Assembly (NCBI GenBank): GCA_019636535.1
Contig: JAHBXK010000005.1
Span: forward strand, 1 to 64,000
Source of the DNA: Phycisphaeraceae bacterium
Lineage (GTDB): Bacteria > Planctomycetota > Phycisphaerae > Phycisphaerales > UBA1924
Direction: 5' to 3'
Length of the DNA: 64,000 bases
The notes beneath the pieces are model-generated. The model searched no databases. It saw only the letters and a list, made by a program, of their open reading frames with translations, and was not told where the DNA came from. Positions 1 to 64,000 of the stretch are shown piece by piece. The translations under genes were made by a program, and so were the position numbers. Numbering within the stretch: the stretch's first letter is position 1; every line of letters begins with the position of its first letter.

Positions 1-378
<378 letters not shown>

Positions 379-382
<4 letters not shown>

Positions 383-693
383 ATGGGCATGGTACTGTCG
401 GCGCGGTGGGTGCGTGCGGGCGAGACGGGGGCGGCGGCGGGGGGCGGGTTGGCCGAGCGGAAGGCGGCGGAGAGATCGCGCTGGGCGGCCTCGACGGCGG
501 TGAGTGCGCGGGTGTTGGCCTCGACGACGCGGACGAGGACGTCGACCTGTCGGCGCTCGTCGAGGAGGGCGTCGTGGGCTTCGCGGAGTTGACGCTCGCG
601 CTCGGCGGCCCAGCGTCGCTCGGTGACCCAGAGGTAGCCGATGAGGCCTGCAGCGCCGAGTTGGGCGATGGCGGCGAGGGATTCGGGGTCCAT
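379..693 (-). CDS. Small single-helix membrane protein of the head module
   Basis: 104 residues from ATG at 693 (MDPESLAAIAQLGAAGLIGY). A longer start at 738 is possible but adds a non-conserved-looking leader. One N-terminal hydrophobic segment (about residues 5-22) is followed by a charged helix rich in Glu, Arg and Ala (about 24-75) that looks like a coiled coil, then a Pro/Ala-rich tail. This arrangement resembles small phage membrane proteins (holin or Rz-like) and also general host membrane-anchored coiled coils. It is the last-but-one gene of the minus-strand run and overlaps the lipoprotein gene by ATGA. Function is not assigned; a lysis role is an inference from its position beside phage-type genes. 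Confidence 0.55.
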
Positions 694-819
694 GGGCGAA
701 GGCTCTCCGAGTGTGCGCGATGCGGCCTGACTTGTCATCTGACGAGCGAAGGGATCAGCGCAGTTTGCGCGAATGTGCGTGACGAACCCACCCCCTGCCC
801 CCTCCCTCTGGGAGGGGGT

Positions 820-1203
820 TCAAGAAGAGAACGTGCGGAAGAGCATGAGGTAGGGCTGTGAGACGACTCGGCCGCGGCGGGTGGGGCCGAGTCGCTCGAA
901 ACGCGTGAAACTGATGTCGTGCCATTCGTGGCCGAGACCGTCGGCGAGGGTGCCGACGCGCGGCGGGTGTTCGAGGAGGGCGGTGATGGTCTCGATCTGG
1001 GTGTCGAGGTCGGGATCGGATGGGGCGACGAGCGTGCCCTCGACGCGGACGGTGGTTTCGATGACGCCGGTGGCGAGGTGGGCCGGGTCGAAGGGATCGA
1101 TGACGGCGCGCGGGACGACGTGCTCGCCGCGTGGGCCTTCGATGAATCGGCGCGGGCCGGGGCCGAAGAGATCGACGCTGTCGAAGGAGGCTGGGGTGGC
1201 CAT
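820..1203 (-). CDS. Hypothetical protein of phage-type head/neck module
   Basis: 127 residues from ATG at 1203 (MATPASFDSVDLFGPGPRRF). It carries a compact beta-rich pattern (FIEGPRGEHVVPRAVI, VIETTVRVEGTL) and ends in SQPYLMLFRTFSS. The much longer open frame that extends upstream in the same phase is antisense to other coding sequence and is a GC-rich artefact; this short segment fits the operon spacing (38 bp after the previous stop). The size and place after capsid and neck-like genes fit a neck or tail-completion protein of the kind found downstream of major capsid genes, but no family is recognised. Confidence 0.55.
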   Translation of the reverse strand: MATPASFDSVDLFGPGPRRFIEGPRGEHVVPRAVIDPFDPAHLATGVIETTVRVEGTLVAPSDPDLDTQIETITALLEHPPRVGTLADGLGHEWHDISFTRFERLGPTRRGRVVSQPYLMLFRTFSS

Positions 1204-1241
1204 GGGGTGGGTCCGTGTGTGCGGTGTGGGTCGGGTCGGGG

Positions 1242-1670
1242 TCAGGGCGCTTCGAGGCGGGTGTTGTGGGTGACGGAAAGGGGGTCGGAGTCGCCGGCGG
1301 GAGAGACGGCGATGAAGGTGAGGGTCTGGAGGGCGGGTCGGGCGTCGAGGCGGTGATCGACGGCGACGAGGACGCAGGTGGCGGAGAGGCGGACGAGGGC
1401 GGCGTCGGCCGCGGCGGGTGAGGCGTGGACGACGAGTTCGGCCTGAGCGCCGAGTTGGAGGAGGGGCTCGGCGGGCCAGGCGGCGTCGGGCGGTTCGCGC
1501 TCGACGCGGATGGTGGTTCGTCGGCGGGTGACGTCGGCGAGGACGCAGAAGGGGCCGGCCTGATCGAACTCTTCGACGCGCTCGACGGGTGCGCGGTCGA
1601 TGGCGACGAGGCGCGCGTCGGCGAGTGAGAGGTTGCCGAAACGGACGGAGCGTGGAGACGTGACGAGCAT
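1242..1670 (-). CDS. Hypothetical protein of phage-type head module
   Basis: 142 residues from ATG at 1670 (MLVTSPRSVRFGNLSLADAR), with a GAGG ribosome-binding site 9 nt upstream and only 3 nt after the previous stop, so it belongs to the same transcript. The sequence is beta-strand rich, with no signal peptide and no membrane segment. It contains FCVLADVTRRRTTIRVE and LIFIAV-like strands near the end (TLTFIAVSPAG). No family is recognised. By gene order (portal, capsid, neck-like protein, this gene) it could be a head-tail connector or a minor structural protein. Confidence 0.5.
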   Translation of the reverse strand: MLVTSPRSVRFGNLSLADARLVAIDRAPVERVEEFDQAGPFCVLADVTRRRTTIRVEREPPDAAWPAEPLLQLGAQAELVVHASPAAADAALVRLSATCVLVAVDHRLDARPALQTLTFIAVSPAGDSDPLSVTHNTRLEAP

Positions 1671-1673
1671 GGT

Positions 1674-2294
1674 TCATCCTCGGGTGAGTTGTGCGGAGAC
1701 GAGCGTGCGCACGGCCTCGGGGAGGCCGTCGCCGTCGAGATCGAGGAAGAGGCGGACGCGTTCGCGTTCGGCGGCGAAGCGCCGGCGGTAGAGGGCCGCG
1801 CGTTCGCGTGCGCGGTCGGTGTCGATCGCGCCCCAGATGAGGGCGAGCGCTCCGAGGGCGGAGGCGCGGGTGAGCGCTTCGGGGTTGGTGATGCTGGACT
1901 CGATTGCGCTGGGGGCGAGGGCGGCGGAGGCGGGGTCGAGGCCGAAGTCGCGGATGAGTTGGTCGTGGACGGCGCGGATGTGGGGGACGAAGGAGGAAAT
2001 GGAGGCGGGCTTGGAGGTCTGGTTGCCTGGGTTGATGGGCGGTGAGGCGTCGGTGGGACGGAGGAGCGAGACGGTGACGCCGGAGCCGGAAGTGGCGAGG
2101 ACTTCGACGGGGAGGCCGTCGATGATGGCGACGTGGCCGGTGGTGATGCCGAGCGCGGGGAGGTTGAGTCCGGAGATGGTGAGGAGGCCGGCGTTGAGTG
2201 AGCCCGTGCCACGGGCGATCATGGTGGCGGCGAAGCCGACGTCGCGGAAGAGGAGGGGTTCGAGGACGAGGAGGTCGCGGTCGGTGGCGGGCAT
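1674..2294 (-). CDS. Hypothetical neck/adaptor-like protein
   Basis: 206 residues from ATG at 2294 (MPATDRDLLVLEPLLFRDVG), with a strong GGAGG Shine-Dalgarno 8 nt upstream. The N-terminal half is beta-rich (LLTISGLNLPALGITTGHVA). The C-terminal half is helical (EALTRASALGALALIWGAI, RERAALYRRRFAAERER). The C-terminus has DLDGDGLPEAVRTL, an Asp-rich loop resembling a calcium-binding EF-hand-like loop. It follows the major capsid gene by 99 bp, where head-completion or adaptor proteins are usually encoded. A helical adaptor with the pattern LYRRRF-AERERVRLFLD is reminiscent of phage gp15-like adaptors, but this is only a resemblance. Confidence 0.55.
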   Translation of the reverse strand: MPATDRDLLVLEPLLFRDVGFAATMIARGTGSLNAGLLTISGLNLPALGITTGHVAIIDGLPVEVLATSGSGVTVSLLRPTDASPPINPGNQTSKPASISSFVPHIRAVHDQLIRDFGLDPASAALAPSAIESSITNPEALTRASALGALALIWGAIDTDRARERAALYRRRFAAERERVRLFLDLDGDGLPEAVRTLVSAQLTRG

Positions 2295-2393
2295 GGTGGG
2301 CCTCCGTTGGTTGGGTGGGTGGGTGAGCGAGCGGGACGTTGAAGCGACGGGGGGAGGCGTCCCCCCCCGGCCGTCGTGCGCAGGCGAACCGTG

Positions 2394-3563
2394 TCAGGCG
2401 GTGGTGAGACCCCGGATCAGGCCGTGCGCGTTTTCGTTTTTGAACTCGAGGGTGTACTCGCCGAGGACCATGCCGACGTCGGCGTCGCCGGCGGAGGCGA
2501 GGGGCTTGAAGTGGAAACTGCGTCCGATGAGCGGGAGGACGGAGACGCGGGAGGAATCGAGGAGGAGGATGGTGTCTGCGGGGATCCATCGGGAAAGGAC
2601 GACGCGGCAGACACCGAAGTCGCTCTCGTAGACGCTGACGGCGTTGCGGACGGTCTGGTCTTCGGGCGCGTAGAAGCGGACGCCCTGGAGGAACTCGTTG
2701 ATGCGTCGTTTCTGGATGCCGGGGGCGACGATGGTGTCGATCTTGCCGGAGGACTGCTCCCAGATGAGTCGGAGCGCGGCGTTGAGGACGGGCTCGGAGA
2801 GTTGGTTGGTGCCGCCGAAACCCTGCGGGATTCCGCCCTGGCCCGGCGTGAAGACGTTGGTGGCGATGGAGGGGATGATGCCGTTCATGGAGCGACGGAC
2901 GGAGGCGGAGCCCTGGGGGTTGGCGGAGGGGGCGATTCCGTTGACGACGCAGTTTTCGAGGTCGCGCATGAGTTCGCGGAGTCGCTCCTGCTTCTGGTAG
3001 TCGAGTTCGTCGTCGAGGCCGACGGCGCGGGCCGCGCGCATGGAGCCGGAGACCTCGACGGAGGAGGTGAAGATCTGGGTGAAGTTGCGTTTGCGGACGC
3101 GGTCGCCGAAGCGCGTGGCGGGTCGGTCGTCGCCTTCGGAGGCGGCGTTGCCGAGGATCAGGAGTTTCTGGAGGTTGGCGAGGGAACTGGCGGGGGTGCC
3201 GCCGTATCGGCGGACGACGGTGAGGACGTTGCCGGCGACGGCGGTGACGAAGAGGATCTCGCGAGCGCCGTCGGGGCGGACCTGATCGCCGACGCGGAAG
3301 CGCGGGCCGTTGTTGACGGTGATGGCGGTTGCGTCCTGAGCGTTGGGGGAGAAGGAGGTCTGGTTGACGGCGTCGGTGTTGGGGAGGAGGGTGTCTTCGA
3401 TCCACTCGTGGACGGTGCTGGCGGCGGGGCGCTTGGGGTCGCCGAGGTGGTCGAGGAGGGGCGTCTCGAAGGGGGAGACGATGCCGATGATGTCGGAGAC
3501 GTCTTCGGCGAGTTCGGGGAGGTCGACGCCTGCGGAGTAGGTGGCTTTGCCGGTGAAGGGCAT
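2394..3563 (-). CDS. Major capsid protein, SU10-like (DUF5309 family)
   Basis: 389 residues from ATG at 3563 (MPFTGKATYSAGVDLPELAE), chosen because an AGAAAGGA ribosome-binding site lies just upstream; a longer start at 3617 adds a basic leader. The protein has the hallmarks of the SU10/DUF5309 capsid group: an N-terminal DVSDIIGIVSPFETPLLD segment, a Trp-Glu motif (HEWIEDTLLPNTDAV), a central FTQIFTSSVEVSGSMRA region and a C-terminal strand-rich end (GEYTLEFKNENAHGLIRGL). In the family this is an HK97-fold shell protein. It sits downstream of the portal and the short acidic protein, the normal order for tailed-phage head modules. There is no frameshift or stop, so the gene is intact even though the cluster lacks a visible terminase. 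Confidence 0.85.
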   Translation of the reverse strand: MPFTGKATYSAGVDLPELAEDVSDIIGIVSPFETPLLDHLGDPKRPAASTVHEWIEDTLLPNTDAVNQTSFSPNAQDATAITVNNGPRFRVGDQVRPDGAREILFVTAVAGNVLTVVRRYGGTPASSLANLQKLLILGNAASEGDDRPATRFGDRVRKRNFTQIFTSSVEVSGSMRAARAVGLDDELDYQKQERLRELMRDLENCVVNGIAPSANPQGSASVRRSMNGIIPSIATNVFTPGQGGIPQGFGGTNQLSEPVLNAALRLIWEQSSGKIDTIVAPGIQKRRINEFLQGVRFYAPEDQTVRNAVSVYESDFGVCRVVLSRWIPADTILLLDSSRVSVLPLIGRSFHFKPLASAGDADVGMVLGEYTLEFKNENAHGLIRGLTTA

Positions 3564-3679
3564 GGTTCGGTCCTTTCTGCGGTTGGATGGGGACGTGCGG
3601 GCGTGGCGATCGCGCACAGCGTGCGAGGGCCTGTTGAGCGGTGGAGGGGATCAGGTGTTTGGGGAACGGGGGTGCGCGA

Positions 3680-3982
3680 TCAGGCGGAAGCGCGTTTGAG
3701 TTCGAGGTAGTCGAGGAGGGCCTTGCGGTCGCCGGTGCGAGCGGCGATGCGCGCAGCGGATTGGAGTTCGTCGCGCGGGTCGGGGTCGAATCGCCCGCCG
3801 AGGGCGGGGCGCGGGGTTGACGCGACGCGCGCCGCGGAGCGCTCGGCGAGTTCGCGCGCTTCGCGTGCCATGGCGTGGGCGGCATCGACCTGCTTGCGGA
3901 GATCGGCGAGCGGGTCGGGTTGTGGATCGGGATCGTGTACGGGGTTGGGGTCGGGGTCGGGGTTGGTGGTGGGCGCGGTCAA
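3680..3982 (-). CDS. Short acidic protein between portal and capsid
   Basis: 100 residues from a TTG start at 3982, supported by an AGGAG site about 7 nt upstream; no ATG start gives a sensible protein. The N-terminus is a Pro-Asp repeat (NPDPDPNPVHDPDPQPDP), followed by a charged helix (LADLRKQVDAAHAMAREAR), a linker and a final helix ending in DYLELKRASA. In tailed phages the slot between portal and major capsid normally holds a protease and/or scaffold. A small helical protein with a disordered acidic head could be a scaffold-like factor, but no protease is present. The role is inferred from position only. Confidence 0.5.
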   Translation of the reverse strand: MTAPTTNPDPDPNPVHDPDPQPDPLADLRKQVDAAHAMAREARELAERSAARVASTPRPALGGRFDPDPRDELQSAARIAARTGDRKALLDYLELKRASA

Positions 3983-4044
3983 GGTGGTGCTCCTGTGTGT
4001 GGGGGGGGCGGTGCGTGCGGAGTGACGGGTGGGAGACGCGGCGG

Positions 4045-5778
4045 TCAGGCGGTTGGCGCGGACGTTGCGTAGCCGAGTTCGGCGAGGACGGTGCGTCGGT
4101 CGACGCCGAGTTCGATCTTCTTGAGCGCGGCGTCGAGTGACTCGCGTTCGTCGCGCGGGAGGGTGTCGGGCCACTTGACGCGGAGCGCTCGCTCGTCGGG
4201 GCGGGTGTTGAGGATGTCGAGAGCGTTGAGCGCTTCGAGGATGAGGGCGGAAGCGGCGGCGATGGCCCGGCCGTAGAGGACGCGTTTGCGCGCGGACTTG
4301 CTGAGGAGGCCCATGAGCGTGACGCGGAGGGCGGTGGCGCTGGAGAGGTTGCCGATCCTGGCACGGACGACTCCGCCGGCGAGAGGCGGGACGCCGGAGA
4401 CCTTGTCGAGGGCTTCGCGGAGTTCCTCGATGTGTCGTTCTTCGCTGGGGCTTGCGGCGTCGCCTCCGAAGGACTCGAGGTGCGCGTCGGGGTTGTCGGT
4501 CTTCCAGATGGTGCCTGGGGCGATGGTGAAGCCCGGCACGTCGGTGAAGCCCTTGGCCAGGAGCATCTTGAAACTCTGGAGCGTGACGCGGTTGGCGCGG
4601 TCGCTGAGGCGGGTGTTGAGTTCGTCCTGGAGTGGGATGAGGGGCTCGACCTCGCTCAGGCCCTCGTAGGCGAGGGGCTGGGTGATGTTCTGGAGGTGGA
4701 CGACGGGTGGACCGAGCGCACGGTTGCGATCGGAGCGAACGAGCGAGGGGGACTCGTCGGTGAGGACGGGTTGGTCGAGGAGGCCGGAGTCGAGGACGCG
4801 CTGCTCGAAGACGCGACGTGTGTGCGCGTCGATGATCTCGGTGACGACGACGGCGGGGGTGTGGAGATCGGGACGCGGGTCGTCAGCGCGAGAGAGGGCG
4901 TCGGTCGGTGCGGAGGAGGACCAGCGGTCGAGGATTCGGCGGAGGATGGAGGGGGCGGAGGGCGCGAGGCGGGCGGGGGTGGTGGGGTTGGGTGTTGCGC
5001 TGGGCGAGGGCGCTTCGGGCGCGGATGTGGGGGTTGGCTCGCCGCGGCGGCACCAGCGGATGACGTAGGCGTCGATGGAGCGGTAGTCGTGGGGATTGAC
5101 GAGGGGGATGGCGCGGAACGGATCGACGATCTCGACGGTGACGGCGGGTTCATCGGCACTGGAGTGGGGCTCGGGCGCGGCGGGGTGTGCGCGGACGAGG
5201 AGATCGGCGTGGCCGTGGACGTGGGCGAGGAGGGCGAGTTCGTGGAGGAGGGAGACACCGCCGGAACGGTCCCAGACGGCGCGGAGCGCGGACTCGATTC
5301 GTGCGCGGCGTTCGGGGTCGGCGGCTTCGGACTCGATGGTGACGCCGGAGCCGATGAGGAACTCGATCATGGTGTGGATGCGCCAGGCGATGTCGTTCTC
5401 GATGACGATCTCCTTGCGTGCGGGCGAGGAGAAGCGGTCGTCTGGGGGCATCCAGCCTGTGTGGGGGCGCGAGGCGTTGGAGGGGGCGGAGCGTCCGAGG
5501 AGGCGCGTGGGGAGGCCGCGTTCTTGTGCGAGGCGGTAGCGGCCGTGCGGCGCAGCGCTGCGCGGGGAGCGCCAGCGGGAGAGGGGGGAGCCTGATCGGG
5601 CGAGGAGGCTCGCGGCGGCGGGGGGCGCGAGGCGCATGGGGTTTCGGTAGTAGGACCAGAGGAGTTCGTGGCGCGGGAGTGCGAGGCGCTCGTGCTCGTC
5701 GACGAGTGATTCGAGGACGGGGAGGGTGAGGCCGGACTGTGCGAAGGGGGCGAGGTCGAAGGTGGCGGGCCTGGGCAT
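4045..5778 (-). CDS. Phage-type portal protein
   Basis: 577 residues from ATG at 5778 (MPRPATFDLAPFAQSGLTLP) with a GGAG site 7 nt upstream. The sequence has portal-like features: an early YYRNPMRLA segment, a long alpha/beta wing containing VTVEIVDPFRAIPLVNPHDY and VIRWCRRGEPTP, QNITQPLAYEGLSEVEPLIPLQDELNTRLSDR (helical stem side), and FKMLLAKGFTDVPGF followed by a helix-rich C-terminus with repeated ALR-type motifs. Length is in the usual range of 400-600 residues. A Pro/Thr/Ser-rich stretch near residues 255-300 looks like an added linker. It is the first gene of the head module, 245 bp downstream of neuBC. No terminase large subunit precedes it, which is unusual for a working phage. Confidence 0.8.
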   Translation of the reverse strand: MPRPATFDLAPFAQSGLTLPVLESLVDEHERLALPRHELLWSYYRNPMRLAPPAAASLLARSGSPLSRWRSPRSAAPHGRYRLAQERGLPTRLLGRSAPSNASRPHTGWMPPDDRFSSPARKEIVIENDIAWRIHTMIEFLIGSGVTIESEAADPERRARIESALRAVWDRSGGVSLLHELALLAHVHGHADLLVRAHPAAPEPHSSADEPAVTVEIVDPFRAIPLVNPHDYRSIDAYVIRWCRRGEPTPTSAPEAPSPSATPNPTTPARLAPSAPSILRRILDRWSSSAPTDALSRADDPRPDLHTPAVVVTEIIDAHTRRVFEQRVLDSGLLDQPVLTDESPSLVRSDRNRALGPPVVHLQNITQPLAYEGLSEVEPLIPLQDELNTRLSDRANRVTLQSFKMLLAKGFTDVPGFTIAPGTIWKTDNPDAHLESFGGDAASPSEERHIEELREALDKVSGVPPLAGGVVRARIGNLSSATALRVTLMGLLSKSARKRVLYGRAIAAASALILEALNALDILNTRPDERALRVKWPDTLPRDERESLDAALKKIELGVDRRTVLAELGYATSAPTA

Positions 5779-5840
5779 GGGTGCGCTCCAGCGGGATTGG
5801 CGTGTGCGAGTGGTTGAGTCGCGTCTGCACCTGGGGGCGG

Positions 5841-5980
5841 GGCGCACCGTTTGCGCGCGCAGGGCGTGCGAAAGCGCGGGGGGCCTGCGCGCAAGTCGAG
5901 CGGGGAACGCAAACTAAAAATTTTGCGGTCTTTCGGATTTTTGTTTTTGAGGCGCACCGTCTGCGCGCGCAGGCGGTGCG
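5841..5980. repeat. Pair of 30-bp direct repeats with hairpin potential
   Basis: GGCGCACCGTTTGCGCGCGC begins at 5841 and a near copy begins at 5951; over 30 bases the copies agree at 27 positions. The second copy folds as GCGCACCG ... CGGTGCGC, with an inner palindrome CTGCGCGCGCAG. Between them lies an AT-rich stretch (5911-5949, with AAAAATTTT and TTTTTG) that stands out in this GC-rich DNA. The pair lies exactly between the glycosylation operon and the head module, so it may be a terminator, a promoter region or a scar of element insertion. Confidence 0.75.
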
Positions 5981-6022
5981 CGTGGGGGTTTGTACGGGGG
6001 CGCGGGGGAGTGGAGAAGAGCG

Positions 6023-8392
6023 TCAGTACGCGTTGCGCTTGCGGAGGAGTCGCGCGGAGCGCGGGTCGAGCAGCGCGGGAGCGTCGACGGCGAGGAGGGC
6101 GCGGGCGATGCGCTCGGCGGAGCGGCCGTCGCCGTATGGGTGGTCGCGGAGGCGGTCGTCGGGGATGGCGAGGAGTTGGTCGAGCGCGGCGGGGAGGCGG
6201 GGGATCTCGGAGAGCGGGAGGTCGAGGACGTTGGCCGCTCGTTCGCGGCCGGCCTGGCGCGGGCCGACGTTGAGGACGCGCAGGCCGAGGGCGGCGGCCT
6301 CGATGAGGCCGGCGGAGGAGTTGCCGATGAGGAGGCCGGGGGCGCGGGTGGGGGAGGATTGTGCGAGGCGCTTGAGGATCGAGAGGAAGGCAGGGCGCGG
6401 GAGGTGGTCGCGGATGAGCCAGCCGTCGCGGGCGCGTTTGCGGAGTTCGTCGGCGATGGGTTCTCGGCCGGGGTCGTGGTTGGGCATGAGGGCGAGCACA
6501 CCCCGCGCGGGGAATCGACGGGGGACGTCGGCGTCGATGGCGTCGAAAAGGGCGCGGGCGGCACGGCGTTCGTCCTGGTCGGAGAGGCCGGCGGGGTGGA
6601 GGAGGACGACGACGGCGGGATCGGCCAGGGCGCGGGCGTCGTGGTCGGTCATGGGTTCGACGGAGGCGAGGCCGTCGATGGCGGGAGAGCCGACGGTGGT
6701 GATGCGCCAATGGTCTTCACCCATGCGGGCGAGGCGGCGGGCGCTCGATTCGGTAGCGGGGAGGTGGAGATGGGCGAGCTTGGAGATGGCGTGGCGCATG
6801 GATTCGTCGGCGATGCCTTCTGCGCGGTCGCCGCCGTGGACGTGGGCGACGGCGATGCCCATGACGGCGGCGGCCGAGGCCGCGGCGAAGGCCTCGATGC
6901 GGTCGCCGAGAACGAGAACCCAGTCCGGGGGCGCGGGGTGGAGTCGCTCGAAGGCCGCTCGGAAGCCGTCGATGCCGGCGGCGAGCGCGGCGGCGTCGCG
7001 TCGGCGCGTGTCGCCGAGGAAGGACGCGGCGGGGTGGGACTGCATGGGAACAACGGCATCGACGGGGCCGAGGGCGCGGACCTCGGCGATGGTGGGGGAG
7101 TCGGTGAGCAGGTGGGAGCCGGAGGCGATGACGCGCGTGTCGATCTCGGGCGCAGCGCGGAGGGCGGCGATGACGGGGCGGAGAAGGCCGAACTCGGCGC
7201 GCGAGCCGGTGACGACGCAGACGCGGAGGGGATCGAGTCGGAGCGGCGGCGATGAGCCGCGGTCGTGGGGAGCGATGGCGCCGACGAGTCGGACGTCGAG
7301 ATCGGTGAGGGGCGTGTCGGGGTCGAGGTCGCGGAGGGTTTCGCGGCCGAGGAGTTCGGGGAGCATCCACGGGGGTAGGCCGGTGCCGGGGCGTTTGCAG
7401 GTGAGATCGGCGGGGTCGATGCGCGTGCCCTTCGGGAGTGCGCGGCGGAGGACGAGGGACTGGCGGGAGAGTTGGCGGACTTCGCGCTCGTCGGGCGTGA
7501 CGCGTTTGCGGCAGGAAGAGGTGGCGGTGTCTGCGGCGCGGGCGAGGCGGACGTACTCGGCGAACTGCGCGGGGTCGAGCGAGGCGGCGTGATCCGGGCC
7601 GCGGGCCGCGCGGTCGTGGGTGAGGTGCTTTTCGAGGATGCGAGCGCCGGCGGCGACGGCGATCGCGCCGGTGGCGGTTTCGGGGGTGTGATCGGAGTAG
7701 CCGACGGGGCCGGGCTCCGGCTCGGATGCGCGCATGGCGGCGAGCGCGGCGATGGCGCCGAGTTCAGCGCGGTCGAGGGGCGTGGGGTAGGCGGAGACGC
7801 ACTGGAGGAGGGCGGTGCGTTCGAGGGTGTCGGGGCCGGCGTCGGCGAGCCAACGGAGGGCGCGGGTGATCTCGTCGGGCTCGGCAGCGCCGGCTGAGAG
7901 GATCAGGGGCTTGTCGGTGGCGGCGAGGGCGACGAGGAGGGGCTTGTGGATGATGTCGGGGCTGGCGGTCTTGTAGGCGTCCCACGAGCGGCCTCCGCCT
8001 CCCCCTCCCACTCGCCCGGGTCGCGGGTCGCGCATGGACTGGCAGGCGCGGACGAGTTCGGCGGAGAAGGGGGTGACGATGGCGTGGAGGGCGCGGTCGT
8101 GGGCGCGGGCGATGCAGGCGCAGAGATCGTCGTGTGAGAGTTCGAGACGGCGGAGCATCTCGACGGGGTCGCGCTCGCCCGCGCCGGCCTGATAGGCGGC
8201 CAGGGCGGAGGCGCGGCTCATGAGGCGGTCGGCCTGGAAGCACTGGAACTTGACCGCGTCGGCGCCGGCGGTGGCGGCGGCATCGATGAGCCGGAGGGCG
8301 GTGTCGCGCGCGCCGTCGTGGTTGACGCCGATCTCGGCGATGATGTAGACGGGGTTCGGGGGCGGGCCGATGGCGCGGTCGGCGATCAGCAT
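6023..8392 (-). CDS. Fused nonulosonate synthase (NeuB-like) and UDP-GlcNAc 2-epimerase (NeuC-like)
   Basis: 789 residues. Residues about 1-290 are a NeuB-type synthase: YIIAEIGVNHDG, DAVKFQCF, YKTASPDI, and GYSDHTPET with LEKHLTHDRAARGPDHAASL. A SAF/antifreeze-like domain follows at about 305-365 (RQSLVLRRALPKGTRI). From about 390 a complete NeuC-type hydrolysing epimerase begins (RVCVVTGSRAEFGLLRPVI, VLGDRIEAFAAA, HVHGGDRAEGIADES, LMPNHDPG, LIGNSSAGLIEA). In the families NeuC converts UDP-GlcNAc or a related sugar to a ManNAc-type hexose, and NeuB condenses that with phosphoenolpyruvate to give a nine-carbon acid. Fusion would place both steps in one chain in reverse pathway order. A six-glycine run interrupts the NeuB half near residue 130. 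It overlaps neuA by 7 nt. Whether the product is sialic, legionaminic or another nonulosonate cannot be told. Confidence 0.88.
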   Translation of the reverse strand: MLIADRAIGPPPNPVYIIAEIGVNHDGARDTALRLIDAAATAGADAVKFQCFQADRLMSRASALAAYQAGAGERDPVEMLRRLELSHDDLCACIARAHDRALHAIVTPFSAELVRACQSMRDPRPGRVGGGGGGRSWDAYKTASPDIIHKPLLVALAATDKPLILSAGAAEPDEITRALRWLADAGPDTLERTALLQCVSAYPTPLDRAELGAIAALAAMRASEPEPGPVGYSDHTPETATGAIAVAAGARILEKHLTHDRAARGPDHAASLDPAQFAEYVRLARAADTATSSCRKRVTPDEREVRQLSRQSLVLRRALPKGTRIDPADLTCKRPGTGLPPWMLPELLGRETLRDLDPDTPLTDLDVRLVGAIAPHDRGSSPPLRLDPLRVCVVTGSRAEFGLLRPVIAALRAAPEIDTRVIASGSHLLTDSPTIAEVRALGPVDAVVPMQSHPAASFLGDTRRRDAAALAAGIDGFRAAFERLHPAPPDWVLVLGDRIEAFAAASAAAVMGIAVAHVHGGDRAEGIADESMRHAISKLAHLHLPATESSARRLARMGEDHWRITTVGSPAIDGLASVEPMTDHDARALADPAVVVLLHPAGLSDQDERRAARALFDAIDADVPRRFPARGVLALMPNHDPGREPIADELRKRARDGWLIRDHLPRPAFLSILKRLAQSSPTRAPGLLIGNSSAGLIEAAALGLRVLNVGPRQAGRERAANVLDLPLSEIPRLPAALDQLLAIPDDRLRDHPYGDGRSAERIARALLAVDAPALLDPRSARLLRKRNAY

Positions 8393-9213
8393 CGCGCGGC
8401 TCCGGCGGTCGGATTGGGCTGGGATGGAGTGGTTGGGCTTTGTGGGACGGTGGCGGAGTCGCGCTCACGCTCGCGGAGGATGGCGTCGGCGACGAGGAGG
8501 TCGGTGCGCGAGTCGATGTCGATGACGTCGCCCTCGGCGTTGATGACGGCGGCGCGGCGGTCGGCCCTGCCGAGGAAGGCGTGCGGGCCCGGGTGGACGT
8601 TCGGGATGCTGAGTGTGAGGGCTTGCGTGCGGAGGGCGATGATGCCGCCGTCGGGGACGAAGGCGGGGGGAAGGTCTTGGCGACGGAAGACGCCGTGGTT
8701 GAGGACGTCGCCCTGCCAGGGGCGGACGGCGTTGGCGTCGTGCGATTGATCGATGCGGACCATCCACCAGGGGTGGAACTTGCCGACGGGCGCGTAGCTC
8801 TGAACGCTGTCGGCGTCGGCGCGGGCGAGTTCGTCGAGGGCGCGATCGATGAGACCGGGGGGACGGACGGGTACGTTGGCGTAGAGGACGACGACTGGGG
8901 CGGAGGGGTTGTGGTTGAGCGCGGTGAGCGCGTGGCGCGCGGCGGCGTCGATGGTGGCGGAGTCGGAGGCGAGGTCGGCGGGTCGCTCAACAATCTCGAC
9001 GGAGCGCGGGTGGTGGGCGCGGGCGAGCGCAACGAGGTCGCGGTCGTCGGTGGAGAGGGCGATGCGCCCGATCGAGCGCGAGGCGAGGGCGGCGTCGATG
9101 GTCCAGAGGGCGCAGGGCTTGCCCGCAACGGCGAGGGTGTTCTTGCGCGGGAGGCCCTTGCTGCCGGCGCGGGCGAGGATGACGGCGAGTGCGGCGGGTG
9201 GTGTGCGTGTCAT
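8386..9213 (-). CDS. neuA: CMP-nonulosonate (sialic acid-type) cytidylyltransferase
   Basis: 275 residues from ATG at 9213 (MTRTPPAALAVILARAGSKG). The nucleotide-binding signature ARAGSKGLPRKN lies at residues about 14-25, followed by STDDRDLVALARAH, LYANVPVRPPGLIDRAL and DIDSRTDLLVADAIL, the usual NeuA/KdsB-fold order. The enzyme activates a nine-carbon keto acid with CTP so that a transferase can use it. The gene overlaps the maf stop by ATGA and the neuBC start by 7 nt, giving a tightly coupled operon in the order transferase, activation, synthesis. The C-terminus after the domain (about 20 residues) is Pro/Thr-rich and probably disordered. Confidence 0.87.
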   Translation of the reverse strand: MTRTPPAALAVILARAGSKGLPRKNTLAVAGKPCALWTIDAALASRSIGRIALSTDDRDLVALARAHHPRSVEIVERPADLASDSATIDAAARHALTALNHNPSAPVVVLYANVPVRPPGLIDRALDELARADADSVQSYAPVGKFHPWWMVRIDQSHDANAVRPWQGDVLNHGVFRRQDLPPAFVPDGGIIALRTQALTLSIPNVHPGPHAFLGRADRRAAVINAEGDVIDIDSRTDLLVADAILRERERDSATVPQSPTTPSQPNPTAGAARC

Positions 9214-12200
9214 GGCGCGGCTCCGGCGGGGCGGGCACGCTGAGGATCGTCTGCGCGGAGGTGTACGTGCGCGGGTGCTGAGCGGTGCGCTTGCGCGGAG
9301 TCCGATTCGGCGAATGGGTTGATCGAGACGTGCTCGCGCTCGAGCCGGGCGCGGGCGTGGTCCGGGAGGGGCATGGGGGCGATTCGGCCGCGGAGTGAGG
9401 CGGGGGCGGAGGAGGGGAGCGGGTCGAGCACGGCCCAGTCGGCGTTGGTCATCCAGCGGTTGACGAAGGTCTCGACGTCGGCGTAGGCGGCGTCGCAGCG
9501 GACCATGCGGGCGATGATGACGGGCGTGGCCCACCATGCGCCGTGTGTGTGCGCGGGGACGGCGGAGGCGCGGTGCTGCTCTCGCGCGGCGAGGAGGGTG
9601 TCGATGTTTCGGCGTGCGAGGCCGAAGGTGTCGTCGGTGGTGATGGCGCGGTAGGTGTCGGCGGACTCGGCGAGAAGGTCGACGCTGAGGAGGTCGGGTC
9701 GGTGGTCGACGTCGAGGGCGAGGGCGCGGACGGCGGGCTCGCTTGCGAGAAGGCGCGTGCGGAGGTGGATGGCGGCGTGCGGGAGGGCGTGGCGCGCTGC
9801 GCGAAGGAGTGCGGGCCATCGTGCGGGGTGTTCGAGCGGGTCGAGGGCTCGCGGGGAGAAGCCGTGGGCGGAACCCGTGAGGGTGACGGAGAGGACGTCG
9901 AGGCCGGACTGGGCAACGCGCGCGAGCGCGCGTGCAACGTCATCGGGCGAGGCCCAGCGGATGGACCCGTGGACAGCGGGATCGTGCTCGGCGACGGGGA
10001 GGGTGAGTTGAACGGGGCTGGGGAGGCTCTCGGCGTGGGTGTTTGCGAGATCGGTGATCGTCTCGGCGGAGATGGAGAGCGGGTCGAGGCCTGAATCGCC
10101 AGCGCGGTGGATGAGCGTGAGGAGGAGCGCGCAGCCGGAGGGCGTGTCGGCGAGGTAGCGGCGCGGGTTGTCGCGGATGGCGGGGGGCGTATCGACGCAG
10201 AGACTCTGGGCGATGAGGTCCATCGCGGGAGCGCTCGGGACGTAGGCGAGCGCGCCGGAGAGGCCGGCGAACTTGCCCGCGCCTTCGAGGGGCGCGGACG
10301 TGTGCTGGTTGTGCGCGATCGGGGTCGCACGGAGGGCGGCGATGTCGGCCATGAGGGATCGCGCGAGGAGCGCTGCGCCGAGGCCGGGGGGGTCTTGCGA
10401 GAAGACAAGACGGTGGGAGTCGGGGTCGGCGCGGTGACGTTCGATCAGGCGGGCGCATCGATCGGGGCAGACGAGCCAGGCGTCGGCGTGGATGACGAGC
10501 GCGGCGTCGATGGCGCGCTCGTGCATGACGCGGGACATGGGGGCGGGGTCGAGGGCCTCGTCGAAGGCGGTGAGGCCGCCGGGCGCGCCGCGCCAGCAGG
10601 CGGGGGCGGCGGAGCGAGCGGCGATGAGGGCTCTGCGGCCGGGTCCGTCGAGAGCGGCGAGCTCGGGATCGGTGAGGGGCTCGATGAGGACGTTGGGGTT
10701 GGTGGTGAGCTCCTCGCCGAGCGCCCGGCGCGCGACCGATGCGTTGTCGGTGAGGATGCGGACGGCGTCGAGGCCGGGCGTGGCGAGCAGGCGGCGGACG
10801 CAGAGAGCGGGGCCGGGGAGCGATTGCCAGACGGGCCGGACAAGGTCGTGGCGCGGGAGGCCGAGGGCGGTTCGGCGCGTGTCGAGATGGACGAGGGCTT
10901 CGACGCGGAGTCCGGGTCGGACGGCGGGGCGCTCGCCGGAGTCGCGGGCGTTGTCGGACTCGTTGGCGGCAGCGCGTTCGCGGCGTGTGCGCTTGGGCGC
11001 GCCGCTGAGCGACTCCTCCGCAGCGCGGAGCATGGCGTTCATTTCGTCGGCGCTGCGGGCGAGGCTGCGGACGTTGCGGATGTCGCGCTCGATGGTTCGG
11101 CGCTGGGCCTCGAAGGGGTCCATGGGTGGACCGGAGCCCGAGGCGGCGGCTCGCTCGGCCTCGGCGATTTCGATCTGGAGGAGGCGGTCAGCGCGGATGC
11201 GTTCGAGGCTGCCGGCTTGGTTGAGGGTGTGGACGAGGAACGCGCCGGGTTCGAGCGTGCCGACCTCCGCGCGCATCTGTTCGACCTCGGCGATGAGGCG
11301 GTTGACGCGCACCTGATCGGCGTGGTGCTCGAGCATCTGCGTGAGGTCGGACTCAGCGCGGCGGGAGAGTTCGCCCATGCGCCAGACCTGGCGGCGGACG
11401 TGCGCGAGTCGGTCGAGGACTCGTCGCCTTGTGGGTGGCGGGGCGGTTGGCGTGCGGCGGTCGGCGGCGGGGGAGGAGGCGCGCGCCAAGGCGGCGTCGA
11501 TCGGCTCGCGGTGATGAGGGGCCGCGGCGTGAGCGAAGCGGCTGAGGAAGTCCGGGAGGGTGATGGGTTGGGCGTGCTGCTTGCGGACGCCCGAGCCGGG
11601 CGAACCGGCGGGGCCGCAGTCGAAGACGCGCAGGCCGCGATCGGCGTCGAGGCGGAAGTCGCGCTCGAACTGGAGGCGGTAGGTGTCCATCTGCTCGTCG
11701 GTGAAGACGGGGCGGTTGAGGACGTCGGTGGCGCGTCGCAGGTGCGGGGCCATGCGGACGATGCGCAGCCACTCCATGAGTTCGAGGGTGTTGAAGCCGT
11801 TGAGTTCGCAGGCCCAGAGGTTGTGGATGGAAGCGCCCGGGCCGTAGTACGCGCCGTCGGTGAAGGCGAGATCCTGTCCGATGAGGCCGACGGGGTCGCA
11901 GCCGCAGTGGCGGGCGAGGTAGTAGGCGAGGTGGGCGACGGTGGCGCCCTGTTCGAGTCTTTGGCGCTGGGCGGCGAGTTCGGGGCCGAGGAGGCGGTCG
12001 AGGTTGAGGTCGCTCGTGCAGCGGACGCGGCCACTGAAGGCGGAGGTGACGGCGGGGTTGACCTTGGGCTCGACGACGAGGGTGATGCCGTGGAGATCGC
12101 GCTCGGTGAGTCCCTCGTAGAAGCGGGCGGAGATCTCGGAGTAGTCGAGGGCGGTGACAAAGTGGGGGCGGATGCCCGCGCGGAGGAGTGGGCGGAGGAC

Positions 12201-13004
12201 GGTCTGCACGGCGACGATGAGGCAGCGGTCGCGGACGGCGGGGTCGGCGAGCGCTTCGAGGCAGGCCGCGAGGCCGGGGCCAGCGCTGATGACCAGCGCG
12301 GGACGGCCGGCGCAGGCGCCGGCGAGATCGTCGATGCCGGTGAGGGCGCCCTCGGCGAGGGCGTAGTGGTCGATGTTCTGCGTGGCGTTGGCGAGCGTGG
12401 TGGGGACCTGCGTGAGCGTGGTGGTGACGGTCATGCGCAGGGAGCGGACCAGATCGATGAAGCGCTTGTGGAAGAGGGGGAGCGCGTCGGCGAGGCGGGC
12501 GCGGTTGGGCGGGTGCTCGGCGAGTTCGACGCCCATCGCGGCGAGGCCTTCGAGGCCGCGGACGACCTCGGCCATGGCGGCGCCGTCGTCCGGGTCGGTG
12601 AGGATGGCGACGTTGTGGCGGGCGAACCAAGCGGAGCAATCGGCGTGCTCGAGGACGGCGCGGAGGAGCGGGATGTCGGGCTCGAAGACGATGACCACGC
12701 CGGTGCGACCGAGGCGCTCGGCGACGGCGCGGACGTGGTGGCCCGCGCCGAAGCCGCCGATGACGACGATCGCCGCGCGGCGGGGGTCAACGGTGTCGGC
12801 GAAGCGGCGTGCTTCGTCGAGGGGCCGGCGTCGGCTGGCGAGTGCCTGCGGGCCGAGTTCGACGCTCCAGGCTCCGTCGTCGGTGGTGATGATGCGGGCG
12901 TCGGTGCGCGGTGCGGCGGATTCGATGCGCGCAGCGGCGTCGGGGCTGCCCTTGCGCAGGGCGGCGAGGTTCCGTGCCAGGACGCTGGTTTGGACCGCTT
13001 CCAA
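9210..13004 (-). CDS. Maf/DUF115 flagellin glycosyltransferase-like protein with long C-terminal extension
   Basis: About 1264 residues from a TTG at 13004, chosen because the longer ATG frame (13205) would overlap the divergent gene that starts at 13132; the exact start is uncertain. The N-terminal half has the motility accessory factor pattern: AIVVIGGFGAGHHVRAVAER, NATQNIDHYALAEGAL, ALVISAGPGLAACLEAL, IVAVQTVLRPLLRAGIRPHF and ALDYSEISARFYEGL. In that family the protein transfers nonulosonic acid to flagellin in the cytoplasm. A coiled-coil-like stretch follows (about 11,450-11,050). The last ~470 residues contain a nucleotidyltransferase-like start (EALVHLDTRRTALGLPRHDL) and a region resembling a cysteine-free relic of a radical SAM barrel; both are tentative. 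It heads the neu operon. Confidence 0.8.
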   Translation of the reverse strand: MEAVQTSVLARNLAALRKGSPDAAARIESAAPRTDARIITTDDGAWSVELGPQALASRRRPLDEARRFADTVDPRRAAIVVIGGFGAGHHVRAVAERLGRTGVVIVFEPDIPLLRAVLEHADCSAWFARHNVAILTDPDDGAAMAEVVRGLEGLAAMGVELAEHPPNRARLADALPLFHKRFIDLVRSLRMTVTTTLTQVPTTLANATQNIDHYALAEGALTGIDDLAGACAGRPALVISAGPGLAACLEALADPAVRDRCLIVAVQTVLRPLLRAGIRPHFVTALDYSEISARFYEGLTERDLHGITLVVEPKVNPAVTSAFSGRVRCTSDLNLDRLLGPELAAQRQRLEQGATVAHLAYYLARHCGCDPVGLIGQDLAFTDGAYYGPGASIHNLWACELNGFNTLELMEWLRIVRMAPHLRRATDVLNRPVFTDEQMDTYRLQFERDFRLDADRGLRVFDCGPAGSPGSGVRKQHAQPITLPDFLSRFAHAAAPHHREPIDAALARASSPAADRRTPTAPPPTRRRVLDRLAHVRRQVWRMGELSRRAESDLTQMLEHHADQVRVNRLIAEVEQMRAEVGTLEPGAFLVHTLNQAGSLERIRADRLLQIEIAEAERAAASGSGPPMDPFEAQRRTIERDIRNVRSLARSADEMNAMLRAAEESLSGAPKRTRRERAAANESDNARDSGERPAVRPGLRVEALVHLDTRRTALGLPRHDLVRPVWQSLPGPALCVRRLLATPGLDAVRILTDNASVARRALGEELTTNPNVLIEPLTDPELAALDGPGRRALIAARSAAPACWRGAPGGLTAFDEALDPAPMSRVMHERAIDAALVIHADAWLVCPDRCARLIERHRADPDSHRLVFSQDPPGLGAALLARSLMADIAALRATPIAHNQHTSAPLEGAGKFAGLSGALAYVPSAPAMDLIAQSLCVDTPPAIRDNPRRYLADTPSGCALLLTLIHRAGDSGLDPLSISAETITDLANTHAESLPSPVQLTLPVAEHDPAVHGSIRWASPDDVARALARVAQSGLDVLSVTLTGSAHGFSPRALDPLEHPARWPALLRAARHALPHAAIHLRTRLLASEPAVRALALDVDHRPDLLSVDLLAESADTYRAITTDDTFGLARRNIDTLLAAREQHRASAVPAHTHGAWWATPVIIARMVRCDAAYADVETFVNRWMTNADWAVLDPLPSSAPASLRGRIAPMPLPDHARARLEREHVSINPFAESDSAQAHRSAPAHVHLRADDPQRARPAGAAP

Positions 13005-13131
13005 GAACTCGCCCGACTCCGCCGTGCGAATAGAGGGAGGAGACTGTGTGAACCCGCCCGAACAAGGTGGGATCGGCCGGGCGGGCGGGGCGTCTGCAAC
13101 AATGGACGGAGAAGGGGACGGGTGAGGAGGA

Positions 13132-13860
13132 ATGGAGCACGCGGTGCAGGGAACAGGGTCGTTGACGCTTGGACAGTTCTCACTGGCCGGGGCGGACCCG
13201 AGCACGGTGCCGCAGTTGCCACGGCCGCCGCTGTGGGAGGTGTGGCTGTTCGAGTCGGCGTGGACGCCGGCGATCGGGCTGTTGGCGGCGGGGGTGGTGG
13301 CGTTCTGGCTGTTGAATCGCGCGGGGAAGGCGCGGCAGGGAGCGCTGGCCGGGGCAGGGTGCGTGGCGGCGGCGGGGGCGCTGCTGTTGACGGCGATGCT
13401 GGTGGAGACGCCGCGTGAGCAGATGGTCGAGCGGACTCGGGCGTTGATCCGGGTGACGGCGGATCAGTTGGGGGCGACGATCGCGCGGGGGGAGGATCCG
13501 CCGCTCGCGGATCTGCTGGCGGAAGACGTGGTACTGATGATGGGTGGTCAGGACTGGCTGATCGGGAGCGACCAGGTGATGGCGCAGGTGGAGACGGTGC
13601 CGAAGTGGGGCGTGCGCGTGGAGCGGGCGGCGGTGGTGCGGTCGAGCGCGCAGTCGCGGGATCGGAACAGCGGGTTTACGCAGGTGTGGGTTCGGGCGGA
13701 GGGGAACTTTGCGTTGGCGCGGTCGTGGTGGCGGATCGGGTGGCGGCGGGAGTCTGACCCGGGGGATCCGTCGGGGTATCGGTGGCGTGCGACGACGATC
13801 GACTGCTTGCAGTTGGACGGGATGGTGAATCCTGGGGAGGCTCGTCGGTTTGGGAATTGA
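13132..13860 (+). CDS. Membrane protein with C-terminal NTF2-like region
   Basis: 242 residues from ATG at 13132, with GAGGAGG immediately upstream. Two hydrophobic helices are visible: about residues 45-60 (AIGLLAAGVVAFWLLN) and 70-90 (LAGAGCVAAAGALLLTAML). The remainder (about 95-242) is a soluble domain beginning PREQMVERTRALIRVTADQL, with a LLAEDVVLMMGG segment and paired Trp motifs (SWWRIGWRRE, YRWRATTIDCLQLDG). That order of helices followed by a curved sheet resembles SnoaL/NTF2-like domains, but the match is by eye. It is divergent from the maf operon, with which it shares a 127-bp promoter region, and is followed by the repeat-hairpin at 13874-13931. Confidence 0.75.
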   Translation: MEHAVQGTGSLTLGQFSLAGADPSTVPQLPRPPLWEVWLFESAWTPAIGLLAAGVVAFWLLNRAGKARQGALAGAGCVAAAGALLLTAMLVETPREQMVERTRALIRVTADQLGATIARGEDPPLADLLAEDVVLMMGGQDWLIGSDQVMAQVETVPKWGVRVERAAVVRSSAQSRDRNSGFTQVWVRAEGNFALARSWWRIGWRRESDPGDPSGYRWRATTIDCLQLDGMVNPGEARRFGN

Positions 13861-13873
13861 TCGGTGTTTGGGT

Positions 13874-13931
13874 GAATTTTCGGCATGTGGTGTCTGAAAT
13901 TTCGGCATTGGGTGTCTGAATGTCAGACACC
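13874..13931. repeat. Tandem direct repeat ending in a perfect hairpin
   Basis: AATTTTCGGCATGTGGTGTCTGA (broken here at 13874) is followed directly by a near copy, AATTTCGGCATTGGGTGTCTGA, at 13898. The second copy ends in GGTGTCTGA, which pairs with TCAGACACC at 13923-13931 over a 3-nt ATG loop, giving a 9-bp stem. No T tract follows. It lies 14 bp after the stop of the membrane-protein gene and may end its transcript or bind a regulator. Confidence 0.7.
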
Positions 13932-14108
13932 TCGGTGCTTCTGTTCGGCTTCGCGATTCGATCGGACCGCGCGATGGCGTGTGTCCGTATGGTTCAAGGT
14001 CAGGCGCACTCGTCGGACTTGTCCGGGGCTGGCCGAGATCGGCAGGGCGTGGGTGTGTGCGGATGGGTATGGAATCTACTTAGGTCCATCTGATGCAAGG
14101 AGCGACTT

Positions 14109-15764
14109 ATGACGGACGAGGAGATCGGCCGGCTCGCGGAGGCGATCGCCGGGGCGTTGAAGCCGCATCTGGAACGATCTGAGGAGTTAAGACGAGCGGC
14201 CGACTCGATCGGCAGACGGCTGATCGAGGAAGCGGGCCGGATAGAACGCGAGCGGAATGGACTGATAGAAGTTCGAGAGGAGCGCGACGGAGCGGAGCAG
14301 GCGGACGCGACGGGGGGGGAGGGGGCGGGGGAGGTGGTGGTTCGGAAGATCGAGCCCGAGGTGCGCGCCAAGACCGGGATCGTGCGGCTGAACATCGGAG
14401 GGGCGTCGACGCACGTCGAGGTGAAGGGGACGACAGAGGAGATCGGCAAGGCCCGGCAGGCGGTGGAGTTCAAGGCCAGGGTGGACGACGAGGGGGAGTG
14501 GGGGGGTTCGAGCGCGGGCGCGAACGCGGATGTTCGTTTGTCGCTGGTGGTGCAGCGGTGCCGGCTGAAGGCGGAGTCGTGCCGGTTGTTTGCCGAGCGG
14601 CGCGCGGCCGAGCCTGGCTCGGAGGCCGAGCGCGAGGCGGTGGCGCGCATCAAGCGGCTCTTGGCTGAGGGCAAGGCGCTGGAAGGGTGCTTCCTGTGGG
14701 CGCTGTTTCAGGATCGGCCCAAGCCGGACGACGCGACGCTGGAGCGGATCGCGAAGTGCTACGAGGCGCAGGCGTCGGCGGCGGAACTCTGCCGGCGCGT
14801 GGACGAGTTGCACCCCGGCGAGCGGTGCGAGGAGATGGCCGAGGCGATGGCGCTCCTGGCGGAGGCGAACTCGGCGCTGCGGGTGGCGATGCGCGCGAGT
14901 TGGCTGAAGGACGACGACCGCGACCAGGCGGACGTTCACGCGTGGCTTCGGCGGCAGACGTCGATGCGGCGGGTGTACATCGCGCGTCACATGACGGTCG
15001 ACGACCCGGCGGACCCGACGGGAGCGGAGGATCTGCTGCGGAGCATCGCGGCGCTGGCGGGGCGCGTGGAGAACGAGGCGGGGCGCTTGCGCGACGTGAG
15101 CGCAACGCTCAACAAGATCCGGTATCACGCGGGCCAGATCGTGAAGAAGGGGCACGGCGAGAGCGAGGTGGATCGACGACGGATCGGAGACGCGGTGGCG
15201 CACCTGATGGAGGTCGGGCTCGCGGCGAGCGATCCGCGGATCGGCGGGTCGATCGGGCGTGCGGCGGCGGCAGGGTGGCCGGTGGATGAGGAACCGGCGG
15301 CGTCGGCCGCGTTGCGCGAGGCGCTGGCGCGTGCGGCGGCGGGAGAACGAGAGCGGGAAGAGCGGGAAGGCGAGGAAGGTGAGCAGAAGGGAGATCGTTG
15401 GAGCGAGCGCGTTCGGCGAGTGCGGGACTTGCTGCGCGGGAGGCGTCTGGTGATCGTGGGTGGTGAGCCGATGCCGCACGCGATCGAGCGGATCACGGAC
15501 GCGTTTGACCTGGAGGAGACGGACTGGGTGGAACTGACCGAGCACGGGACGGGCGCGCCGATGCGTGCGCCGATCTTCAGGCCGGAGACGGCGCTGGTGG
15601 TGGTGATCATCAAGTTGGCGGGACACCTGCACGCGGAATCGGCGCGGGCGTGGTCGGCCGAGGCGGGCAAGCCGTGGGTGTATCTGACGGGCGGGTACAA
15701 CCCCGAGGCGATGGCGAACGCCATTCTGGAGCAGGCGAGCGGGCAGTTGGGCGCGAGAGCGTGA
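14109..15764 (+). CDS. Coiled-coil protein with C-terminal DUF2325-like domain
   Basis: 551 residues from ATG at 14109, with AAGGAG 9 nt upstream. The N-terminus (about 1-75) is a charged coiled coil. A beta-like segment follows (VRLNIGGASTHVEVKGTTEE). The middle (about 150-390) is helical and tetratricopeptide-like in composition (LKAESCRLFAERRAAEPG, CFLWALFQDRPKPDD). The end (about 440-545) reads RLVIVGGEPMPHAIERITDA, FRPETALVVVIIKLAGHLHA and PWVYLTGGYNPEAMANAIL. This is the pattern of DUF2325 domains: a Rossmann-like strand, then a strand with hydrophobic VVVII and a final GGYNP turn. The molecular function of that domain is unknown. The gene is single, followed after 8 bp by a convergent secreted-protein gene. 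Confidence 0.75.
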   Translation: MTDEEIGRLAEAIAGALKPHLERSEELRRAADSIGRRLIEEAGRIERERNGLIEVREERDGAEQADATGGEGAGEVVVRKIEPEVRAKTGIVRLNIGGASTHVEVKGTTEEIGKARQAVEFKARVDDEGEWGGSSAGANADVRLSLVVQRCRLKAESCRLFAERRAAEPGSEAEREAVARIKRLLAEGKALEGCFLWALFQDRPKPDDATLERIAKCYEAQASAAELCRRVDELHPGERCEEMAEAMALLAEANSALRVAMRASWLKDDDRDQADVHAWLRRQTSMRRVYIARHMTVDDPADPTGAEDLLRSIAALAGRVENEAGRLRDVSATLNKIRYHAGQIVKKGHGESEVDRRRIGDAVAHLMEVGLAASDPRIGGSIGRAAAAGWPVDEEPAASAALREALARAAAGEREREEREGEEGEQKGDRWSERVRRVRDLLRGRRLVIVGGEPMPHAIERITDAFDLEETDWVELTEHGTGAPMRAPIFRPETALVVVIIKLAGHLHAESARAWSAEAGKPWVYLTGGYNPEAMANAILEQASGQLGARA

Positions 15765-15772
15765 GCGAGCGG

Positions 15773-16753
15773 TCAGCGTTGGCGCTGTGGCGCTGCGCCG
15801 GGCTGCGCTGGGGGGTGGTCGGCCGGACGTCGCGGCTGGGGAGGAGGATCGGGGATGGCGACGAGGGTGCTCGGCTGGAGTCGGCTGGTGCCGTCCTGCG
15901 GGTTGCGTTCGCGGATGCCCTGACCGTTGTAGAGGTTGTGGGGGTGCCGTCGCTTGGCGGCGACGAGGCGGGGGCTGTTGTAGCCGGGGATCTGTGGATC
16001 GAAGTCTGAGATGTCGAAGACGCCGATGGTGACCATGCTGCGTCTTGGGCCGTGGTAGTAGAACGCGAGTTCACCCTCCTGGCGGAGTTTGACGGCGGCG
16101 GACTCGGCGAGTCTGCGGACTTCGGCGAGGTCCTTCTCGGTGGGGTTCTTGAGATCGTCGCGCGCGTAGACGCCGACCTGGAGCGTCTGGATGGCCGCGC
16201 TGCCGAACGTCTCTTTGGCGCGGAGGAGGTTGTACTCGGGGTGCGCACCGAACTTCGGTTCGGCCTCGGGAGGGCAGAGGAACGCGAAGGAGTATGCGGG
16301 GACGCCGTTGACGAGGATCTCCTGGATGCGGCGGAGTTCGCGCTGGGCCTGCGGGTCGTCGGGAGAATCGAACTTGCCGACGGCGATGATGGTGGCGCTG
16401 GATCGGCGCTCGGCGAAGGCCTCGGGGAGGCGGCCCTCAGCGCGGATGCGTGCGAGTGCGATCGGCGCGGCCTCATCGCGCTCGGGCCCGCGTAGGGACA
16501 TGACGGCGATGCTCCACTTGCCGTCGGAGACGTAGGCCCCGCCGTCGGTGCGGCGGTTGGGGTCGGCGGTCTCGCGGTTGAAGACGCGGCGGCCTTCTTC
16601 CTTGATGTCTTCCTTGGTGCGCTGCTCCTGTCGGCGCTGCGCGTGGGCCGGGGATGGGAGCGCGAGCGCCACGAGAAGCGAAGCGAACGCGAGGACGATC
16701 GTGGCAGCGCGCTTGGGCGAGCGCGTGTGGGCGGCGGGCACTCCGTTGCTCAT
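15773..16753 (-). CDS. Secreted hypothetical protein
   Basis: 326 residues from ATG at 16753 (MSNGVPAAHTRSPKRAATIV), chosen for its AAGGAG site; the longer frame to 16846 lacks one. A signal peptide is clear: AATIVLAFASLLVALALPSPAHAQ with a cleavage site after AHA, near residue 38. The mature protein contains GKWSIAVMSLRG, ATIIAVGKFDSP and FAFLCPPEAEPKFGAHPEYN. Paired strand-helix units of this kind recall the SPOR fold, but no peptidoglycan-binding motif can be claimed. The C-terminus is Pro/Gln-rich. Function unknown. The 16873 palindrome sits 120 bp upstream. Confidence 0.75.
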   Translation of the reverse strand: MSNGVPAAHTRSPKRAATIVLAFASLLVALALPSPAHAQRRQEQRTKEDIKEEGRRVFNRETADPNRRTDGGAYVSDGKWSIAVMSLRGPERDEAAPIALARIRAEGRLPEAFAERRSSATIIAVGKFDSPDDPQAQRELRRIQEILVNGVPAYSFAFLCPPEAEPKFGAHPEYNLLRAKETFGSAAIQTLQVGVYARDDLKNPTEKDLAEVRRLAESAAVKLRQEGELAFYYHGPRRSMVTIGVFDISDFDPQIPGYNSPRLVAAKRRHPHNLYNGQGIRERNPQDGTSRLQPSTLVAIPDPPPQPRRPADHPPAQPGAAPQRQR

Positions 16754-17233
16754 GCCTGGTACTCCTTGCGGGGCGAGGTCGCGAAGCGCCGCGTGTCGGC
16801 GTGTTTCAGCGCTTCGGCATTCAGGGAGATCCGTCCGCAGGTTCACCCCGGATCGAATCTTGATTTCGGGGTGTCGGCAAGACTTGCCGACGCGGTGTAA
16901 GTGTTTGATTTGTAGATGTTTGCAACGATGTTCGGATTTTGGCCAATCTTCAAGCCAAACCGATCGCTCCGTCGATACTCATGTGAGTCGGGGAAGCGAT
17001 CCCGGCGAGAGACAGAACTGAGAGAGTAGGAAGCAGGAGTACAGGGAGAGGGAGGGAGAGAGGGGCGGAGGGGGGTGCGTTTCGGGGGTGGGAGGGGACA
17101 TGTCAGGCGGGCACGGACTGCCCGTCGCGGCGAGCGAAGGACTGCCCCATCTCACAGCCGCCCGGGCCGGTTGCGCACCGCCCATGGTGCCTTCGCGCAC
17201 GGTTCGGGCCCTACTCGCAAGGAACACGCACGA
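16754..17233. other. Divergent intergenic region, 480 bp
   Basis: No convincing protein gene is seen. The region is less GC-rich in its centre (16890-16990) than the genes on either side, as expected for promoters. It holds the perfect palindrome described separately and a purine-rich tract on the plus strand from about 17009 to 17075 (AGAGAG, GGGAGAGGGAGGGAGAG) just upstream of the flgM-like gene. Confidence 0.7.
16873..16891. promoter_or_regulatory. Perfect 9-bp inverted repeat, operator-like
   Basis: GTCGGCAAG-A-CTTGCCGAC is an exact palindrome around one central base, placed about 120 bp upstream of the secreted-protein gene on the minus strand and 340 bp upstream of the flgM-like gene on the plus strand. 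The single-base centre is too tight for an RNA hairpin loop and suits a dimeric DNA-binding protein. The identity of the regulator is unknown. Confidence 0.55.
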
Positions 17234-17587
17234 ATGACCGACTTCTCTCCTTCCTTCTTCGGCACTTCACCCTGGCGTCCAGCGGAGGGCGTTCGCCCCG
17301 GCGATGAACTGTCAGCGCAGCGCGCTGCGCGGGCGTTGTCGCAGGGACAGGACGCGGCCCCCGGTCGCGAGGCGGACTCGGTGGAACTTTCGGATCGGGC
17401 TCGGCTGATCGCGTCGATCCGGCCGGCGGGATCGGATCGGGAATCGGAGCGGACGTTCCGGCCGGAATTGGTTGATCGCGTGCGACGCGAGATCGAGGCC
17501 GGGTCGTACGAATCGGGGGTGAAGGAGACGATCGCGGCGGACCGGCTGGCGCGGGCGCTGGGTGGTTCGCTGGATGAGCAGGCCTGA
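17234..17587 (+). CDS. flgM: FlgM-like anti-sigma-28 factor
   Basis: 117 residues from ATG at 17234 (MTDFSPSFFGTSPWRPAEGV). The N-terminal half is low complexity, as in FlgM, which is disordered until bound. The C-terminal half has the FlgM core: SVELSDRARLIASIR, a gap, then FRPELVDRVRREIEAGSYES, and a final amphipathic helix DRLARALGG. In the family this protein holds the flagellar sigma factor inactive until the hook is complete and is then exported. No sigma factor gene is nearby; related flagellar genes in the window are fliN and the maf-neu operon. A strong intrinsic terminator follows at 17659. The family call rests on the C-terminal motif pattern only. Confidence 0.75.
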   Translation: MTDFSPSFFGTSPWRPAEGVRPGDELSAQRAARALSQGQDAAPGREADSVELSDRARLIASIRPAGSDRESERTFRPELVDRVRREIEAGSYESGVKETIAADRLARALGGSLDEQA

Positions 17588-17658
17588 CGCGCGGGCGGCG
17601 GCCGGCTGACTTCTGAGAGTGATTGAGCATCGTTGAGGTTCAGACCTCGACACTGAGC

Positions 17659-17692
17659 GCAGGCCCGGGACCAACGCCCCGGGCCTGCTTTT
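17659..17692 (+). terminator. Rho-independent terminator after flgM
   Basis: GCAGGCCCGGG at 17659-17669 pairs perfectly with CCCGGGCCTGC at 17678-17688 over an 8-nt loop, and TTTT follows. It isolates flgM from the fasciclin gene. Confidence 0.88.
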
Positions 17693-17814
17693 CGTCCGCT
17701 TCGAACGGTGGGTCGAAGGGTGAATCCGATCGCCCGTTCGAGCGAAGTCATAGTGCGACAGATTGTCCGGACTGTGGGCCGGCAACGAGCACGAGACATT
17801 CAGGAGACCTGTCC

Positions 17815-18786
17815 ATGAAGAAGGCCGTTCTTGCGGTTGGTGGTATCGCCATGTCCATGATTGCCGGCGGGCTGTCCGGGGCATTCGCCCAGTGCCCATC
17901 GTCGTCGGGCAAGTCCGACGAGCCGCGGGTGCTGACCGCGTCGCTCGAGAACGAGGTCGCGGCGAAGTCGATCGTCGAGACGGCGATGGCCGACGAGAAC
18001 TTCTCGACGCTGGTTGCGGCGATCAAGCAGGCCGGGCTGGTGGAGGCGCTGTCGGGTGAGGGGCCGTTCACGGTGTTTGCGCCGACGAACGCGGCGTTCG
18101 CGAAGGTGGACAAGGCCGCGCTGGAAGCGTTGATGAAGGACCCCAAGGCGCTGGCCGGGGTGCTGACGTATCACGTCGTGCCCGGCCGGGTGATGGCGTC
18201 GGACGTCACGAAGTTGACGGGCGCCGTCACGCTCCAGGGGCAGCGGATCGGCGTCGATGCGAAGTCGGGCGTGAAGGTCGACGGTGCGAACGTCACGCGG
18301 ACGGACATCGTCTGCAGCAACGGCGTGATTCACGTGATCGATGCGGTGATCATGCCGTCGAACAAGAACATCGTGCAGACGGCGGCGGGGGCCGGCACGT
18401 TCCGTACGTTGGCCGCAGCGCTGGAGGCCGCGGGTCTGGTGAGCACGCTGGAGTCGGAGGGTCCGTTCACGGTGTTTGCGCCGACGGACGAGGCGTTCGC
18501 CAAGTTGCCGCCGGAGACGCTGAGCAGCCTGCTCAAGCCCGAGAATCGCGAGCAACTCCGGAGCGTGTTGCTGTACCACGTTGTGCCGGGGCGCGTGTTC
18601 TCTGAAGCGGCGCTGAAGGCGGGCAAGGCCACGACGGCGCAGGGGAGCGCGATCACGATCGCGGCGAAGGACGGGAAGGCCATGGTGAACAACGCCGGTC
18701 TGGTGAAGACCGACGTGAACGCCTCGAACGGCGTGATTCACGTGATCGACACGGTGATTCTGCCGCCCGCCGCGGAGAAGAAGTGA
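17815..18786 (+). CDS. Secreted protein with two fasciclin (FAS1) domains
   Basis: 323 residues from ATG at 17815 with AGGAGA upstream. A Sec signal peptide ([20 protein letters not shown] to SGAFAQ, cleavage near residue 25) is followed by two FAS1 repeats of about 130 residues. Each has the [13 protein letters not shown] or [13 protein letters not shown] motif, a YHVVPGRV motif and a terminal SNGVIHVID strand: residues about 55-180 and 190-320. FAS1 domains mediate adhesion or matrix contact and are found in secreted proteins of many bacteria; no binding partner can be inferred. The gene is single, between the flgM terminator and a 540-bp gap. Confidence 0.92.
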
Positions 18787-19325
18787 CTGAGCAGGAAGGC
18801 GGTGTTCGTGGCGCGGCCCGCGCATAACGGCACGACGGCCGCTCGACGAATCCGATGTTCAGTGCGATCGAAAGCGAAGGTGCTTTCATGTGGGACGGCC
18901 GCCGGGCAGTGTTGCTCGGCGGCTGTCTTGTTTTGTGGCCGCACGGGGGGAGGGTCGCTTCGGGAAGTCAGGGGGCGCTCCCGGTCGGGGAGCGAATTGC
19001 GTACAAAATACGAACATTCGGACGAATTCGCTGGCGGTTGGGTCCGTTGGCGTTAGAATGCCAAAGAGCTACGGCGAGCGGCCGCGGGCTGAACGATGGG
19101 ATATCCGGGTTCTTTCGTCTTGGGCGGGAACGCGGTAAGTCCAGTGTTCGCAAGCGAAAGCGAGCGTCGTTTGGGCAGTGTCGGTGGGCGGGGTGGGTGA
19201 CTATGGACGAATACGAGGAACGCAGAGCCAGTACTTTCCCTCAACGTGATGCCGCCTGCGGCTTGGCCGAAGCGGTGGAGTTGGGTTCTTGCGTTGCGGA
19301 TCTGAACAAGCCAGACCGGTTCGAG
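18787..19325. other. Intergenic region upstream of ybeY, 539 bp
   Basis: The open frame that spans this stretch shows weaker third-position GC than the genes around it, so no gene is called. A small inverted repeat, TTGGC-gttagaat-GCCAA, lies at 19047-19064, and an AT-richer patch around 19000-19035 (GTACAAAATACGAACATTCG) could hold a promoter for the ybeY-corC pair. Confidence 0.6.
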
Positions 19326-19853
19326 ATGCACATCGAGGTCGTGGACAACACCCGCTCGCTGCCGGCCCCGATGAAGGGGTGGGTTCGTGATCGCGCGTTG
19401 GCCGCGGCGGAGGTGGTCGGTGGGACGGGGGCTTCGGGGGAGGTTCGGATTCGACTGATCGACGATCAAGAGATGGCGGCGGCCCACGCCCGGCACTGTG
19501 GGGACGACTCGACGACGGACGTGCTGACGTTCGACCTTCGAGGGACGGTCAGGCGGGCTGCGAACCTGACCCAACTGGACACGGACGTGTTGATCTGCGT
19601 TGACGAGGCAAAGCGGCAGGCCGAGGAACGCGGGCACGCGGTCGAGCGCGAGATCCTGCTGTACGTGGTTCATGCGATGCTGCACTGCCTGGGGTATGAC
19701 GATCACGAGGAGCCCGGGTACGCGGCGATGCACGCCGAGGAGGATCGGGTGTTGGAGGTGATCGGCGTGGGGCGGACGTTCGGCGTATCGGCGCGTGGCG
19801 ACGGTGCTGCGGGTTCGGGGACGGCGGGCGGGCGTAATGGAGCGCAAGTTTGA
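19326..19853 (+). CDS. ybeY: YbeY endoribonuclease (rRNA maturation)
   Basis: 175 residues from ATG at 19326 (MHIEVVDNTRSLPAPMKGWV). This start gives the family's normal length and N-terminus. An upstream ATG at 19203 would add 41 residues of weaker codon bias. The zinc-binding signature HAMLHCLGYDDH (H-x3-H-x5-H) is intact near residues 118-129, preceded by DDSTTDVLTFDL and followed by MHAEEDRVLEVIGV. YbeY is a single-strand-specific metallo-RNase that acts on 16S rRNA 3' ends and in ribosome quality control. The stop overlaps the start of the CorC-type gene (TTGA), so the two are translationally coupled, the common bacterial ybeY-corC neighbourhood. Confidence 0.92.
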   Translation: MHIEVVDNTRSLPAPMKGWVRDRALAAAEVVGGTGASGEVRIRLIDDQEMAAAHARHCGDDSTTDVLTFDLRGTVRRAANLTQLDTDVLICVDEAKRQAEERGHAVEREILLYVVHAMLHCLGYDDHEEPGYAAMHAEEDRVLEVIGVGRTFGVSARGDGAAGSGTAGGRNGAQV

Positions 19854-21400
19854 TCGGAGCGCTGGCGATCGTTGTCGTGGGGCTTGTGCTTTCGGGGGTG
19901 CTGAGCACGATCTACCTGTCGCTGACGGATCTCACACGCAGCACGCTGGAGGATCTGGTCGAGGGGGCGGGCGTGTCGCGCATGCGCCGAGAGCGCGTGG
20001 GGCGGATTCTGGACGACGTGGACGGGCACGCGCGATCGGTGGCGCTGGTGCGCGTGGTGTGCAACCTGATCGTGGTGGTGTCGCTGGTGTGGCTGTTCGC
20101 GTCGCTGGAGCACTCGCTGGGGTGGGCGGTGAAGAGCGGGGGAGAGACGGCGTCGACTTCGCCCGGCGCAGCGGTGGGCGCGGGCTTGGCGGGCGGGGCC
20201 GAGCGTGGGGTGGTGCTGGTTCGCCCGCTGCACGGGCTGTTGGCGGTGGTCGCGGGGGCATCGGCCCTGTGGCTGGTGGGCGTGGTGCTGGCGCAGAGCC
20301 TTGCGAACCACGCGGCGGAGCGGATCGTGCTGCGGTTTGCGAGCGTGGTGCGAGCAGCGCACCGGGCGCTGGGGCCGGTGGGGGCGGTGCATCGGGGGAT
20401 GGACGCGATCGCGCAGGCGGTGACGGGCGGGAAGAAGCGCAACAAGGGGGAGGAGATCGAGGCGGAACTGCTGAGCGTGATCGACGAGGGGGAGCGCGAG
20501 GGGCAGATCGACGAAGACCAGGCGCAGATGATCGAGGCGGTGGTGAAGCTGCGCGAGACGACGGTCGGGCAGATCATGACGCCGCGGCGCGAGATCGAGG
20601 CGCTGGAGCTGACGAACAACCTCGGGCAGATCACGGCGTTCGTGCGGAAGGCGCGGCACTCGCGGATCCCGGTGTATCGCTCGGGGAGCGCGGCGGGGGG
20701 CGGAGGGCTGGACGACGTCATCGGGTTCTTCTATGTGAAGGACCTCTTGAAGTGGCTCGCGGGCGAGGGGCTCTCCGGGAACGGGGCGGGCGGCGGGCGC
20801 GGCTTTGACCTTCGAGTGATCATGCGGCCGGCGATGCACGTGCCCGAGACCAAGACGGTGCGCGACCTGGCTCACGAGTTCGTGCAGAGCAAGGTTCACA
20901 TCGCGATGGTGACCGACGAGTACGGCGGCACGGCGGGGCTGGTGACGCTGGAGGACATCATCGAGGAGGTGTTCGGCGAGATCCAGGACGAGTACGAGAA
21001 GGCCGAGGACGAGCCGCCGCGGATCGAGTTGGACGTGGAGAACGTGCTGGCGGACATCGATGCGCGCGCGGACATGCACACGGTGAACGAGGCGCTGGAG
21101 CCGCTGGACCTTCGGCTGCCGGAGAACGAAGAGGAGTACGACACGCTGGGCGGGCTGGTGACGACGCACCTGGGACGGATGCCGGAGGTGAACGAGAGTT
21201 TCGAGATCGACGGGGCGATCGTGACGGTGCTGGAGACGACGCCGATGCGTGTGGTGAAGGTGCGGGTGAGCCTGTCGCAGGACCTGAAGGAGCGTCGTCG
21301 GACGCTGAGCGAGGAGCGCCCCGGCGCCGCGCAGGCAGAGACGACGGGTGCGTCGCCGGACGATTCTCGGGCCGATCCGGACGCGGTGAAGTCGGCCTGA
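19850..21400 (+). CDS. CNNM/CorC-type membrane protein with CBS pair
   Basis: 516 residues from a TTG start at 19850, which overlaps the ybeY stop by four bases. The N-terminal part has hydrophobic helices typical of the DUF21/CNNM domain (ALAIVVVGLVLSGVLSTIYL, VCNLIVVVSLVWLFASL, LLAVVAGASALWLVGVVLA). Two CBS motifs follow (VGQIMTPRREIEALELTNNL and DLRVIMRPAMHVPETKTV), with VHIAMVTDEYGGTAGLVTLE between the CBS pair and the C-terminal CorC_HlyC/transporter-associated domain (EYDTLGGLVTTHLGRMPEV). The family is implicated in magnesium or other divalent cation efflux and resistance; substrate is not determined here. A Gly/Ala-rich segment is inserted after the second helix. Confidence 0.9.
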   Translation: MIGALAIVVVGLVLSGVLSTIYLSLTDLTRSTLEDLVEGAGVSRMRRERVGRILDDVDGHARSVALVRVVCNLIVVVSLVWLFASLEHSLGWAVKSGGETASTSPGAAVGAGLAGGAERGVVLVRPLHGLLAVVAGASALWLVGVVLAQSLANHAAERIVLRFASVVRAAHRALGPVGAVHRGMDAIAQAVTGGKKRNKGEEIEAELLSVIDEGEREGQIDEDQAQMIEAVVKLRETTVGQIMTPRREIEALELTNNLGQITAFVRKARHSRIPVYRSGSAAGGGGLDDVIGFFYVKDLLKWLAGEGLSGNGAGGGRGFDLRVIMRPAMHVPETKTVRDLAHEFVQSKVHIAMVTDEYGGTAGLVTLEDIIEEVFGEIQDEYEKAEDEPPRIELDVENVLADIDARADMHTVNEALEPLDLRLPENEEEYDTLGGLVTTHLGRMPEVNESFEIDGAIVTVLETTPMRVVKVRVSLSQDLKERRRTLSEERPGAAQAETTGASPDDSRADPDAVKSA

Positions 21401-21595
21401 GTGGCTCGGCGCCGGGCGGGCGTCACCTTAGATACGGCGAGAGTGCCAACGTCTGAGAACAGAGATCTTCGTTTTTTGCAGGGGAAGGATCGGTTTAGGG
21501 TTGTTCTAACCCGGCGTTTCCTCTAGGCTGATGCGATCAAAGTGGCCGGTTGAAGCCGGTAGCTGTGATCGATAGTCAAGCGACGGAGACTCACT

Positions 21596-23254
21596 ATGAA
21601 TGCTCCACGAAGGTCGTTGCTGGTCGGCCTGACTGCGTGCTGCGCGCTGGGTGTGTTGAGCGAACAGAGCGCATTGGCCCAGAATTTCACCGGGATCCAT
21701 CTGAGCAACGTCATGCAGACCGATGCCGATATCGGCGGCGGCTCGGTGGGCCCCGTCGGCGGGTCGTACGTCGGACCGCACAGCGGCGTGTGCCTCCGGC
21801 TGATCGCCGGAGGGGTGCCCGTTGACGCCGACAACGACTATCGAGGCTGCGTGATCGATGGCGGCGGTGATGCGTTCGACCTCTTCGGTTTCATTCACGT
21901 TTCGGGTTTGACGACCGATCGCTCGGTCTTCCGTCGCGTGGAGACGATCTACACGGGCAACGGGGGCGATTCGGCGTATCGGTGGATCGACACGATCACC
22001 AATCTCATGCCGTCAGATCAGTTCCTGACTGTTCGATTCGGCGGAGACTACGGATCAGACGGTGCCACGACCCAGGCCGCGGTCGGCAATGGCTACCGGG
22101 TCACGCACGACGGCGGGATCTTCGACCCGCCGGTGGCTCTGGTGTGGGGAGCAGGCGGGGTCGCGGGCGGCGTGTTCAGCGTTCAACCCGGGTTTCACGC
22201 GGCGGTCGACGGCGTCTTCGTGGAGTATCAGATCCTGCTTCCTCCCCGCTCGTCGGTCACACTGATTCACCTGGCTGTCCTGGGTGCACCATCCCCAGCG
22301 GGCGTGACGTATTGCATCAATCGAGCGACGGAGCTGACCGGCGGGAACAGCGCCGTCATCGGCAAGGTGAACGGGCTCGATCAGATCACCGGCGACCCGC
22401 TGCTGCAGATCGGCTGTGACCAGCCCGGGCCGATCGCCAACTGGTACACGCCGCAGAGCGGCCACATGAACACTTGGGACGTGCTGGTGGACGTGGGCGT
22501 TGTTCGGGGCCACACGTACATCGGCCCGAACTCCGGGGAAGGGTTCTGGGCGAGCGGGATCGGCATAACGAACGATCTGCGCGGCACCGTTGTCGACGGT
22601 GGCGCAGACGCGTTCGACTATTTCGGAGTGATCCACGTGACGGGTGCGCTGGCGGACCGCGCGGTGCATCGCGATGTGCGGACGATCGCGACGCTGTGCG
22701 ACAGCGCGTGGAGGTGGACAGACACGATCACGAACACCAGCGGCGGCGTGCGGACGTTCGACGTCTATTTCGGCGGCAATCTTGGTTCGGACGTCGGAAC
22801 CGTTGATCAGTTCGATGGCCAGATGTATTGGATCACAACGCAGGGGGCGTCGCCGGAGTTTCTCGATCCGCCGGTGGTGTTCATTTGGGGGAACAACGGC
22901 GAGGCGCTGGATGTTGGTCGCATCATTGCGCTCTTTGGTCAAGCTGACGACCGGAGCGTGCACCGCTCGATCACGCTGCAGCCGGGCGAGTCGGCGACCT
23001 TTGTGCACTTCGCGCTCGTGGGCGATAGGCGTGCCGGCGGGTGGCAGGCGATGCGCGATCGTGCGCAGCACCTGATCGGTCAAGGTCGGAACGACCGACT
23101 GTTCGCGGGTGTCACCGCTCAGAAGATCCGCAACTGGCACGATGCACCGGCGTCGTGCCCAGGCGATTTCAACAAGGACGGATTCGTGGACCTGGCCGAT
23201 CTGCTCGATTTCCTCGGCGGGTGGAACCCGAATCTGGGGCAGAACTGCCCGTGA
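21596..23254 (+). CDS. Secreted duplicated-domain protein with dockerin-like C-terminal motif
   Basis: 552 residues from ATG at 21596. The N-terminus is a Sec signal (LLVGLTACCALGVLSEQSAL ending ALAQ). The mature part is an internal duplication of about 190 residues: each copy has a SYVGPHSG or TYIGPNSG start, a VIDGGGDAFDLFGFIHVSG or VVDGGADAFDYFGVIHVTG motif, WIDTITN or WTDTITN, and DPPVALVWG or DPPVVFIWG. The C-terminus is CPGDFNKDGFVDLADLLDFL-type, a single EF-hand-like dockerin loop closing with WNPNLGQNCP. The function of the repeat is unknown. The tail matches that of the 28513-31470 protein and is probably a sorting or attachment signal. Confidence 0.85.
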   Translation: MNAPRRSLLVGLTACCALGVLSEQSALAQNFTGIHLSNVMQTDADIGGGSVGPVGGSYVGPHSGVCLRLIAGGVPVDADNDYRGCVIDGGGDAFDLFGFIHVSGLTTDRSVFRRVETIYTGNGGDSAYRWIDTITNLMPSDQFLTVRFGGDYGSDGATTQAAVGNGYRVTHDGGIFDPPVALVWGAGGVAGGVFSVQPGFHAAVDGVFVEYQILLPPRSSVTLIHLAVLGAPSPAGVTYCINRATELTGGNSAVIGKVNGLDQITGDPLLQIGCDQPGPIANWYTPQSGHMNTWDVLVDVGVVRGHTYIGPNSGEGFWASGIGITNDLRGTVVDGGADAFDYFGVIHVTGALADRAVHRDVRTIATLCDSAWRWTDTITNTSGGVRTFDVYFGGNLGSDVGTVDQFDGQMYWITTQGASPEFLDPPVVFIWGNNGEALDVGRIIALFGQADDRSVHRSITLQPGESATFVHFALVGDRRAGGWQAMRDRAQHLIGQGRNDRLFAGVTAQKIRNWHDAPASCPGDFNKDGFVDLADLLDFLGGWNPNLGQNCP

Positions 23255-23272
23255 GCGGGTTGAGGCCGTGAA

Positions 23273-25138
23273 CTAGACGCGCGGGCCGGAGTCGTCGAGA
23301 TCGGCGAGTTCGTCCTTGTACTGCTCGCGCAGCGGCTCAACGACCTCGCGGATGAAGCGCTCGGTCTGCTCGACGCTGCGGCCGACGTACTTCATCGGGT
23401 CCATGACGCCCTCCCAGTCGAGTTCGCCCGTTAGTTTCCCGCCGCGGGCGGTGGATTGGAAGTGCGGGTCCGCCTTGAGGCGGTCAAGCAGGTCGTTGTC
23501 GAGACCTTCCTGCTTCACGCGCATGCCCGCGGCCTGGGCGTGGACACGGATGATCTCGTGATAGTGCTGCCGGTCGCCACCGAGTTTCACGCAGGCCATG
23601 AGGATGTTCTCGGTGGCCATGAAGGGGAGTTCGGCCATCAGGTTCTTGCGGACCGTGGCCTCGTGGACGATCAGACCCGACGCGACGTTGTGCATGAGGT
23701 CGAGCGCGCCGTCGAGGGCGAGGAAGGCCTCGGGCAGAGAGAGGCGGCGATTGGAACTGTCGTCGAGCGTTCGCTCCAGCCACTGCGTTGCGGCGGTGTC
23801 GTAGGCGTTGCCGACGAGGTTCATGACGAAGCGCGTCAGGCCGCAGATGCGCTCGCAGCGCATGGGGTTGCGCTTGTACGGCATCGCGCTGGAGCCGATC
23901 TGCTTGTCTTCGAAGGGCTCATCGAGTTCCTTGCGGTTGCAGAGCAGACGGATGTCGGTGGCGATCTTGTGGAGGACGGCGGCGGTGGAGGCGAGGTCGG
24001 CGAGGATGAAGGTGTCGATGACGCGGGGGTAGGTTTGAGAAGTGATTGCAAACGTTGACGGCTCAACGCGTAGTGATTTGAAGATACGCTCTTCGAGCTC
24101 GTGCCATGTATTCGACGATATATCTACAACATCTTGACTGGAGCCAGACATGAACTTTTGAAGCGACGAACGAACACTGGGCAATACAGATTCTAAATGT
24201 GATAAGTACTGATTGAACGTACTATACCAATGCGATTTGTCCCATCCAGCGGCCTGGAGCAGACTGAATGCGCTGGCATTGTCGTCCGCGAGTAGATGGA
24301 TACTGTTTGATCGGTTCAGATCTCTTACAACACGCTCGGCTGTTCGCGCATATTGATAGCGTGTTGTGCCCGGGTCGATTCCTTTGGCAGAACGTTCCCA
24401 TTCAGCGATCGCTGAATAACATGCGCCCAAAGGGCTCTGTTTACGACGTCCTCCCTGTTGAAATGCCACAAAGCTGGCCTGGGTACCCGTTGCCCCACGA
24501 AACCCGCGCAGGTGTATCGTCTCATTCCTACGGCGTTCGCACAAGTAGAGATCATGCGACCAAACGGCGGCGCGGCGACCAATCGTTACGGGTTGGGCAG
24601 GTTGATAGTGGGTGAAGCCCAGACAAGGCACCGACTTCCAACGGTCGGCGAAGGTGGAAAGATCACACGCAACCAACGTCAGTTTTGACATTGCGAGCCG
24701 CACTGCCTCTCGCACCACCAGTAAATCCGCATTGCACACCACGTCCTGGCTCGTCATCCCCAGGTGGATGATGCCCTTGGCCTTCGGGCACGAGTCGCCC
24801 AGCGCGTGCACGTGCGCCATGACGTCGTGCCGCAACTCGCGCTCGTACTTCTCCGCCAACCGGATCTCGTCGTCGGTGATGCCGACCGAGCCGTCGGAGT
24901 TCTTCCGCTCGACGACCGCGCGGAGTTCCTCCACCTGCTCCTTCGTCACCGGCAGGCCCATCTCGTGCTGGGCCTCCGCGACGGCCAGCCAGATCCGCCG
25001 CCACGTGTTGAACTTGTGCCGGGCCGACCACAGCCGCAGCATCCGCTCGCTCGCGTTGCGCGTGGCCAGGGGTGAGACATAGGTGTCGTATGGTGAGGGT
25101 GTCAAGCGAGCGGATGTGTTGCGAGACTTACTAGACAT
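23273..25138 (-). CDS. purB: Adenylosuccinate lyase with a low-GC central block and insertion
   Basis: 621 residues; family members are usually 430-490. Conserved motifs are present: YVSPLATRNASERM, HKFNTWRRIWLAVAEAQ, HLGMTSQDVVCNADLL, FTHYQPAQPVT, TGTQASF, TSQTYPR, the flexible catalytic loop GSSAMPYKRNP (about 415-425) and TLDDSSNRRLSL. The enzyme catalyses two fumarate-releasing steps of purine synthesis. Between TGTQASFVAFQQGG (ends near 230) and LEERIFKSLRVEP (about 348) lie roughly 117 extra residues that the normal family lacks. That region and both conserved flanks (24032-24735) have clearly lower GC. The reading frame is unbroken and catalytic residues remain, so it may be active. 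It lies 9 bp after hicA on the same strand. Confidence 0.88.
   Translation of the reverse strand: MSSKSRNTSARLTPSPYDTYVSPLATRNASERMLRLWSARHKFNTWRRIWLAVAEAQHEMGLPVTKEQVEELRAVVERKNSDGSVGITDDEIRLAEKYERELRHDVMAHVHALGDSCPKAKGIIHLGMTSQDVVCNADLLVVREAVRLAMSKLTLVACDLSTFADRWKSVPCLGFTHYQPAQPVTIGRRAAVWSHDLYLCERRRNETIHLRGFRGATGTQASFVAFQQGGRRKQSPLGACYSAIAEWERSAKGIDPGTTRYQYARTAERVVRDLNRSNSIHLLADDNASAFSLLQAAGWDKSHWYSTFNQYLSHLESVLPSVRSSLQKFMSGSSQDVVDISSNTWHELEERIFKSLRVEPSTFAITSQTYPRVIDTFILADLASTAAVLHKIATDIRLLCNRKELDEPFEDKQIGSSAMPYKRNPMRCERICGLTRFVMNLVGNAYDTAATQWLERTLDDSSNRRLSLPEAFLALDGALDLMHNVASGLIVHEATVRKNLMAELPFMATENILMACVKLGGDRQHYHEIIRVHAQAAGMRVKQEGLDNDLLDRLKADPHFQSTARGGKLTGELDWEGVMDPMKYVGRSVEQTERFIREVVEPLREQYKDELADLDDSGPRV
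24032..24735. other. Low-GC block inside purB
   Basis: GC falls from about 70% on both sides to around 50% here by eye, with stretches such as GTGATTGCAAACGTTGACGG and ATATCTACAACATCTTGACT (minus-strand purB sense not shown). The block contains conserved purB coding as well as the extra ~117 codons, so it is not a simple insertion; the simplest reading is homologous replacement from a lower-GC donor whose gene carried the extra segment, or a native gene that has not fully ameliorated. Edges are approximate. Confidence 0.7.
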
Positions 25139-25147
25139 GGCCGGGTC

Positions 25148-25378
25148 CTAACTGAGTAAGTCCGCGAACTCGTCCACGGTCAGGCCTGCATCGCGGATGA
25201 TCGCTCTCAGCAGCCCCGGCTTGAGCGTCCGATGATCGGGGACCGTGATGGGTTGCCGCTTGGCGTCGCTTGGGTGGCGCAGACGGATGTGGCTTCCCTT
25301 CTGTCGCACGGCAACATACCCGAGGCGCTGGAGCGCCACAATCGCTTCCCCGCCCGAGATGACGGGCAGTTTGCTCAT
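25148..25378 (-). CDS. hicA: HicA-type toxin
   Basis: 76 residues. The double-stranded-RNA-binding-like HicA fold is clear: SGGEAIVALQRLGYVAVRQK, then GSHIRLRHP with the conserved histidine of the active site near residue 30, ITVPDHRTLKPGLLRAI and IIRDAGLTVDEFADLL. HicA proteins are small mRNA interferases. The start overlaps the hicB stop by ATGA (25375-25378), the usual coupling. Antitoxin-first order is the less common one for HicBA pairs. It is followed after 9 bp by purB, so a toxin gene sits immediately upstream of an essential metabolic gene on one probable transcript. Confidence 0.9.
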   Translation of the reverse strand: MSKLPVISGGEAIVALQRLGYVAVRQKGSHIRLRHPSDAKRQPITVPDHRTLKPGLLRAIIRDAGLTVDEFADLLS

Positions 25379-25605
25379 GCGGCGATGGTGATCTCCGTGA
25401 AGATCGGCGGACCGACCGAAGGGACAGACTCACCGCTTTCGGCCATGTCTTCAAGGGTCAGTTCAATCGCTTCCCGAATATTGGTGAGCGCCTCCTCGAC
25501 CGTTTCGCCCTGGCTGTAACAGCCGGGCAGCGTGGGGCACTGAACGACGAACCCGCCATCGGGTTGCGGCAGGAGGACGACCGGGAAGGACCGAGAATCG
25601 GACAT
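25375..25605 (-). CDS. hicB: HicB-type antitoxin
   Basis: 76 residues beginning MSDSRSFPVVLLPQPDGGFV. The partial RNase H-like HicB fold is recognisable from FVVQCPTLPGCYSQGETVEE and ALTNIREAIELTLEDM. The protein stops soon after that domain and lacks the C-terminal ribbon-helix-helix or helix-turn-helix that many HicB proteins use for operator binding, so autoregulation, if any, would need another factor. A gap of 61 bp separates it from the methyltransferase stop, close enough for one operon. Confidence 0.88.
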   Translation of the reverse strand: MSDSRSFPVVLLPQPDGGFVVQCPTLPGCYSQGETVEEALTNIREAIELTLEDMAESGESVPSVGPPIFTEITIAA

Positions 25606-25666
25606 GCGGGAAGTTTAGCAGTGAAAGCAAACCCGCTCGTTGGGAACTTACCGAAGGTCGCGTCGC

Positions 25667-26734
25667 TCACCGCTTCCCCTTCCGACGGTGCGGGAAGATC
25701 GCCGTGCTCTGGCCCTTGGCGGCGCCGATACGGATCGGCCCCGCGGCGATGCGGGCCTTGGCACTCTTGGCGTTGTCCTTGCTGAACTCGGTGCCGATGA
25801 ACCGCCGGCCCAGCGCGTGGGCAACCACGGCGGTGGTGCCCGAGCCGAGGAACGGATCGAGCACCAGGTCGCCAGCGTGCGAGCAGGCGCGGATCACGCG
25901 CTCGAGATAGACCTCGGGCAGTTGGTTGTCGTGGTAACTGCGACGTTCCTTGTTGTTGCCCTGGATGCGGCCCCAGAACTGGCCGTACCAGACGTCCATC
26001 GGCACGCGCATGCCGGGGGCGATGCCGTCCTTCTTGCTCTGCGTGCGCGGGTCTTCGTAGATCGCAGCACGGTCGGACATCTCCAGCACTTCGTCGGCGT
26101 TCCAGACGCGCCGCCCGGCGTGACGGATCGAGGCAGCGTCGACGCCGGGCGGAACCGCGTCCGGCTCATGAGCCTCCGCACGCGTGAAGTAGAGCGCGTG
26201 CACCTTCGAGTTGATGAACCGCTCCGTCGTGTTCTGGCCGAACCGGTAGTGCCAGACGCACCAGTTCTGCATGTGCATGGTTGCGGGCGGCCTTCGCTCG
26301 GCGAACCGCCCCTTCAGGTAACACACGATCTCCGCCGCCCAGTCGTCGGGGATGTTGACCCACATGGAGCCGCCGGGGCGGAGGGCGCGGACGCACAGGT
26401 CCAGCCAGTCGTAGGTGAAGTCAAGGTATTCGCGCTCGGGCATGTCATCGTCCCAGCGGTCGTAGGCGCGCTTCCAATTGAAGGGCGGATCGGCGAAGAC
26501 CAGATCAACGGTGCCGGCGCGGACCTCTTCGACACGCGGCAGGATCGCGCGGCAGTCGCCGATCCAGACGCGGGCGTCAGCGCCGTTGAGTTTGTGGGTG
26601 AGGGCGAAGTCGGGCGCGATGAGCGCGTCGGTGTTGCGCGGCTTGGGCGCTGCGGCGGCCTTGGCGCTGGCGCGCTTCGAGAGACCGGACGCGGCCCGGG
26701 CGGCGTCCTTGCCGGGGGAGGTGAGGGTGGTCAT
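25667..26734 (-). CDS. DNA adenine/cytosine-N4 methyltransferase (N6/N4 type), no partner nuclease
   Basis: 355 residues from ATG at 26734 (MTTLTSPGKDAARAASGLSK). The catalytic motif IV DLVFADPPFNWKRAYD is at about residues 77-92, with the AdoMet-binding motif DPFLGSGTTAVVAH near residue 305. The order catalytic motif then AdoMet motif indicates a beta-class enzyme of the D12/N6_N4_Mtase group. Between them lie FINSKVHALYFTR and SYHDNQLPEVYLERVIRACS, typical for this group. No restriction endonuclease gene is adjacent, so it looks like an orphan regulator of the CcrM kind or a remnant restriction-modification system. Target sequence is unknown. The first 45 residues are Ala/Lys-rich and the C-terminus is basic. 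Confidence 0.9.
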   Translation of the reverse strand: MTTLTSPGKDAARAASGLSKRASAKAAAAPKPRNTDALIAPDFALTHKLNGADARVWIGDCRAILPRVEEVRAGTVDLVFADPPFNWKRAYDRWDDDMPEREYLDFTYDWLDLCVRALRPGGSMWVNIPDDWAAEIVCYLKGRFAERRPPATMHMQNWCVWHYRFGQNTTERFINSKVHALYFTRAEAHEPDAVPPGVDAASIRHAGRRVWNADEVLEMSDRAAIYEDPRTQSKKDGIAPGMRVPMDVWYGQFWGRIQGNNKERRSYHDNQLPEVYLERVIRACSHAGDLVLDPFLGSGTTAVVAHALGRRFIGTEFSKDNAKSAKARIAAGPIRIGAAKGQSTAIFPHRRKGKR

Positions 26735-26794
26735 GCTGGAGTGAGTGTAAACGTGGGCGCGCGCCCGCGCCACCGTTGCGACAGGCGCGGCTGT

Positions 26795-28360
26795 TCAGCG
26801 CTTGCGCTCTTTGGAACCGGCACGAGCGAGCCCGGACTTGGGCTTGGGCTGTGGCTTGGGTGTGGTGCGGCTCGCGCTCCGTGAGCGGGGTTTCGTGGCG
26901 GGCTTGGAGCGCAACGCCGGTCGCTTCGGAGCGCGCGCCGGCTTGACAGGACCACCCTCGCGAAGCACGGCGGACTTGCCCGCGTACAGACCTTCGAGCC
27001 GGGGGATGATCGGATCGACATCGGGGAGCCCCTCGCCGAGCGCCACGAGCAGATCGATCAGGCCGAAGTAGTCGACAACGGAGATGAACTCACGGGCGAT
27101 TCGCGGCGGTCCATCGCGGGCCGGGTCGTGCTCGCCCGATTGCACGCGGTCGAGGCCGGCCATGTTGTGGTAGTTGCCCAGAGGGAGGCAGAGGCAGGTT
27201 GCTTCGTGGCCGTAGGCGCAGAAGACGGTGGCCTCGCATGCGCCGCCGGCCATGAGTTTGCGCTGCCACTTCATGGCTGGGGGGGCGGCGGGGGCCGGCT
27301 CTGCGCGCTCGGTGGCTTTGGGTGTGGCGGGCCGGCCCGAGAGTTCCTCCGCGCGCTTGGCGCACGCGGCGGTGAGACGGGGGGAGAAGACGCTCAGGCG
27401 ATCGCCGACCCTGACGATGGGACCGCCACCGACCGGCGAATCGGCGAAGGCGCGGGAGTTCTCGAGCGCAACGATGCGTGCGTGCCGCGGGATCGTGCCG
27501 AGTTTGCAGGCGGCGATGGCGCCGATGAAGCCGATCTCTTCAGCGCGGGTGAAGAGCAGTCGTGTTTCGGGCCTGTTGCGCGCGGCGGGACGCTCGCGGA
27601 GGGCGTCGAACGCTTCGAGCGCGGCGGCGACGGCGGCCAGATCGTCGCAGGCGGGCGCGTGGAGGATGCCGACCTCGTCGATCTGGGCGGGCGGGAGCGC
27701 CCAGACGGCGACGTCGCCGGGGCGGATGCCGCTCGGGCCAGTGTGTTCGGTGTGCTCGGCTTGCTCGGCTTGCTCGGCTTGTTCATCATGGTCGCCGTCG
27801 AGTTCGGCGAGGTAGAGTTTGCCGAACGGGCTAGGGGGCGAGTCGTGCGCTTCGCCGACGAGCGTGGCGCCGATGGGCTCGGGGCGGGCGCCCGCGTGCG
27901 CGTCGCCGTCGGGGTGGATGACGATTCGGGCGGACTCGAAGTAGGCGTCCATGACGCCGCCGCGGAAAGAGAGTTCGACGGTTGCGGGGCCGATGATGCG
28001 CTCGACGACGAAGGCGGGATGATCGAGGTGGGCGGTGATGAGCATGGGGCCGACGGGCGAGCCGGGGCGCTTGCTCGACTTGCTCGGCTTGCCCGCGCGC
28101 GTGAGACGATCGGACGAGAGCGTGAGGTTGCAGGCCTTGTCGGTCTCGATGCGAACATCGGGGCGGGCGGCGGCCCAAGTTCGGATGAACTCGACGACGC
28201 GGCCCTCGCGCCCGGCGGCGGTGGGGATCTGGGTCAGTTCGAGGAGCGTGCGCCGCTGTCGATGGCGCAGTGAGTCGGCGGAGAAGGAGACATCGCGGGT
28301 GTTGGTGGGTCGATCCGATGGGCGCTTGCGAGCGGTCGAGACGCGTGTGCGGCTGGGCAT
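26795..28360 (-). CDS. M42-type metallopeptidase (glutamyl aminopeptidase-like)
   Basis: 521 residues from ATG at 28360. Metal-binding motifs of the M20/M42 clan are visible: TAHLDHPAF (about 111-119), CDDLAAVAA (about 234), TRAEEIGFIGAIAACKL (about 268, catalytic Glu and metal Glu) and VALENSRAF. The enzyme is expected to remove N-terminal residues from peptides. Two additions are unusual: a low-complexity repeat of EQAEQAEQAEHTEHTG encoded by 9-nt units (27735-27790) and a 60-residue Lys/Arg/Pro-rich C-terminal tail. It is the first gene of the minus-strand run with the methyltransferase, hicBA and purB. Confidence 0.85.
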   Translation of the reverse strand: MPSRTRVSTARKRPSDRPTNTRDVSFSADSLRHRQRRTLLELTQIPTAAGREGRVVEFIRTWAAARPDVRIETDKACNLTLSSDRLTRAGKPSKSSKRPGSPVGPMLITAHLDHPAFVVERIIGPATVELSFRGGVMDAYFESARIVIHPDGDAHAGARPEPIGATLVGEAHDSPPSPFGKLYLAELDGDHDEQAEQAEQAEHTEHTGPSGIRPGDVAVWALPPAQIDEVGILHAPACDDLAAVAAALEAFDALRERPAARNRPETRLLFTRAEEIGFIGAIAACKLGTIPRHARIVALENSRAFADSPVGGGPIVRVGDRLSVFSPRLTAACAKRAEELSGRPATPKATERAEPAPAAPPAMKWQRKLMAGGACEATVFCAYGHEATCLCLPLGNYHNMAGLDRVQSGEHDPARDGPPRIAREFISVVDYFGLIDLLVALGEGLPDVDPIIPRLEGLYAGKSAVLREGGPVKPARAPKRPALRSKPATKPRSRSASRTTPKPQPKPKSGLARAGSKERKR

Positions 28361-28411
28361 GGGTTGAGGGTACGAGCGCTGGGCCGATCGTCCGGCGGGC
28401 GGACGACCGAC

Positions 28412-28452
28412 CGAGAGAAAGAAAGACCCCCGCTCCGAGGGGAGCGGGGGTC
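28412..28452 (-). terminator. Intrinsic terminator of the large secreted-protein gene
   Basis: On the minus strand GACCCCCGCTCC pairs with GGAGCGGGGGTC (28425-28436 and 28441-28452) over a 4-nt loop, followed by TTTCTTTCTCTC. A 12-bp GC-rich stem with a T-rich tail is a strong factor-independent terminator for the upstream gene ending at 28513. Confidence 0.9.
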
Positions 28453-28512
28453 GGGGAGATCACACAAGATGTGACGCGGTCAGCCGCGTCCGAGCATCAC
28501 GCTCGCCCGAAC

Positions 28513-31470
28513 TTACGGGCAGGTGCTGCCGAGGTTCGGGTTCCAGTCACCCAGGAACTCGAGCAGGTCGGCCAGGTCAACGACGTTGTCGCCGTTGATG
28601 TCGCCCGGCAGGCCCATGCCCGACTGACCCAGGTTCGGGTTCCAATCACCCAGGAAGTCCAGGAGGTCGGCCAGATCGACCACGCCGTCGTCGTTGTAGT
28701 CGCCCGGGCACGGCAGCGGCTCGTCGTCGCAGACGGGCACGCCCGAGCCGTTGAAGTTGAGGGCGATGGCGAAGAGGGTGCCGACGTCGCCAGCGAAGTG
28801 GTCACCCACACGGACCGTCCAGGTTCCTTCACTGCTGAGACCGCCGAAGACCGTGTCCAGGCTGACGACGGAGTTGTCGCAGTTCTGGGCGCGGACGGTG
28901 CCACCGAAGATCGGCGCAGGCCCGGCCACGATGAGATCGTGCACGTTCTGCGTTGCGGCATCGGTGAAGAGGAAGACGCCGTCGATGTCGTTCGCCGAAC
29001 CGAAGGAAGGCGCTGCAACGCCGACCGCATCGCAGTCAGCGCCCCGACCCGGACGGGTCATCAACTGGGCCGTCGCCATGTTCGGCGCGGTGATCTGAAC
29101 CTGCAGATCGCCGGGCCACGAGTGGAAGATGTCAACCAACACCTCGATCGAGGAGATCATCACGGCTTCGGCAGCGCCAACCGTGATCGTCTGCTCGGCG
29201 GGGAAGCCCAAGCCGGAGGCGTCGGGGATGTCCACGGGCACATCCTCGGTGATGAAGTCCGGGGTCGGCAGGCAACTCGCGAAGTCGCCGATGTAGGTGC
29301 CGCCGCCCATGATGCAGTCGGCCTCGCTCTGGATCGAGCAGGTGCCGCCGGTGCAGCAGGCGCCCGAGAAGGGGATGAAGGTGACCGAGTATGAGTACGG
29401 ACCGATGATCGGCGGGAAGTCGCCGTTGGAGGCGATCATGACGTGCGCCGAGGAGTTCGGCGGGAGCGTCAGAACGGTCACGGCGTTGGCGACGCAACCG
29501 AACTCGGTGGGCGCCTCGCAACCGCCGTCGAAAGCGGCCAGGAACGTGCTGGGCAGGTTCCCGGGGATGATCGCGTTATCGAAGTCCGGCGCGATGACGA
29601 AGAAGCCGCCCGGGGTGGTGGTCTGGAACTCATACCACACGCCGGACCGGGACACGAAGCCCGGACCGCACGCGATCGAACCGGCATCGTCCGCCGCGTT
29701 GAGAGCGTCAACGAGGATCGAGTCGTCGCCGGTGATGACGATCGCGTCGTCGCAGATGTCGTTCGAGGGATTGGCGGGACGGTTCACGACGATCTCGAAG
29801 TCGCCCTGCGTGTTGGCGCCGCCCGAGACGCGGATCTTGATCGTCTGGCTCGCCGCGAGTTGAACGGCGAGGACTTCCGTGATGCCCGGATCGAACAGGT
29901 CCGCACAACCGGCAAGGGGGGTCGGATCGATCGATGCGCCGTCCGTGAACGTGCAGTCGGTCGCGGCCTGGACGACCAGGTCGAGCGCCGGATCGTCGGT
30001 CGAAACAACGATGCGGTGCCAGCCGGCGGTCGCCGCGGTGAACTCAAAGAACGCGTCGAACTCGGCAGCGCCCGCGAAGGCGCAGGAGGCGATGCCGCTC
30101 GTACCGGGCGACATGCTGTTGCTCCCCGACACGGGGATGTCGACCGTCAGCACGGTGGCGCTGGTGTTGCAACTGTTGTCGATGGAGCCGGGGTTGATGT
30201 TGAGCACGAGGTTGCCGGTCAGGGCGCCGAAGCCGCCGACTTGGATGAAGTAGGTGGTGCCCATCGTCAGTTCGAGGATGACGCGAGACTGGAGGCCGGC
30301 GCCGGAATCGTCGTTGCAGGCCAACTGAGCGCCGTTGCAGCCGTCGAGCACGGCGAGCACGGTGTCGGACAGGGCCGAGCCGAACGTGTCGATCTGGTAG
30401 ATGCCGGTCGCGGCGGGCGTGAAGGTCCACCAGACGTCGTTGATGGTGGCGGCGCCCGTTGCGCACGTCGGGACCGAACCGTCCTGCGAGGCGAACAGGT
30501 TGGTGCCGCTGTTCGCGCCGAGCATCGCCACGGCGGGGGTGCCGAGGCAGTTGTCGTTCGCGGGCGCGCTGCCGTCGCCGAGGTCGGTCACGTTCAGCCT
30601 GAAAGCACCCTCGTCACCGGGGAACGTCGAGACGCGGATGTGCACGGTGTCGCCCATGGCCATCGCGATCTCGATGTTCGAGAGCAGGCCGGAGCCGCCG
30701 TCGTCGTCGCAGGCCAGTTCGACAAACATGTCGAAGCAGTCGGTTGCGAACAACTGAAGTGCGGTGTCGGCCGAACCACCCGGAAGCGCTGTGCTGCCCT
30801 CGGTGTCGAACCGGTAGATGGACGCCTCAGGCGCCGTGAACACGTACCACACATCGGGGTCGTACGAAGCGCCGCCGAAGCCGCACGAGATGATCGGGTT
30901 GGGCAATGCGCCTTGCGTGGCGCCGATCACCGTGCCAGTGACGGTGGCGCTGCCCATGCTGAGCGTGATGACCTCGGCGTCGTCGCACTCGTCGTTGTCG
31001 GGGATCGGCGGCGGTGCATCGGCGACGGTGATCGTGAACGGGCCGCGGCTGTTGCTCCAGCCCGCGATGCGGATGAGCACGGTCTCGCCCATCGTCATGT
31101 TCAGTTGGATCGTCTCGGGCGCTGCCGAAGAGAACGGATCATCCGAGCAGGCGATCTCGGTCGCAGGATTGCACGCCGTGTAGGCCGACAGCGTCGGATC
31201 CCACGTTGCGGCGGTGCGCACCACGGTGAACGTGTGCTGGCTGGTCGAAGCCGCCGTGAACGTATAGAAGAAATCGAACGGGTCGGCGCCGCTGCACGAA
31301 CTGAACGCCCAGTCCGAAGTCGTCCCGATCGTCGTGCCGTTGGTCACGCCGACCGACAACGGCGTCGGAGCCGAGCACAGGTCGCCCGCCGATGCGACGC
31401 CCGCCGAACCGAAACACAACCCGGCCGCGGCCAGGAGCCGCGACCAACCCACAACGCGTGTCTTCAACAT
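28513..31470 (-). CDS. Large secreted protein with PPC-like repeats, P/Homo B domain and tandem dockerin-like motif
   Basis: 985 residues from ATG at 31470 with GAGGTG upstream; a TTG at 31488 could extend it by six. A Sec signal (LLAAAGLCFGSAGVASAGD) is followed by four or five repeats of about 120 residues, each starting with a Cys-containing N-D-x-C motif (DNDECDDAEVITL, NDNCLGTPAVAML, DNSCNTSATVLTV, SNDICDDAIVITG) and resembling bacterial pre-peptidase C-terminal domains. A cysteine knot-like GACCTGGTCSIQSEADC follows, then a P/Homo B-like domain (about 745-910) with WPGDLQVQITAP and GTWTVRVGDHFAGD. Two DLADLL-type dockerin loops close the protein, ending in NLGSTCP. No catalytic domain is seen; role is likely surface or matrix. 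Confidence 0.85.
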   Translation of the reverse strand: MLKTRVVGWSRLLAAAGLCFGSAGVASAGDLCSAPTPLSVGVTNGTTIGTTSDWAFSSCSGADPFDFFYTFTAASTSQHTFTVVRTAATWDPTLSAYTACNPATEIACSDDPFSSAAPETIQLNMTMGETVLIRIAGWSNSRGPFTITVADAPPPIPDNDECDDAEVITLSMGSATVTGTVIGATQGALPNPIISCGFGGASYDPDVWYVFTAPEASIYRFDTEGSTALPGGSADTALQLFATDCFDMFVELACDDDGGSGLLSNIEIAMAMGDTVHIRVSTFPGDEGAFRLNVTDLGDGSAPANDNCLGTPAVAMLGANSGTNLFASQDGSVPTCATGAATINDVWWTFTPAATGIYQIDTFGSALSDTVLAVLDGCNGAQLACNDDSGAGLQSRVILELTMGTTYFIQVGGFGALTGNLVLNINPGSIDNSCNTSATVLTVDIPVSGSNSMSPGTSGIASCAFAGAAEFDAFFEFTAATAGWHRIVVSTDDPALDLVVQAATDCTFTDGASIDPTPLAGCADLFDPGITEVLAVQLAASQTIKIRVSGGANTQGDFEIVVNRPANPSNDICDDAIVITGDDSILVDALNAADDAGSIACGPGFVSRSGVWYEFQTTTPGGFFVIAPDFDNAIIPGNLPSTFLAAFDGGCEAPTEFGCVANAVTVLTLPPNSSAHVMIASNGDFPPIIGPYSYSVTFIPFSGACCTGGTCSIQSEADCIMGGGTYIGDFASCLPTPDFITEDVPVDIPDASGLGFPAEQTITVGAAEAVMISSIEVLVDIFHSWPGDLQVQITAPNMATAQLMTRPGRGADCDAVGVAAPSFGSANDIDGVFLFTDAATQNVHDLIVAGPAPIFGGTVRAQNCDNSVVSLDTVFGGLSSEGTWTVRVGDHFAGDVGTLFAIALNFNGSGVPVCDDEPLPCPGDYNDDGVVDLADLLDFLGDWNPNLGQSGMGLPGDINGDNVVDLADLLEFLGDWNPNLGSTCP

Positions 31471-31671
31471 GTTCTTCACCTCTTGCAAGAAAAAGGAAAC
31501 CTCACGAAGTACCCACGTTCGATACTGTGACCCCGCCCGGTCATGACGCGCCGGAACTGCGCGACATACCCGTTGAGCGAAGTCTTAACGTCATAACTTA
31601 CGCGACGATTGCGACGCCGGCACCCAAAACGCGAAGATTCTTCGATTTCAACAAACACAACCCTATCAAAA

Positions 31672-33429
31672 TCAGGGCCTGGACCCGGGCTCGGCCGAGG
31701 ATGCCGGCCCGGTTTCACCCGGTGTTGCGCCAGGCGGGGGTGTCATAAAAGTTTGCGAGATCGCGGCTTTCATCGATCGGGCTGTCCGGATACGTCCGCC
31801 AAGTCTCCGATCGGGGAGTTTGCTGGGTACGATCCCGCCGGGGAATCGATTCGGGTCCGCTAATTCGCTGGAAACGTGCCCGATCGTCGTTGCGGGCGTC
31901 GCGGCGTAGCGGTTGAACGTCTTGGCTAGTTCCGCCCGCTTGGCGTCGAGTTCCTGTGATTCGATCACGCCCTTGGGGACCGGCCCGGGTTTGAAGTCCG
32001 GATAATCGAGCTTCGGGATCTCGGCGTTGATCAGCAGTTCGATCTGCGTCAGCAGCCCGCCCTGCTCGGGCGTCACCAGGCTCCAAGCGACGCCATCGCG
32101 ACCGGCACGGGCGGTGCGGCCGATGCGGTGGACGTACAGGTCGGGATCTTCGGGCAAGTCATAGTTGATGACATGGGAGATGCCCTCGACGTCGAGCCCG
32201 CGCGAGGCCAGGTCCGAGGCGACCAGCACACCGAGCGACCCGGTCCGCAGTTTGGCGATGACCTGGTTGCGCTTGGTCTGGTACATGTCGCCGTGCATGG
32301 CGTGCGCGTCGATGCCCTTCTTCATCAGATAGGCCGTCACTTCGTCGACCGTGCGCTTCATGCGGCAGAAGATGACGGTGAGGGCCGGCTCCTCGTGCGT
32401 GAGCAGGTGGAGCAGCAGCGACCGCTTGTCCCACGGCTGAACGGTCAGGTAGAACTGCTTGACCATCGCGGCGGTGAGCGACCCGCTCGAAGCGACGATC
32501 TTCTCGGCGTTGCGGGCGTACTTGCGGGCCAGCGACTCGATCTCCGACGAGATGGTCGCGGAGACAAAGACGGTCTGACGCTCGGTCGGGCAGGCCGACA
32601 GGATCTTGCGGATGTCGTCGCGGAAGCCGATGTCGAGCATCCGGTCGACCTCGTCGAGCACGGCGATGCGCACGTTCCGGTAGTGCAGGTAGCCGCGCTG
32701 CTGCATGTCCATCACCCGGCCGGGCGTGGCGACGATGATCTCGGGGCCCTTGGCGAGTTTGTCCGCCTGGGTGCGGATGTTCTGGCCGCCGTAGACGGGG
32801 AGCACGGTCAGGCCTCGCTTCAGGCCGAGTTCGGCCAGGTCCGCCGCGACCTGGATCGCCAGTTCGCGCGTCGGCACGAGCACAAGACCCTGGAACTCGG
32901 TTCCGGACTTGACGATCTCGAGCATCGGCAGGCCGAACGCGGCGGTCTTGCCCGTGCCGGTGCGCGCCTGCCCCAGCACGTCCTTTCCCTGGATGATCAA
33001 CGGGATGATCTGGGCCTGGATCTGCGTGGGGTGAACGAAGTTCACTTCCCCGATCATGTCCAGCAGTTCCTTGGACAAGCCCAGGTCGGCGAAGGTGATC
33101 GTGGTATCGAAGATGTCGCGCTTCGCCTCGTCCGAGAGCGGTGCGGCGTCTTTGGCGCGTAGGCGCCGTTGGGCGGGAAGTGCCTGGCCGCCGCCGTGCT
33201 GTTGACCCGAGCCCTGCCCCTGTGCCGATCCGCCCTGGCCACCGCCGCCCTCGCCACCCTCACCACCGCCACCCCCTCGCCGCCGGCGGCGACGACGCTT
33301 CCTCGGCTGGTCGCCCTCCTGACCACCCTGACCGTCGGATCGCGAGTGATCGGGCGCGGAATCGGCGCTCGGGTGCGAATGGTTGGAACCTGAGCCTTCT
33401 GGCGGCTCGTGCGTGAACGGTGTGGTCAT
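31672..33429 (-). CDS. DEAD-box RNA helicase with basic Gly-rich N-terminus
   Basis: 585 residues from ATG at 33429. Helicase motifs in order: Q motif (FADLGLSKELLDMIGEVNFV), Walker A ARTGTGKT (155-162), PTREL, TPGRVMD, motif II as DEVD (259-262, so Val replaces Ala), SAT (290-292), and HRIGRTARAGRDG in the C-terminal domain. Residues 41-82 hold a run of basic residues (KRRRRRRRG) and Gly/Gln-rich sequence, an RNA-binding tail that is usually C-terminal in this family. The C-terminal ~70 residues are Pro-rich. It is divergent from alanine racemase with 184 bp between starts. The likely role is RNA remodelling in ribosome assembly or decay. Confidence 0.92.
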   Translation of the reverse strand: MTTPFTHEPPEGSGSNHSHPSADSAPDHSRSDGQGGQEGDQPRKRRRRRRRGGGGGEGGEGGGGQGGSAQGQGSGQQHGGGQALPAQRRLRAKDAAPLSDEAKRDIFDTTITFADLGLSKELLDMIGEVNFVHPTQIQAQIIPLIIQGKDVLGQARTGTGKTAAFGLPMLEIVKSGTEFQGLVLVPTRELAIQVAADLAELGLKRGLTVLPVYGGQNIRTQADKLAKGPEIIVATPGRVMDMQQRGYLHYRNVRIAVLDEVDRMLDIGFRDDIRKILSACPTERQTVFVSATISSEIESLARKYARNAEKIVASSGSLTAAMVKQFYLTVQPWDKRSLLLHLLTHEEPALTVIFCRMKRTVDEVTAYLMKKGIDAHAMHGDMYQTKRNQVIAKLRTGSLGVLVASDLASRGLDVEGISHVINYDLPEDPDLYVHRIGRTARAGRDGVAWSLVTPEQGGLLTQIELLINAEIPKLDYPDFKPGPVPKGVIESQELDAKRAELAKTFNRYAATPATTIGHVSSELADPNRFPGGIVPSKLPDRRLGGRIRTARSMKAAISQTFMTPPPGATPGETGPASSAEPGSRP

Positions 33430-33613
33430 GCGCGTGGAATCTGAGCGTCGGGCGGCGGACGCGGGAACGATCGTCCCGCCGGTCGCCGACGGTTGGGTAC
33501 GCCGATTTTCGGCATCTGATCCTAGGGAACCGCGCGGGTCGATACAACAATCCGCCGCGGGGACCGAATCCTTCGCCCCGCGCCCGCCCCGACACACCAC
33601 CCGCGGAGCCCGC

Positions 33614-35173
33614 GTGCCGACGAGCCGATTGGAAGTGGATCTGCGTGCGGTCGACCGGAATCTCGAGGTCGTCCGGTCGGTGCTCGCGCCGGCGGGGATG
33701 GCGACCCGAGCGCCCGAGCCCCGATCGGCGCGCTCGTCGCCGGGCGTTTGTGCGATCCTGAAGCAGGACGGCTACGGCGTCGGCGCTGTGCGATTGGCCA
33801 AGCGACTTGCCGCGGGGGTCGAGATGTTCGGCGTGTACTCGCTGGACGAGGCCCGCGCGCTCTACGAGGCCGTCCCGCGGACCCCCATCCTCGTCCTGAT
33901 GCCCGTCAGCACGATGGACCGCCACGACCCGCTCTACCGCGCTGCGGCCGAGGGCCGGCTTCATCTGGTTCTGCACGACCACGACCAACTCGACGGCCTG
34001 ACCGAACTCACGGGCCGGATCGGTGTCGGCCTGCCCGTGCACGTGCAACTCGACACCGGGTTATCGCGCGGCGGGCTGGCGCACGAGGGCGCACGCGAAC
34101 TCGTCGAGCGCATCGTCGGCTCACAGCGGCTGCTGCTCGCGGGAGTCATGACGCACTTCGCCTCGCCCTGCACCGACGGAGCGTTCACGGCCGAGCAGGC
34201 CGAGCGGTTCAGCGCGTTCATGGCCGACATCGCCCCCGTGCTGCGCGCAGCGCTGGTGGCGGGCCACAACCCGCCGCGGCCCGCGCGCGACAGTTTCGTC
34301 GGCACCGGCGGGCTCGCGGAGTTGGCGATGCACATGGCCAACACCTGCGCCACGTTCCGCTCGCGAGCGCTGCACGGAACGATGGTCCGAGTCGGTCAAT
34401 GCCTGCTGGGCTACGCGCTCGACGAAGCGATGATCGGTCACACCCGCTCGCGACACGCGACGGATGATGGTCCCGGCGCGCTCGACGACTTCGAGTTCGC
34501 GGCCGATGCGCGCAGGCTCGTGCCGGCGGTGCGATGGACCAGTTACGCGTCGCACGTTCAGGAGATCGATCCCGGCTGGCCCGTGGGGTACGGCTCAACC
34601 TGGCGCGCCCCCAAGCGATCGGACGGCCGGCGAACCCGGATCGCGCTCATCCCCGTCGGCTACGCCGACGGCTATCCGCGCGCGCTCAGTTCCTCCGCCG
34701 TTCGCAGGCCGCTCGTTCACACGCTCCCCAATTCGGCCGACCGCGCCCAGGGCGTGCTCGCGTGGGTCGGCTTCACGGGCCGGCCATGGGAACGGCGCGG
34801 GGCGGGTGCGCCGGACGACGACGAGTCCGCCGGCACAAACACCGTCTACGCACCGGTCGTCGGCCGGGTCAGCATGGATCAGATCACCGTCGACGTGACC
34901 GACGTTCCCGAGGCGTTCGTTCGCTCGGCCGACACGGGCGGCCCGGCGATGGAAGTCGAACTGCTCGGACGCGACCCGCTCGCGCCCAACTACCCGCCCA
35001 CGCTCGCAGCGGCGGCGGGCTCGATCACGCACGAACTGCTCTGCCGCGTCTCAGCACGCATCGAGCGCGTCTATCGATACCCGGCCACAACCAGCGACAA
35101 CCCGGCGGTGGTTTCGATCGCGGGCGGCGTGCCCGCCGATCAGGGCGTCGTTCGCGCAGCACGCTCCGCGTAA
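33614..35173 (+). CDS. alr: Alanine racemase
   Basis: 519 residues from GTG at 33614 with GGAG 8 nt upstream; an ATG at 33428 would overlap the divergent helicase start. The PLP-binding lysine is in CAILKQDGYGVGA (Lys50). The catalytic tyrosine region is VGYGSTWRAP, followed by PVGYADGYPR and VVGRVSMDQITVDVTD; the pattern matches the Alr family. Length exceeds the usual 360-400 because of several insertions (around 28-45, a WERRGAGAPDDDE insert near 400 and a C-terminal tail). It makes D-alanine for peptidoglycan. The end overlaps the convergent membrane-protein gene by 34 bp. Confidence 0.92.
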   Translation: MPTSRLEVDLRAVDRNLEVVRSVLAPAGMATRAPEPRSARSSPGVCAILKQDGYGVGAVRLAKRLAAGVEMFGVYSLDEARALYEAVPRTPILVLMPVSTMDRHDPLYRAAAEGRLHLVLHDHDQLDGLTELTGRIGVGLPVHVQLDTGLSRGGLAHEGARELVERIVGSQRLLLAGVMTHFASPCTDGAFTAEQAERFSAFMADIAPVLRAALVAGHNPPRPARDSFVGTGGLAELAMHMANTCATFRSRALHGTMVRVGQCLLGYALDEAMIGHTRSRHATDDGPGALDDFEFAADARRLVPAVRWTSYASHVQEIDPGWPVGYGSTWRAPKRSDGRRTRIALIPVGYADGYPRALSSSAVRRPLVHTLPNSADRAQGVLAWVGFTGRPWERRGAGAPDDDESAGTNTVYAPVVGRVSMDQITVDVTDVPEAFVRSADTGGPAMEVELLGRDPLAPNYPPTLAAAAGSITHELLCRVSARIERVYRYPATTSDNPAVVSIAGGVPADQGVVRAARSA

Positions 35174-36726
35174 GTCGCGACGCGGGACGCGTTGCGTTGA
35201 TCCAGCGCGGTCACGCCCGCAAGGATGAACGCGAGCGCAGCGGGACCGATCCATCTCCACGCCAACGCGGGGAAAGTCGGGTCCAAGCGATTGCCCAGGC
35301 GGCGATCGCGGTGGCGGGTGTGCCGGTGGTGCCCGGCCGCGTGCGGGTTCCATCCCCACGCCGACCAGATCGCCGCGAACATCAACAGCCCCGGCTCGAG
35401 ATAGCGCTGCCAGGCGTTGGAGTTGGCCGTCTGCGCGAGGATGAACCCCACGAACGCCGCGAGCACGAGCCAACGCCGTGCCCCGCGAACCATCGCCACC
35501 CACGCGACGAGCGCCACGCACCCGATCGGCGCGAGCACAACAAGCAGCGGGCTGGTGCGACCCAAGAGCACCACGCCGCGGACTTCCATCGCCCGCACCA
35601 GGTTCCACAGCCCGCTGGCGCGCGGCTCGTGCTTGTACGTCGTCTCGGGGATCACGGCCATGAGCACCCCGAGCACCACGGCACACAGCACGATCCACCG
35701 GTGCTCGTGCCAGACCCGGCCCAGCGCGCTCAGCAGGAACCCCGCGAAAAAGAACGAGTAGATCGCCAGCAGCGACATCGAGAGCGCTGGGGTGGCCGCG
35801 TTCACGCCCGCGGCGTGCTGGGCCTGGAACGAGGGCGGCACCAGCCCGCCCCAGTGGTTCGCCAGATACGCCAGAATGAGCACGGCGGGCAGGCAAGCCG
35901 AAAGGGCCATCAACGCCGCGAGCAGGCGTCGGAGCACGCCGAACACGAGCGAAGCCGCAGACTCGTCGCGAACGATCAGTTTCGGCCACCCGGCGGGCAA
36001 GAGGTACGCCCCGGTTAGCAGCAGCCCCGCGCCCCACACGTGACTCTGCCGAGTGAAGACGACCAGCGCGAGCGCAGAAGCGGCCCCGGCCCACCAGATC
36101 AGCAGCCGCTGCGGCGTTGTGGCCCACCCATTGACCCGGGCCAGCGCCAGCCCGAGCACCGCCAACATGCCGAGCCAGCCCGCATTGTCGGGCAGCATCC
36201 ACACGCCGCTCGACCAGACATAAATGCTCGCGAGCACGGGCAGACAGACCACCACCGAACGAAGCCCGTCGAGGCGCTCGCCCGCGTGCGCCCCGGCGTG
36301 CAGAGCACGATCGTGCCGTGCAAAGTCGCGCGACTCTCGCAGTTCTCTTCTTGCCAACCACGCAAGCAGCGCCGCCAAGGCCACCGTGAACATCGAACCG
36401 GCGAACTGAAGCGTCGTGCGGCCCGCTTCCGGCCCGATGACGCGGTCGATCGCCGCGAGCGCCAAGTGATACCCCGGCGAGGTGGCCGAGGCGTAATCAT
36501 GCAAGTCGGGCGCGGGCCACTGCGCTGAGAACGCGCGAACCGCCCGTTCGTGGAAGCGTGCCTGATCGTCCGCCGCCCGACCCGCGTATCTCAACAGGAA
36601 GATCCCGGGCCAGACCGCCGCCGCGGCGAGCACCGCCATGACGCACGCAGCCCACGCGCCCGACCGATCCGTCGATCTCGCGACGGTGCTGGTGTGGCCC
36701 GGGCTCGTGCCGACGGTCGGTGGCAT
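35140..36726 (-). CDS. Polytopic membrane protein, GT-C glycosyltransferase-like
   Basis: 528 residues from ATG at 36726 (MPPTVGTSPGHTSTVARSTD). At least ten hydrophobic segments are visible, starting with AWAACVMAVLAAAAVWPGIF. The first large loop has DDQARFHERAVRAFSAQWPA followed by SATSPGYHLALAAIDRVIG, an Asp-containing loop of the kind used by lipid-linked sugar transferases with the GT-C fold. No family is identified. It is divergent from the UbiA-type gene 123 bp away, which would make a lipid-linked sugar, so a shared role in cell-envelope glycan assembly is plausible but inferred. The last 34 bp overlap alr on the opposite strand. Confidence 0.65.
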   Translation of the reverse strand: MPPTVGTSPGHTSTVARSTDRSGAWAACVMAVLAAAAVWPGIFLLRYAGRAADDQARFHERAVRAFSAQWPAPDLHDYASATSPGYHLALAAIDRVIGPEAGRTTLQFAGSMFTVALAALLAWLARRELRESRDFARHDRALHAGAHAGERLDGLRSVVVCLPVLASIYVWSSGVWMLPDNAGWLGMLAVLGLALARVNGWATTPQRLLIWWAGAASALALVVFTRQSHVWGAGLLLTGAYLLPAGWPKLIVRDESAASLVFGVLRRLLAALMALSACLPAVLILAYLANHWGGLVPPSFQAQHAAGVNAATPALSMSLLAIYSFFFAGFLLSALGRVWHEHRWIVLCAVVLGVLMAVIPETTYKHEPRASGLWNLVRAMEVRGVVLLGRTSPLLVVLAPIGCVALVAWVAMVRGARRWLVLAAFVGFILAQTANSNAWQRYLEPGLLMFAAIWSAWGWNPHAAGHHRHTRHRDRRLGNRLDPTFPALAWRWIGPAALAFILAGVTALDQRNASRVATYAERAARTTP

Positions 36727-36849
36727 GCATCGGACGGTACACGGTTTCGGCCCGGTCGGCACGGGCGAAACCCGCAGCCGGAAGCAGGGGGGGTTCAAGA
36801 CCGGGGCGTCATGGACCGATCGACCGCCTGCCGATAAGCCCCAGCGGGG

Positions 36850-37956
36850 ATGGAGCGCCACGACACGATGACGGCACGAACGGACACCACCAGTCCAACG
36901 AATCCCGCGCCGCGCGGCCCGGCCGGCCCGCCGAGAGCGATGGATGTGGTCCGGCTCCTCCGCCCCAAGCAGTGGGCCAAGAGCGTCTTCGTCCTGATCG
37001 GACCAGTCTACGGCCTTGCCTGGGACAAGCCCGGCGTTGTCCTTTCGGTAACCGGCGCGGTCGGGGCCTTCGCGCTCGCTTCGAGCGCCTGCTACATCCT
37101 CAACGACCTGCGCGACGTCGAGGCCGATCGCCGGCACCCGCGCAAGCGAAACCGGCCGATCGCCGCCGGGCGCATCAGTGCTGGTTGGGCGCGCGGGATC
37201 TCCGTGGCGTTGCTGGCGCTCGCCACGTTCTGCGTCGGGCTCGTCTTCGCCGGCACGTCCGCGGCGGAAGCGGGAGACACCGCCGCCAACACGCTCAACT
37301 CCGCGATCGGGCGTGGGGCGGAGTGGACGGGATGGAGCGCGTGGCTCACGGCCGCGTGCGTGACCGCGTACGTGCTGAACGTCCTGCTCTACACCAACCT
37401 CTTCAAACAACGACCGGTGCTTGACGTGCTGAGCCTCGCTGCGGGCTTTGTGCTGCGCGTGCTCGGCGGGTGCGCGGCGGCCATGGTCGAGCCGTCGAGT
37501 TGGCTCCTGAACTGCACGCTGTTCATCGCGATGTTCCTGGCCTTCGGCAAGCGTCTGGGCGAGCGCCGGACCATGGGTGGTGGCGAGGGCGCGGCCACGG
37601 TCAGGGGCGTGCAGTCGAGTTACACCGACGAAACCCTGCGCATGCTCGTCGTCATCACCGCCGTGGCGTCGCTGCTGAGTTACTCCGACTATGTGCAGGG
37701 ACAGGCCGACAAGTACACGATGGGGTTCAACCTGCTCTGGCTAACCCTCGTGCCGGCCACGTACGCGCTGCTCCGCGCGGTGCTCCTACTCGAACGCGGC
37801 GTGTACGACGACCCGACGGAGCTGGCCACGCGCGACCGGGGATTCCAACTGGGCGTCCTCGGCTTCGGCGTCGTGACGGGCGTGCTGCTGCTGCTGCGCG
37901 TGCAGGGGGTGTTCAGCGAGCCGGGCGTGCTCTCCCTCGGCGTCGGCTTGAACTGA
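36850..37956 (+). CDS. UbiA-family decaprenyl-phosphate phosphoribosyltransferase-like enzyme
   Basis: 368 residues from ATG at 36850 (an ATG at 36868 is equally possible). UbiA-type motifs: LRPKQWAKSVFVLIGPVYG, the first Asp-rich motif in NDLRDVEADRRHPRKRNRPI and the second region VLLYTNLFKQRPVLDVLSLA. The N-D-x-x-D-x-E-x-D-R-x-H-P-x-K-R form is characteristic of the branch that transfers a phosphoribosyl group to decaprenyl phosphate, the first step in making decaprenyl-phosphoryl sugars in actinobacteria. At least eight membrane segments follow. No epimerase partner is seen here. Confidence 0.85.
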   Translation: MERHDTMTARTDTTSPTNPAPRGPAGPPRAMDVVRLLRPKQWAKSVFVLIGPVYGLAWDKPGVVLSVTGAVGAFALASSACYILNDLRDVEADRRHPRKRNRPIAAGRISAGWARGISVALLALATFCVGLVFAGTSAAEAGDTAANTLNSAIGRGAEWTGWSAWLTAACVTAYVLNVLLYTNLFKQRPVLDVLSLAAGFVLRVLGGCAAAMVEPSSWLLNCTLFIAMFLAFGKRLGERRTMGGGEGAATVRGVQSSYTDETLRMLVVITAVASLLSYSDYVQGQADKYTMGFNLLWLTLVPATYALLRAVLLLERGVYDDPTELATRDRGFQLGVLGFGVVTGVLLLLRVQGVFSEPGVLSLGVGLN

Positions 37957-38297
37957 ACGGCACAACGAACGAAGCACATAGCCGGACCGATTCGGTGCGA
38001 GATTCCACCGAGCGTGAAACCGCAAGGCGGCCTAGCCTGAACAACCTGTTTACCCACGGTCTCGCCTTGGCGAACCGCGGCATGGAGTCGGGAGTCCAGG
38101 TCGTTTCGGCTGTTTTTGCGCCCGCCGCAGCGCGGTCGCCAGAGCGTGCGAAACATGGGCATTCGTGCAGCCCGGCACTCCGGGCGGTCGAAATCTCCGG
38201 GCCGCCGACGACACGGCGTGGTCCCGGGTCGGTCAGACGCGACGGGAATCGCCGTCATAACAAGTCATAAAGACTTATTCAGAATGGAGTTGCGATC
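37957..38297. other. Intergenic region upstream of the metalloprotease, 341 bp
   Basis: No gene is seen. Close to the metalloprotease start there is an AT-rich stretch with CATAACAAGTCATAAAGACTT at 38255-38276, containing the inverted repeat AAGTC-ataaa-GACTT (38262-38276) only about 20 bp before the ATG and ahead of the GGAG ribosome-binding site. It could be an operator or a small 5' leader hairpin. Confidence 0.6.
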
Positions 38298-41200
38298 ATG
38301 GTAGCGTGGAAACGAGGTCGGACGGGACTGGCGGCGGCCGCTGCGATTGCGGCACTTGGGTTCTTCGCCGCCACACACACCACCGGGCGCGCGGTGGCCC
38401 AACCCGAGGCCCCGGGCGCTGCGGCCCGGCCCGACGCAAAGAAGCCCGACTTCCCGCCCTTCGCGGAAGTGAGCAAGGACTTCAAGCAGGTCAGCAGCAC
38501 AGAGGGCAGCACGCTCTACGGCGTGTGGACGCGCGAGAAGGACGGGCAAATGCTGCTCGAACTGCCTCGCGGCTACGAGAACCAGCGCCACTTCATCGCC
38601 CTCACCGTCGCCGGCGGAGAGACCTACGCCGGCCTGCAGGTCGGCGACCTCTACGTCTATTGGAAGCGGTTCGACAAGCGCATGGCGCTCATGCAGCCGA
38701 ACGTCGAGGTCCGATCCACCGGCGACGCCGAAAGCAAGAGCAGCGTGCAGCGGATCTTCACAGACCGCGTGATCCTCGACGTGCCGATCGTCTCCATGGG
38801 GCCGAGCGGCCAGCCCGTGATCGACGGCGACGAGCTGCTCGTCGGCAACGCCAACCGCTTCTTCGGACGCCAGGCCGCCGGCGCCAACACGCGCCTGGCG
38901 ATGATCGCCGACGCCAAGGCCTTCCCCGAGAACGTCGAACTGAGTTTCAAAATGCCGGTCGCCGGCGGTCAGTTGCGCACGTTCCACTACTCGCTCTCCC
39001 GCATCCCCGAGAACACCGGGTACAAGCCGCGTGAGGCCGACGCACGCGTCGGCTACTTCACGACCGGGTACAGCGACCTGGGCGTCTTCAAGCCCGATCA
39101 GGTCTTCAAGCGGTACATCAACCGCTGGCACCTCGAGAAGGCGGACCCGAAACTCAAGATGAGCCCGCCGAAGCAGCCCATCGTCTTCTACATCGAGCAC
39201 ACTGTCCCCGTGCGCTACCGCCGCTACGTCCGCGACGGCGTGCTGAAGTGGAACAAGGCGTTCGAGAAGGTCGGGTTCGTCAACGCCATCGAGGTCTATC
39301 AGCAGGACAAGGCCTCGGGCGCGCACATGGACAAGGACCCCGAGGACGTCCGGTACAACTTCATCCGCTGGCTCAGCAACAACCAGGGCACCGCGATCGG
39401 ACCGTCGCGCGTCGACCCGCGCACCGGGCAGATCCTCGACGCCGACGTCATCCTCACCGACGGCTTCATCCGCGGCTACTGGCAGAGTTTCAACGACGTG
39501 CTGCCCGAGGTGATGACCGAGGGCTTCGGGCCCGACACCCTCGCGTGGCTCGAGTCCAACCCGCAGTGGGATCCGCGCATCCGCATGGCCGCTCCGTCGC
39601 AGCGAGACTTCCTGCTCGCCCAGCGCGCCCGCCGGGGCGTCACGCGCTTCGGCGGCCACCCCGCCGGCGCTGAGCCCGACATGCTCATGGGCTCGGCCGA
39701 GTTCGACGGCCTGATGGGACGGACGAGCCAGGTCAACGGCCTGTGCATGGCGGCGCGCGGCGTCGCCATGAACATGACGCTCATGCGGGCCCACCTCGAA
39801 ATGGCCGGCCTGCTCGAAGAAATGGACGACGAGCCCGAGTCGAACGGCGACAAGACCGACGACAAGGGTGAGAAGAAGGACGAAGAGAAGAAGGACAAGC
39901 CCAAGCGCGACCCCGGCGACATGCTCGACGGCATCCCCGAGTGGTTCGTCGGCCCTCTGCTCTCCGATCTGGTCGCGCACGAGGTCGGCCACACGATCGG
40001 CCTGCGTCACAACTTCAAGGGCTCAACGCTCTTCACGGTTTCCGAAATCAATTCCGAGGCCGTCAAGGGAAAGAAGACCTGGTCCAACTCCGTGATGGAG
40101 TACGCACCGCTCAACGTGCGAATGGAGAGCGGCGACCGCCAGGGCGACTTCGGCCCGATCGACATCGGCCCGTACGACATGTGGGCGATCGAATACGGCT
40201 ACACCACCGACGACCCCAAGAAGGTGCTCGCCCGCGTCGCCGAGCCCGAACTCGCCTACGCCACCGACGAGGACACGTGGGGGCCGGACCCCTACGCCCG
40301 CCGCTGGGACCTCGGTTCGGACCCGATCGAGCACGCCAAGGAGCAGATGCGACTCGCCCGCTTCCACCGGGATCGGCTGATCGAGAAGTTCGTCAAGGAC
40401 GGTGAGAGTTGGTCCCGCGCCCGCCGCGGCTACCAGATCTCGCTCTGGCAGCAGACCTCGGCGCTGAGCACGATGGCGAACTTCGTCGGCGGCGCACGCG
40501 TCAACCGCGACAAGAAGGGCGACCCCAACGGCCGTCCGCCGATCGAGGTCATCCCCGCGGGCACGCAGCGCGCGGCCCTCCAGTTCATCCTCGACAACGG
40601 CTTCCGCGATGAGGCGTTCGGCCTTACCCCGCAACTGCTGCAGTACATGACCGTCGACAAGTGGTGGGACGAGGGCGGCTTCCGCGATATCTTCGAGGAC
40701 CCCACCTGGCCCGTGCACGACCGGATCCTGGGCATCCAGGCATCGCTGCTCACGGCGATCATGAACCCCACAACGCTCAAGCGCGTCTTCGACAACGAGT
40801 TCCGCGTCGCGTCGGAGCAGGAGATGTTCACGCTGGCGGAACTCATGAACACCGTCAGCGCTTCGGTCTGGAGCGAGATCGACTCGCGCCCGAGCAAGAA
40901 CTTCACCAACCGCCAGCCGATGGTCTCCAGCCTCCGCCGCAACCTGCAGCGCGAGCACCTCGAGCGACTGATCGACCTTACGAGCCCCGGCTCGCTCTCG
41001 GGCGCGGCGGCGAGGCCCATCAGCAACCTCGCGCTCGCCAAACTCCGCGAGATCAAGGGCAAGATCAAGCCCATCATCGACAACGACCTCAAGCGGCTCG
41101 ACGACTACACCGCCGGCCACCTTCAGGAGACGGCCCTGCGCATCGACAAGGTGCTCGACGCTCAATACATCTACAACACCGACAAGATCGGCGGCGGCGG

Positions 41201-41348
41201 CATCCCCCTGTGGATGCTCTTCGGCCAGCCGCAGCAACCCGCTCAGCCGACCGGCCCCTCCGATTCGAGCGTCTTCCGCGAGCCGATGGCCCCCCCCGCC
41301 CCGACGCCGCCGCCCGGCAGCGGCTCGATGCCCGACCCCGATCGCTGA
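38298..41348 (+). CDS. Large secreted zinc metalloprotease (DUF5117/DUF4953 type)
   Basis: 1016 residues from ATG at 38298 with GGAG 9 nt upstream. A Sec signal peptide (LAAAAAIAALGFFAATHTTG to RAVAQ) precedes the DUF5117-like region and the catalytic region. The zincin motif HEVGHTIGLRH (His561, Glu562, His565, His571) is intact and is followed by NFKGS, the metzincin-like extension. Conserved flanks VPVRYRRYVRDGVLKWNKAF and YGYTTDDPKKVLARVAEPEL fit this family. A Lys/Asp/Glu-rich linker (about 515-545) and a Pro-rich tail (last 40 residues) are present. It probably cleaves extracytoplasmic proteins. A strong terminator follows. Confidence 0.88.
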   Translation: MVAWKRGRTGLAAAAAIAALGFFAATHTTGRAVAQPEAPGAAARPDAKKPDFPPFAEVSKDFKQVSSTEGSTLYGVWTREKDGQMLLELPRGYENQRHFIALTVAGGETYAGLQVGDLYVYWKRFDKRMALMQPNVEVRSTGDAESKSSVQRIFTDRVILDVPIVSMGPSGQPVIDGDELLVGNANRFFGRQAAGANTRLAMIADAKAFPENVELSFKMPVAGGQLRTFHYSLSRIPENTGYKPREADARVGYFTTGYSDLGVFKPDQVFKRYINRWHLEKADPKLKMSPPKQPIVFYIEHTVPVRYRRYVRDGVLKWNKAFEKVGFVNAIEVYQQDKASGAHMDKDPEDVRYNFIRWLSNNQGTAIGPSRVDPRTGQILDADVILTDGFIRGYWQSFNDVLPEVMTEGFGPDTLAWLESNPQWDPRIRMAAPSQRDFLLAQRARRGVTRFGGHPAGAEPDMLMGSAEFDGLMGRTSQVNGLCMAARGVAMNMTLMRAHLEMAGLLEEMDDEPESNGDKTDDKGEKKDEEKKDKPKRDPGDMLDGIPEWFVGPLLSDLVAHEVGHTIGLRHNFKGSTLFTVSEINSEAVKGKKTWSNSVMEYAPLNVRMESGDRQGDFGPIDIGPYDMWAIEYGYTTDDPKKVLARVAEPELAYATDEDTWGPDPYARRWDLGSDPIEHAKEQMRLARFHRDRLIEKFVKDGESWSRARRGYQISLWQQTSALSTMANFVGGARVNRDKKGDPNGRPPIEVIPAGTQRAALQFILDNGFRDEAFGLTPQLLQYMTVDKWWDEGGFRDIFEDPTWPVHDRILGIQASLLTAIMNPTTLKRVFDNEFRVASEQEMFTLAELMNTVSASVWSEIDSRPSKNFTNRQPMVSSLRRNLQREHLERLIDLTSPGSLSGAAARPISNLALAKLREIKGKIKPIIDNDLKRLDDYTAGHLQETALRIDKVLDAQYIYNTDKIGGGGIPLWMLFGQPQQPAQPTGPSDSSVFREPMAPPAPTPPPGSGSMPDPDR

Positions 41349-41381
41349 GCAACTCGGCGCACCCTGCAACAGCAACACCAG

Positions 41382-41414
41382 CCCCCGCCGTACCAACTTA
41401 CGGCGGGGGTTTTT
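41382..41414 (+). terminator. Rho-independent terminator of the metalloprotease gene
   Basis: CCCCCGCCGTA at 41382-41392 pairs with TACGGCGGGGG at 41399-41409 over a 6-nt loop, followed by five T. It lies between two convergent genes. Confidence 0.92.
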
Positions 41415-41435
41415 ATCCATAACCTTCGCGATTCC

Positions 41436-42719
41436 TCACCGCGTGTGGTAGTCGCCCTCGACCACAAACCGCCCGATCGTCAACTCCTCCAGCCCCATCG
41501 GGCCGTAGGCGTGCAGCCGCGACGTGCTGATCCCGATCTCCGCGCCAAGACCCAATTGAAAGCCGTCGTTGAACCGCGTTGAGGCGTTCACGGCCACGCA
41601 CGACGAGGGAACGCCCTCCACAAACGCACGGATCGCCGCCGGATCGTGCGCCAGAATCGCCTCGGTGTGGTTCGATCCGTACCGCGCCACGTGCTCCACC
41701 GCGCTCCCCGGCCCGGTCACACCCTCCACGATGCGCACCGCCACAACCGTGTCGAGGAACTCGTGCCCATAGTCGCCCTCCTCCGCGAGACGAAGCCCAA
41801 GGTCGCCGTCGTCCGACCACGCCAGCCGCATCGACTCCGCATCGGCCCGCACCTCGACGCCCGCCCGCCTCATCGCCGCGATCAAGCGAGGCACAAACTT
41901 CGCCGCGATCGCCCGATCCACCAGCACGCACTCGGCGGCGTTGCAAGTCGCCGGCGCGCTGGTCTTGGCCGTCACGCAGACCTTGATCGCTCGATCGAGA
42001 TCGGCCGACTCGTGAACGTAGACGTGGCAAACACCCTTGAAGTGCTGGATCGTCGGAATGCGTGATCGCTCCACAACCGCGCGGATGAGTTCCTCCCCGC
42101 CGCGAGGGATCACCAGGTCGATCAGATCCGAAAGCGTCAGCATCTCCCAGACCTCCTCCCGCGAGATCGGCGTCAGGTCCGTCATCGCGCCCGCGAGCCC
42201 CTCCCCGGCAAGCCCGGACCGCTCCAGCGCCTCCCGCGCCAGCGATGCCATCGCCGCGTTCGATTGCTGCGCTTCGCGCCCGCCCTTGAGCAGCACGGCG
42301 TTGCCGCTCTTGAAGCACAGCGCGAACGCGTCGAGCGTCACGCCGGGGCGCGACTCATAGATCATCGCGATCACGCCCAGCGGAATCCGCACACGCCGCA
42401 CCCGCAGCCCGCTCGCAACTTGGCGGTCATCCGTCACCCGCCCCACCGGGTCGGGCAGCATCGCGACCTGCTCGATCCCCGCCGCCAGTTGTTCAATCCC
42501 GCGACCATCCAGCGTCAGCCGCCGCAACTTCGCCGGCGCAAGGCCCGCGGCCGTCGCGGCTTCCACGTCCAGGGCGTTGGCCCGCAGCACCTCGGCCGAC
42601 CGAGCACGCAGCAAACCCGCGAGGTCGCGAAGGAGCGCGTCCTTGCGCGCCGTTGGCAAAGACTGCAACGCGCGCGACGCCGCCCGCGCCCGCTCGGCCG
42701 CTGCTCGCACCCCGCTCAC
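41436..42719 (-). CDS. proA: Gamma-glutamyl phosphate reductase
   Basis: 427 residues from a GTG at 42719 that overlaps the proB stop as GTGA. Motifs: IPLGVIAMIYESRPGVTLDA, CFKSGNAVLLKGGREA, PRGGEELIRAVVERSRIP, the catalytic-cysteine region SAPATCNAAECVLVD, and GLGAEIGISTSRLHAYGPMG. It reduces gamma-glutamyl phosphate to the semialdehyde, the second step of proline synthesis. Normal length and no defects are seen. Confidence 0.96.
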   Translation of the reverse strand: MSGVRAAAERARAASRALQSLPTARKDALLRDLAGLLRARSAEVLRANALDVEAATAAGLAPAKLRRLTLDGRGIEQLAAGIEQVAMLPDPVGRVTDDRQVASGLRVRRVRIPLGVIAMIYESRPGVTLDAFALCFKSGNAVLLKGGREAQQSNAAMASLAREALERSGLAGEGLAGAMTDLTPISREEVWEMLTLSDLIDLVIPRGGEELIRAVVERSRIPTIQHFKGVCHVYVHESADLDRAIKVCVTAKTSAPATCNAAECVLVDRAIAAKFVPRLIAAMRRAGVEVRADAESMRLAWSDDGDLGLRLAEEGDYGHEFLDTVVAVRIVEGVTGPGSAVEHVARYGSNHTEAILAHDPAAIRAFVEGVPSSCVAVNASTRFNDGFQLGLGAEIGISTSRLHAYGPMGLEELTIGRFVVEGDYHTR

Positions 42720-43915
42720 GCCGCACCCCCGGCCTTCGCGGCACGCACACCATCATCGCCCGCGCGCCCATTGTTCAGCAGCACCAGATCGTCTCGGTGA
42801 ATCACCTCGTCACGATAGACGTAGCCCAGCACGCCGCCGATCTGCCCTGCCTTCTTCCCCGCGATCGCACGAATCTCGTCCGCGCTGTACGCCACACGCC
42901 CGCGCGCGAAGGGTTCGCACGACGGTGACACCTGCACGCGAAGGTCCACCACACTGCCCTCCGCGAAGTCGCCGTCGACGCCCGTGATCCCCGAGGGCAG
43001 CAGGCTCGCGCCACGCTGCTCGATCGCCCGCGCGGCCCCCTCGTCCACGCTGATCGATCCGCGCGATCTCGCGGCGAACCCGATCCACCGCTTGCGCGCC
43101 TCCACGCGCCGCACGCGAACCGGGAACGACGTGCCGATCGACTCGCCCGAAAGCAGCCGAGTCACAACGCGCACCTCTCGTCCCGGCGCCACCACCGTCG
43201 GCACGCCCGCCGCCGCCGCGGTCTCCACCGCGTCCAGTTTCGTGGCCATGCCCCCCGTCCCCACCGCCGATCGCTCGCCCGTCACGTGCCGCCGCGCCTC
43301 GGCCACGTGCTCAACCACTGGTATCACCCGCCGCGGATCGCCTCCATCCGCCAGCCCCCCCGCAGAACTGAGCATGATCAACCGGTCCGCCCCAACCAGC
43401 CCCGACACCAGCGCCGACAGCCGGTCGTTGTCGCCCAGTTTGATCTCGTCGAATGAGACCGAATCGTTCTCGTTCACGATCGGCACCACGCCCCGCTCGA
43501 GCAGCGCCTGCAGCGTGCCGCGTGCGTTCAGATGGCGTCGTCGGTGGTCGAGGTCGTCTCCCGTCAGCAGCACCTGCGCAACGTTCAAACCGTGCGCACC
43601 AAACGCGTCCGCCCACGCCCGCATCAGCCGCGATTGACCCACCGCCGCCGCCGCCTGCTTCAGCACGATCTGCGCGGGCGGCGCCTTCAGCCCGAGCGCC
43701 ATGAACCCCGACGCGATCGCCCCCGACGACACCAGGACAATCCGCAGCGCCCGCACCCCCGGCACGCCCGCAATGCCCGAAGCACCCGCCGACCGCACCG
43801 CCTCCGCCAGATCGTCCGCGATCCGCCGAACCGCTTCCTCCTCCAGCGTCCCCGTCGGCGCAAGCACCGCCGAGCCGACCTTCACGACCACGAGATGAAT
43901 GGACTTGGGACGCAT
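42716..43915 (-). CDS. proB: Glutamate 5-kinase
   Basis: 399 residues. The amino acid kinase domain (VVVKVGSAVLAPTGTLEEEA, VSSGAIASGFMALGL, LLTGDDLDHRRRHLNARGTL, PIVNENDSVSFDEIKLGDND, GTGGMATKLDAVETAAAAGV) is followed by a C-terminal PUA domain (SISVDEGAARAIEQRGASLL). It phosphorylates glutamate, the first step of proline synthesis, and is normally inhibited by proline through the kinase domain. The proB-proA order is standard; the two are coupled by a 4-base overlap. The proC gene is not in the window. Confidence 0.96.
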   Translation of the reverse strand: MRPKSIHLVVVKVGSAVLAPTGTLEEEAVRRIADDLAEAVRSAGASGIAGVPGVRALRIVLVSSGAIASGFMALGLKAPPAQIVLKQAAAAVGQSRLMRAWADAFGAHGLNVAQVLLTGDDLDHRRRHLNARGTLQALLERGVVPIVNENDSVSFDEIKLGDNDRLSALVSGLVGADRLIMLSSAGGLADGGDPRRVIPVVEHVAEARRHVTGERSAVGTGGMATKLDAVETAAAAGVPTVVAPGREVRVVTRLLSGESIGTSFPVRVRRVEARKRWIGFAARSRGSISVDEGAARAIEQRGASLLPSGITGVDGDFAEGSVVDLRVQVSPSCEPFARGRVAYSADEIRAIAGKKAGQIGGVLGYVYRDEVIHRDDLVLLNNGRAGDDGVRAAKAGGAA

Positions 43916-43983
43916 GGAGAGTCACGCCGATTCGATGATTCAATTGACAAGCGTCGATGCGATCGAACGCCGCGCATCCCCCA

Positions 43984-45105
43984 TCAGATCCCCGCACCGT
44001 CCGCGAGCCACCCCACGTCCACCCCGGGCTTGCCCGCGCCCTGAGCGCCGGACTTCGCGGCCCTGTCCGCGCCGGCCGGCCCGCCCGCGGCGGGCATCGG
44101 CCGCAGCGTCAGGTCGGGCCGAACCTGCTGCACCACGTGCCCCGCCGGCACGCTCGACGTCACGAACACCCCGCCGGCGATCACGCACCCGTCGCCGATC
44201 ACCGTGTCCCCGCCGAGGATCACCGCCCCCGCGTAGATCGTCACGTCGTTCCCGATCGTCGGGTGCCGCTTGGCCCGCCTGATCACCCGCCCGTCCTTGT
44301 CACGAGGAAAACTCCTCGCGCCCAGCGTCACACCCTGGTACACCTTCACGCGATCGCCGATCACCGTCGTCTCGCCGATCACCACCCCCGAGCCGTGATC
44401 CACGAAAAACCGCCGACCGATCGCCGCGCCCGGATGAATGTCGATCCCCGTCCGCGAGTGCGCTTGCTCGCTGATGATCCGCGGCAGCACCGGCACGCCC
44501 AACGCGTACAGCTCATGCCCGATGCGCTGCGCAAACACCGCCTCCAGCCCCGGGTAGCACAGGATGATCTCGTCGGTGTGCTCCGCCGCCGGGTCGCCCT
44601 CATAGGCCGCCAGCACGTCCTCGCTCAGCATCTCGCGCACCGCCGCAAGCCGGACCATGAAGGTGCGCGTCACGCGCTCCGCCCAGTCAGGTCCCCGCTC
44701 CGATCGCGCTGCGCTCCCGCCCTCCTCACGCCCGTACCCGCGCACCGCCTCCACCAAACGCACCAGGTGTGCAGACACGCGCGCGCACAACACGCCCACG
44801 TGATCGCGCAAGGCCGCGCCGACCGGCAGCCCCTCGGGATCGAAGTACCCGGGGAACATCAGCCGGCGCAACAGGTCCATCATCTCGCGCACCCGACCGA
44901 GATCGGATTCGACCAGCCCGCCGCCCTCACCGCCACCCCCGCGCACCGGCCCCTCCGCCCTCAATCGTCCCGCAACCGCCCCGCGCCGAGAGAGCGGCTC
45001 GCGCTCGATCGAACCCGCCAGCGCAGCAACGGCCGAACGAAGTTCCTCACCTCCAACGCCGCCCCCGAGATCGCCCGCGTTGTGCGTGTCCCGCCGATCA
45101 CCCAT
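43984..45105 (-). CDS. cysE: Serine O-acetyltransferase, EpsC type
   Basis: 373 residues from ATG at 45105 (MGDRRDTHNAGDLGGGVGGE). The left-handed beta-helix is signalled by hexapeptide repeats with IDIHPGAAIGRRFFVDHG, GVVIGETTVIGDRVKVYQG and TIGNDVTIYAGAVILGGD. Before it lies the helical region CYPGLEAVFAQRIGHELYAL, typical of the long EpsC/SAT group that also has an N-terminal helical domain. The enzyme makes O-acetylserine for cysteine synthesis. No cysK gene is adjacent. It is divergent from atpG, with 223 bp of AT-richer sequence between them. Confidence 0.92.
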   Translation of the reverse strand: MGDRRDTHNAGDLGGGVGGEELRSAVAALAGSIEREPLSRRGAVAGRLRAEGPVRGGGGEGGGLVESDLGRVREMMDLLRRLMFPGYFDPEGLPVGAALRDHVGVLCARVSAHLVRLVEAVRGYGREEGGSAARSERGPDWAERVTRTFMVRLAAVREMLSEDVLAAYEGDPAAEHTDEIILCYPGLEAVFAQRIGHELYALGVPVLPRIISEQAHSRTGIDIHPGAAIGRRFFVDHGSGVVIGETTVIGDRVKVYQGVTLGARSFPRDKDGRVIRRAKRHPTIGNDVTIYAGAVILGGDTVIGDGCVIAGGVFVTSSVPAGHVVQQVRPDLTLRPMPAAGGPAGADRAAKSGAQGAGKPGVDVGWLADGAGI

Positions 45106-45328
45106 GCCGCGACTCCCTCCGGTCCTTCTCGACAGCGTGCACCATCCGCTCCCGCGAACGATATCGACACAATCCCGCCCGCCCGGGAGGGCTGCGCGAC
45201 GCGCCGCCGTGCGGGATTCCTCGTCACGATCACCGCATAAACTCAATGATAACAGATATTTACGAGATCGGGCACCCCCGCTCCCGTCCGTTGCCGCGCA
45301 CCACCCCCACACCTACGCTTCCCTCCCT

Positions 45329-46222
45329 ATGGGCAAGACCCGCGAGATCAAGAAGCGCATCAAGGCCGTCGGCAACATCCGCCGAATCACCAAGACGATG
45401 CAGATGATCGCCACGAGCAAGTTCGCGCGCGCCCAGCAGCGCGCCACCGCGACCAAGCCGTACACCGAGGGGGTCTTCGAGCTCGTCCGCCAGATCGCCG
45501 CCGCCTCCAGCGCCTCCCACCCGCTCCTCACCGGCCCGACCGAGAAGCCCAGGTTCGAGCCCAAGCCCCTCACGCTCATCATCACCTCCGACCGCGGCCT
45601 CTGCGGACCCTACAACGGCTCGGTGCTGCGCACCGCCATGGCCTTCTTGCGCGAGAACCCCGCCGCGAAGGCCGGCGTCATCGAACTCGTCGGCAAGAAG
45701 GGCGCCGGCTTCATGCGCTTCGCCGGGATCGAGCCGAGCGAACAGCACCAGTTCGGCGACAAGGTCGGCCTCGAGACCATCGAGGGCCTCGCCCAGTCCT
45801 ACATGGACCGCTTCATCGCGGGCGAAGTCTCCGTCGTCAACGTCATCTACATGCGCTTCATCTCCGCCGGCCGCCAGCGCCCGGAGATCATGCAACTCCT
45901 CCCGCTCAAGCCGACCAAGCGCGAGGCCACCCCCGGCGACAGCGACGCCGCCGCCGGCGCAAGCGTCGAGTACGAGTTCAGCCCCCGCGCTGAGCAACTC
46001 TTGGGCAGCCTGCTCCCCGCCGCCGTCAAGTCCACGCTCCTTCAGGCCTTCAACGACGCCATCGTCTCCGAACACGTGGCGCGCATGGTCGCCATGAAGG
46101 CCGCCACCGACAACGCCGGCAAGATGGGCAAGCGACTGACGCGCCAGTTCAACCGCGCCAGGCAGTCGCAGATCACCACCGAACTCACCGAGATCATCTC
46201 CGGTGCTGCCGCGCTCAACTGA
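45329..46222 (+). CDS. atpG: ATP synthase gamma subunit
   Basis: 297 residues from ATG at 45329 (MGKTREIKKRIKAVGNIRRI). The N-terminal helix (IRRITKTMQMIATSKFARAQ), the central TSDRGLCGPYNG and the C-terminal MVAMKAATDNAGKMGKRLTR are all in place, so the rotor shaft is complete. The gamma subunit normally sits between atpA and atpD; here it stands alone, with cysE diverging upstream and a convergent M16-like gene starting downstream. This breaks the usual atp operon order. Confidence 0.95.
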   Translation: MGKTREIKKRIKAVGNIRRITKTMQMIATSKFARAQQRATATKPYTEGVFELVRQIAAASSASHPLLTGPTEKPRFEPKPLTLIITSDRGLCGPYNGSVLRTAMAFLRENPAAKAGVIELVGKKGAGFMRFAGIEPSEQHQFGDKVGLETIEGLAQSYMDRFIAGEVSVVNVIYMRFISAGRQRPEIMQLLPLKPTKREATPGDSDAAAGASVEYEFSPRAEQLLGSLLPAAVKSTLLQAFNDAIVSEHVARMVAMKAATDNAGKMGKRLTRQFNRARQSQITTELTEIISGAAALN

Positions 46223-46232
46223 GCCGCGGGAC

Positions 46233-47747
46233 TCACCGCTCGAACAGCCGAACCGAGAAGCGCCCGCCCTCCCCGGCGGCGTGCTCTCGGAGCGCCCGAG
46301 CAATGTCCCCCGGCGTCAACCGCTCATAGAAGGCCCTCGCCCCGCTCAGCGCTTCGGGGTCCACGCCGCGAACCCGGCTTCGCGCCAGCACCGCCGACCA
46401 CAGCCACGGGTCACCCTCGAACGAATCGGCCTGCTCCACCAGCCGCCGAACCGCCCGCGCCAGCGCCTCGAGCGTCGGTCCGCGCTCCGCCAGATCATCC
46501 ATCACCGCAAAGGCCATCGCACTCGCCGAGTCCGCGTGCGCGAGCGGCAAACCGTTCGATGGCAACACCGCCGCAACGAACCCCGTGCCGCGGTACGCAA
46601 GCCCGGGCATCGCAACAAACTCAATCTCCGCGATCTCCGGCGGCGATGTCCACTTCGCCCCGCTCTTCTCCATCGCTGACCGGCACGCATCGGTCAACAC
46701 CATCGCCGTCGCCCGCATCAGCCTCTGCCCGCGCACGTCGCCAAAGTCGGCGCCCCGAAAGCCCACCACCACCGGCACTTTGAGATCCACATCGCCCTCG
46801 GGCGGTACTGCGCCCGGTCCTCCGCGCCCGCCATCAATCTCACGCAGGGTGCGCTGCCAGTCGTGCTCCACCGCCGGTCGATCCGCCAGTTCGCCCAGCG
46901 TTCGCGCAATCAGCCGCACCGCGTCGTCCGCCGCCATGTCGCCCGCAACGCCCACCTCGATCGGCGACGCCCTCGCCAGTCTCGCGGCCCACGCCCGCGC
47001 CTGCTCATTCGTCACCCGCAGGATCGATTCCCAACCCGGCGACTGTGCCCGCGAGTCCGGCGTGTTCCAGTGCAGCGCCGCAATCGCGGCATCCTGAACC
47101 TCGATCCGCCGCCTCTGTTTCGCATCGTCGAATATCGCCCGCAGCCGCGCACGATGCTCATCGATCATCGCGTCGTCGACCCCTCGCTCCACCGATCCCG
47201 CCCCGCGCTCGTCGCCCAGCCGACCGGACAGCCACCCGAGAGCCTCTTCGACACACACCGCCGTACCCTCGATGTGCACCAGCACCGCGTCCGGCAGCAC
47301 CAGCGACCGCACCCGCGCCCCCGCCGCTCCCGCCGCCCCCTCATCACCCTCGCACTCTTCCGCACGCTCAAACGCCCCGGCCGCCATCAGCGTCACGCCG
47401 CGCGTCTCGAACGTCTCGAATATCTCCCCACCGTTCAGCGCAACCACCACATGAACATGCCCGGGCAGCACCACGCGCCCCATCGATTCGTCGATCTTGA
47501 CGCCCGCCCTCTCCGCCGGCCGCATCTCCCGCGCGTGCACCACCACCCCGTTCCGCAACGTCGCCGAGAGCACCCCGCTCCGCATGTGCACGTGCACGTG
47601 CTCCACCAGCGGCTCCGGCGCTCCCGCGCTGGCGTTCACCTGTGCAAGCGCATCCGGCTCATTCCCCGCCACGCCACCCGCCGCCACACCCGCCAGCATC
47701 GCGACCACACCCCCGACCACCGCCGGCACGATCCACCCCCGCACCAT
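46233..47747 (-). CDS. M16-like secreted protein without the zinc motif
   Basis: 504 residues from ATG at 47747 (MVRGWIVPAVVGGVVAMLAG); a GTG at 47783 would extend the N-terminus by 12. A hydrophobic signal or anchor is followed by a two-domain layout like peptidase M16: MRSGVLSATLRNGVVVHARE at the start of the first domain and IEVGVAGDMAADDAVRLIAR and AYRGTGFVAAVLPSNG in the second half. The HxxEH zinc motif of active M16 enzymes is not found, so it is probably a non-catalytic partner or a scaffold. It lies between atpG and a lipoprotein gene. Confidence 0.7.
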   Translation of the reverse strand: MVRGWIVPAVVGGVVAMLAGVAAGGVAGNEPDALAQVNASAGAPEPLVEHVHVHMRSGVLSATLRNGVVVHAREMRPAERAGVKIDESMGRVVLPGHVHVVVALNGGEIFETFETRGVTLMAAGAFERAEECEGDEGAAGAAGARVRSLVLPDAVLVHIEGTAVCVEEALGWLSGRLGDERGAGSVERGVDDAMIDEHRARLRAIFDDAKQRRRIEVQDAAIAALHWNTPDSRAQSPGWESILRVTNEQARAWAARLARASPIEVGVAGDMAADDAVRLIARTLGELADRPAVEHDWQRTLREIDGGRGGPGAVPPEGDVDLKVPVVVGFRGADFGDVRGQRLMRATAMVLTDACRSAMEKSGAKWTSPPEIAEIEFVAMPGLAYRGTGFVAAVLPSNGLPLAHADSASAMAFAVMDDLAERGPTLEALARAVRRLVEQADSFEGDPWLWSAVLARSRVRGVDPEALSGARAFYERLTPGDIARALREHAAGEGGRFSVRLFER

Positions 47748-47919
47748 CCACAGGTTCGCGCATCTCACCGTCGCCACGCACACTCCCGAGCAGCCCGCGC
47801 TGCGCTCTCCACGCCACCCCGCCCACAGGGTCTAGCGGCTCCCGCCCCCCCGGTTGCGGCCCTCCACAAACCCGCACAGATTCTGCTCAACGCCCTCCCG
47901 CCGCCCGCTCACCACCCGC

Positions 47920-49071
47920 TCACCGCGTCGACTTCGGGTCCGCCACGATCTCCAGCGGGATCGTCCGCTCGGCCACCGCCCCGCCGCTCCCGCGATCCCG
48001 CACGATCACCTTCAGCACGTACCGCCCAACGCTCAGGTTCGCCGGCAGGTCGATCCTCTGCACGAGGTAGTAATCGCTCCGCGCGCTCCGCGCCGAGTCC
48101 TTCACCGTCTGCTCCGCCTGACGCCATTGGCGCGAGCCGTCGGCGTCGAAGTACAACTCCAGTTCCTGGCTCAACTCCACGGCGTACCGCGCGCTCCCGT
48201 CGCTGCCGCGCTCCTCGCGCTGCGCAAACCCCTTCACCTCCGTGTACACGATCATCGCCGCGGCCTTCCCCGCCAGAAACCGGTTCGCCTGGAACGGCAC
48301 GAACCGACCGAAACTCTCCACCCGGCTGCACAACTCGACCGCGCCCAGTTCCATACCTGTGCGCTGCAGCGCCGGCGACAACTGCCCCGCCGCGCTCGAG
48401 AGCGCCTGCGACAACTGCTCCGGGTTCGCCATCGCCGATTCGCTCGACCGCACGTCGCTCATCAGCCGGCGCAGCCCCTCTATCGCCGCCGCTTGCTCGC
48501 CCGGCATCCTTCGGGCCAAATCCGCCAACTGCGGCCCGCCCGCGCCCGGCTCGATCAACTCCAGCCCCACCATCGCCACGCTCTGTCGAAGCGGGCTCCA
48601 CGGCTCAACGCGAATCCGCTCCGCCAATCGGAACGCCAACTCCGCGCGCGACAGCGGCTTGTCAACGATCACCGTCTCGACTCGCCTCGGCTCCGGCGCA
48701 GGTGCCGGCGCCTCAAACTCCGGCACCGCCACGTCCCCCGCGCCCGGCCCCTGCACGTTCCTCGCCGGCGGCGTCACCGGCCGGCCACCACTCTGCCCCC
48801 CCGCGCCCGCCCCCCCGCCCGCGCTCCGGTCCACGCTCGCCTGACGCTGCCCCAGCGTGTCGTACAGCGCCTGCAGGTTCGTCGCGGCGTCCGACAGCGG
48901 CTCCTGCGCTCCTCCACTCCCGCCCCCAGCGCGCGCTGCTTCGCCGCCCCCGCTCGTCCGCCCCGACTCCGCCTTTGACCCGCCCCCGCCGCCGCACCCC
49001 GCCAGCGCTGCGCCCAACACCCCCGCCGCCGCGCCCGCAAGCCACCCCGAACGTCCGATTCCACGCATCAT
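47920..49071 (-). CDS. Lipoprotein of unknown function
   Basis: 383 residues from ATG at 49071, with AGGAGG 8 nt upstream. The lipobox is AALAGC with cysteine near residue 26, followed by a long Gly/Ser/Ala-rich linker (to about 115) and a folded region with ELAFRLAERIRVEPWSPLRQ, LADLARRMPGEQAAAIEGLR, QANRFLAGKAAAMIVYTEVK and a strand-rich end (YVLKVIVRDRGSGGAVAERT). It is expected to be anchored to the outer membrane facing the periplasm. No known family is recognised. Confidence 0.8.
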   Translation of the reverse strand: MMRGIGRSGWLAGAAAGVLGAALAGCGGGGGSKAESGRTSGGGEAARAGGGSGGAQEPLSDAATNLQALYDTLGQRQASVDRSAGGGAGAGGQSGGRPVTPPARNVQGPGAGDVAVPEFEAPAPAPEPRRVETVIVDKPLSRAELAFRLAERIRVEPWSPLRQSVAMVGLELIEPGAGGPQLADLARRMPGEQAAAIEGLRRLMSDVRSSESAMANPEQLSQALSSAAGQLSPALQRTGMELGAVELCSRVESFGRFVPFQANRFLAGKAAAMIVYTEVKGFAQREERGSDGSARYAVELSQELELYFDADGSRQWRQAEQTVKDSARSARSDYYLVQRIDLPANLSVGRYVLKVIVRDRGSGGAVAERTIPLEIVADPKSTR

Positions 49072-49211
49072 CGATGAGCCTCCTGCTCCGCCATTCCTTC
49101 CGCCGGCCTCCTGCCGACGTTCCGCAACCGTCAATCGCTCCCACCTATTTCGACCAGTCGGCGCCCGCATCGCCACACGGCTCGCGATCACCACCGTTCG
49201 CCGCGATTTCC

Positions 49212-50333
49212 TCACCGAACGCCCGTCATCCCCAGCACCAGCAACTCCAGGTTCCGCTCCGGCTCACCAAAGCCCGACTTCCCCCGCGCATCGGTGTCCA
49301 CGGCCATCTTCAACATCCGCGCGGCCCGCTCCGGCCCAACCGCCTGCGCCCGCCGGAACAGCGTCTCCACGCTCGGCCCCCACAGCCGCAGCGCGCTCAT
49401 CAACTCGCCGCGCGAGGCCCCCTGGCTCAGCCCGCGCGAAATCGTGTGCAACTTCTTAGCCGCGTCTACGCACGACCACGTGATCGGCACCGGATCGTGC
49501 CGCGAAATCTCGAGCAACTCCCGCAACTGCGCCAGCGCCCCCGGCCCGTCTCCCGCCAGCAGACGCTCCTGGATCGTCCAGAACTCGTCCTCGCGCGTCA
49601 CCCCCGTCATCTTCTGCACCAGCGCACCCGTGATCGGCTGCCCCTTGCCCCCAGCCGCCACCGCGAGTTTCTCCAACTCGCTGTCGATCCGACCAAGATC
49701 CGCCCCGACCGACTCCACCAGTAGCGCAGCGGCCTTCGCGTCGATGCTCGATCGGTGCGCGTCCTTGGCCCGCGCCACGGCCCATCGCGTCGCCTCCACT
49801 TCGTTCATCGGCTCGCACTTGACCACCAGCCCGCGCCCGCCCTCCAAGGCCTTGATCGCCTTCTCCAGGTTCCCGCCGCGCCAGATGTTGCACCGCAGCA
49901 CCAGCGTCGCCCCCTCCTCCGGCTGCGCGGCGTAATGCTCCAGCACCTCCCTCGGCGAACTCGGCGCGCTCACCCTCGCCCCCTTGCCCTTCCCCGCCGG
50001 CTTCACCGCCCCCCCTCCCCCGCCCCCGCCCCCCTCATCCTCCTCCCCTTTGAACAGCAGGTCCGCGTTCTCCACCAGCACGATCTTGTACTGGCTCATC
50101 AGCCCCATCGACCGGCACTCGTCCAGCACGTCCGCCAGAATCTTCGCACCGCCCTGCATCGCGTCGAACCGCACCGTGTCGAACCCGTCCTCGCCGTGCG
50201 CCTTCTTGAGCGCGGCCCGCAGGTTCTCCAGGCACTCGTCCTGCAAGCGCCGCTCCTTGCCGTGCAGCACCAGAAAGCGGACCTTTCCGGTCACGTCGCT
50301 CGGCGAGGCCTTGGCCGCGGCTTTGGGGGGCAT
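49212..50333 (-). CDS. holA: DNA polymerase III delta subunit
   Basis: 373 residues from ATG at 50333 (MPPKAAAKASPSDVTGKVRF). The clamp-loader pattern is RFLVLHGKERRLQDECLENL at the start, IVLVENADLLF for the Walker B region, and the C-terminal helical domain with LVESVGADLGRIDSELEKLA and RLLAGDGPGALAQLRELLE. A Gly-rich insertion (a run of eight glycines, about residues 103-110) sits in the first domain. It opens the sliding clamp in the clamp loader. The frame starting at 50486 is longer but lacks a ribosome-binding site. Confidence 0.9.
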   Translation of the reverse strand: MPPKAAAKASPSDVTGKVRFLVLHGKERRLQDECLENLRAALKKAHGEDGFDTVRFDAMQGGAKILADVLDECRSMGLMSQYKIVLVENADLLFKGEEDEGGGGGGGGAVKPAGKGKGARVSAPSSPREVLEHYAAQPEEGATLVLRCNIWRGGNLEKAIKALEGGRGLVVKCEPMNEVEATRWAVARAKDAHRSSIDAKAAALLVESVGADLGRIDSELEKLAVAAGGKGQPITGALVQKMTGVTREDEFWTIQERLLAGDGPGALAQLRELLEISRHDPVPITWSCVDAAKKLHTISRGLSQGASRGELMSALRLWGPSVETLFRRAQAVGPERAARMLKMAVDTDARGKSGFGEPERNLELLVLGMTGVR

Positions 50334-50359
50334 GGCAGCATCGTAAGCAGAAGAACCGA

Positions 50360-50377
50360 GTGTCAACAGTTTGACAC
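50360..50377. promoter_or_regulatory. Inverted repeat between holA and the radical SAM cassette
   Basis: GTGTCAA-cagt-TTGACAC is a perfect 7-bp inverted repeat in the divergent intergenic region, 27 bp upstream of holA. A second short one, GGTTCGC-tgacaa-GCGAACC, lies at 50489-50508. Either could be an operator controlling holA or the cassette. Confidence 0.5.
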
Positions 50378-50548
50378 AGCAAAGGGCCGACTCGCCCGCT
50401 GCGGGAGCCGAAGCAGATGACGCGCGCGGAGGGAGTGATAACACGCGCTCCGGCCAGTCCCTCAAGAACCGTGCAGCGGGTGACAATCCGGTTCGCTGAC
50501 AAGCGAACCACCTTGGGCCGTCGTGTTGTAGAATCTGTGGGTAACCAC

Positions 50549-51445
50549 ATGACCCTCGACCGTGACCATCCTGAGTCGATTCCCACGCTCTTCGCCGGGT
50601 TGAGTGACGCGATCACCACCCAGACGCCCAAGGACCGGCCAACTCGCCTTGGCCTGACAGTGATCGACTACAAGGAGGTCTCCGGTATTCTGACCAAGCC
50701 CAAGGGGTTCATGGCCGGATACGACTTCACGATCAACCCGTACTCGGGCTGCGCGTTCGGCTGTTCGTATTGCTATGCCGCCGCTTTCGCGAGAGACGAA
50801 GAGTCGTCCAGCAACTGGGGCCAGTGGGTCACAGTCAAGGAGAACGCCCTCGACTTGTTGCGTCGGTTGCGCCGTAATCTGTCCGGCAAGTCCATCTATA
50901 TCAGCAGCGTGACCGACCCCTACCAACCGATCGAACGGACACTCGAACTCACACGAGACATCCTGCGCGAACTGGTCCACCATAAACCGCGACTGGTGAT
51001 CCAGACCCGCAGTCCGTTGGTGGCGCGCGACATAGACCTGCTCCAACAGTTCGAGGTCGTGCAGGTCAACATGACCGTGACAACCGATGACGAGGGAGTT
51101 CGTCGCGCATTCGAGCCCGGCTGCCCTTCCAATCAGCAACGGCTCGATGGCATCGCCTTGGTCGCCGCCGCCGGTATCCAGGCGTGCATCACCATGACAC
51201 CACTCTTGCCGGTGATCGACGCGGAAGCGTTCGCAGACACTCTGCTAGCAACCGGCGTGCGTCGCTTTATCGTGCAGCCATTCCACCCCAAGAAGGGTCA
51301 GTACTCGGCCGGAACAAAGGACACGGCCATACCACTAATCAGGCGCTTTCAATGGACGCACAGTCAATACCAAGCGGTCCGAAGCGTGCTTAGCGAGAAG
51401 TTGCCGCAGCTGGGTGAAGGCAACACTGGGTTTGCGTTGGCATGA
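50549..51445 (+). CDS. Radical SAM protein, SplB/Rv2578c-like
   Basis: 298 residues from ATG at 50549; a longer ATG at 50417 starts in DNA with lower coding bias. The 4Fe-4S motif CAFGCSYCY is at residues 68-76 (Cys68, Cys72, Cys75; C-x3-C-x2-C). YISSVTDPYQPIERTLELTR, VIQTRSPLVARDIDLLQQFE and VNMTVTTDDEGVRRAFEPGC are typical of the spore photoproduct lyase-related group. The SplB group repairs thymine dimers, but this short relative lacks the known SplB cysteine near its C-terminus, so the substrate is open. GC is near 58%, below the neighbours. It overlaps the next gene by ATGA. Confidence 0.85.
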   Translation: MTLDRDHPESIPTLFAGLSDAITTQTPKDRPTRLGLTVIDYKEVSGILTKPKGFMAGYDFTINPYSGCAFGCSYCYAAAFARDEESSSNWGQWVTVKENALDLLRRLRRNLSGKSIYISSVTDPYQPIERTLELTRDILRELVHHKPRLVIQTRSPLVARDIDLLQQFEVVQVNMTVTTDDEGVRRAFEPGCPSNQQRLDGIALVAAAGIQACITMTPLLPVIDAEAFADTLLATGVRRFIVQPFHPKKGQYSAGTKDTAIPLIRRFQWTHSQYQAVRSVLSEKLPQLGEGNTGFALA

Positions 51446-52398
51446 ACACGTTTCCATACGATTTCTTGGTGCAAACCGACCGCAGCCGGTTTCTTGCGGA
51501 AATAGTGGGCTTCAGCGCCGCGACCCGACTACGGTTACACACACCATCTGATGTATGGTCCGCCTATACTTCTTTGAGTAGTATATTTGAGAATAATCCA
51601 TTTCATGGAATTGCCCTGCCAGACTATTCCTTGCGTTCAAGTGGTCCGATGTATTCGATACTGTTTCATGGCCGGCGCCTGCACGACGCCATTTGTCATA
51701 TATACACAGCATTAAGGCATTGGCAAACTGATCGTCCGCGTGCCGTGATTGATTACGGAACGGGCACCGGTGCTGTGGTGTGGGCAATGGCGATTCTGTA
51801 TCTTTCTGGGTGTTTGCCGAAACCAAAGCGCCCACTCCAAATCGTCGCATATGACACAAGCGCGGCCATGCTTGACGAAGCCAAGGCTTTGTGGCATGAC
51901 TTTGCATGCCGCGCCTCTCGCGTTCGGGAAATGGTTGATGTGCAGTGGACGTGTGACCCGTCTGCTGATGTAAGAATCGACATTACAGATGACCCACTCG
52001 TAATATTCGCAAGCTATCCGCTGCCAAGTGCTGCACAAATAGAGTTTGATTGTCAGATTCTGTTCCGCTATGTCTCAGAGCGGGCGTGGAATCATTTTGC
52101 ACTTTGGTCTTCGCCAATGAAAATGGGGCACGATCAATTGCGACGCCATGCCGAACGCGCATTGGGGCATGGGGGTTGTAATGTGAATTTGCATCGCGAC
52201 ATTGATAGCCCATTTTGGAGAGACAAGATGGCTTGTAAAAGATGCAGGCGGTGCTTTGAGGAAGTTGTCAGGTGCTGGAAGAACGATAGTTTTCGTGCGT
52301 ACGTGCTTGGCGCGATTGACCGACGCATGGGCGATTTTAGCTGGAAGTGCACGCTGCCAAGCCACCCAATGACATGCTGGACCAACAAGAGGCGGTAA
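51442..52398 (+). CDS. Class I methyltransferase-fold protein paired with the radical SAM gene
   Basis: 318 residues. A methyltransferase-like nucleotide fold is visible: AVIDYGTGTGAVVWAMAIL (motif I, about 101-119) and IVAYDTSAAMLDEAKALWHD with an acidic position near Asp138. The later motifs are not those of a known family. A cysteine-rich patch, CKRCRRCFEEVVRC, lies near residue 263. GC is near 48-50% and codon use is very unlike the surrounding genes, indicating recent transfer. The ATGA overlap with the radical SAM gene makes co-translation likely. Modification of DNA, RNA or protein cannot be distinguished. Confidence 0.7.
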   Translation: MNTFPYDFLVQTDRSRFLAEIVGFSAATRLRLHTPSDVWSAYTSLSSIFENNPFHGIALPDYSLRSSGPMYSILFHGRRLHDAICHIYTALRHWQTDRPRAVIDYGTGTGAVVWAMAILYLSGCLPKPKRPLQIVAYDTSAAMLDEAKALWHDFACRASRVREMVDVQWTCDPSADVRIDITDDPLVIFASYPLPSAAQIEFDCQILFRYVSERAWNHFALWSSPMKMGHDQLRRHAERALGHGGCNVNLHRDIDSPFWRDKMACKRCRRCFEEVVRCWKNDSFRAYVLGAIDRRMGDFSWKCTLPSHPMTCWTNKRR

Positions 52399-52402
52399 GC
52401 GA

Positions 52403-54211
52403 GTGGTTCGCGCTAACTATTCGCGGGCCACTTTCCCAGCCGTACCCTTCCCCGTGCTCCTCCTCTCCGTCATCCAAGGCCCCGACAAGGGTCGCACCTT
52501 CCAACTCCCCGCCGATGAGCCCCAACTCATCGGCCGCTCCAGCGAGGCTCTCCCCCTCTCCGACAACACCGTCTCGCGCCGGCACGCCGAACTCACCCCC
52601 GACCGCGGCGAGTGGTTCGTCCGCGACCTCAACTCGCAGAACGGAACCCACGTCAACGGCGTCGCCATCCGCGAGCGAACCAAACTCCGGCCGGGCGATC
52701 AGGTCCGCTGCGGAAGCACCCTCTTCGTCTTCGGCGGCGGCGAGCCGCTCGACCAGCGCGAAGACCTCGACCTCGTCCGCGTCCTCCAGCCCGACCAGAT
52801 CGACGCCGAGATCGAGCGAACCCTCGCCAGCAACGACGACAGCGTCATCATGGCCGAGCCCGAGCCGCGCGCGGCCGCACTCCACCAACTCCAACTCATC
52901 TACCAACTCACCGCCCTTACCACCACCCTCACCGACCGCGACGCCCTCCTCACCGCCGTCCTCGAACTGGTCTTCAACGAGTTCAAGCCCGAACGCGGCT
53001 TCATCGTCCTCGCCGACACACCCGCCGATGCGCCCCCCGCCACGCCACTCCCCGCGCAGTTCCCGCTCCCCGAGTTCCGCACCGCCGTCGTCCGCCACCG
53101 CACACCACCCAAAGACCGCAAGGACGCGCGCATCCACGTCTCGCGCACCATCCTCCAGCACGCCTTCCGATCCGGCGAGGGTGTCCTCAGTTCAAACGCC
53201 ATGAGCGACCCGCGCTTCGCCAAGGGCGACAGCGTCCAGCAGTTCAAGATCCGCTCGGCCCTCTGCTCCCCCATCGAGTTCCAGAACCGCCGCTTCGGCG
53301 CCATCTACATCGACTCCTCCATCGCCAACTACACCTTCACCCAGGACCAGCTCTCCCTCCTCAACGCCATCGCCCGACACACCGGCCTCGCGCTCGCCAA
53401 CGCCGAGGCCTACGCCAAGAAACTCCAGACCGAGCGACTCGCCGCCGTCGGAGAGACCGTCGCCAGCCTCTCACACTCCATCAAGAACATCCTCCAGGGT
53501 CTCCGCGGCGGGGCCGACGTCGTCGACATGGGCCTCACCAAGGAAGACCTCAAGGTCGCCCGCGGCGGGTGGACCATCCTCAAACGAAACGTCGACCGCA
53601 TCATGGGCCTCACGCTCAACATGCTCGCCTACTCGCGCCAACGCACCATCGAGGCCGAACTCACACCCATCACGCCCCTGCTCGAAGAGTGCGCCCAACT
53701 CCTCTCCGATCAGTGCGCAGCGCGCCAGATCGCCATGATCCTCGACGCCGACCCCGAGATCCCACCCATCCCCCTCGACGCAGCGCTCATGCACCAGGCC
53801 GTCGTCAACCTGCTCGTCAACGCCGTCGAGGCCGTCGAGCCCGCCAAGGGCGCTGTCACCATCCGCGCGTCCTACCTCCCCGCCACCAACCCAGCCGAAC
53901 GCTCCGCCGTCCGCATCGACGTCATCGACAACGGCCCCGGCATCGCCCCCGACCGTCACGCCCGAATCTTCCAGCCCTTCCAGACCACCAAGGGCCTCCG
54001 CGGCACGGGCCTCGGCCTCGCCGTCACCAAGCGCATCATCGAAGAGCACGCCGGCAGCATCTACCTCCGCTCCGCCGAGGGCCGCGGCGCAACCTTCACC
54101 GTCCTCCTCCCCGCCGACGCCCCCGACGACGGCCGGACCATCGATCCGTCCGACACCGCGGGCGTACAGCCGCTCCCGCCCCTCGAGCCGGGCGCGCTCA
54201 ACGACCATTGA
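52403..54211 (+). CDS. FHA-GAF sensor histidine kinase
   Basis: 602 residues from GTG at 52403; a GTG at 52454 (LLLSVIQGPDKGRTFQLPAD) is the more conserved-looking start. Domains in order: FHA (about 20-115, with IGRSSEALPLSDNTVSRRHA and LNSQNGTHVNG), GAF (about 160-335), HisKA-like helix with LSHSIKNILQGLRGG (phospho-His near 355), and a HATPase with NLLVNAVEAVE (N box), DNGPGIAPD and GLRGTGLGLAVTKRIIEEH (G boxes). It should sense a phosphopeptide and a small ligand, then phosphorylate a response regulator not present here. Its first 15 codons lie at the end of the low-GC cassette, so its 5' end may have been rebuilt by the insertion. Confidence 0.85.
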   Translation: MVRANYSRATFPAVPFPVLLLSVIQGPDKGRTFQLPADEPQLIGRSSEALPLSDNTVSRRHAELTPDRGEWFVRDLNSQNGTHVNGVAIRERTKLRPGDQVRCGSTLFVFGGGEPLDQREDLDLVRVLQPDQIDAEIERTLASNDDSVIMAEPEPRAAALHQLQLIYQLTALTTTLTDRDALLTAVLELVFNEFKPERGFIVLADTPADAPPATPLPAQFPLPEFRTAVVRHRTPPKDRKDARIHVSRTILQHAFRSGEGVLSSNAMSDPRFAKGDSVQQFKIRSALCSPIEFQNRRFGAIYIDSSIANYTFTQDQLSLLNAIARHTGLALANAEAYAKKLQTERLAAVGETVASLSHSIKNILQGLRGGADVVDMGLTKEDLKVARGGWTILKRNVDRIMGLTLNMLAYSRQRTIEAELTPITPLLEECAQLLSDQCAARQIAMILDADPEIPPIPLDAALMHQAVVNLLVNAVEAVEPAKGAVTIRASYLPATNPAERSAVRIDVIDNGPGIAPDRHARIFQPFQTTKGLRGTGLGLAVTKRIIEEHAGSIYLRSAEGRGATFTVLLPADAPDDGRTIDPSDTAGVQPLPPLEPGALNDH

Positions 54212-54233
54212 ATCTCGAACCGATCTCGACCGC

Positions 54234-54725
54234 TCAGCCGCGCCGGGCGCGCAACTCGTCACGGATCTCCGTCAGCAACACCTCGCTCGCAGTCGGGCCG
54301 GGCGGCGGCGCGGCCGCCTTCTCCTTCTCAAACTTCTTCCGCGCGGTGTTGAACAACTTGATGATCAGGAAAATGCAGAACGCGAGGATGATGAAGTTGA
54401 TCGCGACCGTGATGAAGTTGCCATAGGCCAGGATCGGCCCCATCGCGCGCGCATCGTCCAGCCGAGGCACGATCTCCACCACCGTCCCGTCCGCCTGCGT
54501 GATCCGGTTCGTCGCCGCGTCGATCTTGTTGCGCGTCGACTCCGTCAGCCCCATGTACATGTTGCTGAAGTCCGCGTTCCCCGCCAGCCCCACCACCGGC
54601 ATGATCAGGTCCTTGACCATCGAGTTGACGATCAGCCCGAACGCGCCGCCGATGATCACGCCCACCGCAAGGTCCAGCACGTTCCCCTTGAGCGCAAACT
54701 CCCGGAACTCCTTCACGAAGCCCAT
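54234..54725 (-). CDS. mscL: Large-conductance mechanosensitive channel
   Basis: 163 residues. The N-terminal amphipathic helix and first membrane helix are MGFVKEFREFALKGNVLDLA and VGVIIGGAFGLIVNSMVKDL; the second membrane helix is NFITVAINFIILAFCIFLII. A periplasmic loop is present and the C-terminal bundle is extended (TARKKFEKEKAAAP). It releases solutes on hypo-osmotic shock. Length is slightly above average (about 136) because of the loop and tail. Confidence 0.94.
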   Translation of the reverse strand: MGFVKEFREFALKGNVLDLAVGVIIGGAFGLIVNSMVKDLIMPVVGLAGNADFSNMYMGLTESTRNKIDAATNRITQADGTVVEIVPRLDDARAMGPILAYGNFITVAINFIILAFCIFLIIKLFNTARKKFEKEKAAAPPPGPTASEVLLTEIRDELRARRG

Positions 54726-54882
54726 ATCTTGCTCCTCATCGCTGCCCCCACGCCCCGCTCACCGATCCCGTCCCGCGCCCGGGAACCCGGGCCGCGAATG
54801 CGTGCAGTGTAACAAGCCCGGCCCGCCCGCCGCCGCAACCGCGCCGACACGCCCGCGCGAGCCGCCGACGTACCCTCGTCCC

Positions 54883-57123
54883 ATGAAGATCTCGCTCCGC
54901 TGGCTCAACGAGTACCTCCAGCCCGGCGATTTGACGCCCCAGGAGGCCGAACGCCTCCTGACCTTCGCCGGTTTCCCCATCGAATCGACCGATTCGACGG
55001 CCGACGGCGACTCCGTCCTCGACGTCGAAGTCACCAGCAACCGCGGCGACGTCCTCAGCCACGTCGGCGTCGCACGAGAGGTCGCCGCGCTCAGCGGCCG
55101 AGCCTTCAAGCCCCCGTTCACGCCAGGCGCCTCCGCCTCCGATGCGCAGTGCGGCCCCTGCGTCTCCGTCTCCCACGTCAGCCGCGACGTGCCGGGCCTC
55201 ACCCTCGACAACCTCGTCCCGGGCCACCTCAACGAAGGCCCCGGCGGCGTCGGTGCGGGCTGCCCGATCTTCACCGCCCGCCTCATCAAGGGCGTCAAGG
55301 TCGGCCCCAGCCCCGCACGGATGGTCCGCGCGCTCGAAGCCGTCGGCCAGCGCTCCATCAACAACGTCGTCGACGCCACCAACTTCGCCGCCGCCGAACT
55401 CGGCCAGCCCAGCCACGTCTTCGACTGGAGCACCGTCGCCAAGTCTCCCGACGGTTCCAGGACCGTCACCATCCGCCTCGCGAGCAAGGGCGAGAAACTC
55501 GCCCTGCTCGACGGCAAGACGATCACCCTCGCGGGCGACGAACTCGTCGTCGCCGATCCCTCCGGCCCCGTCAGCCTCGCCGGCGTCATGGGCGGCGCAT
55601 CCACGCAGGTCTCCAACACCACCACCGACGTCCTCCTCGAAGTCGCAACGTGGGAGCCCGCCATCGTCCGCCGCGCAGCCCGCCGCCACAACATCCGCAC
55701 CGAGGCCAGCCACCGCTTCGAACGCATCGTCGACCCGCGAACCGTCCACATCGCCGCCGACCGCATCGCCCGCCTCATCGTCGAGGTCGCCGGCGGAACC
55801 ATCGACCCGCCCATCGCCTGCGCGGGCGCGCCCTTCCTCGACCATCGCACCGTCGATCTCCGCCCCGCGCGCGTCGGCGCCATGCTCGGCCTGGCCGTCG
55901 GCATCGACGAGATCCGCCGAATCCTCACCGCGCTCGAGATCGCCGTCGAGGCCGAGCCCGCCTCCGCCGACGGTGCGCTCCGCTGCGCCATCCCGCCCCA
56001 CCGACCCGACCTCGAACGCGAGATCGACCTCATCGAAGAGATCGCCCGCGTCCACGGCATCGACCAACTCCCCGTCCGCCCCTACGTACCCGTCATCGTC
56101 CGCGAGCCCCAGCGATCCGAGCGCGCCATGCGCGAACTCACCTCCGTCCTCACGGGCCAGGGCTACTTCGAAACCGTCACCTTCTCCTTCGTCTCCGCCG
56201 CCGCCGCCAAGCCCTTCCTGCCCAAGGGCCTCTCTCTCCTCTCCGTGCAGGACGAACGCCGCAAGGCCGACCCGATCCTCCGACCCAGCGTCCTCTGCGG
56301 CCTGCTCGCCTGCCGAAGGGCCAACCGCGACACCGGCGGCGAACGCGAACACCGCGACGGCGCATCGTGGGGCGCCTCCGCCGCCGACGCCGGAGTCCGA
56401 CTCTTCGAGATCTCCAGCGTCTTCGCCGATCAGAGCGGAGGGACCGTCGAGAACGTCAACCTCGGCCTCCTCGCCGACGTCTGCTTCCCCGCCGGCGCCA
56501 AGGCCTTCGAGCAGAAGCAGGCCGCACTCCGCACCATCCGCGGCACGATCGAGTCCCTCGCGCGCGCCCTCGGCGGCGCGGGCGCACTCGTCGACGTCGC
56601 ACCCATCACCGATTCCCCCGTCAGCGCCTTCGAGTCCAAAGAGCCCGGCGGCTGCTCCGCCGTCTCCGTGCGCGCCACGACCGACGCCAAGCCCGTGCAC
56701 CTCGGCCTCATGGGCCTCCTCTCGAGCGCACTCCGCCAACAGATCGGGCTCGAAACCCCCGTCGTCATGGCCGAACTCAACCTCCCCGCGCTCATCGATC
56801 TCTTCCCGGGACGCTCCCTCGTCCACGAACTCCCCGCCTTCCCCTCCATCGAGCGCGACCTCTCTCTCATCATCAACGAAGACACCCCCTGGGCGCGCAT
56901 CGACGCGCTCGTCCACGCCGCCAACGTCGAGCGACTCGAGTCCGCCTCCTTCGTCGGGGCCTACCGAGGACCGCAGGCCGGCCCAGGCCGAAAGAGCGTC
57001 ACCCTCCGCCTCCGCTTCCGCGACCCCGCCCGAACCCTCCGCCACGAGGAAGTCGACGGCCCGGTCCAGCGTCTCGTCGACCTCGCCAAACGCGAACTCG
57101 GCGCCGAACTCCGCGTCGTCTGA
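54883..57123 (+). CDS. pheT: Phenylalanyl-tRNA synthetase beta subunit lacking the tRNA-binding OB domain
   Basis: 746 residues from ATG at 54883 (MKISLRWLNEYLQPGDLTPQ). After the first ~40 residues the sequence passes directly to VLDVEVTSNRGDVLSHVGVA, so the EMAP/OB-fold tRNA-binding domain (about 100 residues, normally near 40-145) is absent. The rest is complete: RHNIRTEASHRFERIVDPRT, IDEIRRILTALEIAVEAEPA and IEEIARVHGIDQLP, and a C-terminal FDX-ACB domain (AFPSIERDLSLIINEDTPWA to the end). It forms a heterotetramer with PheS; pheS is not in the window. Confidence 0.92.
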   Translation: MKISLRWLNEYLQPGDLTPQEAERLLTFAGFPIESTDSTADGDSVLDVEVTSNRGDVLSHVGVAREVAALSGRAFKPPFTPGASASDAQCGPCVSVSHVSRDVPGLTLDNLVPGHLNEGPGGVGAGCPIFTARLIKGVKVGPSPARMVRALEAVGQRSINNVVDATNFAAAELGQPSHVFDWSTVAKSPDGSRTVTIRLASKGEKLALLDGKTITLAGDELVVADPSGPVSLAGVMGGASTQVSNTTTDVLLEVATWEPAIVRRAARRHNIRTEASHRFERIVDPRTVHIAADRIARLIVEVAGGTIDPPIACAGAPFLDHRTVDLRPARVGAMLGLAVGIDEIRRILTALEIAVEAEPASADGALRCAIPPHRPDLEREIDLIEEIARVHGIDQLPVRPYVPVIVREPQRSERAMRELTSVLTGQGYFETVTFSFVSAAAAKPFLPKGLSLLSVQDERRKADPILRPSVLCGLLACRRANRDTGGEREHRDGASWGASAADAGVRLFEISSVFADQSGGTVENVNLGLLADVCFPAGAKAFEQKQAALRTIRGTIESLARALGGAGALVDVAPITDSPVSAFESKEPGGCSAVSVRATTDAKPVHLGLMGLLSSALRQQIGLETPVVMAELNLPALIDLFPGRSLVHELPAFPSIERDLSLIINEDTPWARIDALVHAANVERLESASFVGAYRGPQAGPGRKSVTLRLRFRDPARTLRHEEVDGPVQRLVDLAKRELGAELRVV

Positions 57124-57168
57124 CCTGCCCATCCAGCCGGGGCCGCCGCCCGGCCGATATCCACACTC

Positions 57169-57498
57169 ATGCCCTCCGATCTGCGCACGATCCTCAAACT
57201 CGAGGTGCCGATCATCGTCGTCCTCGGCGAGCGCCTCATGCGCGCCCGCGAGGTCGTCAGCCTCATCCCCGGCGCCATCATCGAACTCCCCAAGAAAGCC
57301 GAGGACGAACTCACCCTCCTGGTGAACAACCGGGCCGTCGGCACGGGTTACGCCGTGAAAGTCGGCGAAAACTTCGGCATCCGTCTCACCTATATCGGGG
57401 ACATCAAGCAGCGCATCGCCGCACTCGGCACACCCGCCGAAAGCCCCGAGCCCGACCCAGCCGAGACGCCCGAGCCCGCCCTCGCCGGCCAGCCCTGA
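57169..57498 (+). CDS. fliN: FliN-like flagellar motor switch protein
   Basis: 109 residues from ATG at 57169. The SpoA-type domain covers about 5-82: LEVPIIVVLGERLMRAREVV, SLIPGAIIELPKKAEDELTL, LLVNNRAVGTGYAVKVGENF and GIRLTYIGD. The rest is a Pro/Glu-rich tail. In the switch complex FliN binds FliM and CheY-phosphate to set rotation direction. It is alone: no fliM or fliG is near. Length fits FliN rather than FliM, and type III secretion homologues are a less likely alternative. Confidence 0.8.
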   Translation: MPSDLRTILKLEVPIIVVLGERLMRAREVVSLIPGAIIELPKKAEDELTLLVNNRAVGTGYAVKVGENFGIRLTYIGDIKQRIAALGTPAESPEPDPAETPEPALAGQP

Positions 57499-57683
57499 GC
57501 ATTCGTGGAATCTCCACCCGAATCCGGCCGAAGATCATCCCGGCCGGACGTTCCATCGCGCGCCATCACCGCGCGGACCCTCCGGCCGCGCAAAGATTGC
57601 GCCCGGCGGCTCCCGCCTCCGGCCCGCACCAACACCCCGGCACGACCCCGCCCCCACGACGCGGCGGACAACCCTGAGGCGAC

Positions 57684-59714
57684 ATGGCACGCGATATCCC
57701 GGTCGGAAACGGTGACCTGCTGGTGAACTTCGACGAGTTGTACCGACTCCGCGATATCTACTACCCCTGCGTCGGCCGCTACAACCACACCGGCGGCCAC
57801 GTCCAGCGCTTCGGCGTCTGGGCCGACGGCGAGTTCGCCTGGATCGAGCACCCCTCCTGGCAAAGACGCATCCGCTACGACGAGGCCACCCTCGTCACGC
57901 GCGTCCAACTCTACAACGAGCGCATGGGCCTCGAACTCATCTGCCAGGACTGCGTCGACTTCCACGAGCCCGTCTACCTCCGCCGCTTCATCGTCCGCGA
58001 CAAGCAGGGACGCCAGCGCGACGTCCGCCTCTTCTTCCACGTCGATCTCTCCATCAAGGAGTCCCCCCTCGGCGACACCGCCGACTACGACCCCGAGACC
58101 CGCGCGCTCGTCCTCTACAAGGACGATTCCTACTTCCTGGTCAACACCACCGACGAGGGCGGCGAGCCCGGCATCGACCACTGGGCCATCGGCGCCAAGC
58201 GCGTCGGCAACGCCGAGGGAACCTGGCGCGACGCCGAAGACGGCGTCCTCGGTCGCAACGCCATCAGCCAGGGATCCGTCGACGCCACCGTCGGCGTCAA
58301 CCTCACCATCCCGCCCGCCGGCGAGGTCCGCAGCGCCATGTGGCTCGCCTGCGGCAACAGCTACGAGCGCGTCCGCGAACTCAACAAGGTCATCCTCTCC
58401 AAGGGCGTCGACAAGATGTTCTCGCGCACCGAGGCCTTCTGGCGAATCTGGGCGCGAAAGGGCGACTACCCCGGCGTCGATCTCTCCGACTCCATCCGCG
58501 AACTCTTCGTCCGCAGCCAACTCATCCTCCGCACTCAGATCGACAACCGCGGCGCCATCATCGCCGCCACCGACAGCGACATCTCCCACTTCGCCGGCGA
58601 CCACTACGCATACTGCTGGCCGCGCGACGGCGCGCTCGTCGCACAGGCACTCATCATGACCGGCCAGAGCGAACTCTCACGTAACTTCTTCCGCTACTGC
58701 GCACGCGTCATCAACAAGAACGGATACTTCCTCCACAAGTACACGCCCGCCGGCCACATGGGCTCCAGCTGGCACCCCTGGGTCATCAACGGCGAGGCCG
58801 TCCTCCCCATCCAGCAGGACGAAACCGCCTTGGTCCTCTGGGCGCTCCGACAGCACTTCGAGAAGTTCCGCGACGTCGAGTTCATCAAGCCCCACTTCAA
58901 CCCCCTCATCATCCAGCCCGCCCTCTGGATGATGTCCCACGTCGACGACAACGGCCTCCCCCTCCCCAGTTGGGACCTCTGGGAAGAGCGCCGGGGCGTC
59001 CACACCTTCACCGTCGCCGCCACCATCGGCGCGCTCAAGGCCGCCGAGTCCTTCGCACGCGAGTTCTGCGACGAACGCGCCGACGCCTTCGGCGACGCCG
59101 CCGACCGCATGCGCGAAGCGCTCGTCCGACACCTCTGGAACTCCGACGCCAACTGCTTCGCCAGAATGGCCACCCCCGTCCGCACCGGCCCGGACGACTC
59201 CGGCCCCACCCACTACCGACTCGACATGACCCGCGACAGCGCCAACTACGCCCTCTGGGCCTTCGGCGCCTTCCGCCCCGGCAACCCCATGGTCATGTCC
59301 GAGATGCACTCCCTCTGGCGCAGACTCTGGGTCAAGACCCCCATCGGCGGATGCGCGCGCTACGAGCGCGACTACTACCACATGATCGAACGCGAGAACA
59401 TCGAGGCCGTCCCCGGCAACCCCTGGGTCATCTGCACCCTCTGGCACGCCCAGCACCGCATCGCCCTCGCACGAACCCTCGACGAACTCCGCGAAGCGCT
59501 CCCCCTCCTCGAGTGGACCGCCCAGCGCGCACGCGAAAGCGGCGTCCTCGCCGAGCAATACCACCCCTACACCGGCGAGACCCTCAGCGTCAGCCCCCTC
59601 ACCTGGAGCCACGCCACCGTCGTCACCACCGTCATGGAATACGTCCACAAACACCGCCGCCTCGTCGAAGAGGCCAACGCCGTCGGCGGCTACGCCGAGG
59701 CCGGGGTCGCGTAA
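57684..59714 (+). CDS. Glycoside hydrolase family 15 (glucoamylase-type)
   Basis: 676 residues from ATG at 57684 (MARDIPVGNGDLLVNFDELY). No signal peptide is seen, so it is probably cytoplasmic. An N-terminal super-sandwich domain (to about 280) precedes the alpha/alpha barrel, whose markers are HYAYCWPRDGALVAQALIMT, WDLWEERRGVHTFTVAATI with the general acid Glu, and GVLAEQYHPYTGETLSVSPL with the second catalytic Glu and the WSHA end. The group hydrolyses alpha-glucans such as glycogen or trehalose; substrate is not settled. It stands 83 bp upstream of cstA. Confidence 0.9.
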   Translation: MARDIPVGNGDLLVNFDELYRLRDIYYPCVGRYNHTGGHVQRFGVWADGEFAWIEHPSWQRRIRYDEATLVTRVQLYNERMGLELICQDCVDFHEPVYLRRFIVRDKQGRQRDVRLFFHVDLSIKESPLGDTADYDPETRALVLYKDDSYFLVNTTDEGGEPGIDHWAIGAKRVGNAEGTWRDAEDGVLGRNAISQGSVDATVGVNLTIPPAGEVRSAMWLACGNSYERVRELNKVILSKGVDKMFSRTEAFWRIWARKGDYPGVDLSDSIRELFVRSQLILRTQIDNRGAIIAATDSDISHFAGDHYAYCWPRDGALVAQALIMTGQSELSRNFFRYCARVINKNGYFLHKYTPAGHMGSSWHPWVINGEAVLPIQQDETALVLWALRQHFEKFRDVEFIKPHFNPLIIQPALWMMSHVDDNGLPLPSWDLWEERRGVHTFTVAATIGALKAAESFAREFCDERADAFGDAADRMREALVRHLWNSDANCFARMATPVRTGPDDSGPTHYRLDMTRDSANYALWAFGAFRPGNPMVMSEMHSLWRRLWVKTPIGGCARYERDYYHMIERENIEAVPGNPWVICTLWHAQHRIALARTLDELREALPLLEWTAQRARESGVLAEQYHPYTGETLSVSPLTWSHATVVTTVMEYVHKHRRLVEEANAVGGYAEAGVA

Positions 59715-59797
59715 GCCACCCCCCGCGCGCAACGCCCCTCGACCGCGCACCACGAGTTGACGACCCACCGACTTTCTGACACGCTGTCCGACCCCGC

Positions 59798-61729
59798 ATG
59801 CGGTCGTTGACCATCCCATCCCCACCCGTCGATCCGGCCCTCACCCTCGCCTCGGGCCCGGCCTTCCAACTCCCCCTCATCGCCTTCGGCGTTCTGGCCC
59901 TCCTCGCCGTCGGTTACCTCGTCTACGGCTCCTTCATCGCCCGCCGCTTCAACCTCGACGACCGCCGAGTCACCCCCGCCAACGCACGCAACGACGGCAT
60001 CGACTTCGTCCCCGCCCGCCCCTTCTACCTCCTCGGCCAGCACTTCTCCGCCATCTCCGCCGCCGGGCCGATCATCGGCCCGGTCCTCGCCTGCATGGCC
60101 TTCGGCTGGGGCCCGTGCCTCCTCTGGATCGTCCTGGGCGTCATCTTCATCGGCGCGGTCCACGATTTCTCCGCCCTCGTCGCCAGCGTCCGCCACGGCG
60201 CACACTCCATCGCCGACGTCGCCCGCACACACCTCGGCCGACGCGCCTCCCTCGCGCTGGTCGCCTTCATCTGGCTCGCCCTCATCTACGTCATCGTCGC
60301 CTTCACCGACGTCACCGCCCGCGCCTTCGTCGGCGACGCCGACGAACTCCGCGCGCTCACCGCCGCGCGCGAGGCCCTCTCCGCCGGCCAACCCGCCGCC
60401 GACGCATCCGCGCCCGCCTTCCACGTCGGCGGAGCCGTCGCCGGCGCCAGCACCTTCTACCTCCTCCTCGCACTCCTCATGGGCGCGGTCCAGCGCTTCC
60501 TCCGCCCGCCCATGTGGCTCTCCACCATCGTCTTCGTCCCCGCCACGCTCGCCGTCATCTACGGCTCCACCGCCGTCTCCCACTGGTTCGTCCTCGACCA
60601 GCGCTCCTGGTCACTCATCATCCTCGCCTACTGCTTCGCCGCCAGCATGCTCCCCCTCTGGCTCCTCCAGCAGCCCCGCGGCTACCTCGGCGGCTTCGTC
60701 CTCTACCTCGCCATCGCCGTCGGCGTGCTGGGCGTCCTCCTCGGCGGGTTCGAGGTCCGCCAACCCGCTTTCCGCCCCATCGCCGACTACGGCGCCTTCT
60801 TCAGCGCCCCAACCGCCGACGGCCGAACCCCGCCGCGCATGACCGACCTGGTCTTCCCCTTCCTCTTCGTCACCATCGCCTGCGGCGCATGCTCCGGCTT
60901 CCACGGCCTGGTCTGCGGCGGAACAACCTCCCGCCAGATCGACAAGGAATCACACTGCAAGCCCATCGCCTTCGGCGCCATGCTCCTCGAAGGCTTCGTC
61001 GCCGTCATCGCGCTCACCACCGTCATGATCCTCTCGCGCGACGATCTCGCCCGCTACGCCGGCAAGCCCGGCGCCATCTACGGCGACGGCCTCGCCGCCT
61101 ACATCTGCGCCGTGCTCGGCCTCGATGCGTCCGAGGGCAGCCGCGCGCTCGCCGTGGCGCGCACCTTCGGCCAGATGGCCGTCGCCACCTTCATCTTCGA
61201 CACCCTCGACGTCGCCACCCGTCTCGGCCGCTACCTCATCCAGGAGTTCACGGGCAAGCGCAGCCGCGCCTTCGGCGTCCTCGCCGCCGCACTCACCGCC
61301 GGCATCCCCGCGCTCATCATCCTCGCTGCGCCCTCCGGCTCCTACCTCCTCTTCTGGACACTCTTCGGAACCTCCAACCAGTTGCTCGCCGCCCTCACCC
61401 TCACCGGCGTCTGCGTCTGGCTCATCCGCTCACGCCGCAACGCCCGCGTCTGGTACGTCGCCCTCCCCGCCGCCTTCGTCATGCTCATCACCACCTGCGC
61501 GCTCGGAATCCAGGTCTTCGTCGGCGCCAAGGACGCCTTCGCCATGAAGTGGTCCATCGTCGAAGCCGTCGAGGGAGGGAACGCGGGCGAGACCCGCAGA
61601 CTCAACCCCACCATCCTCAACGCCGCCGTGGCGCTCGCCCTCTTCGCGCTCGCCGCCTTCTTCTGCGCTGAGGCTCGCCGCGCACTCCGAAGCGCCCCAC
61701 CCGCCCCCGCCGAATCACCCAACGCATGA
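59798..61729 (+). CDS. cstA: Carbon starvation protein CstA, peptide/pyruvate transporter
   Basis: 643 residues from ATG at 59798. CstA signatures: RFNLDDRRVTPANARNDGID, FYLLGQHFSAISAAGPIIGP, ILGVIFIGAVHDFSALVASV-like text near 110-130, CGACSGFHGLVCGGTTSRQI and FGTSNQLLAALTLTGVCVWL. About 14-16 membrane helices fit a multi-spanning uptake transporter induced in carbon shortage; the family imports peptides or pyruvate. It is the first of three genes joined by ATGA overlaps with an esterase-like protein and a lipoprotein. Confidence 0.93.
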   Translation: MRSLTIPSPPVDPALTLASGPAFQLPLIAFGVLALLAVGYLVYGSFIARRFNLDDRRVTPANARNDGIDFVPARPFYLLGQHFSAISAAGPIIGPVLACMAFGWGPCLLWIVLGVIFIGAVHDFSALVASVRHGAHSIADVARTHLGRRASLALVAFIWLALIYVIVAFTDVTARAFVGDADELRALTAAREALSAGQPAADASAPAFHVGGAVAGASTFYLLLALLMGAVQRFLRPPMWLSTIVFVPATLAVIYGSTAVSHWFVLDQRSWSLIILAYCFAASMLPLWLLQQPRGYLGGFVLYLAIAVGVLGVLLGGFEVRQPAFRPIADYGAFFSAPTADGRTPPRMTDLVFPFLFVTIACGACSGFHGLVCGGTTSRQIDKESHCKPIAFGAMLLEGFVAVIALTTVMILSRDDLARYAGKPGAIYGDGLAAYICAVLGLDASEGSRALAVARTFGQMAVATFIFDTLDVATRLGRYLIQEFTGKRSRAFGVLAAALTAGIPALIILAAPSGSYLLFWTLFGTSNQLLAALTLTGVCVWLIRSRRNARVWYVALPAAFVMLITTCALGIQVFVGAKDAFAMKWSIVEAVEGGNAGETRRLNPTILNAAVALALFALAAFFCAEARRALRSAPPAPAESPNA

Positions 61730-62694
61730 CCACCGCCAAGCCCGACAACCACCCCCCCGCGCCCGCACGCCCGCGCCGACGCGCTCTCCCGCGCTCGCTC
61801 CGCCGCGCACTCATCCGCAGGCTCATCCTCCTCCCCCTGGTCGTCTACGTCTTCTGGTGCGCCATGCTCTGGTTCAAGCAGACCGACCTCATCTTCCCGC
61901 GCCACCTCGCCGGCCAGCCCACGCCCGCCCACCTCATCCCCTCCGACGTCGAGCGCCTCTGGCTCCAGATCAAAACGCCCTACGAAGGCCGCCCACCCCG
62001 AGTCGAAGCCTGGTTCATCCCGGGCCAGCCCGGCGCGCCACTCGCCGTCTACTTCCACGGCAACGGCGAACTCATCGACCACTGCCTCGAACCCGTCGAG
62101 ATCTACCGCGAGCGCGGCTACCACGTCCTCATCCCCGAGTACCGCGGCTACGGCCGAAGCGCGGGCAAGCCCAGCCAGGCCGCCATCGTCGACGACGCCG
62201 ACCGCTTCATCGCCGAAGCGCTCGCCCGTCCCGGCGTCGATCCCTCACGCCTCATCTTCCACGGCAGAAGCCTCGGCAGCGGCGTCGCGGCCCAGGTCGC
62301 CCTCCGACGCCCACCCGCCGTCCTCATCCTCGAGTCCCCCTTCTCCAGCGTCGCCCGCTTCGCCACGGGCTACGGCGCACCCGCCCTCCTCGTCCGCAGC
62401 CCCTTCCGCACCGACCGCGCCCTCCCCAAGATCTCCCCGCGCCCCACCACCCTCATCCTCCACAGCCACACCGACGAGATCATCCCCTTCCACCACGCCA
62501 CCGACCTGCTCAACGTCGCCCCCTGGGCACGCTTCCACGAACTCACCGGCTCCCACATCGCCGCCATCCGCTCCATGCCCGGCGCATGGCAGGCCATCCA
62601 ACAAGCGCTCGACGACGGCCTCCCAACCCCGCCCGCCCCGCCCCAACAACCCGCGCCCGAAGCCCCCCCATCCTCCTCTACACTCCCGCCATGA
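61726..62694 (+). CDS. Membrane-anchored alpha/beta hydrolase
   Basis: 322 residues; the ATG overlaps the cstA stop. An N-terminal membrane segment (LILLPLVVYVFWCAMLWFKQ, about 32-51) is followed by an alpha/beta hydrolase fold: the oxyanion strand VYFHGNGELIDHC, the nucleophile elbow FHGRSLGSGVAAQ with Ser near residue 185, an Asp in LHSHTDEIIPFHHA and a His in LTGSHIAA. This matches the BEM46/ABHD13-type family. Substrate unknown. The C-terminus is Pro-rich. Confidence 0.85.
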   Translation: MTTAKPDNHPPAPARPRRRALPRSLRRALIRRLILLPLVVYVFWCAMLWFKQTDLIFPRHLAGQPTPAHLIPSDVERLWLQIKTPYEGRPPRVEAWFIPGQPGAPLAVYFHGNGELIDHCLEPVEIYRERGYHVLIPEYRGYGRSAGKPSQAAIVDDADRFIAEALARPGVDPSRLIFHGRSLGSGVAAQVALRRPPAVLILESPFSSVARFATGYGAPALLVRSPFRTDRALPKISPRPTTLILHSHTDEIIPFHHATDLLNVAPWARFHELTGSHIAAIRSMPGAWQAIQQALDDGLPTPPAPPQQPAPEAPPSSSTLPP

Positions 62695-63242
62695 CCCACC
62701 GACCGCTGCGCACCTCCTCCACCAGGCCCTCCCTCCTCCCCGCCCTCTTCGCGGCGATCCTCTTCCCCATCTTCGCTTCGGGCTGCGCCACCGCCAAGGC
62801 CCCGCGCTTCGAGTCCCACTCCGCCTCCGTCACCGATTCCACCAGCACCGGCGTCGCCTTCGAGTTCCTCCTCATCGCCACCAACGACAACGACTTCGGC
62901 CTCCCGCTCCGCACACTCTCCTACTCCCTCGACATCGACGGCCAAACCGTCTTCCGCGGCACGCGCTCCGCCGAAGCAACCATCCGCGCCAACGGCGACC
63001 AGACCGTCCGCCTCGCCGCTTCCGCACCCGTCGAGTCCGAATCCGCCGACGTCTCCGGCCTCCGCCGCTACGTCCTCACCGGCACCGTCACCTACGTCAC
63101 CCCCGGCGCATTCGCCGAACTCCTCTTCGATCAGGGCTTCCGAATCCCCTCCGCCCCGTTCCGAATCGAGGGCGAGATCGACATCCCGCGCGCAAACAGG
63201 CCGTCCGATCCCGCCGCACCCTCCGCGAGCGCCGTGCGCTGA
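62691..63242 (+). CDS. LEA14-like (WHy domain) lipoprotein
   Basis: 183 residues; the ATG overlaps the hydrolase stop by ATGA. The lipobox FASGCATAK places the lipidated cysteine at about residue 32. The mature part (about 40-165) is beta-rich with FEFLLIATNDNDFGLPLRTL, SLDIDGQTVFRGTRS and YVLTGTVTYVTPGAFAELLF, the pattern of WHy/LEA14 domains that occur in stress-related and envelope proteins. Its partners in the operon, a starvation transporter and a hydrolase, suggest a role at the envelope during nutrient stress, but this is inferred. Confidence 0.8.
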   Translation: MTHRPLRTSSTRPSLLPALFAAILFPIFASGCATAKAPRFESHSASVTDSTSTGVAFEFLLIATNDNDFGLPLRTLSYSLDIDGQTVFRGTRSAEATIRANGDQTVRLAASAPVESESADVSGLRRYVLTGTVTYVTPGAFAELLFDQGFRIPSAPFRIEGEIDIPRANRPSDPAAPSASAVR

Positions 63243-63276
63243 CGCCCCCGTCCTCGCCGCCACCCCTCAAACTCTC

Positions 63277-63312
63277 CAAAAAACAAGAACCCTTCGGCGT
63301 GAGCCGAAGGGT
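63277..63312 (-). terminator. Minus-strand intrinsic terminator
   Basis: ACCCTTCGGC pairs with GCCGAAGGGT over a 4-nt loop (63289-63298 and 63303-63312), and on the minus strand the stem is followed by TCTTGTTTTTT. With no minus-strand protein gene in the 350 bp upstream, it suggests that an RNA ends here; it may also stop read-through into the LEA14 gene. Confidence 0.85.
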
Positions 63313-63630
63313 GCTTGACGGGACGAGCGGGTCCCGGTTGGTCCGTTCCACGCATCTGCCCGGGCGCACACACCGGGAGACCGTGGAGCCGTGGCAAGGC
63401 GGACTACTCCTTGCGTTCCGGTGCTTCCGCACCGGGGTGGCCGAAACTGACGGAGCGGTCCGTCCGAGACTTCCCTTCATTCGCCCTTGCGCGGCACCTT
63501 CGCATTCCCCCGGCCGAGCGGCCTTCAGCACTCGGGCCGTCCGCCACGGACCGGCCCGAAACACTGGGTTCTGCGAGGGGCACCGGCAATTCGAGCGGCC
63601 GGCGGAAGATCGAGTGGACACGCCCCGTAA
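63277..63630 (-). ncRNA. Candidate structured ncRNA, unidentified
   Basis: On the minus strand a TAGAAT hexamer at 63637-63642 could be a -10 box, and about 350 nt later the terminator at 63277-63312 ends the segment. The intervening sequence has several strong self-complementary stretches, such as CCGGTGC-ttcc-GCACCGG at 63417-63434 in plus-strand view and GGCCGGTCCGTGGCGGACGG, and no minus-strand reading frame with normal codon use. It does not show the conserved GGAAAGUC of RNase P RNA, the tRNA-like end of tmRNA, or the SRP domain IV motif. No good -35 box is seen. It may be a novel RNA or simply structured noncoding DNA. Confidence 0.4.
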
Positions 63631-64000
63631 GTGTTTATTCTACATTGGGTTACGCCATTCGCTAGCGCCGTGTTCCGTTTTCCCGCCCCCACGCTTCCCC
63701 AAGCCCGCCTCCGGCTCTTTTATCGGCCGGTCGTTCACCGTAAGGTGTTGATAAGTCTGATACTTGCAACCTCTCGCCACACTCGCGCACCCCTCTCCGG
63801 AAACCTCACGGCCCAAAAGTGAAAGTACCCGCCCCCGGGAGGCAAACGGGGACGGGACTTTCACTTACGAAACTGGGTGTTGTTCGCGGCCAGAGCCTTC
63901 CGACTCCCACCGACCCCACAAGTGTGCGATCGGCCTCCCCGATTTGCCAGCAACCCTCACCCAAACTCGCTCCCGCGCGTCAATCTGCGCCGACTGTGCG
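63631..64000. other. Terminal noncoding region, 370 bp
   Basis: No reading frame here looks like a real gene and no tRNA is seen. The region contains the long hairpin at 63817-63866 and is less GC-rich (for example GTTGATAAGTCTGATACTTG at 63748) than the genes, so it may hold promoters for a gene beyond the window. Confidence 0.6.
63817..63866. repeat. Fifty-nucleotide near-perfect hairpin
   Basis: AAGTGAAAGT at 63817 pairs with ACTTTCACTT at 63857-63866. The inner part (CCCG and CCCCG with CGGGG and CGGG) extends the stem to about 19 pairs, broken by one bulged A and one C-A mismatch, closing on a nine-nucleotide GGAGGCAAA loop. The loop contains GGAGG, a perfect ribosome-binding sequence on the plus strand, but no start codon follows at a usable distance. 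No T tract is present. Confidence 0.8.

Follow-up and report, generated by a model that had tools for sequence, protein, structure and literature searches.

We describe a two-gene cassette, inserted into a planctomycete chromosome, in which a radical SAM (rSAM) protein is paired with a methyltransferase-fold protein (the partner). The pair belongs to a widespread and apparently undescribed family; we found no description of such a pair in the open-access literature. It is best read as a horizontally mobile two-component module, of which the window (the whole 64-kb stretch of DNA analysed) carries a minimal form without a helicase. We put the chances at about even that this mobile module combines a constant radical catalyst with a variable target-recognition subunit and acts on nucleic acid, probably in defence.

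The cassette and its insertion site

The original prediction was of an imported pair of overlapping genes between holA and a histidine kinase gene. Both open reading frames (ORFs) are real, and the locus has the following features.

49212-50333, minus strand: holA, left flank of the cassette; adjoins the kinase gene in relatives without the cassette
50334-50548, plus strand: intergenic region 5' of the cassette, from the sequence
50549-51445, plus strand: rSAM gene, 298 aa, SplB/COG1533-like; PF04055 E 1.6e-17
50750-50773, plus strand: CxxxCxxC motif of the rSAM protein; C68, C72 and C75 in the numbering of the 298-aa protein
51442-51445, plus strand: ATGA overlap of the rSAM and partner genes, from the sequence
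51442-52398, plus strand: partner gene, 318 aa, methyltransferase-fold, type II (without helicase)
51751-51774, plus strand: motif I of the partner, predicted SAM-binding; D104-x-G-x-G-x-G-A111
52234-52254, plus strand: CKRCRRC patch of the partner, residues 265-271; window only
52403-54211, plus strand: FHA/GAF/histidine-kinase gene, right flank of the cassette; orthologues 59-75% identical in family members

The overlap of the two genes suggests translational coupling. The span of 50417-52430 first given to the cassette runs beyond the end of the partner, at 52398, and probably begins too early: the longest rSAM ORF begins at 50417, but the start is probably the ATG at 50549, because a type II relative (L064) starts at the corresponding residue. 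No other 900-base stretch of the 64 kb is as low in GC as the partner, which has a GC content of 51.2% (rather than the predicted 48-50%) and a GC3 of 0.52. The rSAM gene has a GC content of 59.6% and a GC3 of 0.75, compared to 68.3% GC for the window and a GC3 of 0.89-0.91 for the genes flanking the cassette. The upstream intergenic region contains a palindrome with 7-bp arms at 50360-50377 and TTCGCtgacaaGCGAA at 50492-50507.

In five relatives, one of them a genome of the same genus (L216, L217, L218, L230 and L231), holA and the kinase gene are directly adjacent with no cassette between them, and the cassette is therefore an insertion. The family is patchy, being present in 3 of 397 genomes of the host's class. 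The predicted import of the pair is supported by the empty site, low GC, patchy occurrence and adjacency of the two genes in unrelated phyla. No convincing direct repeats were found around the insertion, and searching phages, plasmids and viral contigs with the window partner sequence gave no match; the rSAM relatives on viral contigs lack a partner.

Pairing of the two genes across the family

The family sample consists of 80 relatives of the rSAM gene from a search of genome contigs. Counting adjacency, a check proposed with the original prediction, showed a homologous methyltransferase-fold partner adjacent to or fused with the rSAM gene in 61 of the 80, including members of unrelated phyla and both gene orders. 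No partner is detectable in the other 19, so the rSAM protein may there act alone or with a different partner. Near 57 more distant rSAM relatives, no partner was found (0/57).

The pairs fall into four layouts. In type I, the rSAM gene is followed by a partner fused to a UvrD-type helicase; in type II, comprising the window and three others, it is followed by a stand-alone partner; in type III, a stand-alone partner precedes it; and in type IV, both are one fused protein (a single ORF in L135 and L136). Downstream relatives are mostly helicase fusions of about 820 aa, and the type I helicase is UvrD-like: 29 of 29 carry both a Walker A and a DExQD motif. The other type II partners are 305-351 aa long, and their rSAM proteins form one clade with that of the window (support 100/100). 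The same 4-base overlap recurs in the rSAM-first order (L064, L065, L066, L081, L085, L086, L090 and L124) and in the reversed order (L105, L112, L115, L132, L134, L138 and L141). Partners of types I, II and III are homologous (hhalign 98-99.7%), and the rSAM and partner distance matrices correlate within type I (Spearman 0.61) and type III (0.77), values reached in 0 of 500 permutations. These data show that the two genes are paired or fused in most relatives and that all partner types share a common ancestry.

The radical SAM protein

The predicted complete radical SAM motif is present and its CxxxCxxC is invariant in 79 of 79 family members; two extra cysteines are also invariant, C192 (79/79) and C213 (78/79). 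The SplB-type assignment holds at the superfamily level (hhalign 96.9% to proteins resembling spore photoproduct lyase, SPL) but not by the NCBIfam SPL model TIGR04070, against which the window protein scores 11.7 bits with a cut-off of 400 and a Runella homologue 23.9 bits. Scores against PA0069, Rv2578c and rSAM_mob_pairB (127.6, 108 and 105 bits) are likewise below the cut-offs of 360, 430 and 410 bits, and generic Radical_SAM PF04055 is the only family whose cut-off is reached. The window protein shares a radical SAM domain and superfamily-level homology with these families and SplB/SPL (COG1533), but lies far under all their NCBIfam cut-offs, has two specific invariant cysteines and belongs to a family with a regular partner gene. 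In the proposed structure search, done with VIA, SPL structures were among the top rSAM fold matches (Z 11.7), tied with lipoyl synthase (12.1). At the position of the SPL hydrogen donor, Cys141 of the Bacillus subtilis enzyme, the aligned window stretch YISSVTDPYQP has no cysteine, and the SPL-like proteins in the alignment also lack the donor cysteine. When L135, a fused protein, was modelled with AF2, its rSAM half was resolved but its methyltransferase half was not, so we claim no interface between the two proteins.

The partner protein

The partner reached no family cut-off, as anticipated, and an AF2 model (pLDDT 74.8, pTM 0.77; C-terminal part of low confidence) agrees with the fold matches on the predicted unusual methyltransferase fold. 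The modelled fold is closest to METTL17/Rsm22, which supplied the top nine VIA matches (Z 15.4-17.5, compared to 14.0 for the next fold); the best extends over 246 residues at Z 17.5 and includes the N-terminal helices. METTL17/Rsm22 was also first in a PDB profile search (E 0.083), and the Rsm22 profile gave a remote match (hhalign 94%) in which the motif I-II region aligns; a Pfam search gave no match to PF09243 (Rsm22) at E<=10. The predicted motif I, DYGTGTGA, is present and conserved across the family: among 46 partners G108 is invariant, and D104, G106 and A111 occur in at least 90%. The window gene retains conserved residues up to W279. Unlike Rsm22/METTL17, the window partner is about 320 aa long, is paired with an rSAM gene and lacks the four-cysteine Fe-S/Zn site; no cysteine column is conserved in the 46 partners. 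The cysteine patch CKRCRRC is real in the window but occurs in no relative, and CxxC is found in only one other of the 46, at an unrelated position. This distribution does not fit a conserved metal-binding site or a cluster of the METTL17 type, and we reject both readings of the patch.

Divergence is much faster in the partner than in the rSAM protein, most markedly in the C-terminal half of the partner. Between L115 and L117, the rSAM proteins are 99% identical, the partners 70% and the partner C-terminal halves 61%, and the flanking DNA is mostly 96-100% identical. Similarly, the fused L135 and L136 are 98.7% identical in the rSAM half and 81% in the methyltransferase half. In the variable stretch dS is elevated along with dN, so allele exchange may contribute. 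A diversity-generating retroelement was rejected, as the locus has no template repeat and the spectrum is transition-rich.

Genomic context and related systems

Type I copies often adjoin genes of BREX, Dnd, type I restriction, GmrSD or Druantia-like systems. Within three genes we found PglZ and BrxL (L079), BrxL (L080), HsdR (L083 and L095), DndC (L092), a GmrSD-like protein (L077), an OLD/AriA-type ATPase (L075) and a DruF-like protein (L078), and on a Runella conjugative plasmid the neighbours are HsdR and HipA. PADLOC models matched numbered 397 for 121 type I neighbours, compared to 39 for 121 type II-IV neighbours. The suggestion of a defence role is thus supported by the neighbourhood of many helicase-fused type I relatives but not by that of the window copy, which, like L064 and L066, is surrounded by housekeeping genes; most type II and III copies also lie outside defence islands.

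The nearest known kind of system is the PADLOC candidates PDC-M30/M41 (TcmP TIGR04474 with DUF5131/Gp37-Gp68 PF07505), which are also candidate defence pairs of a three-cysteine radical-SAM-like protein and a separate partner. The window genome has its own such pair at G000:C20:2703-4312. However, the gene families differ, and helicase fusion occurs in type I of the window family. The partner is not TcmP (no TIGR04474 match; hhalign 0.2%), and the rSAM protein falls under the DUF5131 cut-off (14.5 compared to 28.9 bits; hhalign 30.6% over 35 columns), so the window pair is not a member.

Discussion

A near-constant rSAM protein with a fast-changing, often helicase-fused partner, located among anti-virus genes, may be an unrecognised defence system. 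In the mechanism we propose, the rSAM protein, with its SplB-like barrel, would be the conserved catalyst, and its two extra cysteines could relay a hydrogen atom or hold a covalent intermediate. The partner, with its SAM motif intact, would bind SAM, and its fast-evolving C-terminal half would pick the target; the SF1 helicase of type I would open nucleic acid or translocate along it. The most likely outcome would be radical modification of or damage to nucleic acid selected by the partner, which in many hosts may serve against phages or other mobile elements. In type I restriction, HsdS is a variable recognition partner of a constant catalyst; the likeness is one of analogy only, with no homology to the window pair.

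The same proteins could have other roles. Modification of RNA or the ribosome is unlikely, though the foremost of these: the partner would lead the rSAM protein to rRNA or tRNA, where a base would be methylated or otherwise modified, perhaps under infection or antibiotic stress. RlmN and Cfr use two extra cysteines in base methylation, and the two non-cluster rSAM cysteines invite the comparison. The METTL17/Rsm22 likeness by fold and profile points the same way, as Rsm22-type proteins work on mitochondrial RNA (PMC8171064; PMC11046306). However, a UvrD-type helicase suggests DNA, a conserved rRNA target needs no variable partner, the partners lack the four cluster cysteines of Rsm22, and the defence-island context does not fit. 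Somewhat less likely still is DNA lesion repair, in which the rSAM protein would reverse a photoproduct as SPL does, the partner locate the lesion and the helicase open the DNA. Homology and fold similarity to SPL favour this role, as does the SOS regulation of splB genes in Bacteroidetes (PMC8565304), but no Bacteroidetes SOS/LexA box (CTAA-N5-TTAG or GGA-N5-TCC) was found upstream of type I cassettes, and we reject SOS regulation for them. The SPL model score and defence-island context also argue against repair, and a chemically constant lesion gives no reason for fast partner divergence.

It is improbable that the pair is an abortive or toxin-antitoxin-like system, with a toxic rSAM effector restrained by a fast-evolving, phage-sensing partner. 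Gene overlap, mobility, the variable partner and the HipA-type neighbours in Runella are consistent with one, whereas the intact SAM motif, the fusion of partners with either a helicase or the rSAM protein itself, and 19 partnerless rSAM relatives are not. That the two genes are chance neighbours, or the partner a truncated leftover of the common helicase fusion, is very hard to believe: the window gene does lack the helicase, but its type II relatives are of similar stand-alone length, type III partners also stand alone, and its conserved residues are retained. We reject truncation on the strength of the type II relatives.

We tentatively propose, as a possibility short of an even chance, a prokaryotic immune system that has not been described before. 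In it, a constant rSAM enzyme would modify or damage invader nucleic acid, and a hypervariable Rsm22-like subunit with a methyltransferase fold, with or without a fused SF1 helicase, would select the targets; the window would hold its minimal two-gene version. To our knowledge, viperins are the main known case of radical SAM chemistry in bacterial immunity. If the proposal is true, it would add new chemistry to defence, in the form of a constant radical catalyst joined by a rapidly changing adaptor of methyltransferase shape and, optionally, by a helicase. It would also give a function to many unannotated pairs of a “radical SAM protein” and a “UvrD-helicase domain protein”, and a bacterial setting to the poorly understood METTL17/Rsm22 fold.

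Genomic setting of the cassette

The cassette is an insertion between holA and an FHA/histidine-kinase gene, and its two genes overlap.

Features of the cassette and its flanks in the window
49212-50333, - strand: holA, left of the cassette
50549-51445, + strand: radical SAM (rSAM) gene, overlapping the partner gene
51442-52398, + strand: methyltransferase (MTase)-fold partner gene, overlapping the rSAM gene
52403-54211: FHA/histidine-kinase gene, right of the cassette

In a same-genus genome (G343, locus L231), holA and the kinase gene stand side by side in divergent orientation without the cassette, and the cassette-free junction also occurs at L216-L218, from three members of the family, and at L230, from a relative at order level. 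GC content is 59.6% in the rSAM gene and 51.2% in the partner gene, compared to 68.3% in the window, and the cassette family is patchy: of 397 genomes searched in the class, 3 carry it at E<=1e-60. The low GC, empty sites and patchy occurrence bear out the import of the pair proposed in the original prediction. The best rSAM start appears to be ATG 50549, because the first residue of a close relative in L064 aligns there. A palindrome, GTGTCAA-CAGT-TTGACAC (50360-50377), lies in the gap from which holA and the rSAM gene diverge and is a possible operator. A stretch at ~23.8-24.9 kb, ranking second in the window for low GC, lies at a 621-aa purB-like (adenylosuccinate lyase) ORF (23273-25138, - strand), which, as recognised by eye, seems to hold an in-frame insertion of ~130 aa before the usual sequence resumes.

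Pairing of the two genes

The rSAM and its partner are a real pair. Genome contigs scanned with the conserved C-terminal part of the rSAM yielded 80 rSAM loci, and a profile search placed the partner adjacent or fused in 61, across several phyla.

Layouts of rSAM and partner
Type I: rSAM, then MTase-helicase fusion of ~820 aa; mainly Bacteroidota, some Planctomycetota, Balneolota, Rhodothermota and Actinomycetota
Type II: rSAM, then stand-alone MTase of 305-351 aa; window, L064, L065, L066
Type III: MTase, then rSAM; mainly Chloroflexota, with Poribacteria, Pseudomonadota, Gemmatimonadota and Acidobacteriota MAGs
Type IV: single ORF of 610-619 aa; Thermoanaerobaculia

The window rSAM and those of the other three type II loci form one 100/100 clade, and an ATGA overlap recurs in many pairs in either gene order. 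A phylum search also found, in genome G172, an rSAM 59% identical to that of the window, followed by an 812-aa gene with an N-terminus like the window partner; the conjugative Runella plasmid pRUNSL02 has the same arrangement, with the second gene annotated as UvrD-helicase. Many type III copies (L103-L143) belong to MAG lineages that are known to occur in sponges and the sea (Poribacteria, Dehalococcoidia/SAR202, Caldilineaceae). No partner was found near 57 more distant rSAM relatives from the phylum search and viral contigs, some represented with 1.5 kb flanks only. Several loci of the same rSAM family, largely Chloroflexota (L070, L088, L097, L100, L101, L108, L111, L125), had no detected partner, and their rSAMs may act singly or together with a different protein. 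A related rSAM (47%; L035:7938-8867) without the partner lies on a viral/plasmid-like contig, flanked by a helicase and other DNA-metabolism genes.

Radical_SAM PF04055 was the sole curated family reached by either protein in Pfam and NCBIfam; PADLOC and PHROGs matches were weak or functionless. Among described kinds, the PADLOC candidate pair PDC-M30/M41, with models matching TcmP and DUF5131, comes nearest, and neither cassette gene belongs to it. Since such a TcmP and DUF5131 pair is present elsewhere in the same genome (G000:C20:2703-4312; L167, L209), two rSAM-plus-partner pairs coexist there. No publication on the pair of rSAM and Rsm22-like partner was found in the open-access literature.

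A variable, Rsm22-like partner

The MTase fold assigned to the partner is upheld by an AF2 model (pLDDT 74.8), which has a Rossmann methyltransferase and N-terminal helices. METTL17/Rsm22 and the mitoribosome complexes that contain them made up the top nine VIA fold matches (Z 15.4-17.5), the next fold scoring Z 14.0. The partner profile matched bacterial Rsm22 at 94%, compared to 0.2% for TcmP and 1.1% for PrmC; METTL17 was the first but weak match in a PDB profile search (E 0.083). Because the four cluster cysteines of Rsm22 are missing, the partner is Rsm22-like, not Rsm22. It is a whole domain rather than a broken fragment: hhalign shows the partners of types I, II and III to be homologous to one another (98-99.7%), and that of the window retains Y62, Y71, D104-x-G-x-G, D138-x-S, M143, R269 and W279. 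The CKRCRRC patch is present as predicted, but it is confined to the window partner.

With a single exception, close locus pairs show lower conservation of the partner than of the rSAM, an effect mostly stronger in the partner's C-terminal half. Between L115 and L117, flanking DNA is mostly 96-100% identical and the rSAM protein 99%, compared to 70% for the partner and 61% for its C-terminal half. The fused L135/L136 proteins share 98.7% identity over the rSAM half and 81% over the MTase half. Since dS is also elevated where the partner diverges, recombination with divergent alleles may contribute beside selection. Purifying selection acts on both genes elsewhere. A retroelement template was sought as the source of variability and not found.

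Proposed mechanism and role

The rSAM matches SPL-like proteins at hhalign 96.9% but scores far under all curated cut-offs, so the predicted SplB likeness holds, on sequence comparison, at the superfamily level. Beyond the cluster cysteines, C192 (79/79) and C213 (78/79) are invariant or nearly so in the family, whereas SPL-like proteins have Thr and a non-Cys residue at these positions; both are candidates for a catalytic role. RlmN/Cfr-like RNA modification is an unlikely alternative, SPL-like repair by the pair is slightly less likely still, and a toxin-antitoxin logic of rSAM and partner is the least likely of the three.

We favor a model in which the rSAM would be the constant catalyst, the partner's conserved N-terminal half would bind SAM and its variable half would pick the target. 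A helicase would give strand access in type I, while types II-IV would operate without one. The likely outcome is nucleic acid modified or damaged by radical chemistry.

Type I copies often lie in defence islands, with defence genes within three genes: PglZ and BrxL (L079), BrxL (L080), HsdR (L083, L095), DndC (L092), a GmrSD-like protein (L077), an OLD/AriA-type ATPase (L075) and a DruF-like protein (L078). The Runella plasmid carries HsdR and HipA. Among 121 neighbours each, 397 PADLOC models were matched for type I versus 39 for types II-IV, a rough contrast because these are counts of models, many redundant. The possible defence role raised in the original prediction thus agrees with the surroundings of the type I relatives, but housekeeping genes surround three type II copies, those of the window, L064 and L066. 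We infer that defence is likely the role of the pair in many hosts.
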